This document shows, in pieces, positions 1 to 64,000 of a stretch of 64,000 nucleotides of DNA. The position numbers and the translations under genes were made by a program. The stretch is from Lunularia cruciata. Taxonomy: Eukaryota; Streptophyta; Marchantiopsida; Lunulariales; Lunulariaceae. The notes below the pieces were generated by a model. The model searched no databases. It was given only the letters and a program-made list of their open reading frames with translations, and had not been told where the DNA came from. The DNA lies in the NCBI GenBank assembly GCA_948567375.1, contig OX419755.1, positions 63,678,944 to 63,742,943 on the forward strand, written 5' to 3'. Within the stretch, counting starts at the first letter, position 1. Each line of letters starts with the position of its first letter.

Positions 1-611
1 CGCAGGCCATGGTCACCTCCACAAAATCGCAGCAATGGTGTTGGAAAGCCCGGAAACAACCTATTTATTGCCGGTTTCAATTTCATAACCACTGAAAGAG
101 ATTTGGAGAGAAAGTTCTCTAAATATGGAAGAGTAATGGACGTGCGCATCGTTAGAGACAAGAGGTAAATATTGAACGCATTGACGGTTTAGAAAAATTT
201 TGATCACATTTTACATTAAGATAAAAATTTACGTTAACGATTTGAACTCGTTAGCAAGTCGTTAGTTCTTTTTGTTTAGACAGAGGTTCAAGCTAGGTTC
301 TGTTCTTTTTTCACATATTCACGGAACAGACGCTATTAAGCTTGCCATTTGAGACTTTTTCTTGGAACTAGAAATGCTTTGTGTCTGAACGCATTTGTAA
401 GATTTATATATGACGTTCAGCAATGCTGATCAAATGCAAAGCAACTTACTGCGGCGCTCTTAGTTGCAGATCTGGGGAATCTCGAGGGTTTGGCTTTCTA
501 ACTCTGGAGCGAGACGAGGATGCCGACGCTGCAATCAAGTCCTTAGATCAAACGGAGTGGAACGGTCGCATTGTTTTGGTTGAGAAAGCCAAGACTCCCA
601 CACGTTTCTGA
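1..611 (+). CDS. RRM-domain RNA-binding protein, 3' part (SR45a/Tra2-like)
   Basis: Two exons are visible, 1-164 and 470-611, joined in phase across a 305-base GT-AG intron; the 5' part of the gene lies outside the window. The visible 101 residues begin with an Arg/Ser/Pro-rich stretch, then one RNA recognition motif: RNP2 (LFIAGF) at visible residues 21-26 and RNP1 (SRGFGFLT) at 59-66, with the intron falling just before RNP1. Proteins of this layout bind pre-mRNA and act in nuclear splicing, the closest plant relatives being SR45a/Tra2-like factors (family knowledge). The protein stops only a few residues after the last beta strand (KAKTPTRF), so the usual C-terminal RS/Gly-rich tail is absent from this isoform. 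An alternative 3' exon could add it. RRM identity is sure; the subfamily is inferred. Confidence 0.85.
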
Positions 612-1120
612 GCCTTCTTGAGATTGTCCTGTTGTTGAAAACACTTTTGACTTCAGTGGAGGCTGGTAAGCTATTAAGAGAGACCATCTAGCACCAGCTG
701 TCTGTCTACGACTTCTTTGTGAGTCTTAGACCAGAATTCCGCTAATGGCGATAATGCAAGGCTAGGAGTTTCCTCATATTTGTGGCAGTACGTACACAGT
801 GCTACTCTTCACTCCAACTTTGAAGTTGTGGGTGCACGGCAAGTACCTTACTATTCTGGTTGTTTATTCATTTCTCAAATGCATCCTTCACAATGCTCAT
901 AACTTACTTTTGAGTTTCCGGCCTGAACGATATTCCGGTTCGTCTCCTCTAGCACCATGACGCAGTTGGTTTTCTTTCATTGGATGGGTAGTTGAAGTGA
1001 CAGCCTGTTTAGGAGAACGCAAGGATAGAGTACGATTTGCAGATTCGCAAAGAATTCTAAGTGTATAGAGTTTGTGTAGTAGCTTCTGGTACAGGTTTCC
1101 ATGATTGGACTAAAATAAAA
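612..1120 (+). other. 3' flank of the RRM gene
   Basis: No protein-like reading frame is seen. An AATAAA polyadenylation-type hexamer sits at 1114-1119 and would close the RRM transcript with a 3' UTR of about 500 bases. Confidence 0.35.
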
Positions 1121-3168
1121 ATCTCAAGTGGCATGTTGAAGATCGAATGATGACATATGCTTTGCATGCAATCCTCTTACAGGGTTGCTCAAGGGCCAAA
1201 GTCCAGAGTTCGGTACCTTACCCGTTTTGCTCCCCGGGGGTCAGTTGTACGAATCTACGTAGGCTTTGTTCGTGGCATCTACTTCTTGAGTTATTCTTGG
1301 CGGTTGTGAATTGCCCACGGAACACACACATCCCCATCAATAATGGCCTAGATCAATGGCTGGGATGCTGCTTTCATGGGATGTGAGCTACCAGTTCAGT
1401 ACGCTAAGGTGCCCTTTGTTTGCCCTCGAATGGATTGTTTGGATGCACCCACCAACTAAGTTGGAATGGCTTCGAAATCTGTACACGTTCCGGTACACCC
1501 CTCAGTTTCTACTGGGCTTGCTATCAAGCGTACAAGCACCAGTTCACTCCTGATATTTTCTCGCTTCGGATCGATAATGTGCAAGTTCCGGTACACGTTG
1601 ACCTATAACATCAAGTTGAGGCAAGTCTCACACATCGGTAGCTTCTTTGTGCCTTCGTAAACACTTCTCTCAAAGAAATCTTTGTTTGAAGTTCTGCAGA
1701 CAATTCAACAATAGTGCTCCTCCAGGTAAGTGGTCCTTATCATCTCTCTTTTTCAGGTGCTAGGTTTGTTTCTGATTTTTCTTGCTGCACTATACCGAAG
1801 ATGGAGTGTATGGTAAGGAATTATGGTTTGCTAGTTTGTTCGAAGTCTGGGATGTGGTTTTTCTAACCCTAAGTTTGCCAAGAGGGATGGTTGCACTTGA
1901 GGCGTGACTTAGGCGACTGCAAAACATTAGCAACACTTGTTTCAAGAGAGACTGCGAAACGTCATTTGAGGGGATTTCGTGGACAAATCGATTGGATTCC
2001 TCAGCTTTTATGCAGTGTAGGCAATGCCTCTCGGTGGTTGATACTTTCTATGAGAGTGGCAGATTTGCTTTACCTCTCCGCTGACCCTTTGGTTTGAGTT
2101 GGTAGACTGTCCGTGAATTGCACTTGTTGCTAGGTCTTGTTACCTTTACGTTCCAATTGCTTGTGAGAATTCGCGGGGGGTAGGGCTGGGTAAGGAGACG
2201 CTTACTATCGGGTTGTGGAGTGGAAGCGGATTAAAGTATTGAGAGTAGGCTTACATATACTCTACGAAGATCAGACGTTTTTGGTGGAGTGGAATAGAAG
2301 CATAAGATCAAGATTAGAGCAGGACTAAACTTGTCGCATGATACCTTCGCTGGGAGTAACCAAGAGTACTAGACCACTGACACCACGTTTTAGAGGAACA
2401 ACCATAATTTTCTAAACTTTTGTCTCTTTCATACCTACAGTTGCGAGGCTTATGTCAAGTTCTTGTAATAACCTCATATGATTGCATACCACCCCTGTAA
2501 TTACTAATTAACAATTGTTGTATGGAACATCAGTTTCCGTCCTAGAAGTATCTTGCTACAGCTGGTTTTCAAGAGAACTCTGTTTCATGTAGACGAAACA
2601 GAGTCCAGATAGAGAGACTGAGATCTTATCACACGAAATGTTGAAGCACTGTTTTCTGGCCCCATATTCTGATTGCATGTCCTTATATCAGAGTTCGTTT
2701 GCATAGTTACAACAAGTCTGGACGGCGACTACGACATAGAGCTGTTAGCTTACCTTACCCAGTATTTGCGGTCATTCATCTATGATGTCTCCCTCGTGCT
2801 TGCTACGTTCTGGACCTCAGGTACCAAGTCAGTTTACTAGCATGACGGACGTTTAGTCTAGTAAGGCTCTTACAGGTTACGATACGCACTAAGAGACTGT
2901 TGTAAGCGTTTACCATTTGAAGATGTTTAGGCAAGACAAGGGAATATGCTGCATATGATCTTCCTTCGGTCCTCAAATACCCTGATCCCTGACAATCTGG
3001 AAGGCGTCATCGTCGGCTTTCGTAGGCGGATTATCCTCGTGGCTTCCATTACAATGGCTAGATATAGCCGCATTAAAATGTTTAGATTCGGAGGCCTTAG
3101 TGTAGATAATAGAATCCTTTCTGATGTTCATCTAAAATTCTGTCTTGGTTTTCTTGACATAGACTTTG
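1121..3168. other. Intergenic stretch with no recognised gene
   Basis: No exon chain could be supported on either strand. A 12-base word, GTTCCGGTACAC, occurs twice (1487-1498 and 1585-1596). A textbook splice donor (CAG|GTAAGT) lies at 1726 and could end a 5' UTR exon of the gene that starts at 3169, but nothing ties the two together. Confidence 0.4.
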
Positions 3169-3769
3169 ATGGCGCAGAGTCTAGTTGCATCGCAGTATAG
3201 ATACACTATCAATTGCTGGAGTTTGGCTGTCTTTGGTCGTGTCATCTCGCCTCTTTTCACTGGACGAAGGTAGGCCCGGGTTTACAACGTGGTGACACGC
3301 GAAAAGCACTATCAAGACTTTCACCATACCTGTCGAATTTTCTAGCCAGAGGAATCCAGGTGACATCCTACGGTCTTGGTGTTTGAACTTCTTTCCTAGG
3401 TATAGTCACGAGTATACGCGGCTCTTCTGCGAGAAGGTAACTGGCCCGAGAATGTCGTGCAGAGATAATGTCTACGACAGTACCGTCCGCGTGGCGGAGA
3501 ATCTGAAAGGAGCCCGCGTGACTGGCAATAACTGGTTTTTCAACTTCACGGAGAAACGGATTGAAGCGTTCCACACGGACTTAACAACTTGGAATCACCT
3601 CCAAGTTGTCGTTGTGAATACGGTTGTCTCTATAGGTCAAATTCATGACACAGACAATGTACATACGTCAGGAATCATCACTCTTCAATGGGAAGAAATT
3701 AGCTTGAAGAAGCTCACGCATGGTCGTATCATCTCTTCGGTCGTATCATCTCTCTGTCCTTCCTTTTAA
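3169..3769 (+). CDS. Unknown small protein, two exons
   Basis: ATG at 3169 opens an exon to 3269, followed by a 130-base GT-AG intron (donor GTAGGC at 3270, acceptor CTAG before 3400) and a second exon to the TAA at 3769. The splice phase agrees (AG|G), giving 156 residues. I recognise no domain. The protein has a hydrophobic N-terminal part (about residues 14-30), then a polar section with several Cys, Trp and Phe residues; no clear second membrane helix is seen. Codon third positions are more G/C-rich than the surroundings, which favours real coding. It is convergent with the MinC-type gene, the two stop codons being about 180 bases apart. A second donor near the end of exon 2 could alter the C-terminus. 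Minus-strand frames here are shorter and lack matching splice sites. Confidence 0.45.
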
Positions 3770-3949
3770 GTCTCAAGAGTATATTTGTTGTATGACTTTA
3801 TTCATGATACCTACAAACGTGAGAATGTTACAAATTACAAGTGTATTCAGTACGTGTAAAGACTGGAGATTGGAAGTTATGAAAATAGGTTTGAAGCCAA
3901 ACAAGCTCTTAAGGAAAACCTATCTTGTGTTTGTAACTGGTGACAGAAC

Positions 3950-6546
3950 CTACACAACTTTCTGCTTTGCGAGGGCCTTCCACATCAACAAAGCTCCTAC
4001 CAAATTCACTGCTCCAACCTGAATCGCGAAAGGCCGAGAATAGGTACAGTTAGTAATATAAGTAGAAACGCCTACTTTTCCACATTTGATCTCGACATTG
4101 ACCATGTGTATTCTTGCTGGATGGTGCAATCTGTGCACATGCAACAAGCGTGATGTGTATGGCTAATCCAAGTTTTCACCACTAAAATTGTTTTAGCATT
4201 AACTTCTGAAATTCACGCAGCTTAACCACTTTGTAGGTTGACAACTGGTACCCTTGAAGAGAAGTTTTAAAAGCTGACGATTAGTTAATGCAAGGGAGAA
4301 ATAAAATGGAAGTTTATAACACCTGTCTGCGATGGTATATATTCCTGGTCTTAATTGTTTCCACTTAGCCCCCAGGCCAATGTGACGAAACATTTTCTTG
4401 CCCATGGGTAAAAACTGGTACTTTCAACCTTCAAATCTTTTTCCGTGCAACTTCTAACTTCTCAGGAGGCATGAATCCACTTTACTGATTGTTATACTAC
4501 AAAATTACTCAGTGATGGTGACATGAATTCTTAAAGGGTTGGGTAGGGTGCTCACAAGAAGGAGAGCAGACGGAACTGCACCGGTAACCACCAGCGTTGT
4601 AAAGCTCAAGAATAGAAACTGAGAAGCAAGCACGAATTACATGGGAGTTAGCATGAAAGGCATCTTTTGGTTACACCCGAAGTGCTTCCTTCTAGAAGTT
4701 GTTCGGCAGGACCGAACACGGCCTAAACTGAGACTACCTACTTGAAAACACCCAACAACCTACAGATGACTGAGAAGAAGTTATGGAATTACGCAGAACA
4801 GGTTAAACAGAACGGAAGAGGAGTAGGTTACTCACTGTCCGACCCACAACAGTGGAGTAGTAGAAAGCTTGTGCGCCATGGATACCTCTCAAATCTCCAA
4901 TTGCAGTACCGAGGTAATAGATTCCAAAGACCTGCAGGGAAGAAGCACTGGGTATATGACGGGGAACACAATCGTCTTGCGAAAAGAGCTGTGGTGAGTG
5001 CATGAGGAAAAATACACGCAACTGACAGGCATTTTAGCACCATGAGAGTGGATATATACATGACTTTCATACCACTGCCAAAACGGCTACAACTTGAATC
5101 CACCCGAGGGATACACCCTGTGTGGAAAAGAAAATTCCTGCATGCAGACCCAGACCAGGGGTTAGCTGATTGCTCCTACTAGGCAACTTGCTAATCTAAG
5201 GTTGGTAACTGTAATGTTCCATGATGAATGGCCAGATCAAATCCGAGCTGGTAGTGGATGTCGTTCAACACTAAACAAATTACTACTGACTGTGTAGCGA
5301 AGGCGCAAAGGGATGGTGCAGCAGTAGTTTATGTAGGGATTCTCTCCTTCAAGGCTTCTCTATATATTGTCCTGAGACTTTGGTTCTATACTCAAACAAG
5401 GCTCTTACCGAATAAAAACTTTGGAAAAGCAAGCAATGCCAAGCCTGCAACTGATATGTAGATTCCTGTGACAAGGGCAACCTGAGCTGGCTTTTTCTTT
5501 CTAAACCCCGCAGTTTGACTTCCTGAATCTTTAGAGAACTTCATTTTGTCCACAGTCGGGCTGCCGAGCTCTGTTTGGCAACTGTTGTCGCAGCTGGAAA
5601 CCTCCCCGAGTGTCCGATGAATTCTACCTTGCATCAAAGAACACAAGTTAAATGCACAGGCCATGCAATTTCAAGCAATAAAGCTCACTGCTGATGGGAC
5701 CTCCTCTTGGTTGTTCTTGCTAAAATGTTGATATAGGACTACTTCGTTGCAAAGTTACTTACGTTATGGTCCCATCAGGTGCGAGTCGGGCAAATAGAGG
5801 ACCAGAGTTCTCATTCGTAGGGAGCTGAAGCGTGGCCTGATCACCGATTTTGACAGTTCCTAGCTCATCCCACACAGCAAACACCTTTGCTGTATGATCT
5901 CCTGCTGTACCTGCGTGAGCATGCCCTTGCAGTCGGCCCAAAACTATCACATCTCCACCAGCTGAAACACACCCTCCGTGCTTCACATCTCCTAGGATCT
6001 GCACATAAGGGACAATCAGTTTCATGTTGGAACGAGCTAACATATTCACGAGAATTGTCTTTCAACCGTTACTCTGATAGAAGGACAGGGATAGATTCAG
6101 AGCAGATTCAGAGAAGATCTTACAATTACGGAACCAGGATGCTCCACAACCTCTCCCTCGCAAACCGTCCTCTTCAAATATATGCACTCAGTCTTCGTCT
6201 TATTCTCCTTTCCCAGCTGGCCCGATATTCTTCCTTCACCGCTTCTGTCAGGGACATTCTCATTCCTGTGGCTACAGGAAATTTTCATGTCGTTCACTCT
6301 GAATCCACCAGGACTGCGGTCATAAAAGGCACTGCTGAGAAACAACAATTGATCTTCCATGAAATTGCATCCTCTCCAACCAAATCCACATTTCTGAACA
6401 TTTGCACCCCAATTTCTGGCGGTGCTTATTCTGCACAAATTAGCACTCGTTCTTCTCCTTGGAGAGAGGCTGATACTGCCAAAGCCAGGAAAATCGACCC
6501 AGATAACAGGATCCCCACGCAAAGCACGTAGAACTGGGCTACCCAT
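3950..6546 (-). CDS. MinC-type division-site protein fused to a four-helix membrane domain
   Basis: Seven exons on the minus strand: 6546-6124, 5998-5763, 5623-5409, 5137-5073, 4931-4836, 4618-4556, 4018-3950. Every junction is GT-AG with agreeing phase, giving 388 residues. Residues 1 to about 60 are rich in Ser, Arg and Thr and look like a plastid transit peptide. Residues about 122-198 match the MinC C-terminal beta-helix domain, with the landmark words ILGDV, GGDVIVLGRLQG and HAHAG. In bacteria this domain dimerises, binds MinD and blocks FtsZ rings. A polar linker ending in Arg/Lys residues leads to four hydrophobic segments at about 267-291, 301-323, 346-366 and 367-383, one per late exon. 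I recognise no MinC N-terminal domain. Angiosperms are known to use ARC3 in place of MinC. Alternative reading: two genes, since exon 2 runs into a stop directly inside its donor and an ATG (5664) lies just upstream of exon 3. The good donor GTAAGT and phase favour one gene. Confidence 0.78.
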
Positions 6547-7063
6547 CGTTGCCAAGGCGACAACGTCTCCGTGCTAAAGTGTTACACAAACACGTTCTTC
6601 AAAACCTATCCTGCGTTCCTCATCGATACGGCGTTCTTAGACTTCAGTATCAAGTTTGAATGTGGCCATCCGCATTGTTCTGTAATTCAAGTTCATTGAG
6701 ATCTTTCCAATTGCAGGGTAGCTGCAGTACTGTGACTACTGTGATGCTACTATCATAAAGAAAGCGTTTGGAAACTCACAGTGATTCTCCACTCCTCTCC
6801 TAGGTTTGCTCCACATTTAGAGCTCTGATATCCGCTCCTGTCGGTGTCCTACCCAGTAACCCATATAGGACAAATCAACGCCCATTCTTGTGATTATATT
6901 GCAGCGAACTTTGTAGGGGTGTGACATATTGGGACATCCTTGGACCTTGAATCTGCAAGCCAGGCTCGCATTCTTCCCCCTTTGCAGAGGATCTTGAGAT
7001 CGGAGTAGTATTCTGTGTGGGCTCTCGGAGAATAAAGAAGTCGATTGACAGGAAGCAGCAGGC
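6547..7063. promoter_or_regulatory. Probable bidirectional promoter (MinC-type gene / ERG28)
   Basis: The two start codons point away from each other across 517 bases with no other exon between them, so both promoters and 5' UTRs must lie here. I see no decisive TATA box or named operator. Inference from layout only. Confidence 0.45.
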
Positions 7064-7957
7064 ATGAGGGCTTTAGGGATATGGCTGATCGTTGTCGGAT
7101 TCATGCGTCTTTCTTCCGTTTGGTTTGGTTTCTTCGACATACGGGCCTTGCGGGTGGCCGTTTTCTCCAAAACTGAGAGTGAGTTTCTTCTTCTGTTTGA
7201 TTTTTGCTAGCAGATTGTGCAGGAACCTTCGCGTTGAAGAGTTAGGTTCCTGATCGGGGTAAGATCTTTGTTATCCCTGCATTGCGATTCTATCGTCTTC
7301 AGTGACCTATTCACATGGAATGGAAATGGGAACGTAAAACATCACTCTGGGCAATCCACATTGTTTCAAACAACTCGATTTCTTGCTCACATGTTCTTCC
7401 CTTACAATTTTCTTAGTGCTTGCTGATATTGTAACAATTTGAAAGCTTCTCAAGTAACTAGTAGATCGATCGTCCACATTCAGCTAGGGTGAACTAATTT
7501 TCAGTTTGAGAAGTGTCTGCTAATAAAGGGCTAATTGTTGTGAAAATGAACAGTGTCAGAAATTCACGGAAGGACTTTTGGAACGTGGACCCTCGTCACT
7601 TGCACTCTGTGCATCATTACCGCCAACAATCTGGACAACAAGCCCCTTTATTTAACCACTTTACTCTCGTTCGTGTACGCTCTTACGCATTTCATCACGG
7701 AGGTCTTTATTTATGAGACCATGGCAATTAAAAACCTTGCCACAGTGAGCCTATTTGCAGGTTTACGATCTAATTTCCTCTCTTGTATTTTGGTTTATTT
7801 CACTTGAGGTGGGTCTTTTGTTAACAGGTAAAAATGTGAATATCTTTAGCTTCAATGTCTGACTTTTGTCTTTGGGCTGTATGCAGTGCCATCGCTTGTG
7901 TGGATGATCGTGGAGTGGCCCAAAATTGGTCAAGCGAAATCTGTAAAGCAGGTTTAA
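7064..7957 (+). CDS. ERG28: ERG28, ER sterol-biosynthesis scaffold protein
   Basis: Three exons, 7064-7178, 7554-7760 and 7887-7957, with GT-AG introns of 375 and 126 bases and agreeing phases, give 130 residues, the usual plant ERG28 length. The start is the ATG at 7064. Family landmarks read directly: WFGFFDIRALR and FSKTE in exon 1; HGRTFGTWTL, NKPLYL, HFITE and KNLATV in exon 2; a short basic C-terminus in exon 3. The protein is a small ER membrane protein with about four hydrophobic segments. ERG28 is known in yeast and plants to tether the sterol C-4 demethylation enzymes (ERG25/26/27 or the plant SMO/CSD/SR complex). It is divergent from the MinC-type gene. No oddity is seen; the gene looks whole. 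Confidence 0.93.
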
Positions 7958-8039
7958 TCACCTCATTTCCCGATTTCCTCTCCCAACGACGATGACAAGA
8001 AGACTCTCTGCTCCAGGATCTGGTATGGGACAGGTTACA

Positions 8040-9230
8040 GGCTAGAGCGAAATTCCTTCTGTTTCTCTCTGCAAGCACACGGCTAAGGCGCATATATGTG
8101 CCTCGCTGTTACTCGCCAAAGAGACGTTTGCAAGTTTTTCAAGGCAGTGATATATTTTCCTATTAGAACAAGAATCACATGTTTGTCTCCATAATTGGAA
8201 TGCTCGGTGGTGATTGATTACCATCATCATAAGCTTTCCTCTATCTCTCTTTGAATTCCCGGAAATGTGTGCGAGGTTTTCAAGACATGTGATTTTGTTA
8301 TTCATTAGTTCAAAAATACAGATCTAAGTCCTACAATTGCAAGTCTACCGTGTCTGCACCCATCTCCATGAGCTGAATTCCTCTCTGTACCTCTCTGTTC
8401 CTTGTCAAAGAAATGTTTGTAAATATTCTCAACACAGTCATCTCGTTTTCCATTAGCACAAGCAGCAGAACTTTCCGTGCTAAAAGAGCAACCCACATTT
8501 CCAAAACTCAATTCCTCCCTCTGTCTGTGTACATGGTCCATGAAATGCCATGGCTACTCACTATAAGTACCTTCTCAGAGGCACAATCTTACTCGGTGGA
8601 AGGTCGGTGGCACCTTCCAAGCAGGACAAAAGGTGAAAGTAACAGGCAGGGGAAGAGTAGAAGAACATCAGCATCTCAGTAAGTGTAACAACAAAGCCAC
8701 CCATCTATCTTGATAAGAGGAGAGAGAATCTAAGGCAGCTAACAAAAGAACTATCTTCAAATTCGATCATGACTCGACCTATGTCTAGAACATGAGAAAA
8801 CCTCATCTTCTACTGAGCAATGAGAAAGTTTCCAAAGTTCAGGTACAAAGAACTTCAACCTATCTATCTTTTCTTCCGATTCTAGCAAGTTCATTTTAGT
8901 CTCACCGTAGTAGGCGACCAAGTCCTTTTTCATGATTCATGTCTCGGTTGTCTCACGACCTACAGTCCCCAATTCAAAGAATGGCACATTCTCCTCACTG
9001 CACACGAGGCGAATCGGAAGTCCAGGGAAGCGGAGATGAATCTTTGAGGTCGTCCCATGAGAAAAGAAAAAGAATGTAAAGCAAATGCGGTTCTAGAATC
9101 TAGAAAGCTCGACCTTCTACTGCCTGAGCAGCGTCATTTTGAAAATCAAGAAACAAGGCAGGATGATCCTTCAGCGCTAAACCGAGTAGAAGCTGGTGTC
9201 CTCTTGAAGATATGGAAAGTCAAAGTCCTA
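8040..9230 (-). pseudogene. Relic coding sequence, possibly armadillo-repeat-like
   Basis: Minus-strand frames between 8690 and 8040 contain three similar units of roughly 30 codons with the pattern Cys-Leu-Glu/Lys-Asn/Lys-Leu followed by Ser-rich text, recalling armadillo repeats in spacing. Further upstream on the same strand (about 9075-8770) is a long frame with one in-frame TGA and protein-like composition (words such as FPGLPIRLVC and VPFFELGTVGRE). No ATG-to-stop gene or full splice chain could be built, and frames change between units. It could be a decayed host gene or gene fragments; the armadillo reading is a weak guess. Confidence 0.25.
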
Positions 9231-9358
9231 TAAAGCTAATTCTATAAATTCAGCTCTAACTCGAGTTACTTAGCTCAACTTACGTCAACTCAGGAAGCTG
9301 ATGTCCATTGAATATATTGCAAGTCAGAAGTCCTCTAAAGCTAATTCTACAAATTCCT
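9212..9358. repeat. Short direct repeat pair
   Basis: Two similar stretches of about 45 bases at 9212-9256 and 9314-9358 share AAGTC, CCTCTAAAG-like and GCTAATTCTA words. The meaning is unknown; it may mark the edge of the retroelement relic that follows. Confidence 0.4.
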
Positions 9359-9559
9359 TTTACATAGTATTCTGGTTTTGAAGATATCGAAAAGAAAATG
9401 CAGTCTACAAAGGTAATTTCATGAACTTTTTTGTGTTGCTATGTTATTATGTTGTTTTAGTGGTATGTAATTCTAAAAATATATGGACATGTGAAATAGA
9501 AGTGAGAGTGTTTACATTTTCTAAGAGTTTGAGAGTTAGCACTTGTTTATTTGAGGTGG

Positions 9560-10893
9560 GAATATTAATGCATCAGGGATTAATGCCTTGGGGGTAAAAT
9601 CCTTCTTGCTCACAACAACCTACTCCGTAGGTACATATTGAGGAATAGTGATGATGGGTTATGATGGGAGGTATTTTGGATACCGCAAAGACTTGATCTA
9701 TTTCCTCCACATAATACTCCTGCTTGTCCCGTTTTGGTACCCATTCCACCTTATGCATTGAGGACGAGGGACACGCAGAAAAACATTATGTATTGGCATG
9801 TCCCTACTTTCCACATGTTGCACACCAGATATTTAGTTGAGTGTACAAAGGGGGGTTTCCTCCTTTCCTTCACAATTGTACCTTAAAGTCCGCAAACTCC
9901 TTGATGAGTTCCTCCAACTTGGATCCCAACTATGTAGTGGTCTGTTGATTGGAATCTATTTTATGCCTACAAATACCTTGTCTTTCCTTCCTTCGCTCTT
10001 TCTCATCTTCCAAAGAGGATGATGAAGATGTGGTTGCATTGGATGACTCCGAAGACAACAAAGGTAGCCTTTGAGTTGATTTTTTCTACTTCTTTGTGCT
10101 TTGCCTTTGATGTAGCCTCCTTGCATGGTTCATCCTAGCTAATTTGTAGAGTTCTACAAACCTGATTACTCTACCCAAGGCATTGTGACCTTGCTCTTTA
10201 GACTCGGAAATATTTGAAGGCTATCTGCTTCCGCATCTTCTTTGTTTGTTCTTCTATAGTGATAGCCTTAAACTCCTTCATGAAAGTATCAAGATCTTCT
10301 TCTTCATCTTTCACCTTGAATCTTTGGTATGATTATAGTGAGAAGGAGGCATAAGTTGCCATATGTTTGGAGACAAAGACCAAACTTGGAGTATGGTCTA
10401 ATCTTGTGGGAGAAGAGCAAAAAAAATCCTACTATGGTGTAGAGTTGACAAAATCTTCCTTGTCCTTGATTAAGGATGGCATTACACTCGAGCAGGGATC
10501 TTCGGGGTTGTATGAGTACAAATTGTGAGCTTGACCTCCAAATAAACCTTGCATTCTAGTTCTTTGGCAAAGAGTTCTCATGGAATCAACACCAAATGTT
10601 CCTCTTCTTATGCTTCCAACACCAACGGTTGTACATGCTAAAAGCAACTCATAGTGCTCCCCTTGAAGTCTTCTCCTAAGAGCCTCTTCTTCTTCTTGTG
10701 GTAGTAGGTCCTCTCTATCAACATAGACTACAATTAAATGCGCTAGAGTTTGAAACAATTGGTTGGTTATGTTTATACGTCCAAATTTGCCTTCTTGCAA
10801 GGACCAATGCCAAAGAGTTAGTTCAATGTCTATTTCTATTTTTCCTTCAAGGTGATGAGATTCAACTTGAGCTTTTCTAAACATGCTACTCAA
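9560..10893 (-). mobile_element. Retroelement gag relic
   Basis: Minus-strand frames from 10893 down to about 9560 read as gag: an acidic and Gln/Glu-rich section at 10893-10432, then further low-complexity Ser-rich text, and a CCHC zinc-knuckle pattern (two Cys, His, Cys with 2-4-4 spacing) at about 9830-9785. This is the nucleic-acid-binding end of a Ty3/Gypsy- or Copia-type gag. No protease or reverse transcriptase is seen next to it. It is an old fossil with several breaks. Confidence 0.5.
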
Positions 10894-11978
10894 TCAACAA
10901 TAATGAAAAAAGAAACAACAAAGAAGGTTCAAGAGTACCCTAAGTACAAAGATAAGTTGTGTATATTGATGAGGTTGTGATTGAAAGTTTCTAGAATTTT
11001 ATGGATCCTCACTCCTAGACTCTTGAACACATCAAGTCTAAATTTTCTAAGGGAAATCTTGAAATAAGAATCTTCAATACATGGTGAACATGTAGATATC
11101 TTAGACATAGGCTTGTATATCTTCTAAATTTGCCAATACTTAACTTCATGAATTGAGTTGAAAATTATAGACCTTATTATGACATTGAATCACCTTCACA
11201 ACATATAAATAGTTTTTAGTTGCAAGCTAAATTACCTACATGTGAACTTTGTAGACATAAGACAATCATATCTACTTTCACCTATGATCAAGCCTTTGGA
11301 GTGATCCATTATCACTAAATTGAACAACTTACAACTATGGTTATTGGGTTGGACTTATTGATGAAGTATCACAAGCTAATACTCTTGGTGTGAAAGTGTA
11401 CACAAGAGACCTAATTTTAGGAAAATTTTATTCTTTAATCACCATTTTAAAACTATGGTGACTCAAGATTCAATATATTTGTGTACTTCTTCTCTCCTTG
11501 TATATATTCTAAGTAGGACTTGAGTGCTACATACCATTCTTTGGTGCAATTTGGTATCTCCACTCTTATTTTCACTTCATAATATGATATTAGTGAAAAA
11601 TAATATGATATCAGAGCAAAAATGAGATTATGAGAGCCTTTTTTAGTTAAAATTTATGAGATTATTTTGGTTTCTAAGTGATTTGATTAGCAATATGATT
11701 TTATCAATTTGTGTTCTGAGTACTAAACTCAATACATATGGTAGCATCACAAGGCAAGGCCTTGACAAAGAACAATTATTAAACAATGAAATCTAGAATG
11801 TTTGCATTTTTTAAAGACCAAGAGTTGTTTGATTTTGTTTCCTCATTGAGGTGAAATAATAATGTGGTGCATTTTTGTAAGTATTGAGATATATAACACA
11901 TGTTACCTCATGTTATTATCATTCTTTTTTTGCTAGTTATAGCTTTCTTTGTAAGTCTAATTAGAGTTGTGCAAGATA
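10894..11978. other. AT-rich spacer between retroelement relics
   Basis: No reading frame of note is seen on either strand. Some of it may be decayed LTR or untranslated sequence of the gag relic to its left, but no LTR ends were found. Confidence 0.35.
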
Positions 11979-13769
11979 CTATCACAACATTTGCAACAAC
12001 AAATCTAGTTTACTCAAACATTGGAATTTAATCTTGGCAATCATGCTATAACAATAGTTGCTCAAGGACTACTGAGTGGCAACCAGATTTCATGTTACTA
12101 CTATTGATCACACTGTCAGAGCTACCATTTTCATGGTCAAGTGAACCTTCAGATGGAGTTGGAGTTCTAGGTCAAGTTAGAGAGATATGTCTTTGATGTG
12201 CAGCTCTAGAGAGCTCACTTCTTTGTTTGTTGTTGGGCCTTCAAGCTCTTTGCCATGGTGGATAGAGATCATTGAACATCATTTAGAGTCTCTTAGCTAG
12301 AATGGGTATGGCTTGATTGTGTAATCAAAGCACATTGTTGGTAGTACATTGAATTGAGTATTGAATTTGATTTGAGTTGAGTGTATGACCAAATTGACTA
12401 CATCAAAGAAATGAGTCAAGAAGAAATTAAGTAGAAAATACTATGGGTGTTTGTGATATCTCTAATCTTGGTGAAATTGATGGTATCTTCAATTTTTATT
12501 ACCTGATTTTGATTTTAATTGAGTGGATTATGCACGGAAGTGCTATGGAATTTGTTGTTGATTTTGATAGTTGGGTAGATAGTGTGTAGAAATGCTACAC
12601 AAAGTTATTAGAATTGAAGTCTATTTGAGATAATGGGTGTTTGATTTGGTTGATTGAAAAGTCCAATTTGAGAATGAGGGATTGAATTGGTGGTTGAGGC
12701 TCACAAATTGAGCAAAGATGCAAAATTGGGGTCGATCTAAGAACTTATCTCCTTGAATTAGGCATTTGGAATTCCACATCTCTAAATTGGAGAGATTATG
12801 ATGTATTAGAGGGGTTTTGGGGAGGATTTAAAGGTTCTCTAGATTAGCAAAAGGCTTGCAAGTTTGTCAAATGGGTCGGAGGCTATCAACATCACTATCA
12901 AATTTGGTGGAGGTTGCACTAACTAGTGCTTGAGTTTGTAGGACAACCCAAAATAATAAAATTTAGAGATTTTTTGGATATAAAAATATATCAACTTATA
13001 TTCAAATATTTGAATACAAGTTGACATACTCACTTTATATGCGTAATACTATTAATTAAAAATTTTAAATATGTGGGGTTGCTTTTGCAATTGTGGTACT
13101 AGCATTGATAACCATTTATACATTGGATAGTTTGGTGTGATTATTTCTACTTTATTAACAACAACTTCAATATTTATTATTGCTTTTATTGCATCTCCCA
13201 TTATAGATATTTGTAGTATAAGTTTGCATGGAAGTTAGCCATATTAGTGAAAGTTTGTATTGACAAGAAGAAATGCTTCAATTGGTTGGATCAAACCTTC
13301 CAAATACTAAAGTATTTGGAAGGTTTGAGGCATAGGACTATGGGCTCTCTATCCTAGCTAGTGCTAAGTTTGTGGAGGTTAGCCATAGTAGAGAGGGTTT
13401 GAATTGGCAAGAGGAAATGCTTGGTGATCCTAGTAGCATAGTAGTAGATAAACATTCCTATTATATCAAATACCAAATGGTGGTAAATTCAATCCGATTT
13501 GGATTTGTGAGATGGAAGGTTATTGTTTAGATTTCTTGTGATTGGACCCCTCCATTTGATACTTCCTATTTGTGCACCATATTTGAGTGAGGTTCCTTGA
13601 TCTTTAGAGTGTTGGTGCTTTGGTGTGCTCTTGGTAGTGAGGCTGAAGTGATGACCAGTGAAACTACCTACGTTTCTCTTTGATGAGGCAAGAAATAATG
13701 ACTTGCATATTGTGAAGGTGTTGTGATAATAAGTTACAAGTTGCACTTTCTCCTAGTATAGTTGTCAAA
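11979..13769 (+). repeat. Gypsy-1 5' LTR
   Basis: About 1.79 kb. It aligns by eye with the minus-strand LTR at 41450-43249 (1.8 kb), with part of the 3' LTR from 23085 and with 36624-37062. The family's LTR opens with a TGTCACAATATTTG-like word and closes with TTGTCACA; both ends are degraded here. Confidence 0.6.
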
Positions 13770-15413
13770 ATTAGAGTTATAGTAGTGGGTGGTGGTCAAT
13801 TGGTAGTCATACTTGGTGGTTATGATTGCAATTTAGGATACATTGTCATGATGGAGTTTTTTGGGAATTCTAGAGGAGATTTTGCTATAATAATCAATGG
13901 GTTAGCATAGAATGACACTTGGTATGAGCCTATATATCAAGTCTTAGTGAGAAAGGAGATTGATTCCAATTTGGAGTTTGACACAAAAGTTGATTCAATT
14001 GAGAGTGCACAATGTGTATCCACACCATTGTTGTGAGATATAGACAAGATTTATGGTGCTTCTAAAGGTTCCAAGTGCTTCTTTGGTATAGTGGGTACCA
14101 TTGAGTTGGATGACTTCAGTCAAGAGTATGATAGTTGGAGTGATCTATAGTAGATGCATAACTCAACTTTGCTCACACCATTCATGGCATGAAAGTGATT
14201 GTTCTAACACTTAGAGAGTCCATTGATAGATGACTATCAAAAGTTCAAGAGATCATACTTGGAAGAGATTGAGCTCTAGAGACAATATTGGTATCCAAAC
14301 TACATCTCCATCACTTCAAGTTTAGTTTCTAAAGGTAGATTGACAACACTCACTAGTTCTAGCTCTAGTAAAATTGGTGTATCCAATGGAGGTACACTGG
14401 TTGGAGATGGTGCTACTACAAGTGGATTTACTACCATAAGAGGTGGTGTTGTATATGTTGAGGTATATGCAATCCAATTCTAATATGGGACATTGGACAA
14501 AGAACTATGACATAAAGTGCATGATGCTATGTAATTGCATGCTACCTTACTAAATTTGGCAATGGTCTTTAGTTTGGTAGAGTACATTGAGCACAACATG
14601 GTGGAATAGAGAGTCATGAAATCTATATTTGGCAAGGAGACATCATCCACAACTATTACTTCTTCTAGTGCATAATAGAGTGCACTACATCATGTTTTCT
14701 TTTGAGTGTAGAGTAGACATTCCTGATTGTATGGGGCAAGTGGAGGACCTAGTGCACCTAGATCCTTACTCTCATTTTCTAATCAATTATAGCTAGTTAG
14801 TGGTGGTATTGCTTGTTTGACTTGTGGTGGACCTTACCACAAGAGAGAATGCATCCAAGGTACTAAGCATGATACCTTTGGAGCACCATAGCCAACCCAA
14901 AGATAATAGTACCATTGCCATAAATTTGGCCACACTAGTGGTTGATACTTTGACTTCAATTTGGAGTTATAGAGTCATAAGACTACCATGGCAAGCAGTA
15001 GAGGAGCCCCAAGTCATGGAAGATAGGGTGGTAGAGGTGAAAATAGAAGATATGCACCTAGTAGGGGCATAGTACTTGCCCTTGCTTTTGACACAACTAT
15101 GGCTATTCAAATTGAGTAGTTGGAGCAGAGATTGGCCAACATGGCTATAGTTCAAAGGAGCTCTAACTCAAATGTTGAGGCTTCCACTTCATATGTTGGT
15201 GATAGAGATATCCTTGAATTCATATGTGTATCAACACAAATAAATGCATATACCATAGTGACTAGGATTGCAATATGTGCACACAAAGAAGAGAGGCTTA
15301 GATAGATCAAACTTCCTTAGTCTTTAATACTTTCTAAGGCACTACAAATGACATCCATGGCTCCTAAACATCCTAGTGTAGGTATGGCAGGTGGTGATGG
15401 ATTGTATGATGAA

Positions 15414-15781
15414 CTAGATACTAATTACCTACCTACTTCTATAGGGATTGTGTGTAGTATAATATTAGAGGTCGCTCAATTGATTATGCATTCCCATTCA
15501 TTCTCAACAAGTGACTTATTTACATTGGGAGTTGATCCAACTCTAATGTTCTAGTTTGTTGCCATTTGCAGAAGTAAGAATGTTGTGGTTCCTACTTCTA
15601 GATACTAATTACCTACCTACTTCTATAGGGATTGTGTGTAGTATAATATTAGAGGTCGCTCAATTGATTATGCATTCCCATTCATTCTCAACAAGTGACT
15701 TATTTACATTGGGAGTTGACCCAACTCTAATGTTCTAGTTTGTTGCCATTTGCAGAAGTAAGAATGTTGTGGTTCCTACTT
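15414..15781 (+). repeat. Near-perfect 184-base tandem duplication
   Basis: 15414-15597 and 15598-15781 differ at one position by my reading (T versus C in the GTTGA(T/C)CCAAC word). Both copies start with CTAGATACTAATT. It lies inside the decayed gag/protease region of Gypsy-1, so it is much younger than the element. Confidence 0.92.
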
Positions 15782-17223
15782 CTAGAGCAAAGGTGGTTGA
15801 TGGTGGAGCCTATTTGGTTGAGGAACATGGGATCTACTCAACTATGAATGGCTTATGGTAAGCAATAATTTCTAGATTGGAGGAGTTACCTACTAGACTT
15901 GCATTTGAGAAGCTTGGTTTATAATAGGGGTTGTCCAATTGGATAAATAGAGTGTCATTTTCAATTTAAGTGGACCTTCAAGGAAGTTCTACACACCACA
16001 AAGGGTCTTATTGGACTCTAGTGCATAGCTCTTTATGTTGGAAAAGGCTAAAATTGTCAATATTAAGTTACAAAAGAACAATGTAGAGAGGTGTCTATTT
16101 TAGATCTAGATATCTCTAGGAAGTGGTTCCACCTAGTACATCACATATGGAGAGCTTATTGTCCAAATTCAACCTAGTCATCTGATTGGTAGTTCTATGA
16201 TGAGAGCTCAAGCCATTACAATAGTAGAAGAGTCATATGATTTGCTAGTTGGTGGAATAGTGTCATATCCCATGAGTTTCAACATTGACTATTAAGAGGA
16301 GATAACTTCCTATAGGCCAAGTGTTAGGAATGAAAATTTGCTATCTAGGAACAAGGTCAATCATCCAAACAAGATCAATCATCAACATACATAGAGTTTT
16401 ATGTGGTTTGGCCAAGAATCTAAGTATGCTCACAATTGCATTGATGCTTTATTAGGGTACTCAATCAAAAATTTACAATGTGCTCCTTTAATCATACAAG
16501 CCTTAACCAAACTTGCCAAGGTTTTTAGAGAGTCATGAAATAAAAAACTCTAGTTGGACTCTAGACTCAACACCAAGTTTGCAATTAGGTGAGGGATGTG
16601 TATGTTGCTTATTGGTGCACATTAGTAGTGGTAGTCTTGGCTCACTTAGTCAAGGATAATGATATCAATCTCTACTTTCAATGGTTCTATTACTTGGCTT
16701 GGTGAGTTATTGGAGGAGGATGCATATGTGGAGGATACCCTAGTACTAGAGGAGATCACTCAGATTTGGAGTACAAGTGTGGTTGTTCCATCCACCTTAG
16801 ATATTCCTCTATGGAGTCCTGATGAAGAGTTGCAACATCATGCTGATAGGTTGGTCCAATAGGCTTGGAGTGGAGCACTTATATCACTAGTAGACCAATT
16901 TGAGGATGACACTCCGTAGCTATTACCTTATCACCTTTGGATACCACACCTATTGCTAGGCAATATCTAGTGGAGGGAGTATTACTATTGGATTTTTTTG
17001 GTGAGATCAACATTGGGCTAGTTGTGTAATTGCAAGCATACATAATGTGGTTTGAAGGTACTACGTGGAGAGAAGATGGACTATTAGAAGAGTCTCTCTA
17101 CATCATGTGGCTTACTTGGCTTATTGGTATCTAGAGTTAATACTAATGTTAACAGTTGTGACTTACCAAATGACCCTACCATTAGACATTTCCTTAGGAG
17201 GAGATAACTTCCTATAGGCCAAG

Positions 17224-17648
17224 TGTAACAATATGGAGTTTAGCGACAAAGTCAGTCAGGCTCACAAAGTAGCACATAAGACAAATTAGCCTAGAATATT
17301 CCGGAAGTATCTAGGAAGCTTCTTGGGAAGCTTCCCGATTAGCTTAGCTTGCACCTTAAGTAAGTAGCTTCTAGAAGGAAGCTTCTAGAAGCTTCCAACT
17401 AGCTTAGCTTGCATGCCAAGTAGGCGGCTTCTAGAAGGAAGCTTCTTGAGAAGCTTCCTAGTTAACTTGGCTTGCACTCTAAGAAAGCGGCTTGAGGAAG
17501 CTTCTTGAGAGCTTCTCAAGGGCCTTGTATGCTACCTATAAATACCAAAGCCAAAGCTCATGCTAGGCATTCGGAGTTTTCCCTCATTCAAGTGTCCCAA
17601 TGTGAGTTTCCATTCTCCTATTTCTCTCCTCGGTTTTGGTCTTTTACA
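17224..17648 (+). mobile_element. Solo LTR with heat-shock-element array (TSD CCAAG)
   Basis: A 425-base insertion beginning TGTAACAA and ending TTTTACA is flanked on both sides by CCAAG (17219-17223 and 17649-17653), so it is a complete solo LTR. It contains about three tandem units of roughly 60 bases, each with GAAGCTTC or TTCTAGAA words. The best run is four perfectly spaced GAA/TTC units at 17378-17395. This is the binding pattern of plant heat-shock factors. A TATA-type word, TATAAATA, lies at 17537-17544, downstream of the array, as expected of an LTR promoter. The parent family has no internal region in this window; ONSEN-like Copia LTRs have similar logic, but kinship is not claimed. 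Confidence 0.88.
17300..17515 (+). promoter_or_regulatory. HSE-like array in the solo LTR
   Basis: Alternating GAA and TTC triplets at 5-base pitch: two GAAGCTTC words near 17325-17346, the four-unit run GAAGCTTCTAGAAGCTTC at 17378-17395, TTCTAGAA plus paired GAAGCTTC words at 17429-17457, and a weaker cluster near 17493-17515. Heat-shock transcription factors bind such nGAAnnTTCn arrays as trimers. Function here is inferred. Confidence 0.7.
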
Positions 17649-19670
17649 CCAAGTGTTATGAATGAAAATTTACTATATAGGAACAAGGTCAATCATCTAA
17701 ATAGATCAATCATCAACATACATAGAGGTTTATGTGGTTTGGCCAAGAATCTACCTATGCTCACAAAAACAATGATGCCTTTTTAGGGCACTCAATCAAA
17801 GATTTACAACATGCTCCTACAATGATACAAGCCCTTAGTCACACATGCCATGGTTTTTAAAGAGTCTGAACTAAAAAAATTCAACTCCAAGTTGGCAGTT
17901 AGGTGAGGAATGTGTATGTTGCTTAAAGGTGCACATTAGTAATGGCAATCTTGGCTCACTATAGTCATGGATTGTGGCGTCAATCCCTAATTTCAATAGT
18001 TCTATTACTTGGCTTGTAATTTATTGAAGCAAAATGCACATGCGGAGGATACCTAGTACCAGAGGAGATAATCCAGATTTGCAATACAAGTGAGGTTGTT
18101 CTATCCACCTTGGATGTTCCACTATGAAGTTCTAATGAGGACTTGTAGCATCATGTGGATAGGTTGGTGCAATAGGCATAGAGTGGAGCCTTTATATCAC
18201 TAGTGGACCAATTTGAGGATGAGTCTTTGTAGTCTATTACCTTATCACCTTTGTATCCCACACTTATTGCTTGGCAATATCTAGTGGAAGAAGTAATGCC
18301 TATTGATTTGTTTGGTGGGATCTACATTAAGTTAGTTGTATTGTTGCAAGCATACATAATGTTTGAAGGTACTTGTATGTGGAGAGAGATGATACTACAA
18401 GATGAGTCTCTCTACATCATGGTGCACACTTAGCTTATTAATATCTAGAGTTATTACCAATGTCAAAAATTAGGAGTTACCAAAAGACCCTACCAGTAGA
18501 CATTTCCTTATTGGGTGCGTAGGATCTAAAGAGACATGGTATCATTCATTTGGTGGCTTTTGGATAGCCATGTCAAGGACATATACATGTTGGACAAGAT
18601 CAAGGTCTATATGATCTTAGCTTTAGTATGTTTATGGAGATGCTACATATATTACATCATCTCCAAGTTCATCAAGTAGTTTCTCCAACATACATTTTGG
18701 AAAATATCCCTTTGATGGGTGATTCTTGCACACTAGTGGTATGAGTACACATCAAGTTCAGTCTTGGATTGGCCATGTAGTGTTATTGCATGTGGCTAGA
18801 GTTGGAGATGTGAGCACACCATCTTGGTCTTTGGTAGACAAACTTATTACCCAAAGAGGTTTTACAACATACTTATAATGGGATTCAACAACTACCATCC
18901 TTGATTGTTGATAATATTCTAGATATTGGGCGCCAATCCCAAATGGTAGGATTGGCCGATATATCACCTTAAGCAATGGTGAATCTTGTTGGGCAACATA
19001 GAGCCGCTTTACCCACACTCATGAGTTTCCTAACCTCCCATGCTTACAGGGAGGGAGGTCTTGGACTTATTTGGGACTCATAGTTACAATAGTTGGTGGA
19101 ACCCAATGCCAAAATGAAAGAGAGCAAGCAATGGGTTTCCATATTGGTATGACCAATGTGTTAATAACGTTAAAGGAATCCAAGTGTCAAGTGTTAGATC
19201 AGGTTATGGACCTAAACTGTTTAACTTGGATTGTGAGCCTTGGATTGGCTAAGCAATATAGGATATGCTTGATAGTCATCACCACTCCAACTCTTGTAAG
19301 CATTGTGCTTATCAAGACAATTCAAGCACATGTTGGTAGGGGGAGGAGGGAGCAATGGACCAAGTAGGCATGGTGTTATGGAGACCATCCAATGACTACT
19401 AGTGAGAGTAGTCTACTTGGGGTACATCCAAGTGAGCAAGGTCTACTTGAGATACATCCTTGGTCTACTTAGGACGTAGCTAAAAGACATGTGAAGCTTG
19501 CAACTAGAGCAGGGGAAGTTTTTTGCTCAGAAGTTGTACACTCTAGCAATTAGGAGTATGATGGTATTGCTCCCAAGGCCATATTATAGCAGCCATTTAG
19601 TACATCTTCCACTTATATAACAGTTATAGAAGATACTTGGAAGAGCCAAACATTGGACCCAAGCTTACAA

Positions 19671-19688
19671 GGGGGGGGGGGGGGGGGG
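19671..19688. repeat. Run of 18 G
   Basis: Homopolymer of 18 guanines inside the Gypsy-1 spacer; its length may be unstable or an assembly artefact. Confidence 0.95.
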
Positions 19689-19762
19689 AAGACGGAGAGT
19701 TTGGAGGTTCCTGAGAAACTACACAACTTGTTTTACCTTTAGTATGAAGGAGTTGGGTGCTC

Positions 19763-19794
<32 letters not shown>

Positions 19795-19828
19795 TTTGGA
19801 GTGAGTTTTTTCACTCCAAATATTATTA
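19763..19828. repeat. AAT microsatellite joined to a perfect hairpin
   Basis: (AAT)n at 19763-19794 runs into an inverted repeat with 18-base arms (19787-19804 and 19811-19828) and a 6-base T-rich loop. The arms centre on TTTGGAGTGA / TCACTCCAAA. Confidence 0.85.
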
Positions 19829-19989
19829 GCTGACTATTGATACACCGATTTTTTAACATCCATACAAATATAGTGACATGGAGAGTACACTTCGACTATA
19901 TTGATGCCAACCAAGAAAGACATGCATGGCAACTGCATAGATAGATGGATGTGTAGAGATTACTATCCTATTGACCGACAAACTAGGGC

Positions 19990-20950
19990 TGATTGATATG
20001 CTATGCATACACCAAAGGATAATTTTAATGCTATTGGGCATGCAAAGATCTTCAATACTTTGGGATCTTTGAGTAGGATATCATTAGTTGCCTATCAAGA
20101 AAGAGAACAAGTTCAAGATAACATTTTGGGTTTCATGGATCCTCACAATAGGATGTATTATATCAATTGTAGTTTTTACTATTTGGGTTAAAGAAAGTTC
20201 TTGCCGAGTTCTAAAGAGTTATTGATAGGATCCTAGTAGGATTAGATTTTTCTTGGTATTATATTGATGGCATTTTGGTTTGTAGCACTATTATGGAGTA
20301 ACATGATAGATATTTGTTGGAGGTTTTTGAGAAATTTAGATCTCATGGACTCAAATTACATCTTGGGAAGTGTAGATTCTCCTATGAAGAAGTTGCATAT
20401 TTGGGTCACACTATCTACCATGGGGGATGTGATTTTTGATAGACCAAGGTGGAGGCTACTAGAAATATTCCTTGACTTGCAGACCTATGGAGTGAAAACA
20501 TTCGCTGGGTTGGTGAACTTCTATCATCAATATATTAGAGAATTTAGTGCTCTTGCCAAGGCCTTGAAAAAGTTGACCAAGCTTACACAAGAGTGGTGTT
20601 GGGGAGATGAGCAAGAGAGAACTTTTATAAAGCTCAAGGAGAGATTGATATCTGCACTTATAAGAGACCAATCAGAGGATGTCCATTCTAAGTTTATATG
20701 ATTGGATTACATAGGGGCTTAGAGTAGTGTTCATCTAATATGATGATGAGAGGAAGGAGTTTGTGGTGGTCTACGCTAGTTGCTCCAAGAATTCAATAGA
20801 GGTGAAGTATAGTTCATATGTGGGAGAGTGCTTCACAACAATATGAGCAATAACACATTTATGAGGTTACTTATTTGGTTACCTTATCAATTTCATCATT
20901 TATCCTCAACCACTGAAGTGGTTGATGGATTCTGGCAAGCTTTCAAGGAA
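19990..20950 (+). mobile_element. Gypsy-1 reverse transcriptase / RNase H region (fossil)
   Basis: Translated text in the plus strand matches the fingers-to-connection part of Ty3/Gypsy reverse transcriptase and the start of RNase H, with NFYHQY and EWCW words at about 20517-20600. The same region is present at 45.2 kb plus 52.8-53.7 kb. It is decayed. Confidence 0.7.
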
Positions 20951-23640
20951 GCTTGCATGGTAGGCTTTGATTTTATAGGAGTATGATTTCACAATTATTC
21001 ACAAACTTGGAGTGATGAACCATGATGTAAATGGGTTGAATAGAAACCCATGTATCAACTACTAGGATTAGACCAGAGCATGCTAGCATGGTAAGGCAAA
21101 TGGGAAGATGGTGCCAAGTTGGCATGCATCTTCTTTTTTGTGTGTCTTGATTGAGGCTTTGATGACATTTCTCTATATATAGACAAGAGGAGTTGTTGAG
21201 GTCTCAAATCCAAAGAAAGATAGTGGTACAAGTCAACAAGACATTCATGATGAATTTAGGGTTTAGGGTCCATCATTGATGTCTCAATTATGGACTATCT
21301 TTTTGCACTAGTGTTGTGAGTGGCATAATTGGTATCAAGGAGAGAGACGGTGTCCTTCAGCAAGCCAAACAGTTTAGATTAGAGTGTGTACATCTTCTTT
21401 GGGTATGGGAGGATGGTAGGGTGCAAGTATTATCCCTTCCATCTCAAAGACCATAGTTGGTATGACATGCTCATGAGGAGCTAGAAAATTTTGGAGTAAA
21501 GCAAACATATAGCTTACTCTCTCTTATTTTTGGTGGACAATGTGCAGACTGATGTATAATAGTTTGTTGCAAGATGTGTAGTTTGTGATTGAGTTAGAGT
21601 ATCATTCAATGTTCATACACCATAGTTACACCCACTACCTATCATAGAGTTGGGTTACCAATAGAGTTTGGATTTTTTTGGACTTTTATCATTGATTGTT
21701 AGATATCATTGGTATGTTTTGGTTATGGTGGAACACTTCTCCAAGCAGATTGAGTTGGTGGGACTTCCTAAAAAGTCTAGTGAAGGGATAACTTACTCAT
21801 TCTTGGATTGGGTTCCTAGTTACTTTGGTGCACCAGTTTAGGTCTTGACTAATCAGGGACAAAGTTCTTGTGAGAGAAGTAAAAAGTTCTTACAAGTCTT
21901 TGTGACAAGGCCTTGATTGATCACCATACTACCTCCCAAGATCACCTTGAGTCAGATGTCTTAGCAAAGAGTGTGGTTTAGATGGAGTTCTAACAAGTCT
22001 TTGTGACGGGGCCTTGATTGATCACCATACTACCTTCCAAGATCACTTTGAGTCAGATGGCTTACCAAAGAGTGTCGTTTAGATGGTGAAGAGAAGATTT
22101 CATAAGTACAATTTGTAGAGAGGACACTTGGGAAATTGGGATCACCAATTACCTTGGTTGGCCTTAGGCTATTAGTTCAGCCAACAAGCCTCCTTAGCAT
22201 CCTTCTCTCCTTAATTTCTACTATATGGATGAGATCCAAATTTATATACAACCATTTGTTGGAATGTTATTGTAGTTTTGGATTTGGATGATTTGAATAT
22301 AAAGATGAGCACATGTTCTCAACAAGAAAAGATCTTTTGAAAAGTGATACCAATAGCCTTTGAGAACTTAGCAATTGCTCTACAAAGGAATACCTTATTT
22401 TAAGCTACTATTCTAGAGGAAGTTATAGACAATCAATCCATTGATTTCATCCAAGTGATTGTGTATATTTATAGCAAATTGCACCAATGACACTTGATGT
22501 GACTACATGCCTCACTATCTTGATAGTGCATGAGGTTTTTCCTTCTAGAGTCATCATATTAGAAGGACGTGGTTGTGTTGTTTGGAAGGATCATATGTGC
22601 AATTGTGCACCATGCCACCTCCCAAATATTGATGGCACCATGGACCCAAGCTTAGCAATTGTATGTGTAGGCTTGTGATATATATTACGTGGATCTTCTA
22701 GTGTAGTTGCTATTATGTTGGTGTGCGATGGCTATTGGAGAGGATGGCATATGGTATGTTTCACTCTTCCTCTCATGGCGGTTCCTCAAAGGATAATGGC
22801 TATATCTTCAATGTACTTGAACTATAGCTAGTTCACCCTTTATGTGGTATAGATTACAAACAAGCAACTAATGATGGAGCTTGATAGCATTTGGCCTCTT
22901 CATCTTTGCCCACCATAGGGTATATCACATACTTGGAATATATAGCTATTTGGAGTTAGAGGGACCTAATCGCCAACTAGGGGGCAATTGTGGCACTTTA
23001 GATTTCATGTGTGACTTCTATATAAGTTGTCCTTCTATAATTTATGATATTGACAACAATATATGTTGTGATATATGCATAATATAACACAATATTTGCA
23101 ACACCAAAGCTAGTTTGTTCAAATGTAGGAGTGTTAGTCTTGGCAGTCATAGCTATACCAATGGTTGCTCAAGGATTGCTTAGTGACAGCCAAATTTTGT
23201 GTTAGGGCTATTGATTACACTATTAGAGCTGCCATTTGTACAATCAGGTGGACCATTAGATAAGCCATTGATTGTGCTATTAGGGTTGGATTTTTGGTTT
23301 AGGCAATGGGGTATACCTTTGAAGTGTAGCTCTAAAGAGCTCACTTCTTTGATGTTTGGACTTTCAAGCTCTTGGATATGGTGGAAAGAGGTTGATGAAA
23401 GTCACTTGGAGTCTCTTAGCTAGAGTGGATGTGGCTTGACTATGTAATCAAAGTCCATTTTTGGCAGTACATTGAATTGAGTGTTGAGTTTTTTTATCCA
23501 AGTTGAGTGTGTGACTGAACTGATTATTATGGCACTTTAGAGTTCATATGTAACTTCTATATGAGTTGTACCTCTATAGTGTATGATGTTGAAAATGATG
23601 TATACTATGTAGCAATGTATACATGCACAACAATACACTG

Positions 23641-23745
23641 TACAAGCCAATCATGATGTGTCAAATATTTGTTATTTCTTTACTTCACACAAAGTAAACT
23701 TTTATGTGCCATATGTTCTTTACCTTGTCATCATATAAAGAGTAA

Positions 23746-23788
<43 letters not shown>

Positions 23789-24680
23789 TTTATATGCATT
23801 GATTATGATTGGACTACTTGAGATGTACATACAAGGGGTATTACAAGATGGAGATGATTGACATCCAAAAATTACACATATTACTTTGATCCATTTGTTG
23901 ACCATTCCTTGTATACAAATCTTGTTATGAGAGTGAATAACATCTCATCCATGTTGTATTTAGGAGCTACTTGAGATTAGTTTTACTTATTCCACTAGAT
24001 TAAATTTACTTATTTCACAAACTCCTTATAGTCATACAATCCGTAATAAGGCTAGATAAGTTCTTTGGGTTACATTGGGAGGGATTAAGCTATATAAAAA
24101 TATTAGGAGATAATTTTAATTACAAGATATTAGAGATTCCATTTTTTTAACATGGTGTAAGTACTTGATCTTGGGTTAAATTGAGAAGTATAGAAAAATT
24201 TCTCAAGCACTACTTGTTAGGAAGTATAGTTAAGTTATATAAGCAATAAATTCTATGATTAGTCTTATTGAGTAGACCTTTCCTCTTTATGCTTATTATA
24301 TCCTTTAGCAATAAAGTAGTATCATTAGAAGCTCTAGAGCATTAGCTAAAAGAGCCAGTATGTCTAGATAGATTAATTTTTGCCTATTCTTTATGCACAT
24401 CACCACACCTCTCTTCTAAAGGCTTATCAAGAATAGTTTATGAGATTCACTTATAGGCAAATGATCTCTTTAATGATTCATGGAGTTATTTTTATAACAA
24501 TAGTTAAGAAGGGGATTTTTATGTAAACAACTCAAATACTAGGTGCTAATTTCATGTTAGAGATCTACTTGTAGGAAAATGATCTTTCTAATGATTTCAT
24601 GGAGTTATTCCAAATAGTTAGGACAATAGCTAAGAAAAAGAGAGAAAGAGAGTCCTATGTCAATAACTCAAATGCTAAGT
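23641..24680. other. AT-rich stretch with a TA microsatellite
   Basis: A pure TA repeat lies at 23751-23785. The rest is AT-rich with no recognisable frame; it may be decayed repeat. Confidence 0.5.
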
Positions 24681-25700
24681 GCTATTTGAATTCACAAAAT
24701 GGAAAAGGATAAAGAAGCATTAAACCAATTACCATTAGTGAGGTCTTATTGCAATTTATTCGCTAAGCTATTATCCTTTAGCATGATTTTCACATCCCAT
24801 AACATCTTTGTCTAATCAATTTAGAGTTATTACATCAAGTAATGAGAAAGTATCTCTTTGCAATAGTGCACTCACAAATATCCATTTGGAATTAGATAGC
24901 AATTAGATGTTGAAAATACTCTTAATAAAATATAATGTATATTTATCTTTAAAGAATATAGGGAGGTGAGTGTATCTTGAGAGTAAGTCTTGCTTATTTC
25001 ATGTGGTCCATTTATGGTTCTCCTTCTTTTCTTGATTACCAATATGCCTTTTCAAAACAAAGAGTAATTACTCTTTAATTAACTATGGGTATATAACAAG
25101 GAGATCCTTAAGAATACTCTAATTTATCATTGCTCATTTTGGAGCTCTTCATCTACTACATTGGCTCTTTTAAGTGTATTTTTATCAACTAGATTATCCA
25201 TGCTAGGTTATATATTTTTCTACTTGACAGATGATATAAGTAGTTGGTGATGCCACATTTTTGTTACATTATAGACCAATTAAGGCAAGCTTTTGACCAT
25301 TTGACTATTGAGACTTGCGTCATTTTATATCTTGAGAGTCAATGGATCAAAGTGTAGAATATGATTCCTTTTTAAATATTACTCTTGGTATCTAGCCTCT
25401 AGAGGAATATATTACATCCATAAATTGCTCATGTGTTATTGGAGTGTCAATAGGGTCTTTATATTTTAATAAGATAATAATAACATTTGCCCTTATAGAC
25501 TATATTTTACATGTAGATGAGGTCAATCTTCAAGGGAATCTACAAGTGGAATTTTGTATTATCTCTTCTTATCTATGTTGCTCTTTGATTGCACTACTTA
25601 CTTTGCATGGTTTCTCTTTCTATGGTTTTCTTATAATGCTTGAGAAATTTACTAAGAAGATTATGTGAATATGTGGTAATATCATTAGACCAAGGACTAT
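24681..25700 (+). mobile_element. Possible LINE reverse-transcriptase relic
   Basis: The plus strand near 25088-25108 encodes a G-I-stop-Q-G-D-P string like the GIRQGDP motif of plant L1-type reverse transcriptases. It is followed by hydrophobic text (about 25110-25170) resembling the LSPYLF region and preceded, near 24730-24790, by text loosely like the PISLCN...KI segment. Frames are broken and several stops are present. No poly(A) end or target duplication was found. The call rests on one short motif and its spacing. Confidence 0.28.
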
Positions 25701-26880
25701 TGAGTATATGATAGAGGACCTAACATGAAGATAAATATATTTGTTAGTTTTTTGTAAATCAGTAAGCTTATTATCTATGGAGAAAATAACACTTATAGGA
25801 GTTCTAGGCAATTTGATACTCTAGCACTTTTTATTTCTTAGGACTTTATAAATATTGATATGCTAGTTCTTGATATGCATATAATTTTAGTGAAGTAGAA
25901 GATGATTGTTTTTCCTCTCAAAGGATTCTTGAGGCATATGAGGATTGGCTTATTTTCTAAGGATAAGATGATCTTTTAGCCTTTACCTTTTTATTGGATC
26001 AAATGTCTGAAATCTTCCTTGATAGGTTGATGATTTCACTAAACTATACATTTTCTTCTATTTTATCTCTTTATTCTTTGTGCTATTAGTGTGTATCTTT
26101 CTCTTGCTCTTGTAAGTGTGCATGCTCTTGGATCCTACCTTGACTCTACATTAAGGTATCCAATGTTCACAAACTCATGTTTCTAGAACAATGAGGTTTT
26201 GCCTTGGTCTGGGCTGCTCAATTAATAATAATAATAATAATAATAATTATTATTATTTATGTATGAGTGTAATACTACATTAGATATAATAGGGATATAT
26301 GATACTAGTTGATGTTGATGCTTGTGGGTTTGCCATGCAGCTTGACTAACTCTTATGAATGAATATGCCAAGGAAGTCTTCCTAGGTTTAGGGTAAGATG
26401 TATATTCTTGTAACTTGACCTTGACTAAACCTGATTGTAACCTAGTGTTAGTGTTAGGATTTTTAAGGTTTAGCATAAGTAAGAGTTATTATATTGGAAT
26501 ATAATAACAAAATTAGATTGCATATCTATAGTTTTATATCTTTCATTTGAGACCTTTCTTGGAAAAATCAGTTGAGAAACCTAAGATTTTAATAGAAATC
26601 ATTACATGTATTAGTATATAACAGTATTTCTCCTTTGGAGGACATATAATAGCTACCAAGGATATAGTGGATGCATTATATGACACAAGTTAGGTTAGAT
26701 TCATATATAGTTTTGAGACAATCAAGTTACAGAGTCATATGTTGTGGTTATTGATCCCCCATATGATGCAATTTTGGAGAGAGAGAATCAAGTTATAATA
26801 ATAAACATTATGAGTATGGATTACAACTACAACACAATTTGGAGGGAGAGATTATATATCCTCTTGGATCAATGTGCAAT
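25701..26880. other. AT-rich stretch, no gene seen
   Basis: It contains an (AAT)n/(ATT)n perfect inverted microsatellite at 26222-26257 that could form a hairpin. Otherwise there is no recognisable coding or repeat structure. Confidence 0.5.
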
Positions 26881-26884
26881 TACT

Positions 26885-28760
26885 TAAGTCTCCAAATATA
26901 GGAGTATGTAGCAAGGTCTTTGGATTTATGTAAGGTATGTATATACATTTTGACACATAACTTACTAGACTTGCTAGAAGGTATCACTTATACTTTTCTA
27001 TCTTGTAGCATACTTTAAACATTATATATTCATTGTTTTACAAGAAGCCAAAGTTGTTAGAAATTACAAAATAATAATGACATTAGATTAGATGATGCTT
27101 CTTTGATTAGAAAACATGACTGATATAATTTTGATATCTAAATGCAATGCAAGAGGAAAAAGTATCATTGCAATACTATTTGATCTTAGCTTTATTTTAC
27201 TCATTGGGTTTTATATTTGTATGGGTTTATTGAATCTTCCATTTCTTATTGACATCTTTTATAAATAGCATGCCAAAAATTCTATATATTTGTTAGTACT
27301 TCATTCAAGACTCATCTACATGTAGCTTATTTTATATTTCAATACTTTCTTTTAGCATTCCCTACTTAGGAGTAACTCAATGTTTCCTTGTTACAAAGTC
27401 AAGATGTACATTTATCATACATTCTTTTTCAGTTGACAACTCTTGTATACATAGTCAATAGTACAAAATTATGTTAAAGAAAACTATTATGATATATTAA
27501 TGAATTCTGGTGGTTATAATTTAAATTTCTTAATTTAACTTTTTCTATATAAATTTCTTTTATCATCCATTTATATATGCGCTCTAAATGGTTATTCTAC
27601 TTTCTTCCCATAGGGTTTATTGATAGTTAATTTCAAATAGAGTGCTCTATTTGATACAGGTTGTAGTATTTAGCTAAGACTGGTCTTGGATTGTTAAGGT
27701 TGCGGCTTAGTCAACATAGGAGACAAGGTAACCTTGTGTGAAAACAAGAAAGATGGGAAGATCCTATCAAGCAGTAAAAGGAAAAGATATAAGAAGTAGT
27801 CAATATCATTTGACATATTTATCAAGGAGTGCACAAGTATATATCATTCTAGATGTAAAAGGCAACCGCGTGGGAAAAATGAAGGATGGGAACACCCCAT
27901 CAAGCCGTAGAAGGGAGAGACAGAAAAGGTAACATGGGGCTAAGCCCCAATAGAGTCTATATGAGAAATTTGCCCTACCGCACCTAAGATATCCAAGCTA
28001 TGCAAGTCGTCATGTGTAACATTCTCACTTTTATATTTTACAACAACTTTTAAAAATATAAACTTATTGCTTTACAAAGAACATTGACTATTATAATCCA
28101 AAAGAGAATACTAACACTAGATAATGTTTGTAATTACTTATAAACCATATGACTTGCATAACTCAGATATTTTAGGTGAGATATTTGAGGTGCTATAGAG
28201 CATATTCTTCTTACTAGTACTATTCTCCTATGCATGAGCAGTTTTGAAGGAAGTGATTACTCTCCTTTGGATTGGCGGTGAGTAGTGTTGTAGCACGCGA
28301 GGTCTCCAAGTATAGGGGTATGCAGTGAGTCACCTCCTTGTTCCTCTACCCTTGGAGTTATATGGAGCAATGGACATTGCGTTCGACAAATTTGTCAGGG
28401 AGTGCGCGAGAGCTTATCATATTAGATGCAAGGGGTACCATTCTCACTCTCATATTTTATAATATACTTTATCTAACATACTTTAGACAACTTGTGTCCA
28501 TTACTCTGCATAAAACATTGGCTATTACAATCCATCGGAGAACAATCACTCTAAGTGATGCTTCTTCCGATGCTCTAGTATTTTGTAGACCTTACTACTT
28601 GCATAGCTAGGATATCCTAGGTGCGGTCGTGCAGATTTCTCATATCTATACTATTGGTGTCTAGCCCCATACTACCTCTTTTGTCTCTCCCTTGTATGGC
28701 TTGATGGGTCTTCCCATCCTTCTTGTGTTCTATGACCTATGAGGTCGGCTTGTTTGTTTC
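26885..28760. repeat. Mosaic interspersed repeat family with inverted tails
   Basis: Four copies of one unclassified repeat are found here and at 30550-30790. Direct units: about 26885-27130 (diverged), 27810-28200 and 28388-28640, sharing CATTCTCACT, TATATTTTA, ACATTGGCTATTACAATCC and TTGCATAGCT-like words. A tail unit with the 16-base GATGGGTCTTCCCATC hairpin and GGGGCTAAGCCCC words stands in forward orientation at about 28590-28760 and inverted at about 27861-28010, inside the second unit. No LTR ends or target duplications were found, so the class is open (LTR fragments or a DNA-element mosaic). Confidence 0.6.
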
Positions 28761-29499
28761 AGTACTATTGGGGCTTAGATTCATTTGACCCCGCATGTCG
28801 TTTATGTGAGAAGAAGACGACAGCACGTGATGACAAGAAGGATGGGAAGACCCATTCTCCCCTTTTCTTTGTAAGTCAACATCTGGAGTTCATGGTCTGG
28901 CAACGTACTTGGTTCGTTTAATTTTCTCGCTTTTCCTTGCTCTTTCGGTGACACTTCACGTCGCGACTTTCGTTACTTCGTAGCGTGCCTGCTTTTTCCA
29001 TCCCTAGGGATCTCTCTCTGTCAGACTCTTGTTCTCTTTCGACTCTCCGCCTTGTTCCGAGTACCCCGAACCGGGCCAGACCTTATGCGCGGGTGAGGGG
29101 CTACGAGTAGCCGGTCGGAGTCTGGGATCGCGGGTTCTGCCCGCCTCTATTGGTACTTTTTACGCATGGATTTTGTTAAGAACAGACACATGCGATTAAC
29201 TTCGATTGAAAAATCGGATCTTTAATTCGTTCATGAGATAATCATTATTGTGCAGTGATTTGCGAGGAAAGTAAATGCTCGAAACAGGACTGAAATTGAT
29301 CGAACAAGAAGGAAATCGATCGAACAAGAGGGTGTGAATTCCAGATGGTTTTACAGATGGGTTGCTAAACTGCAATACGTAGACATCGAAATGCTATTTA
29401 GTCAAAGGATGTCTTTGAGACACTCTAAGTGGATTGATTAGTGGGCTGAGCGGTGAGAGTTGAAAAGGTGAGATTGCATGGTCTTGCGCGGAACATGAC

Positions 29500-29573
<74 letters not shown>

Positions 29574-30549
29574 TTCGGGAGGATATATATAGGAAAATGT
29601 TAAGTAAATATACAAGATTATAACTTTCATTTTAAAATATACATTTGTAATGTGCCAAGAGAAGTTCCCGGGATGCAAACAAGCCTTCGGGTGGTGGAAA
29701 AGCGCAATGGAAGATAACTCTTTGTGTTTAGATATTTTAGAATTTAGAAAAAGATTTTGTATATATTTATAACATTTCATTAAATATATAAATATAAATA
29801 TATATCGGGAGGATATACCGTTTCTTGGAGCTAAAGACGTAGATATGGAAAGGGACAAGTGACTTGACTTCACAATGACTGCACTGGCTGACTTCAACTT
29901 CATACTCCAGCGAATCCAGAGGGCTGAATTGTAGATCTGGCTTTGCTGTGGGAGAACTATACTCGCAAGTGCCACTAGAAACTCGGGAGTGCGAATAGAG
30001 AGAAGCTTACATCAGATTTAGGAGTAACTACAGCACTTCATGAGAAAACAGAAGAAAAGCGCTTAAAAGCGCTTGGTTAAGACAAGCGGGGATCTTTCAA
30101 TGACCGCGTTTGAAAGCTTGAGAGCGCTTGACCCAGACTTGCTTAGTTTTGCAAGAATGACATGTACTTTAAACCGGTCGTACAGGACGTGCAACACTGT
30201 CCGTATGTCTGCGGAAGTCAGTTGACTCGCACACAAAGATCCCCCGATGATAAGAGGTTTGCATTACGCGGAGAAAATGTCCTTTCTCGAGATCCTCTCG
30301 AGACCCAGCTACGGTCCGCGTAGCTGACTACTGTTCATGGTACAGATACGACAACGCAGAGTGACTGGAACGAGCATCGACATCGGGTATCCCAAATTTC
30401 GGCTTCCTTCGATGTCGATCTACAAATCAGTTTAGCAAGAAAAGGAGTGTGTGATCCAATGTAAGCAATCAATGCGCACACGCCAAAAGTTACATGACAT
30501 ATATGGACCTGAACAATACCCTGTTTCTACTTAATACCTGCAGAGGAAA
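28761..30549. other. Gene-island edge with TA microsatellite
   Basis: From about 28900 base composition turns GC-richer and CpG reappears. A 69-base pure TA tract lies at 29503-29571. No exon chain is supported; the long minus-strand frame across the TA tract only encodes a Tyr/Ile run. Confidence 0.5.
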
Positions 30550-30790
30550 GTGGCTGGTGCAATCCATAGGAGAGCAATCACATTAGGGAATGTTTCTTCG
30601 GATTTTCCTGTTGTGTGTAAACCATATGATTTGCATAGCTCGGATATCTTAGATACTATAGGGCAGATTTATCATATAGACTCTAATGGGGCTAAGCCCC
30701 ATTAGAGTTATTTTTTTTCCTCTCTTGTACGGCTTGATGGGTCTTCCCATCCTTCATTTTTCCTACGCGGTCGCCCTTTCTACATAATAT
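30550..30790 (+). repeat. Fourth copy of the mosaic repeat, with perfect 12-base-arm hairpin
   Basis: It shares the GCTCGGATATC, GGGCAGATTT and GATGGGTCTTCCCATC words with 28560-28760. At 30681-30707 it holds a perfect inverted repeat: 12-base arms beginning CTCTAATGGGGC around a TAA loop. Confidence 0.7.
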
Positions 30791-30965
30791 CTGTTTCGCA
30801 CTTACATCCGAATTCCAGAACGAAGTCCTGTGCAATGGGACTCTATATATCAATCTTCAGTCAGAGTCAAATCTCCATACAAAGATTTGTAATTGTATCT
30901 TTGCATACTCGAGAACCTACAACTTTGCCTTCACTGAAGGTATGAGACTTGACACTCTGCGCAGC

Positions 30966-31131
30966 TTATGATGATCTTAGGCCTCCTTTCAAGACTTGGG
31001 TCAGTGGAGAACTTAGATGAAACTGATTGCTTGAACTCCATACAAGTAGAGAATCGATACTTTCCAATCGAACACTGGAGTTCGTTAAGGTGCAATCGCG
31101 TTTACTTCCATTAACCTTTAAAGGATCGAGC
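30966..31131 (-). CDS. Possible minus-strand terminal exon, unknown product
   Basis: A 55-codon frame ends at a TAA at 30966 and opens just after a TTTGCAG acceptor at 31132. An upstream donor-like AAG|GTAAGT sits near 31254. Composition is Ser/Leu-rich and protein-like, but no start codon, domain or complete chain was found. Confidence 0.2.
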
Positions 31132-31738
31132 CTGCAAACAAATGTGCTTGATAACTGCAACCTTTTCAGAGGAATGAATCGAATACATAAAATGTATTAT
31201 ATGCATGTATATATAAGTTTGCCCCTCTGCTTAAGTTATTTTATTGACTTACCTTAATTCGAACGACAAAATGTAAAAAGAGAGTATATTGTCAGTTATT
31301 AACAATTGCAGAGAAAACCCACTCTCATGGCAGTCTTCTTTTGGAAAGTCTTCATGTTTTCAACTCCTGGACCACCACAATTTTATTCTCATTTTTTCTC
31401 TTCATTTTACACGATCCCATGAGGGACATGTTAAAAATTGGACATGTAACTAAGTTCTAGGTTGCAGGAGCGGAAGATCCCGTTTGTCATAGAAGGACTA
31501 GTTTTAGAAGTTCCCTGTTTCATTTTCCAAGACGAATTACAGTACCAATCATAAGACATTGCAGTATACAAGATGGTGGTTACTTCCTTTTGATAATGTT
31601 ACTGTACATTTTTGTCTCTTTAGTATTTATGAGAAGAGTGTTCTTCGTTTTCCTTTTTATTTTCATACATCCCTTTCAGTGAACCTCACACTTGAGCTCG
31701 AGTTCGAGCCTCCAAGCGGTATCTTGGGGAACCGAGGA

Positions 31739-31962
31739 CAATTGAACCCTGGATCAGTGAAATTAATCAGATAACTCAACTGTCTCCTCCTAACTTGCTT
31801 CATGCTTTCTTACAAATTATGGTGGAAGTCATCCCACAAATCAAGCAACAATTGAACTCTGGATCAGTGAAATTAAGCAGATAACTCAACTGTCTTTCCT
31901 TCTCCTAACTTGCTTCATGCTTGCTTACAGATTATGGTGGAAGTCATCACACAAATCAAGCA
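31739..31962 (+). repeat. Tandem duplication of about 110 bases upstream of the receptor kinase
   Basis: 31739-31848 and 31849-31962 are near-identical, both starting CAATTGAAC and ending AAATCAAGCAA, with a few substitutions and one short length difference. Confidence 0.88.
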
Positions 31963-32037
31963 ACAAAACATGCATAAAGTCGAAGCCAAAGCCAAAGCTA
32001 AACTCCATATACTAGTCAGTAGATTGAAACCCAATGT

Positions 32038-32073
32038 GTCAGCCATACCTAAAAAGGTATGGCTATGGCTGAC
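32038..32073. repeat. Hairpin upstream of the receptor kinase
   Basis: AGCCATACCT (32041-32050) and AGGTATGGCT (32055-32064) form a perfect 10-base stem with an AAAA loop, flanked by an imperfect outer GTCAGCCAT / ATGGCTGAC pair. The role is unknown. Confidence 0.8.
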
Positions 32074-32673
32074 TCACTACACGTGAATAATTTGCTTGAT
32101 TTTGCGGTGCGCGGGCTAAATGCATGTAATGCCGTAGAGTATAACCGGCCATCACCTGTCGCGGCAAAAGTGTGGTGTTTTATGTAAGTAGAACACCAAT
32201 GGTCGAGAGTTTGACCGCGCGCGTGCGTATGACTTTGAATGTCGTGCTCAGCACAGTTGGTGGTGGATTAGATTGCGGTTTCCAGGGAGACCCCCAGCGA
32301 CGAATCTGAATGACGACCAATTGACCAAGTTTGCGTACTCTGTACTCGAGGAGTTGATTGTGCTTTTGTTCGCCTTTCCTGTTCTACATACTTTGGGTGA
32401 CTGTGTCAAGTGGAAGACCTGCACCAACCTTCCGGTCAAGAAACGTATCCGGGTTGGGACGGGTCGAGAGATTGGGGTGTGAGTACAATCATATGTGGTC
32501 GATCGAGCAATTCACGAGGGTTTCCGAAAAATCGGTGAATGTTTGTGTGCGTATGCTTTGAACGGTCTTTCGGCAAGAGACAGAGGTGAAGAGAAGGAGG
32601 AGGATGACGATCAGATGGGAGCCTAACTAAGTAGATTTCGTGGCAGTAGATTGTGTAGATTTCTGTGGTGACA

Positions 32674-34909
32674 ATGAGGTGGAACAAGGTATCGCGGGGT
32701 ATGAATTCCAGTAGATATTTGACAATGATTCTGCGGTTGCTGGTCCTCTACTTGTCGCAACATTCTCATAACGCGGACGCTCAAGACTCCCCTTCAGATG
32801 CACAGCCGATCGAAGTTACCTGTGGGGGTTCGCTAAGTGCAGGCAGAACCTGTTCGCTTGGAACTAATATAGTCTATATAGAAGAGGGAAGGGTAGGTTA
32901 TTATCTTGACGTGCACTATACACAGGAGCCATTTATATTTGGTGAGTGGGAAGCCTGAAACAGGCAGTGCGGAACTAAATTGCCATGAAGTTTTTGGTGT
33001 GAGATCTTTCAACACAATGCTGTCATGTTTACACGATCTAGGATTTTATTTGGATGTGGAGTTGAACGCTTGGTTATATTATGGACGGTCTTGTATTTAG
33101 CACATTTGTTGTCGTACTGCTGCCCTTAGCAGCAGCCCATTTGTAGCCAATGTATCGAAGCGTCTCAATCATGCTAGCCATTTCTCCTTCCAGTTATGAT
33201 TCATAATTGTCACATTTTCTAGAGTCTACCTTCTGCTATTAGGAAGACAGTTCCTTTCTAGCTTTCACGTAAGGGATTCTGTGACTCCCAACGCTACCGC
33301 TTGTCGACGAAGGAAGGTGTTTGCGAACTACTGAGTATATTTACCGCTGAGATCTATCTGAGACCCTGAAATCCTCTCAAGTTTCCTCAGAACCTCTCTT
33401 GTTCTGATTAGCCATGGGTGTGACAATGTTATGATGGTGAAATTTTCCTATATATAATCTGCTCAAAGAGTAGAGAGGATCTGTGCAAATTAGATAGGCA
33501 ATGGAAGATGACAGACATAGTTCATGGAGATACTGATATAGTACAGTTTGTTCTATTGTGCAGTATTGAAGCTTGAGCAGCCCATGGATGCTCAGAAGAA
33601 CCTCATAGAAACTCGGGACTTGACCTTGAAGAAGGCGGCAGACGACTGTGTGAAAACTGAAAATTTTACCGATGGGGAGGCAACGATAAAAGATCATGAT
33701 GGTGGTGATATTCAACTCTTTAAGAGCGAAAGTTGCCCGACTGGATATGCGCTCCTGACCATCAAATTCTCAGATTCAAGCAACAGCTCTCCTAAAAGTT
33801 CCAACTTTAGCAGCCTGGGCCTGGGGTTAGGCCTAGGCATTGGATTTCTGGTTGTGATCATTTTTGTGTGCATTGTAGTGATGCGAAGAAGGTCCTGGCA
33901 CAGATTGAGTCCCATAATCAGCAGGGGTTCAAAGGACAGCGATTTTAACCCCAAGGACCTATCGGATCTGGAAGTTGGAGGACCTCACGCATTTACTTAC
34001 AAAGAACTAAGTTCTGCAACCCACAATTTCGATTCAAAGTACGTCGTGGGGGAAGGCGGATTTGGCACCGTTTACCAAGGAACATTGCGCGACACCGGCT
34101 ACCGAGTAGCCATCAAACGATTATCTCAGTACGCAAGGCAGGGGGCACGGGAGTTCATAGCCGAAGTGAAGATTATCAGCCAGCTACGCCACAGAAATCT
34201 CGTCCAACTTCTCGGGTGGTGCGATGACAATAACGAGCTGATTCTGGTCTACGAATACATGCCAAATGGCGACCTCGACGAAATGATTTACGCTGACAAA
34301 CCAAAATGTGATCTCTCCTGGAAGCAGAGATACAATATTCTCTGTGGCGTTGCCACTGCTCTGGTATACCTCCACGAGGAGTGGGAGCAACGGGTGGTGC
34401 ACAGAGATGTGAAGACCAGTAACGTCATGCTCGATTCTACGTTAAATGCTCGACTTGGAGACTTTGGTCTGGCGAGACTGTCAGCACATAGCCAGGCTCC
34501 ACAGAGCACTCTGGTTGCTGGCACGCTGGGTTATTTAGCTCCTGAGTTTAGTCTCTCAGGCAAGGCCACAGATAAGACGGACGTTTATGCTTTCGGAGTG
34601 GTGGCACTGGAGGTTACTTGCGCAAGAAGACCTTTGTCACCTGATCTGGTTTTGGTGGATTGGGTGTGGGACCATCACAAAAACGAGACTCTTCTGAATG
34701 CCGTCGATCCGAAGCTTGACCCCAGAAGTACCGAGGAGGAGCGTCAGATGCAAAAAGTTCTGCAAATTGGTCTTCTTTGCGCTCATCCCGATATGAATGT
34801 CAGACCTTCCATGCGACTAGTTCGCAACATACTCACAGGCGAGGCTGACCTTCCTCGAGTACCACGATCTAAGCCAGTAGCTTCCTACTTCCAAGAGGAC
34901 GACGACTGA
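32674..34909 (+). CDS. Receptor-like kinase with short non-lectin ectodomain (LecRK-type kinase)
   Basis: Two exons, 32674-32941 and 33564-34909, join in phase (G|TA) over a 622-base intron with a GTGAGT donor, giving 537 residues. Residues about 1-36 are a signal peptide; 37-173 form a short ectodomain with four Cys, one NFT glycosylation site and no legume-lectin, LRR or other fold that I recognise; 174-196 is a membrane helix followed by RRR; the kinase runs from about 246 to 520. Catalytic landmarks are intact: GEGGFG loop 252-257, Lys274 in VAIK, Glu290, HRD 369-371 (an RD kinase), DFG 389-391, APE 415-417. The kinase sequence is closest in style to L-type lectin receptor kinases, which sense extracellular signals at the plasma membrane. 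A second ATG at 32701 would still leave a signal peptide. An extra ectodomain exon within the intron cannot be excluded. Confidence 0.85.
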
Positions 34910-35377
34910 TGAATCTCCGAATTTGAAGAAAAGCCGTGCTTTTGTGTATGTTAACTACGTCATTCGGGTCTTCTAGTTGTATATATTTTAGGTTTCTCTT
35001 GAAATGGATCTGTTTCTATAGATCATACGTTCCTGGTAGCCAAAAAACACATCATATAGATACCATCTTGAACCAAACAATCTTTTGAAGAGAAATGTAA
35101 ACCTCTCAACTCCTCTGCTACTTTGGGTCTCTATGTCCATGTGAACGCGTATTCCTCCGGAAAATTGACATAGCTAGCTAGCCCAGCTCTTCCAGTACAA
35201 GTATCCAATGATTTTTCCTCCACTCCGATACTGTATATAGTGAATTTCAAACATATGAGTCTTAGTGTGTATATCAGGCATTCGAAGAAGCAGATGCTAT
35301 TAACTAAGTCTTTAGATTTTTGCTTTCTGCATTGACGGATATTCTTCGTCCTTAATTTGCTTCCGTCATTCCTTACC

Positions 35378-35894
35378 ATGGAGTGTGAGAGTAACGAGCG
35401 GAATTCGTTCCTTACGCAGATGGTAAGAGCTTAAACTGATCTTTATATTGACGTCTGGATTACAAACTGTTACCTGGTTTGTTGTCCTTTCTCTACTTCC
35501 TTTCCTGGTGAATTTCTCTACATCTTTAATCCTCTGATCCGCAGTGGGAAGAACTGGCTAGTCAGATGCGGTACATTCGGGTAGTGCTTCCGGTCCCAAA
35601 AGCAACCAACGTACGTATTTTATGCTTGTGAACACGAGTTCTAATATGGGTACTGACGACATAGCAATTTAGAACACCACTTATCGAGTGCCTCTTCAGA
35701 ATGCCTCACTCGCTCTTCTTCAGTTATACTATGGATGCTTACTGATTCCTGGAATCTGGTCCTATTGGGCAACTACACGTTCATTTCTGTTTGACAAACA
35801 CTCGCTAACAAGAGACACGATAATATTCTACAGAACTATCGTTATAAAGATTGGGTGTAGAAATGAACACTTTAATGTTTATGCCAATTCCTAG
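35378..35894 (+). CDS. Unknown small protein, three exons
   Basis: ATG at 35378; exons 35378-35422, 35545-35610 and 35673-35894, all phase 0, with donors GTAAGA and GTACGT and acceptors CGCAG and TTTAG, giving 110 residues ending at a TAG. No domain is recognised. The middle contains an acidic, then hydrophobic section (WEELASQM, IRVVLPVP); the third exon has aromatic residues and a possible single membrane segment near LALLQLYYGCLLIPGIW. Composition is gene-like in the first two exons and less so in the third, so the third exon could be a chance frame and the true gene truncated. It lies just upstream of the retroelement field. Confidence 0.4.
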
Positions 35895-36623
35895 ATTATG
35901 AATTTGCATCTAGAGTAGATTGAGATGCTCTCTCTCTCAAGTCTTTTTGATTTTCTTGTGAAGCAAAATTGATTTTTTCTGCATCTCTTGTGGGATACAA
36001 TGTTTGTCATTTATACCTCCTCGGCATTGTGTTCACTCATCGTTCTTCTTATTTAGAATTATCTTTCAGATCCTCATATTGGATCAAACGGATGTTTTCT
36101 CTTGTTCTTATTCTGCCAAATAATTGCTTTGACACTTCTTTACCTCATAATGTCCCATGCCTTTAAAAAAATCCATTCCTTTGATATTTGATATTATACT
36201 TGATTGATAGTGCAACTAATTTCCATGCCTTTAAAGAGTGGATTTTTTTTATCCTTGCTTGATTGATAGTGCAACTATAGCTAACACTTGACCACTCTCT
36301 TATAAGTGTTCTAGATTTTTTAGCTTGTCTCCCTTCTCCTCTTCTAATATTTTCTAAACATTGTTTAGGCTGAATATTTCCATATGCTATGGTGTCAAAA
36401 TTCCTAACATTTTACATTAGATCTATGTAACTCATTCTTCTCTTGTAGAAAATAGTCACAATAATCTACAAATAGCATGCAACTTTAACACTCAATGACA
36501 ATAGATTTTCCCCTATCTAACCTAGATTTCAGCTCTACATTTTTTCTTAGTATCTCTATGATAATGTTTATACTATTTAAAGAATATTGATTATTACAAT
36601 TACCAAATTTTTATTGTGAAGGT
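35895..36623. other. AT-rich flank, nothing recognised
   Basis: Composition drops to AT-rich and CpG-poor after about 35900. No frame, RNA gene or repeat ends seen. Confidence 0.5.
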
Positions 36624-37390
36624 TGTCACAATATTTGTGGCAGAAGTTAGTTTGTTTGGACGTTGGAGTGGTAGTGTTCGACAATTATAGTTATATTGGT
36701 AGTTGTTCAATGATTACTTGGTGGTAGCCAAATGTCATATTAGAGCTATTGATCACATGGTGAGGCCCATTTTAAATTGCATTGTTTTCATTGTTAGGGT
36801 TAAAGACCTAGTTTGAGCAAAGAGGTATATTTTTGAAGTGCAGCTCTAAAGAGCTCATTTCTCTTATGTTTAGCTTTCAAGTTCATGGCTATGGTAAGTG
36901 AACAAAGGTCAACTAGCGTCGCCTAGAGTCTCTTAGTGAGAGTGGGTATAACTTTATTGTAATGAATGTTTGATTGTTGAGTGGGGGATTAAATTTAGAT
37001 CTGATTTGAGTGTGATTCGAGTGGAAGAGTGAATTGAATATGTTAGAGAAGTGAGTTCTCTTGTGATCACAATTAGTTCATTCTTCTCCTCGAATCACAC
37101 TCAATAATCTATCAAGAATTGATCATTAATTACATTCAAACCACATCCACTCTAGCTAATAGACTCAGGTGATGCTTGATGACGTTTTTTCACCGTAGTC
37201 AAGAACTCAAAGGCTCAACATCAAATAAGTGAACTCTCTAAAGTTACACTTCAAAAGTATACCCTTCTACTCAACCCAGATCTCCAACCCTAATGGTGTC
37301 ATTGATGACACTTTTGATAGTGCAAAATGCAAGTGGCAGTGAATCCCACCATGTCATCAATAGCCCTACCATGAAATCTAACCACCATTA
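36624..37390. repeat. Head-to-head palindrome of two Gypsy-1 LTR pieces
   Basis: 36624-37062 is the first part of a Gypsy-1 LTR in plus orientation; 37080-37390 is a related LTR piece in minus orientation. They meet at a palindromic TTGTGATCACAA word near 37063-37074. Shared words such as GAGTGTGATTCGAG occur on both arms in opposite senses. The right arm belongs to the minus-strand relic beyond it. Confidence 0.65.
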
Positions 37391-40300
37391 GTAGACCACG
37401 CTAAACTTGGATGAACCCCAAGTAGACCACTCTCACTATTAGTCATCGGCTATGCCCCAAGAATACCATGTACACTTAGTCCATTGCCCCCAACATAGAG
37501 CTCACGAGTGTCCAAATGGTTATGCCTATCAAGTGTATCCTACGTTGATTTGCCAAGCCAAGGCTCACAATCAAGGTCAAACAATTCATGTCCATAGCCT
37601 GACTTAATAGTTGATGCTTGGATGCCTCTAATGCTACTATAACAATGGTAATACCAGTATGAAAACCTATTGCACACCCCTTCTCATTGGCATTGGGTTC
37701 CACCAACTATTGTAAAAGGAGTCTCAAACAAGTCCAAGATCTCCCTCTTGAAAAGCATGGGAGCTTAGGAAAATCACAAGACGAGTAACATGGCTCTGGG
37801 TTGTCTAAAAAGGTTCACTACTATTATAGGTGACCTATCAACCTATACCACCATCTAAGACTGGCGCACAATATCCAAAATATCATCAATAGGAAGGTGG
37901 TCTAGTCATTGAATTCAATCATAAGCATGCTATAGAACCTTTCAAGGTAAAAGTTTTGTCCATCAAAGAAAAAGATGATGAGCTTGTGATCCCACTTTGG
38001 TTGCATCCAACAACACGGCAGGTCCCATCCAAGAATGGATCTGATGTGTAATTGCCATCACCTGTATACAAGAATCAACTATCAAAAGGATGTTCTCCAA
38101 AATCTAGGTTGGAGAAATAGACCGATGAATCTAAAGATGTCGTAGTATATGTAACATTTCCCAAAATATACCAAAATGAGGATTCTATAGACCTTGATCT
38201 CGACCAACATGGATATAACCTTGACATGGCCATCCATAAATCACTAAATGAATAGGACTATGTCTCTCTAAATCTTATGCTCCCAACAAGGAAATGTTTG
38301 ATGGTAAGGTCTTCTGGTAACCCATAACTGTTGACATTGTTAATAACTCAAGATACCAATAGGCCAAGTGTGCCATATATGTAGAGAGACTTGCTTACCA
38401 GTCTCTTCCTCTCCACATACAAGTACATTTGAACCAATATACTTGCCTATAGCACCACAACTAGACTAGTGCTAATCATACCAAACAATTCCAATAGACA
38501 TACTCCTTATGTTGGATATTACCAAGCAATGAATGTGGTATCCAAAGGTGAAAAGGTAATAAACTTTGGTGGTTCATTCTCACATTGGTCTCTTAGTGGT
38601 ACAAAGGATCCACTCTAAACCTACTGCACTAATTGATCTGCATGTTATTGCAATGCTTTCTCAAAACTCCACAATGGAACATCCAAGATGGATAGAACAA
38701 TCCCACTCATACTCCAAATTGGAGTGCTCTCCTCGGAGTGGGGCATCTTCCACTTCGGTATTTTCTTCCAACAAGTCACCAAGCTAAGTAATGGAACCAT
38801 TGAAAGTGAAATTGATACCATTGTCTTTGACTATAATGAGCCAAGATTGCCATTATTGAAGCATATCGATAGACAACATACCTTCTCCTCATCTTACTTC
38901 TAACCTGACCTATAGGAAGTTATCACTTCTCAATAGTCAATATTGAAACCCATAGGATATAACACTACTCCGCCAACTAGCACATCATATGACTTTTCTA
39001 TTGTCTCAATAGCATGAGCTCTCACCATATAGCTTTCAATTAGATGATTAGGTTGAATTTGGAGAATGAACTCCCCACATATGATGTATTGTATAGAACT
39101 ACCCTCTAGAGATGTTTGAATCTGGAATGGATACTCTTCATATTGATCTTTTGTATGCCAAGATTGACAACTACAACCTTCCTCCCAACATACGGAGCTA
39201 TGCACCAAAGTCTAATAAGATTCTTTGTGGTATATAGACCTTCCTTGAAGGTCCCATTAAATGGAAAATCACCCTTTTTTTATCCAATAAGATAACTCTA
39301 AGTGTGATCCAAGCTTGCTCAAAGGTAATTCTAGTTGGTAACTCCTCCAACCTAATTGTTGCTACCTGCCATAAACCATTAATCGTTGAATGGATCCCAT
39401 GCTCCTTAACCAAATTAGCTCCAATATCAACCACCTCTACAAGAACCAAATCATCCCTACTTTCACAAAGTGTGGCAGCCAACCAGAACACTAGAGCTAG
39501 GTCAACTCCTAATGTAAACATATCATTAACTAAGAACAAAGGGAAGTGCATAATCAACTAAGTTGCCCCAACATTGTGCTAGACATTGTGCTAGGTGATG
39601 ACTAGCATCTAGTCTATCATGCAATCCATCATCACTTATCACATCTACACTAGGATGTCTTAGGAACCATGGATGTACTCTATAGTGCCCCAAAGAGTGT
39701 GAAAGACTAGGGAAGTCTGACCTATCTACTAGCCTCTCCTCTGTGTGAGTCCAACTCCATTGATGTTCCTCTAGGCTCTAGAGCTCATGATGCACTCCTA
39801 GTCATTGCGATAGATGCATGTACTTGTGCTACTCCACACATAAAGTCCAAGATGTCTCTATTGCTAGCATAAGAGGTGGAAGCTTAGCACTCAAATTTGA
39901 TCTCCTCTAAACTATGTCCATGCGAGCCAATCTCTATTCCAATTGCTCAATCCAAGTAGCTATGGTTGTATTAAAATCAAAGGTAGGTATTATACCTCTA
40001 CCATGTGTAAGTCCTCTACCACTACCTGTATCAACTTGTCCTCCATGACCTAAAACTCCTCTACCACTTGCCATAGCAGCCCTACCACTCAATAACTTTG
40101 GGTGAAGGTCAAAGCATCAATCACTAATGTGACCAAATCTATGGAAATGGTGGTTGTGATGCACCAGAGGTATCATGTCCAATACATTGAATACACTCTC
40201 TCTTGTGGCAAGGTCCACCACAAATCCAACAAGCAACACCACCACTCATTGGTTGTTGTTGATTTGAAAATGAAGGTAAGGGTCTAGTTGCACTAGGCCA

Positions 40301-43300
40301 TCCACTTCATCCATAAGATCTAGGTTATCTAATTTGGCCTAAAAAGCCAACATGGTGTGGTGCACTCTAGAAGAAGTAATAGTTGTGGATGAGATCTCCC
40401 TACCAAATCTAGATGTCACCACTCTTTCCTCCACCATGTTGAGCTCAATGTGCTCAACCAAACTAAAGACCATTGCCAAAGTAGGTGAGGTTGCATGTAA
40501 CAACATAACATCATATATTCTACATCTTAACTCCTTGTCCATGAGCCCATACCAAAACCAAACTGCTTGGGCCTTAATAATTCCATGAGTAAAATTGATT
40601 AGCCATCTCACGCAAGTATATGCCTCACATTGGCTCTCCCCAACCTTTTGTTGGAATTCTTGCAAGCTTTACAACTTGTCAATCTGCACTCCTTGGTAGT
40701 TTTACCTCGAGCACTAGAAGAACTCTACCATGGGCTAAACCTTGGTACTACACCACCTCATGTAGTGGTCTCCTCACTTGGACTAGCACATATCTACAAC
40801 TAGTGCACCTCCACTAGATACACCAATGTTACTAGAGCTAGAACTCATGGGAACTACCAATCAACCCCTAATAACCAAGCATGACGTGATGGAGATTTAG
40901 TTTGGAGACCAATATTGTCTCCATAGCTTGATCTTCTCCAAGTGAGCTCTCTTAAATTCACGAGTCATCCATTTGTGGACCTTCCAAGTGTTGAAACAAC
41001 CTCTTCCATGCCATGAAGGATATGAACAAAGTAAGGTTCTGCATCTACTATAGATCACACTAACTATCAAACTCCTAGATGAAGTCATCCAACTTCATGG
41101 TATCCACTATACCAGAGTAGCACTTGAGGCCCTTGAAGGCTCCATAATTCTTGTCCATGTCCCACAACAATAATGCGGATACACCAAGTGCACTCTCACT
41201 TGAACCTACTCATATATCAAACTCCAAATCAAAGTCAATCTCCTTCTTCATTAGGACTTGAGGTATAGGCTAATACCAAGTGCCACTCCATGTAAACCCA
41301 TTGTGTATTATAAAACACAATATATCTCCTCTAGAATCCCAAAAGAACTTTGTCATGAAAATGTAGCTCAAACCACAACCGTAACCACTACAAGGATCAA
41401 CACCAAGTGCCACTACCAACTTAACACCATTCACAAATGTAGCTCTAAATGTGACAATTACACTAGAAGAAAGTGTGACCTATAATGTGCTATCACATCA
41501 TGCACTCTCATGGTCAATAGGTCATAACTTCCTACCTCACTAGAAAGAAACATAAATAGTTTGACTAGTTATCACTCTAACATCACTATCAAGAGCACAC
41601 AAGAGCACCAACATTCTAAAGTAAGGACACCTCACACAAACATGGTGCACAAAAAGGAATTAGAGAATGGAGGAGATCCAATCATAAGTAGTCTAAAAAA
41701 ACCCTACATTTCATAAATCAATATTGGATTGACTTTGCCACCATTTGGCATAATACAAATATCTACCTACTCTTAAGTTACCAAGATAACCAAGGATGCG
41801 ATCAAACTACTTATCCTAGCCAAAGCTACATGTGTAAAGATATCAGTTGACCAATCACTAGGATAATAAGTGAAGGTGGACCAATTGATTAGGGCACCAA
41901 TCTAGGAACCAAAGATATGGGGTTCAAACCCTATTGTGTGCAATCTAGAAAGGTGGGCAGATTTTGGCAAATGATGACCAAAAACTACCAAAATATCATC
42001 TAAATTGGCTAGCCTTATGCCAACAAGCTAGTTTGTTGGCCGTTCAAAGATTCTCTAGTCCATAGCACTATGTCTCTAAACATTGAAATTCAACCAAATG
42101 AGGCTTTTCTTCTTGCCAATTCAAACCCTCTCTAAATTTAGCCAAGCTTAACCAACTCAAGTACAAGTTGGGATAACGCCAAAAAGTTGGTTTGTTGGCC
42201 ATTCATAGCTTCTCTAACCCATAGCCCTATGCTTCTAAGTTGTTGCAATTCAGCCAAATGAGCCTTTTTTTCTTGCCAAATTGAACCTTCTCCAAATTTA
42301 GCCAAGCTTAACCAACTTGAGTACTAGCTATCGTAATATGGGCAACCTCCAACTCTAGAAAACCTCTACCAACTTGACCTCTAAATCTGGATAACCTCTC
42401 CCAACTCAACCAATCTCCAACTTTGGACAACCTCCACCAAATTGAGAAGATGAGGATCCCAAAATCCCTAATTTGAGAATATGAGTTCCCATATCCACCT
42501 CTAATTTTTCACTTTGGGCTCAATTTGCACCAAGTTGCCCTTGATTTCAACCTCCTTGGACTCATATCAAACATCCACTATCTCAAATTGACTCAATTCT
42601 CAAAAATTTGGCCAACACTTTTGCACAACATCTGCCCCATTGCCAAATCTGCATAAACTCAAACAAGGCTTCTGCACACAATCACTCTCAAGGAAATCTA
42701 GGATGATGATCAAATATACCAACAATTAGCTAGGCTTGGAGATACCACCAACATCCTTAGTTCCTACACCCAATTTCCCTCTGACACTCATTTCTTTGAT
42801 GTAATTAGTTCATTCTTCCACTTTAATCATGCTCAAATCAAATATGTACTCAATCCTTCACTCAACAATCTGCCAACAATTAGACACTAATTATAATCAA
42901 ACCACACCCACTCTTACTAAGAGACTCCAAGTGATGCTTGCCAACCTTTGTCCACCATAGCCAAGAACTCAAAGGCTCAACATCAAAGAAGTGAGCTCTT
43001 TGGAATTGCATTTCAAAACTATACCCATTTGCTCAACCTAAGTCTTTAGCCCTAATGGTGTCAATGATGGAAAATCTGATGGTGTGAATGGTGCAAGTGA
43101 CGGTGGGTCCTACCATATGATCAATAGCCCTAACACAAATCTGACCGCCAATAAGTAGTCCATGAGTAACTACCAAAATAACTATGACTACCAACACTAC
43201 CACTCTAATATTCAAGCAAACTAGCTTTGGCACTACAAATGTCATGACACACCTCTTGCAATTGTACCTTCACATATAATAGCACCATATCTAACTAGTA

Positions 43301-44688
43301 CACCTCCATTGGATACACTAATTCTACTAGAATTTGAACTCGTGTGTACTACCAATCTACTCCTAAAAACTTAGCCTGAAGTGATGGAGATGTAATGTGG
43401 AGATGAATAGCTCTCCATAGCTCAATCTCTTCCAAGTGAGCTCTCCTAAAGTCATGGTAGTCATCCATTGATAGACCCTCCAAGTGCTAGAACAACCCCT
43501 TCCATGCCATGAAGGTATGAACAAAGTTAGGATCCACATCTATTGAAGATCACATTGTCTATCAAACTCCTAAATGAAGTCATCCAACTCAATGGTACCC
43601 ATTGTGCTAGAGTAGCACTTGGGGCCTTTGGAGGCCCCATAAATCTCCTCCATGTCCTACAAAAATGGTGCAAACACACCAGATGGATTCTCAACTAAAT
43701 CAAGTCCTGTGTCAAACTCCAAATTGGAGTCAATCTCCTCACTCACTAGGACCAAAGATAAGGGCTAATATCAAGTGCCTCTCTATGTAAACCCATTGTA
43801 TATTGCATCAAAATCTCCTCTTGAATCCTTAAAGATGCATCTTGACAATGTAATCCAAATTGCTATCATAACCACCATATGTATCCCACCACAAACCACC
43901 ACCAACTAGATACCACTCATTAATGTAGCTCTAACTATGATAATTATACTAGGAGAAAGGGCAACCTGTAACTTGCTATCATAACATGCACTCTCATGGT
44001 TTGCAGGTCATCACTTCCTATCTCATTAGAGAGAAACATAGGTAGTAAGACTATTCATCACTCCAACTTCACTATTAAGAACACCAGAGCACCAATGCTT
44101 TAAAGTTAGACCACCTCATACAAACATGGTACATAAACAAGAAGAAGGGTATGGAGGAGGTCAAATCACAAGAAGTCTAAATGAAAGCCCTTGATCTCAT
44201 AAATTAACATTGGATTGACTTTGCCACCATTTGGCATTTGACAAAGTAGGAATATCTATCTACTCTTAAGCTACCAAGATCACTAAGGATGAGATTAATC
44301 TGCCTCTCCTAGCTAAAGCTACATGGGTATAGACATTAGTTGACCAAGCATTAAGACAACAAGTAAAGGTGGACCAATTGATTGGGCCATTGATCTAGGA
44401 ACTAAAGATCTAGAGTTCAAACTCTATTATGCACAATTTAGAAGGGTGGGTAGATTTTGCCAAATGGTGACAAAAAATTCATCTAAACTGGATAACTTGA
44501 CACTAGCAAGCTAGCCATTCTAGTCTTTCATAGCTTCTTAAGCCCACATCCATATGCCTCTAAATGCCAAAACAAAGAAATGCTTCATTTGGTTTTTTCT
44601 CATTTTGGTGTTTATTGTTGCTAATTTTAACCCTCTCCAAATCTGGCCAACCTTCACCAACTCAAGCATTAGCTAGGACAATTCCCAA
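37080..44688 (-). mobile_element. Gypsy-1 LTR retrotransposon relic, minus strand
   Basis: Reading on the minus strand: a partial LTR plus gag start (about 44688-43262), a complete-looking 1.8-kb LTR (43249-41450), gag (about 41300-39560), protease region (about 39560-39000) and the family's non-coding spacer (38900-37400), ending in a partial LTR. Frames at 40665-40339 and 39557-39198 match the plus-strand relic at 14-16 kb, and 37706-37476 matches 19071-19367. I do not recognise reverse transcriptase or integrase here. The doubled LTR-gag order suggests nesting or LTR recombination. Old, with many breaks. Confidence 0.68.
41450..43249 (-). repeat. Gypsy-1 LTR, the best preserved
   Basis: 1800 bases reading TGTCATGACATTTG at its start and TTGTCACA at its end on the minus strand. 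This copy defines the LTR ends used for the other members in the window. Confidence 0.62.
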
Positions 44689-47600
44689 TTGAGTGGAAGA
44701 GTACACCCTTGGTCTACTTGGGATGCAGCTAGAGGAGATATGGAGCTTATAATAAGAGTAGAGAGAATTTTTACATTGTCATTGAGAGGATGACATCACT
44801 GCTCCCAAGGGCCCGGTGTACTAGCAAATCAGTGCATCTTCCACTCCTATATTAGTTACTGAGGATAATTGGGAGCCAAAAATTGGACACAAGCTTACAA
44901 GAGGGAAAAGACAAAGAATTTAGAGATTCTTAAGGAGCTACACAAGTTGTTTTACCTTCAATATGAAAGATTTGGGTGCTCTAAAAGGACATGGTATTTG
45001 GATTAAATTGACTAGTGATAAATTAATTTTTAACCCTTACAAACATTGTGACATGGAGAGAATATTGATTCAAAGTTGGAGTAGACACCCTTTTGAGGCT
45101 AGTTTGGTGGTGATTTCACATGGAGAATATGCATCAGCTACAATGATGTTAGCCAAAAAGATGTGCATCGTAACTACAAAACTAGGCAGATTTGTAGAGA
45201 TTACTATCCTATCAACCTATACCAAGGGCTGATTGGTAGGCCATGTCGTCATCAGAGGAGATCTTTGATGTAATTGGACATGCAAAGGTCTTCAATAATT
45301 TGGATCTTTGAGCATGATATCATCAATTTCCAATCAAAGAGGAGGATAAGTCCAAGATATCATTTTGAGCTATTTATCCTCATAGCAAGGATGTATTATG
45401 ATGAGAAAATTTCTTCTTAGTCTTTGAAGTAGATGGTCTATCCTCAATCATTCTGACTTCTGATGTATCAAACATCCTAACACTCAACTTTCTTGGTCTC
45501 AATAGAGTAGACACTCTTGATTGCACTCTACTCAGCAACACTCAACTCACTCTCTCTCAGAGCCTTCAAAGATAGTACACAACAATACTCTAGTAGCATG
45601 AAAGGTACCTCAGTGGTAAGCAACATAGAACAAAACAAAAACAAGGTACAAGGTATTGGGAATGACCCTTGTATGAGAACTTAACAAAACAAGAGCATAA
45701 ACCACTCTTATATACACAAAAGCAAACCCTAGAGGGTTGCTTTGTAGGACCCTAATTAGGGCTGCGCCCCTCTTTACCCTTAGTATATTTACTAGAGCTT
45801 CTAGAGGAATATAACAAAGCCCTAAAAGTAGAGAAGTCACTAAACTAGAGATTAACTAAATGTGACACTCCCACTTAATGAGAGTTAAGTAAAAATCCCA
45901 TTTCTACTACACATTTTATGTGTTTATATTTAGGAAGTGCCTTTGTAGACACATCTGCTGTCATCTCCTATGTAGGACAGTAAACTAACTTCACAACATT
46001 CTCCTTTTCTTTCTCCTCTACAAATCTTCTTCTAATCTCAATGTGCTTAGTCCTTGGGTGATGTACAAGATTTTTGCTAAGTGCTATACTTCCTATATTG
46101 TCACAATACAATGTAGTAGGACTTTCTTGTTTAAAACCCAACTCCTTTAAAAGTCTCCTATTCCAGATGACTTCTTGAGTAGCATTTGAGGTAGCCATAA
46201 ATTCTGCCTCAGTAGTAGATAGTGCAACAGATGTTTGCTATTTACTACGGAAGCTGATTACTCCACCACTAAGGATGATTACATATCCACTAGTTGATCT
46301 TCTATTATCTGTGTCATCTCCCCAACTAGCATATGTATATGCTTCAAGTTTAGAAGCAAGTATGTTCCCTTGCTTTTTGTACTCCAAGAATGCATCTTGA
46401 GTACCCTTTAAGTACCTGAATACTCTCTTTATACCTTTCCCATGCACTTGTGCAGGGCTGCTAGTATATCTAGCTAGTGCTCCCACTGCATAGCATATAT
46501 CTGGTATTGTATAGACCATGATAAACATTAGAGAACCAACAGCACTCTGATACAACACTTTGTCACAGAGATTCACCTCCTCGTCTATGATTCTACTGTG
46601 CTTTCACCCTAGATCAAGAGGTCTAGAGATAGGGTTTGCCTCTGTCATCTTATACTTAGCTAGTATGGATCTCACATATTGTGGTTGACTGATCCGGATC
46701 TATCTTGCTTCTTTGTCTCCGCTCACTTTGATTCCCAAAATGAGTTTTACCGGACCAAGGATAGTCATCTCAAAAATAGAGCACAAGAAATCTATCACTC
46801 CTTTGATAGATTCTCTATTCCCCATCAGTAATAGATCATCTACATATACAACTATGTATACATTATCTCTAGTATACACACTCATGTCAGAATCTGCTCG
46901 TTTGAAATCTTGCTCTCTCAAGTATGAGTCTAGTTTCTCGTACCAGGCTCTAAGAGCTTGCTTAAGACCATATAGAGCCTTCTTAAGCAAGCATAATTTT
47001 CCTTTTTCCTTCAGTATATCCATCTAGAATATCCATGTAGATAGTCTCTCTTAAATCTCCATTGAGAAAGGATGTTTTCACATCTAACTGCTCCACTTCC
47101 CAATCTTTCTATGCTGCAAGAAGCACATGAATAGATCCATACTTGGCAATTGGTGCAAAAGTTTCTGAATAATCTATTGATGCTTTTTGATTGAAGCCCT
47201 TTGCAACAAGTCTTGCCTTGTACTTCAGGACCTCATTCTTAGCTCCACATTTGACCCTAAAAACCCATTTATAGCCAATTGCTTTCCTACCTGGTGGTAA
47301 GTCAGCTAGTACCCATGTACCATTAGTCTAAAGAGACTTCTTCTCTTTTGCTATAGCCAACTCCCACTAACTCAAATCTGATGTGAGCATAGCTTCTTGT
47401 AGAGTTTCTGGATCACAATCTTCATGATAGATGTAAGATTCATCTAACATCTCTTCTGATAGAAAGCCAAGTCTGTCAATAGGTTTTCTATCTCTTTGTG
47501 ATCTTCTTGGCTATGTGCCTAGAAGTTTCATGTCATCTCTTGACATCTCTAGAATCTCACTCAGATTCTACATTTACAGTTTGCTTCTAGGAGTCATCTT

Positions 47601-49665
47601 CTATAATATCAGGATCCAAAACCACCATCTGTATAGGCCTTCTTTGGTACACCTTCAGACTCTTGTTTGGTGAACCATCAACTTCACATAGAGATTGCTC
47701 TTCTAATGATTGATCTGAAAAACTGACTCTGCAGTTTGGGAAGATGGGTTGATCAGGCTAATCAAACTGATCAACTTGCCTCTGCAACTCATCACTGTTC
47801 TCACTCCAAGTCCTGAATTCATCAAAGAGTACATCTCTACTTCTGATGATCTGTCCAAACTTAGGATTGTACAAAAGATATCCTTTCAGTCCCTCTTCAT
47901 ATCCTACAAAGAGCATTCTCTTAGCTTTCTTTGTGAAATTCCTCCTTTGCTCCATGGGAATATGAACATAGGCAGGACATATAGTAGTCTGCTCCACTCA
48001 ATGACTTCTCAATCATGTATCCCCGTACATCAAAATGTATGACATCTAGAAGACCAAAAGCTCGAGATGAAAATTTCTTGGGGATAGGAGCTTTGTGTGC
48101 CTTACATTTTGCACACCCAATGCAGACCTCAAGTTCTCCTTTGAGATCCATTTTCAACCCATCCACTACCTTCTCTAAAGCATATAGGTTTTGCACTGAC
48201 AAGTGCCCTAACCTCAAATGCCACAGATGGATATCATTTCTGTTTTTTGCTACCAATGTAGAATCAAAACAATTAGCTTCCATCAACTTGAACAACTTCC
48301 CTTTGGTAGTGCCATATCCAAGGACCAGCTCTCCTTTCTTCAAAGTGCATTGATTTCTGTTGCTTTCAAATAGAACATCCACACCATGCTCCATGAGGAG
48401 ATGTACTGATATCAAGTTCTTGGTGTAGTTTGGAACATAGAGCACATCTTCCAAATAGCTCTTACAAGAACTTTTGTTAGATCTTCCCATGAAGGCAATA
48501 GGAACTTTGCCAGACACTAGATTCAGAATCCCAAGTCAGCAACAAACACTCTTGGGAATCTTCAGAGGTTGAAGAGTTGAGAACAACTCCTTTTGGTAAT
48601 AGATATGAGAGGTGGCTCCAAAATCCAAGAACCATCCAGAACCATTTGTGGACAACTACAATTCTACCAACATTCCATAATCTAGCTCTTCTGCTGAGTA
48701 CTCCTCCTCATTACTTTCCATCTCATTGCAGTCCTCTATGTTGTAAGCTAAACTAGCAAATATTTGACCTTTTTTTGGTTGAGGTCCTTTGCTTACCTTC
48801 TTCATCTCTCTTTCTCTCCATTCTCTTCTCTTGGGACATATAGATGCAACATGACCTTTCTCATGATAGAAATAACAGGTCCTGTTATCAACACTACTAA
48901 CCCCTTTACCAGATTTACTCACTTTGGATTGCTTTGGTTTGATCACTCTTCTATCTGGCACTCTCCTTGACTGTGAAGATGCATTGAGCAGAGCAAAATC
49001 TCCCAAATCTTTAAACTTCATCTCTAGGTCCTTGTTGTCTTTGCTAAACACCAACAATTTGTTTATCAAATAATCCCATGTGACAACTTCAACAAGTAGA
49101 ACTTTTAGAGCTATTTTGATAGGCTGGTAGCTTGGAGGGAGAGTCTTCAAGAGGTGGTTGATCTCATATTTCTTTGTAAGGAGACACCCATCCTCCTTGG
49201 GTGTCCCCCTTGGAGACCTTTTGTAACTTTGACAAGTGCAAAGTAAAGTCTTCATCATCTGCAAGTTTAGTATTCCACATCCCATCCCAGATCCTATTGG
49301 AACTTTCCAGCCTCTCAACAGAATAAAAATTCCTGAGTTTGAGCTGATCTTCCAACTCCAAGCATAAGTGTCTACTAGGTCTCTGATTGGCTCTTGCATA
49401 GCCCTTAGCAAAAACCTCCTAATAGTAGAATGCTTGATTCTCTCCTCCTTGTTGGACTCAAGCTCATCTATAGCATGAGCTTCTAATGCTAAGTCTAAAC
49501 AATCATAATTGTCTAGGATACACTTCACATCCAAAGCCCAGGCTTTGTAATTAGTGTTTCCTAGTTTCTCTAGCTCTTTGAGTTCTCCTATCAACCCCAA
49601 AGGTGATTGTGGGCCCATAACTTGATGAGAAGTTTTCTTCCTAGTCTTTGAAGAAGATGGTCTAT

Positions 49666-51571
49666 TGTGGTACATGCATTTTTTATTTTGGACAAGTTTT
49701 AAAGAAGAAGTGCATTAATGAAACCAAATTGAAACCAAATGGAGAAGAAAGAGTGGAAAATTGTGTTTTGATCATGCCCAAGGTAGTCAATTTTGTATGG
49801 GAAGAAGAAGGACTCGGATTGGATCAAACCTGAAGAAGCTTACTTTGTGTCCGAGGAGGAAAAAATCGGATCAGATGTTGAAGGAGGGTAGACCCGAAGG
49901 CAGAATGAAGGTTACAGGTCAGGATTCTTGCGGGAGCCATATCTCAATGATGAAAAGTACCAATCATGCGTGCTATATGTTTTTAGAAGCACCTCTTTCA
50001 GGGCTTTCCATTGCCACCAAAATAGCAAAGTTTAGAGGCTTGTAGCAAAAGTTACAAGCATTTGAAATTTTGGGAGTAGATGTATGGAGTAGTTGAGTGT
50101 CTTTGGGTTGGTATCTCTGGGTCTATACAACTTCAGACTTTGGACTTTGGGTTTACATGACTTTGGGTCGAAAGATTTTGCCTCAAGACAAATATGATTC
50201 AACCTAAGGTAGTCAAACATCGAATGTAGGAATCTTTGGGTCAGATATTTGAAGTGTCTAAAATAGTTAGGATAGGGAAAGGAAATATTTAGAATACCCA
50301 TGACTTCAATTTCAGTTCTGATTGAAGATAAGATAGAATTAGAAGAGAAATAATAGTAATGAATGAACCCGAAGTGCAAGATCAGACAATAAGTATCTTC
50401 GGGTCAATTACATGAGCAATTAAGGGAAAGTGGGTTACAAATTGAAGTCATAGATAGTATACCCATGCTTTCAATTACAATTCTTGATGAGGATATAATA
50501 GAATTAACAAAGGAATCGATAATAGTTAGACTCGATGTTGCAAAAGTAGGAGTGCAAGTATCTTCGGATTTGACATTTGAGTCATTAGAGAAGAGTGGGT
50601 CAAGAGATAAAGAGATAGAAAGGTTACCCATGACCTCAATTGTAGTTCCTAGTGAATAAGTTGTAGAAATAGTGAAGGACTTGGTAGAATTTGATATACC
50701 CAAAGAAGTGGAAGTGATAGGAAGATCATCGGGTTTGGAAGCTGATGAAGAGATTAACATTGGATTGGAGTAGTAATAGTTTTGAGATTTGAAAAGGCAG
50801 ATATGAAGAGGTGCATTGTCATTTTGGACCTGTAGGTAAGAAGGGTTGTTAGGAAACAATATAGTTGTTAGTAATTGCTACAGTGCTATGCTTATTTAAA
50901 GGTGGCATTCGTAGTCATATGTTGTTCAATGCTCATAATTTCTAAGAATAGATAAAGCAAAGTACTATGAAGTAGTGCTCATCGTTTGAGCTTAATTTCA
51001 GGTATCAACTTTGTGTGTGTGCTTGTGAGTGTTTGGAGAATTCTGAAGTGCAAATCATAGTGCTTGTTGGATGTTGGATTCCGTAGCCTTGATCTTCATT
51101 CTGTGTGTTTGATCCTGAGTGAAGTGCAATCGAAGCAATGCCTTGATAAATCTGAGAGGAATTTTAGTGTTGGTAGTATTTTTCATTTGTGAGTGCAGCG
51201 TAGTGTTGATGTGAAACAATTTTGATCAAGGAAGTTGTGCCTTTAGTGGAAGGGTGGAACACAATTTTGAGGCAAAGTCATTTTGTAGTGAAGTGCAGTT
51301 TTCAAGAGAGATTGAATCATCACAATCAAGATTGTTTAGAAATATTTGATGGAGTTGTGATTATGGGTGACAAATTATTGTGACAAGATTGCAAATCAGT
51401 GCTTGTTACTCTCGTCTGGGTGTGGTTTCTACTTGAGAGACTAAAGACACAACCAAAAAGAATTGAGATTGTTACTTTGTGTCATATTTGACCAATTCTG
51501 AATCGTATCTTTGCGAGAACAAACTTTACTTACCTGATTACCGCAAAAGTGATATTTGCCGGTTTGTCACA
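49666..51571 (+). mobile_element. Solo LTR, family A (TSD TCTAT)
   Basis: 1906 bases from TGTGGTAC to TTGTCACA, flanked by TCTAT at 49661-49665 and 51572-51576. The Copia LTR continues on both sides, so this is an insertion reduced to one LTR. It is highly similar to 59849-61737. It contains several TTCGGGT-type words in its first third. Confidence 0.9.
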
Positions 51572-51758
51572 TCTATCCTCAGTCATTTTGACTTTTGATG
51601 TATCAAACATCCTAGCCTCAACTTTCTTAGTCTCACTAGAGTAGACACTCCTAATTGCACTCAACAATACTCAACTCACTCTCTCTTAGAGTCTTCAAAG
51701 ATAGTACACAATAGCACTCCCGCAACATGAAAGGTACCTCATTGGCAAGCAACATAGA

Positions 51759-52513
51759 TGTAATAATCCGAGGACAAGAGAAGAGAGAAAACACAGATTT
51801 CACACTCAACCATCCGATGCCCCAAAGGAGCACCTTCTCTTTATTATATAGACAAAAAGGATCTCCTCAAAGTAAGCTCCACCATAGGATTAGGCACACA
51901 GATAGGTGATATGTCAGCAAGCTCCACCCTTGGATTACTTACTTGGATGGGTAGCATGTCGGTCTTGGTCCTATCTGGTTGGTCAAACAAGCTTTGACTA
52001 GAGGGAATCTTTTAGGGAATCTTCTTATAGGAATCTCAAAATCACATGGATAATGTACCATTGGAAAGATTTTGACAAGATAAAGCAAGGGGGAGGGAAG
52101 GCCAATACTTTTTCCATTGGAGAGGCAAGGGGAGGGGGGGGGGGGATTTGCACATTTTTGAGGCCTAATTCATCCATTTAGGCCTCCAAAATTGCCTTCA
52201 AAGATTTCAGGCATATTTTGGTTTCACTCTATTTGTAGAAGTCCCCTGTTGGTGATACCTCTTTCTGATCTGTTAATTCCATCATGTGTAACATCCTTCT
52301 AGATTTTACCAAACCAATTCTCACCTTTAAATCATATGTCTAGCTATTGGTTCTAAGGTTTTCAAGTCTATTTTGGTTTTTGCACTATTAGTGAAAGTAC
52401 TCTTTTGGTGATACTTATATCTGATCTATTTTGATCGGCATGTATAACATCATTCCAGATATTACCAAATCAAGTTTTGCATCTAGATCATATGGCTAGC
52501 TCTTGGTATTACA
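51759..52513 (+). mobile_element. Solo LTR, family B (TSD ATAGA)
   Basis: 755 bases from TGTAATAATCC to GGTATTACA, flanked by ATAGA at 51754-51758 and 52514-52518, inside the same Copia LTR. It carries an internal tandem duplication of about 150 bases (52205-52357 and 52358-52506). A shorter relative lies inverted at 57933-58408. Confidence 0.88.
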
Positions 52514-53825
52514 ATAGAACACACCAAAAACAAGGTACAAGGTGTGGGAATGACCCTTGTATGAGAACTTAACAAAACAAGAGCATAAACCACTCTTATG
52601 TATACAAAAGCAATCCCTAGAGGGTTGCTTTGCAGGACCCTAATTAGGGCTGTGACCCTCTTTACCCTAAGTATATTTAGCAGAGCTTTTAGAGGAATAT
52701 AACAAAGCCCTAAAAGTAGAGAAGTCACTAAACTAGAGATTAATTAAATCTAACATATTATATCAATCAGTGGAGATTCTTTCTATTTGGATTAAGAACA
52801 CCCTTGCTGAGTTCTAAAGGATCATAGATAGGATCTTAGCAAGATTGGATTTTTCTTGGTGCTATATTGATGATACTTTGGGTCTATAACACTAATGTGG
52901 AGTAGTATGAGAGACATTTGTTGAACATGTTTGAGAGGTTGAGATCTCATGGACTCAAATAACATATTGGAAAGTGTAGATTCTTCCATGAGCAAGTTGA
53001 GTATTTGGGTCACATTATCTATTTGGTGGATTTGGTATTTAGCAAACCAAGGTGGAGGCTATTACACATATTCATTAGTGTAAAAATGTAAGCAAAGTGT
53101 AAACTTTCCTTGGGTTGACAAATTTTTATCACCAATATGTTAGAGGATTTAGTGCCATTGCTAAGGCCTTGACAAATTTGACCAAGCATACACAAGAGTG
53201 GTGTTGGAGAGATGATCAAGAGAGAGATTTTATAGAGGTCAAGGAGGTTGAAATCTACCTCTATTGTCAAGAAGAGACCAATCAAAGGACGACCATTCTA
53301 GGTTCATATTCATTGGAGTAAGTTGGGGGCTTGGAGCAATGTTCACCTAACAAGATGGTGAGTGGAAGGAGTTTGTGGTGGACTATGCAAGTCCCTCCAA
53401 CAATTTAGTGGAGGTGAGGTATAGTTCATATGAAGGAGAGTGCTTGGCAACAATGTGGGTTACACTATTGCCTAAATAGTAGCACATTTATGATATTACC
53501 TCTTTGATAATCCTTCACTCTCATCATTGATCATCAACCATTGGAGTGGTCAATAGAGTCTTAAAAGATTTCAAGGAAGCTTGCAAAATGAGCTTTTATT
53601 TTACAAGAGTATGAATTCATGATTATTCACAAACTTGGAATGGTGAACCATGATGTAGATATGTCAATATAGCAATTGTAGAGCAAGCTTTGGAGGAAGA
53701 TATTCCTATTTGGATCAAGCATATTGTGCAAGAGGACTTGAGTCGTGATTAAAAGTCAATGGTTAATCAAATAGTTTAGGATTTTTATACATGTTCTCAA
53801 ATGTTCTTCCAAAGAGACTACCTTC

Positions 53826-54233
53826 TTATTGAGGTATGCTTTTCAAGATTGAGCTATTGCCAAATAATACCTTTTTGAGATTGAGTTATTGCCAAGAAGT
53901 ACTCCAATGCATAGATCAATATATTGGCTCTCACCAAAGGATCTAGAGGAACTATGAACAATATTGACCAAGTTGTTGGACAAGAATTTCATACAAGAAG
54001 TACATCTCCTTGGGAAGCACCAGTATTCTTCATACCAAAGAAGGATGGAAGACTTTGCTTTTGTATTAACTATCATGGCCTTAAGAAACAAACTTTGAAG
54101 AATGAAAATCCCTTGCCTCAAGAAGAATGCATATCCCTTGACTATTTGGATCAATTAAGCACAGAACAATACTTATGAAATTTGGATTCAAAGTGACATA
54201 TTCCCATTGATAGGAAGGATGTGCAAAAGACTA
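53826..54233 (+). mobile_element. Gypsy-2 reverse-transcriptase relic, first part
   Basis: The plus strand encodes text typical of the N-terminal part of Ty3/Gypsy reverse transcriptase: the IYWLSPKDLEEL and PKKDG words at about 53915-54050 and a DQLS word near 54155. It is cut off at 54233 by the minus-strand relic that follows and appears to resume at 57663. Confidence 0.7.
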
Positions 54234-57200
54234 TCTTTTGCATAAAGTATGGGTGTGTCCCTTTTCTCCATATAAAAAGCACTTTGACTCACTCTTTCCT
54301 CCAAGTAGTATATGTTTGGATCCTATCAACACTCCCTTCAAATTCTATTCTAAACTCTCTTTTCCTCAAATCTATGACCTCAAACCTTTGTGGAACCTTC
54401 CATAGCCTCAACTTCCACTCTTTGTGACTCTCCATGTTCCAAAGATGAGTCTAAACACTCAAACATGCTTTTGGTTGTTCTCATACTCCTCATGCATGAG
54501 ATCTCAACTTTTTAGAAATGAACTCTCTTCACAATATCACTAAATTCTCTCAACTAATTTGTCACAATCCTCTAAATTTTTCACCTCAAAGCATCTTCCC
54601 ATGAAAAATTTCAGATATTTTCATCAAGCCATTTGGCCTAGACACTTTTCTATTCAGCACATATATTTCAAATTTTTTTTGAAACCACTTCACTCACTTT
54701 AAAAACTCATAACTTCTTGCACAAGAATGATCCTTCTTTAATTCTTGAGCCAAAAAGTAGAATCCTAATTTTTGAATGTTCTTGGAATGTTTCAAAGTAT
54801 TGCAACAAAACTTGAAGAAATGATAAACTATGTACAAAATTCTAGAGAACATGGAGTTTGCGGGAATAGTTTACACTACCACTTTCCAGAATGATGGAAC
54901 TAAATCTAATTTGAGATAAAAATTATCTCCTACTTCGTATATTTTCTGATCCATTCTCTCTCTTAAGCAAATCAAAAATATATTTATTTCTATGTCCTTC
55001 ACCTTTCTCTTCCTCGTCTTCTGCACTAACAACTTCAACTTATGCAATCTTACTTCTTCTACTTTAACTTTTGCTTCCATCTTCAACATCACTTTGAACT
55101 TCTCAACTACGTCTCCTACTTGCTCCAATGTATGGTCTTGATTTTGCTCCACTTGCAAGTCTTCATAGTACATCTTTGGTGCATCTTCAAACTCCACTTT
55201 CAATGCTTCCTTCTCCTCCATATATCATGCAAGTTGGGTTTCTACATTGATGACAAGTCCCTGCAATCTCTCTTCTTCTCTAATCCTCCCTGTTAACTCA
55301 TGCTGCCTGGCTTTCTCTAATGCACTTGACTTTAGACTCTCCAATTCTTGTTCTATCATTGCTGCAATTGCTTTTGAGTGTATGACTTTGATATGAGGTT
55401 TGTGAAATTCACCTTTCAACTTCTCAAAAGCTGTCTTTTGCTTACTCAATTTTCCAGCTTGACTTTCAAGCTCACCTCCTTGCTTCTCAAAAGCATTCTG
55501 CAAGTTCTTGAGCCTCTTTTGCCAAAGTACTACATCAACCCAAAGCTCCTTGGCTTGCTTCTCTCCTTAGGTCCTTCTCCTTCAGTTGTACTATCTTTTC
55601 ACTCAATTACTTCACAATGTGCAGTTTATCCTTTACTTCCAAATGATCCTTTGTCAGCTCTTTCTTCTTCTTCTTCTTCTTCTTCTCCTACTTCTTCAAC
55701 TCTAACAACAATGGGCAGACAATCTTTGACAATTACACTACTCCACCAAAATCTCTTGCATCTTCTTGGTTTTTATACTCTACTTCCATCGATGCTTCTT
55801 CAATCGGTGTCTTACCCCAAAGTCTTGATCTTCTCACCTTCAGAGTAACCTCTTCCAAGCTCTCTTCCTCTCCTTCATATTTACTTACTTTACTTGGTCA
55901 TGCAATGGCAGATTGTAGATTCTTTTTTGTTCTTGTTCCTTGTTGGAATACTAACCTCGGCTCTTCTTCTTGGTGCTCTTCTATCTCAACCACATGAAAC
56001 TCTAAACAAGGAATATTTCCCCCTTCCATAAGGTCAATCTCCGCATAGAACTCCTGATCTTCCTCTTTAGCCACTTCCTCTTGCTACTGCTGAACTTTGG
56101 ATTCCCCCTCACTCTCATTGCTTGACTTGTCACTTTGCAATGTGAGTTCTACTTCTTCTTCTTTGCTTGAATTCTATGACTTGTACTTGGCTTCTCCTTC
56201 TAACTCTTCTCCCAATGACAAGTCTTGCAAAACTACCTTGTGCCTTGGGTACAATCTCCTTGTCTTTCATGGCTATATTGGTGACACCAATTCTTTGGGT
56301 TGATTCTGCTTCTTTGTCTTAAGGATGGTCACCTCCACTCTCTTCTGCTGTCCTATTGTGGCAAAGTGGTCATTGCTACTTCAGATTTGGTGGACATATT
56401 GCTACTCTTGTACATTTGCATCTCTTTGCAAATTTAGGTGATAATAAGACACCATCTTCTATCTTTCAGCTGCACTCAGCAAGTTCAATCCAAGCTAAAA
56501 GTGCAATGCAAATGGCACAAAGTAATGCAATAGTTCTAGATTATTTGCCTTGTTCATTGATGAAAGCACTTTGCCCAATTTACCCTTTCTCTTGCAAACA
56601 TTTGATAGAAGAATACCGCCTAGTGCTTCATTATGTAAGTAGTGTTCTCTAGCTTGAAGATTTCCATCATTGCCCTCACAATGCTTTACTTTATCAGGTG
56701 TCAATATGTATCCACTTTGTAGCCATTCTTTGTATGCGGAGCAATGAAGAAGTTTTTCACTTTTGCAGTCTCTTTTGCAGACTCTCCCTTCCCATAGAAC
56801 ATGACTTTGGACTCCTCACGAGCATCTTTCCCTAAGACTAATCTCCAATCCGACTCTATCCATTGAGCTGGATTGCCTCTCTTTCCCTCTTCTTTAGGAT
56901 CCTCCTCACAATTACTTGTAGCTATTTTTGCCATGAAACTTGGAAAACTCAAGTTCTAGTTCTTGGCCAAAAAGGTGATCTGAAGTCTAATCAAGACTTT
57001 GATCCTTGCTACAACATCTAACCTCCAAATTGCAGGATTCATCATTGCAAGTGAGGGAGTCTTCTTTCCACCACTCATTGGCATCATGCGATCTCTAACT
57101 CTTCATCTCTTGAAAAATATCCCTTCCCTTGGACACAAAATCCTCACTCCCTCAAGATTATTGAAAATCAAACTCTCAGCTGGATTTGTAATATGCATTC

Positions 57201-57662
57201 CTTTAGAGTGACTACTTAGAGGTACAAGATACTTGCATGCTATTTCAAAAATCCCTTGACAAAGTCTCAAGTTTATAGTTTATTATTGCACGGTCATTCC
57301 TCAATCACTCTTTACTTGATGATTACTCATTTTGCATGTGTTCCTCTTGTCACTATCAATTTTATCTCCCTCATGACCTAGCCATTTTCTTGATTTTATG
57401 TTCTTGATTGGCACATCCAAAGGAAAGTTGTTACTCTTTCTTCACATTGGGTTGATCCCCTCGAGCAAAGTCTCCTTACTCTGGATTTCTCTCCTGACAA
57501 GTCCGATCTAAGTTCTTGTTCTCCACACACAAAGTAAGCATCTTTGAGTCTAACCCAAAGATACAATTCTCCTTCTTTCTTTGCTATTTGGGTTCAATCT
57601 AACTTCAACTATAGACTTCTTCTTCGTTAAAATATATAGAACCAGAAAATGTCGGTACCACA
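54234..57662 (-). mobile_element. Gypsy-3 relic, minus strand, with a coiled-coil reading frame
   Basis: The minus strand starts with an LTR-like TGTGGTACC at 57662 (family A related, diverged), then an N-terminal gag-like frame (about 56950-56490), a Ser/Glu-rich region, a Lys/Glu/Gln-rich coiled-coil section (about 55503-54871) and a gag end with a zinc-knuckle-like word near 54255. The last 650 bases have a relative at 62284-62945. It sits inside Gypsy-2. Several breaks; old. The coiled-coil frame is unusual for a plain gag and could be an extra element gene. Confidence 0.5.
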
Positions 57663-59640
57663 ATAGCAACCCTTACAATAATAGCCTCCTTGAAGTGTAA
57701 CTTATGGAAAAAGGAGGTTATCTTCTTCTTGGATCATAAGGTCTCATCAAAGGGGATCAAGATGGAAGAAGAGAAAATCAAGATCATTACCAATTGGTAT
57801 ACTCCTATAGATGCCTCAAAGTTTAGGTATTTAATGGATCGGTGATTTTTTATCAATGGTTCATGCACTATCATGCTCATGTGGCAATACAATTGGTAAA
57901 TCTCTTTGAGAAGATATCAAGCTTTTAGTAGATGTAATACCAATAGCTAGACATATTATCTAGAAGTGAAAATTGGCTTGGTAAAGCTAATTTTGGAGGC
58001 CTAAATGGATGAATTAGGCCTAAAAAATGGACATTTGCTATCCTTGAGAGCGGAAAGGCTTGCTTTCTCCCCCCACTATTTGTCTCACCAAGAATTTTCT
58101 AATGATATCTCACCCATGTGATTTTGAGCTTCTTATCAGAAGATTCCCTAAAGATTCCCTTTGGTCAAACATATCTGACCAACCAGATAGGACAAGGATT
58201 GACATGCCACCCATCCATACAAATAATCTAAGGGTGAAGCTCATTGCAATGTCACCAATCCATATATTTGATCCAAGGGTGGAGTTTCCTTTGAGGAGAT
58301 CCTCTTTGCTACATAATAAAGACATGGTGATCCTTTGGGGCATTGGAGTATTGAGTTTGAAACTTTTGTGTTTCTCTTGGGAGCTTCTTCTGTTCTTGGA
58401 GTATTATAATAGACCACCAAGCACAAAAAAACATTCAAAGAATTTAAGCAAATGGTGTATCCAAGACCCATCATCCAACCATATGATCCGCAACTATTTT
58501 GTGTGGTTGATTTGATGCTTCTAACTTTGCAAATGGAGCTATGTTGCAACAAGAACTTGCATATAGATTACATCTCATTGCCTTTGTATCTTGCCAACTA
58601 AACATAATAGAAAGGAATTACTTTACACGGGATCAAGTACAATCAGCAATGATGTATACCACAAAGGTACGATGACATTATCTCCTAAGGAAACAAGTGA
58701 TCATGCAAAGCAATTACAAAACTTTGTGTAGACCTTACGTTTGGAGCACATGAAGAATCTATATCATTGGTAGGAGAAACAACTACAGTTTTTAGATTTC
58801 AACTTTGAGTACAAACTTGGCAAGTTCCATGCCATTCTTGATGCCCTATCACAATGACCTAATTTGAAGATTCTTCCTAAATCTCCCATTATAGTAGCAA
58901 AAAATATGCTATCAATTGACTCCAAGGTTCATAGGGTTCAAGATTGCTATACAACAAGACACCTTCTTTTAGATTGCACAAAAATGTCTTGTAGTACACA
59001 ATAAGGAACACAACACTTTTTCCTTCAAGGAGTGCTTTTTATTTTGTGAGAACCAGATCTATATTCCAGCTATAGGTGATCTTTGACTTGTGTGGCTTCA
59101 AGAGGCCCAAAACTTATCAATCACTAGACACTTGGATGTGGGAAAAATATTGAGTACCCTCTAACATCAATGGTGGTGGCCAAAGGTGACATGAGAAGTT
59201 CAAGAGTTTATTTGATCTTGTTAGTTATCAATGTAACAAGGTCAACAACCAAAAATTGAGTAGACTATTTCAACCACTTCACATTCCATTTGCTGATAGG
59301 AACATGTTAATCTCAACCTCATTACATCTTTGCCCAAGATAGATCAAGGTCATACCCCTATTTTCGTGTTTGTTAATAAACTTAGCAAGCAAATTTACTT
59401 GGCACCTACCATGGATATAGTAGATCCTCCCAAGATAACCAAGATTTACTTTAACACTATTTTCAAGAACCATGATAGGATATGAGAACTATCATCTCCT
59501 ACTATGATCCTCAATTTATTAATAAATTTTGGCAAGCACTCTTCAAGCTACTTTGCACCAAGCTTGCCTGTAGGCGGCTTATCATATTCAAATTGATGGG
59601 CATGCCAAACATGCAAATCATAAAAGCTCACACTTTTCAA
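57663..59640 (+). mobile_element. Gypsy-2 relic, second part (RT end, RNase H, integrase)
   Basis: Reverse transcriptase connection text (SSKGI word near 57745) is followed after a nested solo LTR by RNase H (about 58420-58860, ending in a DALSQ-like word) and integrase (about 58870-59630, with DPQFINKFW text near 59500). Ty3/Gypsy order is clear. No 3' LTR is seen directly after it. Several breaks. Confidence 0.7.
57933..58408 (-). mobile_element. Solo LTR, family B, inverted (TSD GTAGA/ATAGA)
   Basis: 476 bases whose reverse complement aligns with the LTR at 51759-52513, opening with TGTAATACC on the plus strand. Flanked by GTAGA (57928-57932) and ATAGA (58409-58413), a target duplication with one difference. 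Shorter than its relative, lacking most of the duplicated section. It splits Gypsy-2 between RT and RNase H. Confidence 0.72.
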
Positions 59641-59848
59641 TGAGTGCTGAAGTCAAACTCTCCCGAAACTCTTCTTGCCTATCTCTCCTCTCTCTCTCTT
59701 TTGCTAGTTTGACTCACATCATGTAAGTGTTGCATCCTCAAAGAAATTTGGTAATAATTAGGCCCACTCATTCTTCCTCCTCTCATTGTTTCTTATGCAA
59801 GCTCTCTTGAAGTCTCTAAAAAAATCCTCCACATCTTCTCCATCCTTG
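59641..59848 (-). mobile_element. Gag core fragment
   Basis: The minus strand encodes a KDGEDVEDFFRDF-like word and basic text typical of the retrotransposon gag core. A short fossil at the left edge of the family A LTR. Confidence 0.4.
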
Positions 59849-61737
59849 TGTGGTACCCACATTTTTCATTTTGGATGAGTTTTGAAGAAGAAGTGCCTTG
59901 TTGAAACCAAATTGAAACCAAATGGAAAAGAAATGAGTGGAAACTTGTGTTTTGATCAGACCCGAGGAAGTCAACTTCATGTAATAAGAAGAAGGATTTG
60001 GATTGGATCAGACCCGAACAAGCTTACTTCGTGTCAGAGAAGGAAAAAACTCGGATCAGGCGTTGAAGGAGAGCAGATCCGAAGGAGGAATAAAGGTTAC
60101 AAGTCAAGAATATTGCGGGGGCCATATCTCAGTGACCACAAGTCCAAATCAAGCATGTTATATCTCGTTGGAAGCGTCTTGTTTAGGGCTTTCCATTGCC
60201 ACCAAAATCGTTGAGTTTGGAGGTTTGTACAAGAAGTAACAAGTATTTGAAGTTCTGGAGTAGATGTACTTCGGGTTGAGGTTCTTCGGGTCAATGGGAT
60301 TTCGGGTTTAGATGACTTCGGGTCTAAAGACTTCGCCTCAAGATAAATATGATTCAACCCGAGGTAGTCGGACCTCGGAGTGCAGTGAAGATGACTTCAA
60401 GAATCTTGGTAGAGGCATTAGAGGAAGTTAGAGTAGGGAAAATAAGTTAATTAGAATACTCATGACTTCAATTTTAGTTCAGATTGAAGATGGAATAAAA
60501 ATTGAAGGAGAAATAACAATAGTGAGTGAATCCAAAGTGCAAGATCAGATAGTAAATGTCTTTGTGTCAATAACATGAGTGATTAGGGGAAAGTGAGTTA
60601 CAAATTGAAAGCGTAAATAATGTACTCATGCTTTCAATTACAATTCTTGATGAGTATATAGTAGAATTAGCAAAGGAATTGATAGTAGCTAAACCTGAAG
60701 TAAGAGAGATAGGAGTGCAAGTGTCTTCGGATTTGACATTTGACATTTTAGAGAAGAGTGGGTTGGGAGATAGAGATTTAGATGGATTACCTATGATGGG
60801 AATTGTAGATCAGGAAAGAAAACTATTAGATTTGGTAGAGGAAGTGGGAATTATGAAACTCGAGGACATAGCAATATGAAGTAAAGTTACTTCGGGTTTG
60901 GGTTTGAAAGCCAAAGAAGAAGTAGACATCGGATTGGATTAGTAACCAATTGGAGATTTGAATAGGCAGATATGAAGAGGTGCATTGTCATTTTGGATCT
61001 GTAGGTTTGTACAATCATTAGGAAGAGGTACATTAGGAAGATAACTGTCAATTGCTTCACTATTTAAGAGTGGCATTTGTAGTCTTATGTTGTTTAGTGC
61101 TCATAATTTTGAGAATAGATAAAGCAAAGTGCTGTGAAGTAGTGCTCGTCGCTTAAGCTTGATTCTGAGTATCAGCTTTGTAATTGTGTTTGTGAGTGTG
61201 TGGAGAAATTCGAAGTGTGAGTCAGAGTGCTTGTTGGATTTTGGATTCCGCAGCCTTGATCTTCATTCTGTGTGTTTGATCCTGAGTGAAGTGCAATCAA
61301 AGCAATGCCTTGACAGATCTGAGAGGAATTGTAGTGTTGGTAGTATTCTGCATTTGTGAGTGTAGTGCGATGTTGATGTGAAGCAATTTTGATTGAGGAA
61401 GTTGTGCCTTCAGTGGAGGGGTGGAACACAATTATGAGGCGAAGTCGTTTTGCAATGAAGTGCCATTTTTGGGAGAGCCTGAATCATCACAATCGAGATT
61501 GTTTGGAAAGAATTAATGGAGTTGTGATTAAGGAGTGCTAATTTGTGACAAGACTACGAGTCAGTGCTTGTTACTCTCTTCTGGGTGTGGTTTCTACCTG
61601 AGAGATTAAAGACGAAACCAAGAAGAACTGCAATTGTTACTTTAACTTCGTATTTGACCAATTCTGACTCGTATCTCTATGAGAACAGACTTTACTTACC
61701 AGATTACCGCAAAAGTGATATTTGCCGGGTTGTCACA
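59849..61737 (+). mobile_element. LTR, family A, probably solo
   Basis: 1889 bases from TGTGGTACCC to TTGTCACA, closely matching 49666-51571 along its length. Flanks are CCTTG and GCTTG (59844-59848, 61738-61742), four of five bases alike, so a solo LTR with one changed duplication base is likely. No purine tract precedes it and no primer-binding site follows it. It has several TTCGGGT words at 60240-60330. Confidence 0.75.
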
Positions 61738-62945
61738 GCTTGCTAAAGAAAATTGGAAGTTTCCCTATCTTAGCTCATCACTACCTTTCTTCTTTCTCTC
61801 AATCTTTTCTTTTCTTTCCTTTCCTCTCACTTTATAATTACTAGAGTATATACATCACTAACACCATTTGAGAGTAATCCACCTGAGGGAACACAAAAGG
61901 TTCAGGTTGCTCCAAGATTTCTATAGCAACATCAAATCCTAGAGTGAATATTAATTGACCCTCATGCATTGTTTATCCATAATTTGAAAGATTATCTCCA
62001 TTATTAATCATGAGAAATAATTGATAAAGGTGGTACTGTTTCTATAGATGTACTAAGATTCTCTCCAAGATCTTTCACCAAAGTCTCTAAAAGAGCTATT
62101 ACTTCACTACACTCATGTCTTTTTGGAAGTCCTTCCACTCCACAAACCTCACCCAAATCTTTGGTCTTAGATCTCCTCCCTCCCAATCTTGGTGAAGAAG
62201 GTACAACATCCAAACCAAAGTCAAGTAAGCCTCTCCTTTCTCTCAATCTCTTGCTCTCAAAAGTCAATGGACATGAACTTGCCTTATGTCCCTTCTCTCT
62301 ACATAAAAAGTACTTAGACCTACTCTTTCTTCCAAGTAGTGTATGTTTTTGGATCCTCTCAACAATCTCTTCAAATTTTATTCTAATTCTCTTTTCCTCA
62401 AATCCACACCTTAAATCATCTCAAATCCTTAAGGAACCTTGCATAGCCTCAACAACCATTCTTGGTGACTCTTCATGTTCCCAAAGATGAGTATGAACAC
62501 TCAAATATGTTTTTTGTTGCTCTCACGCTCCTCATGCATGAGATCTCAACTCTACAGAATTGACCCCTCTTCACAATGTAACTAAATTCTCTCAACTTGT
62601 ATGTCATAGTCTTTAGAAATTTTTTCATAGTTGATAACAACTTTAGGGTGTCCTCCCTTGCAAAATGACAGATATTTTCATCAATCCATCTGGCCTAGGC
62701 ACCTTTCATTCAACACACATATTTCAGATTTGGTATGAAACCACTCCCCTCACTTCAAAAACTCATAACTTATTGTGCAAGAATATTCTCTCTCTAATTC
62801 TTGAGCCAAAAAGTAAAATGTTATTCATTGAATGTTCTTGGAAAGTTTAAAAGCAATCCAATCAAAATTAAAGAAATGGTAAACTTTTTATAAAATTGTA
62901 GAGAGCATGCCGTTTGCAAGAACAATTTACCCTATCACCTTCCAA
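61738..62945 (-). mobile_element. Gypsy gag / zinc-knuckle relic
   Basis: The minus strand at about 62330-62000 encodes a zinc-knuckle-like REKGHKASSC word followed by a basic, Arg-rich frame and a protease-proximal stretch. 62284-62945 aligns by eye with 54234-54890 of Gypsy-3. Several breaks. Confidence 0.55.
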
Positions 62946-63739
62946 AAAATCTTGTTCAATGCATGTAACAGCCCTGATAATAATCTCAAGTGTCCCACCT
63001 AACATATAATCCAAACTATGCTCTTTGAAAATCTCAATTCCAAATCTAAAACTTGAGGTTTTGCCCAAAATCACCATAATCCCCAAAATGTACAATCCAC
63101 CTCACACAATCTCTCTAAATCGTCTCACATGTACAAGATGTACAAAAATCACCTCAAAGATATCATAATGAACTATAGGGTACAAAAATAGGTCTTGGTT
63201 CTCTAACATAAGTTTAGCACTCTCCTCTCTTCATGTTCTCTCCAAGTGAGCTCTCATAGCCTCCTTCTATCTAATATACAATTGTATGTAGAACATTAGC
63301 TTGCCTTTTAAAGAGATACTGACAATAGAACCAAAAATGTGAGTTGGCTTATCTCTCACTCAAAGTGAATCCCAAATAGCTATTATAGTAGCACACCATG
63401 GACTAAGAAAGCAAGGAATCCAAACTCTATCATACTCCTCCAAGGCTAACATTCCAAGACTCAAACCATTGCTCACTAAAGAACTCAATGAGAGAGGGAT
63501 AGTTGCAAATGAAAGGATGATAAGTACCAAGTCAATACACTAGAACCCAAAATGGTGGTGCTTATCTTTTCCACTTCCTCTAAAGTAAGGTTCCCTGTAT
63601 CTTAGTTATGACTAACTTTAGCTAATCATGACTAATATAGAACCATCCTTTATCTTTATAAAAATAATATCTCTCATTACCTATAATCCTAAACTAAATA
63701 TCACAAAAACATATGCATGCACAAATGGATGTTATATTT
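62946..63739. other. AT-rich stretch, probably retroelement non-coding sequence
   Basis: No frame of note. It lies downstream (minus strand) of the integrase end at 63740-64000, so it may be 3' untranslated or LTR sequence of that element. Confidence 0.35.
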
Positions 63740-64000
63740 ACTCCTAGATTAACATTTCACTTTGTCCTCAAAGTGAAGGTCTCTCTACCTTCTATGATAC
63801 ATCTTCAACTTATCATGGTTAATCCTATCAAAATATCTTCCTCACAACTCCTTGAGATCATAGATGTAATTGCTCCACACCTTGTCTACTATGAAAGGTC
63901 CAAAGTACTTAGGAAAAAACTTATTTTGCACTCTCTTGAATCTAATAGAATCAAACAACATTATCCAATCATCTTCTTTAAAAGGCTCTACGTTCTTCTT
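63740..64000 (-). mobile_element. Gypsy integrase C-terminal region, runs off the window
   Basis: Read from 64000 downward, the minus strand matches the end of Ty3/Gypsy integrase: a WIMLFDS word, KYFGPF, then INHDKLKMYH at the C-terminus, the usual GPY-module layout. The rest of the element lies beyond the window. Confidence 0.65.

Follow-up and report, generated by a model that had tools for sequence, protein, structure and literature searches.

A possible fusion of a MinC-type beta-helix with a four-helix membrane domain in a nuclear gene of Lunularia cruciata

Can a plant protein unite, in a single chain, the C-terminal beta-helix of MinC and a membrane domain that would anchor it? The question is raised by a gene model on the minus strand of the window (the whole stretch of 64,000 nucleotides of Lunularia cruciata DNA analysed here), which a sequence-only reading had taken for a plastid MinC with its own membrane anchor. 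In bacteria, the C-terminal domain of MinC is reported to dimerise and to bind both MinD and the C-terminal tail of FtsZ, and, when overexpressed alone, to inhibit Z-rings, perhaps because it competes for the FtsZ tail with FtsA and ZipA (PMC3618327, PMC6803595). A plastid MinC would not in itself be novel, since MinC or MinC-like genes have already been reported in the moss Physcomitrium (PMC10030945, PMC5855766), in Chlamydomonas (PMC4641359) and in Cyanophora (PMC4015805). Compared here through their descriptions only, the MinC-like gene of Physcomitrium patens and the MinC of Chlamydomonas and Cyanophora indicate that the green and glaucophyte lines have retained MinC. No description of a MinC with a membrane domain was found in the literature searched, a collection without most subscription journals. 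Our preferred reading, to which we give a probability of about 0.5, is that a single nuclear plant gene encodes a fusion between the C-terminal beta-helix of MinC and a four-helix membrane domain belonging to an unnamed bacterial family.

The gene model and its MinC half

The minus-strand model from 6546 to 3950 could be rebuilt exactly from the window, with seven exons, a product of 388 amino acids followed by a TAG stop, and six introns that are all GT-AG with matching phases, so that the layout first proposed was reproduced base for base. Its features, together with those that bear on the alternatives, are the following:

6124..6546 (-): exon 1, 141 codons; ATG with A at -3 and G at +4; MinC_C begins here
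6124..6177 (-): exon 1 portion of the MinC_C match, with CEGE at the place of the MinD-binding RSGQ
5763..5998 (-): exon 2, most of the MinC_C beta-helix (GGDVIVLGRLQGHAHAG)
5624..5762 (-): intron 2, the joining intron in dispute; donor GTAAGT, acceptor GGTAG
5409..5664 (-): alternative first exon of a stand-alone membrane protein of 182 residues; ATG 5664, T at -3
5409..5623 (-): exon 3, linker and first predicted transmembrane helix
5073..5137 (-): exon 4, loop and beginning of predicted helix 2
4836..4931 (-): exon 5, remainder of predicted helix 2, loop and beginning of predicted helix 3
4556..4618 (-): exon 6, predicted helix 3 with FTTLVVTG, then a turn
3950..4018 (-): exon 7, predicted helix 4, basic C-terminus and stop
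3797..3802 (-): AATAAA, some 150 nt beyond the stop in exon 7; no other lies on this strand from 7100 to 3600

The identification of a MinC C-terminal domain read across exons 1 and 2 proved genuine: Pfam MinC_C matches exon 2 alone with E=1.3e-13 and the two exons joined with 2.2e-18 (residues 124-203, 66.6 bits versus a cut-off of 33.2), and this gain upon joining supports intron 1. Four solved MinC chains were also matched, the best being that of Aquifex (2.6e-14), followed by Thermotoga (6.2e-8) and two weaker ones (0.00098 and 0.037), which is in line with the beta-helix that the plant protein has in common with bacterial MinC (E. coli b1176; Aquifex 4v02; Thermotoga 1hf2). The NCBIfam models of full-length MinC, which match mainly over the C-terminal domain, stay far below their cut-offs (NF001778, 68.3 bits versus 315; TIGR01222, 57.7 versus 95.25). 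As for MinC_N, no Pfam match was obtained in exon 1 or in the three minus-strand frames scanned upstream of it, a result to be read knowing that this domain is reported to be so divergent that the Pfam entry overlooks some of its members (PMC3618327).

There are further differences from bacterial MinC. The RSGQ motif through which MinC binds MinD (PMC5548801, PMC6803595), present as RAGQ in Aquifex and as RSGQ in Thermotoga and E. coli, is aligned with CEGE in the plant protein, the G alone being kept; this is as expected if an anchored MinC half would no longer need MinD. In addition, exon 1 starts with an Arg-rich, acid-poor stretch (3% acidic and 15% R/K residues among the first 60) that resembles a transit peptide by its composition, giving the protein an organelle-type N-terminal extension on that count. 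Finally, the plant frame runs on into the membrane domain if the acceptor at 5623 is used for intron 2.

Which organelle would such an extension serve? In Nannochloropsis, MinC and MinD are predicted to be targeted to mitochondria (PMC3499364), and the MinC half could by analogy belong to a mitochondrial, rather than plastid, Min system of the kind reported for heterokonts. We consider this very improbable, given a gene context that looks like that of a land plant (an Erg28 neighbour), a setting in which MinC is discussed for plastids (PMC10030945).

The neighbour in question is an ERG28-like gene at about 7064-7950 on the plus strand, with Pfam Erg28 matching one of its exons (7550-7807) at 1.3e-21. 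It lies on the opposite strand to the MinC gene and faces away from it, with 517 bases between the two start codons, and the two genes possibly share a promoter; we presume that it resembles plant ERG28. On the other side, an open frame at 3296-3766 (plus strand) converges on the 3' end of the MinC gene, its Alginate_lyase2 match being below threshold (0.0035, 17.6 bits versus a cut-off of 29.7). Farther away, the window contains a serine/threonine-tyrosine kinase domain encoded by one open frame of 455 codons (33542-34906, plus strand; 3.1e-47), retrotransposon remains (47924-48535, minus strand; gag_pre-integrs 2.8e-9 and Pol_BBD 2.7e-6) and, at 15414-15786, two tandem copies of 184 bases, whose near identity (99%) points to a recent duplication. 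Taken together, the introns, the Erg28 neighbour and the retrotransposon domains are marks of eukaryotic DNA, most likely that of a land plant. No RNA families or tRNAs were reported in its 64,000 nt.

MinC_C was not found in the one relative genome tried (G001, 0/1), while 6/14 control genomes were positive, and searches of viral contigs and plasmids gave no relative of either the MinC half or the membrane half.

A membrane half with bacterial relatives

Neither Pfam, NCBIfam and PHROGs nor the sequences and folds of the PDB yielded a significant match to the membrane half (exons 3-7). TIGR04154, DUF4257, PufX, SMK1 and DUF3040 were discarded as its family, all of them falling below cut-off, as were three rows of PDB sequences with E of 0.5 or worse.

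Relatives were found among bacteria. When bacterial and archaeal genomes were scanned, 320 pattern matches included eight relatives, from two Planobispora, one Planomonospora, four Nonomuraea and one Ktedonobacteria genome, and profile searches, whose queries for the phyla of genomes G001 and G002 included the plant row, detected members of the four-helix family in 12/201 genomes of the phylum of G001 and 5/246 of that of G002. The single plant membrane sequence reached 1.4e-6 at best against bacterial frames in blastp. A profile of bacterial rows only scored 47.6 bits on the plant domain, the best of 1000 shuffles reaching 8.7, with the mild circularity that part of those rows had been recruited via a profile including the plant one. 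Identity between the plant domain and these unnamed bacterial proteins (L001 from Planobispora, L003 from Ktedonobacteria and others) is 26-33%. FTTLVVTG of exon 6 is identical in the five aligned rows of the closest relatives, and invariant G, P, R and GA positions are common to plant and bacterial proteins across exon borders. These sequence comparisons show homology between the membrane half and bacterial proteins.

This homology also bears on the gene model, since exons 3-7 align, from KKPAQ onward, with bacterial proteins encoded in a single frame, the linker before KKPAQ lying outside those alignments. Introns 4-6 are thereby well supported; intron 3, whose junction is next to a gap in the alignment, is less so.

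How many helices does the domain have? Four hydrophobic segments had been counted in the five exons. The membrane domain itself stands; the hydropathy scan of the plant protein merges the last two segments, and the count of four rests on the structure predicted for the Ktedonobacteria relative (L003), a model with four long helices (pLDDT 87.7, from 15 aligned bacterial sequences) to which Foldseek matched no solved structure at a threshold of E 0.001.

Three bacterial genomes contain two members of the family each, with clearly different scores (L019 and L025 in G008, L013 and L024 in G123, L016 and L023 in G163), so that the family has subgroups. When 10 of the 22 distinct bacterial four-helix frames were scanned whole, none showed a Pfam match above family cut-off, be it for another domain or for a family of their own; MinC is thus not attached to the membrane domain in those 10 frames. 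This is one of the points in favour of reading the plant locus as two proteins, considered below.

Intron 2: one protein or two?

It is intron 2 that decides whether the MinC and membrane halves belong to a single protein. According to splice scores derived from our own approximate plant consensus matrices, which were not trained on this genome, its donor at 5762 (GTAAGT) ranks 5 of 198 GTs, its acceptor at 5623 (GGTAG) ranks 46 of 211 with a score of -0.01, and a competing acceptor four bases upstream, gcaAG at 5627, ranks 61 of 211 with -1.05. The donor contains the in-frame TAA of MinC (5761-5759), and use of the 5627 acceptor gives a TAG at the same residue. The mediocre acceptor at 5623 and the stop that its neighbour brings back both speak against the fusion. 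In the ranges tested, 5762-5623 was the best-scoring of 26 phase-compatible, stop-free joins. An equal or better join of this kind with GT-AG ends arose, however, in 424/2000 shuffles with a restricted acceptor range, so that agreeing phases carry little weight at intron 2. A looser null, with acceptors anywhere in exon 3, also says that chance joins are common, 914/1000 shuffles reaching the best join of the real sequence; as that join is one other than 5762-5623, the restricted-range null was mainly relied on.

Could the locus then make two proteins, from adjacent genes or from one dicistronic transcript? There would be a soluble MinC_C of 220 residues and a separate four-helix organelle protein of 182 residues with its own targeting peptide, an arrangement that we regard as possible, if rather unlikely. 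The stop inside the donor, met again with the 5627 acceptor, fits it. ATG 5664 opens the membrane frame alone, and its product (MACAFNLCSLMQGR...) has no acidic residue in the first 20, although acidic residues make up 10% of the first 40. The MinC stop falls near the end of E. coli MinC, in a part where the pairwise alignment is loose. Against this, only 94 nt separate that stop from ATG 5664, which leaves little room for a 3' end and a promoter and therefore favours the fusion; the gap does contain a TATATC element, though one at variance with TATAWAW. Of the two start contexts, that of ATG 6546 is the better, and the T at -3 of ATG 5664 counts against separate initiation. Past the MinC stop there is no AATAAA until 3802. 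Since plant poly(A) signals are loose, the position of the sole AATAAA past exon 7 is mild evidence for one gene. Among 20,000 shuffles, 2.2% had a donor as strong as 5762 over the stop, and a donor stronger than chance usually places there speaks against two proteins as well.

Exon 3 offers one more splice option, from a donor at 5627 to an acceptor at 5522 (scores 2.55 and 3.37), which would suit a stand-alone gene. The corresponding mini-intron of 105 bases (5627-5523) has good scores at both ends, but was rejected for its exon-like composition (GC 0.50, T 0.20), a feature that also tells against two proteins. This in-frame stretch of the minus strand may be due to chance or be an optional mini-intron.

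There is also the less probable alternative of one gene with two products, in which the tandem acceptor (AAG/GTAG) or the retention of intron 2 would switch between the soluble MinC_C of 220 amino acids and the anchored form of 388. All three outcomes were read out exactly, retention and the 5627 acceptor leading to an identical soluble protein, and the scores of the two acceptors are similar (-1.05 and -0.01); chance also yields tandem AGs, though. That this four-base tandem acceptor turns the anchoring of a membrane-fixed MinC, independent of MinD, on and off strikes us as improbable. If true, splicing or retention would set soluble against anchored MinC_C, and thereby mobile against fixed control of Z-rings, at the RNA level.

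On balance, we infer joining in the mRNA, and hence MinC_C and membrane domain in one protein, at the rough probability given at the outset.

Consequences of a possibly anchored MinC

How would the fused protein work? The extension encoded by exon 1 would act as an organelle-targeting peptide, after which the four helices would insert into a plastid membrane, probably the inner envelope, leaving the beta-helix to face the stroma. Stretches of basic residues are most evident ahead of helix 1 (RKKK) and behind helix 4, and by the positive-inside rule these flanking residues would place the MinC half in the stroma. There it may dimerise and bind the conserved C-terminal peptide of FtsZ directly, having reached the membrane without MinD. 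ARC6 binds the FtsZ tail; ARC6 and other membrane tethers would face competition from a MinC half occupying that tail, so that Z-rings would not form where the protein sits. ARC6 and PARC6, plastid proteins that span the membrane and are described as part of the FtsZ ring system (PMC5855766), are likened to it for mechanism only.

The fused anchor and the lost RSGQ suggest, at the level of sequence, a MinC_C that reaches the membrane alone and acts there on the FtsZ tail. As MinC_N, the part acting on FtsZ assembly in bacteria, was not detected, a classical inhibitor on the one hand and a tether, or a protein competing for the tail of FtsZ, on the other are equally likely roles. What survives of the plastid MinC with its own anchor is a MinC-type domain, a conserved family's membrane domain and an open reading frame joining them, whereas the joining in the mRNA and the plastid location are inferred; of the membrane-fixed FtsZ inhibition without MinD, also proposed at first, CEGE in place of RSGQ agrees with independence from MinD, and the effect on FtsZ would follow from the mechanism above.

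If this is right, the protein would do a job similar to that of ARC3, the MinC analogue of angiosperm plastids, which differs in being built of an FtsZ domain and MORN repeats (PMC8964177) and is no homologue of MinC. ARC3 is reported to be missing from Physcomitrium and Selaginella (PMC8964177), and in Physcomitrium, according to one suggestion, its absence is made up for by a MinC-like gene (PMC10030945). The fusion, if true, would be a first hint of a use for a four-helix membrane family that has no Pfam family in our scans. It bears on how seed-free plants without ARC3 place their plastid division ring, and a MinC domain permanently tied to the membrane and devoid of the MinD motif would represent a Min protein outside the MinD/MinE oscillator.
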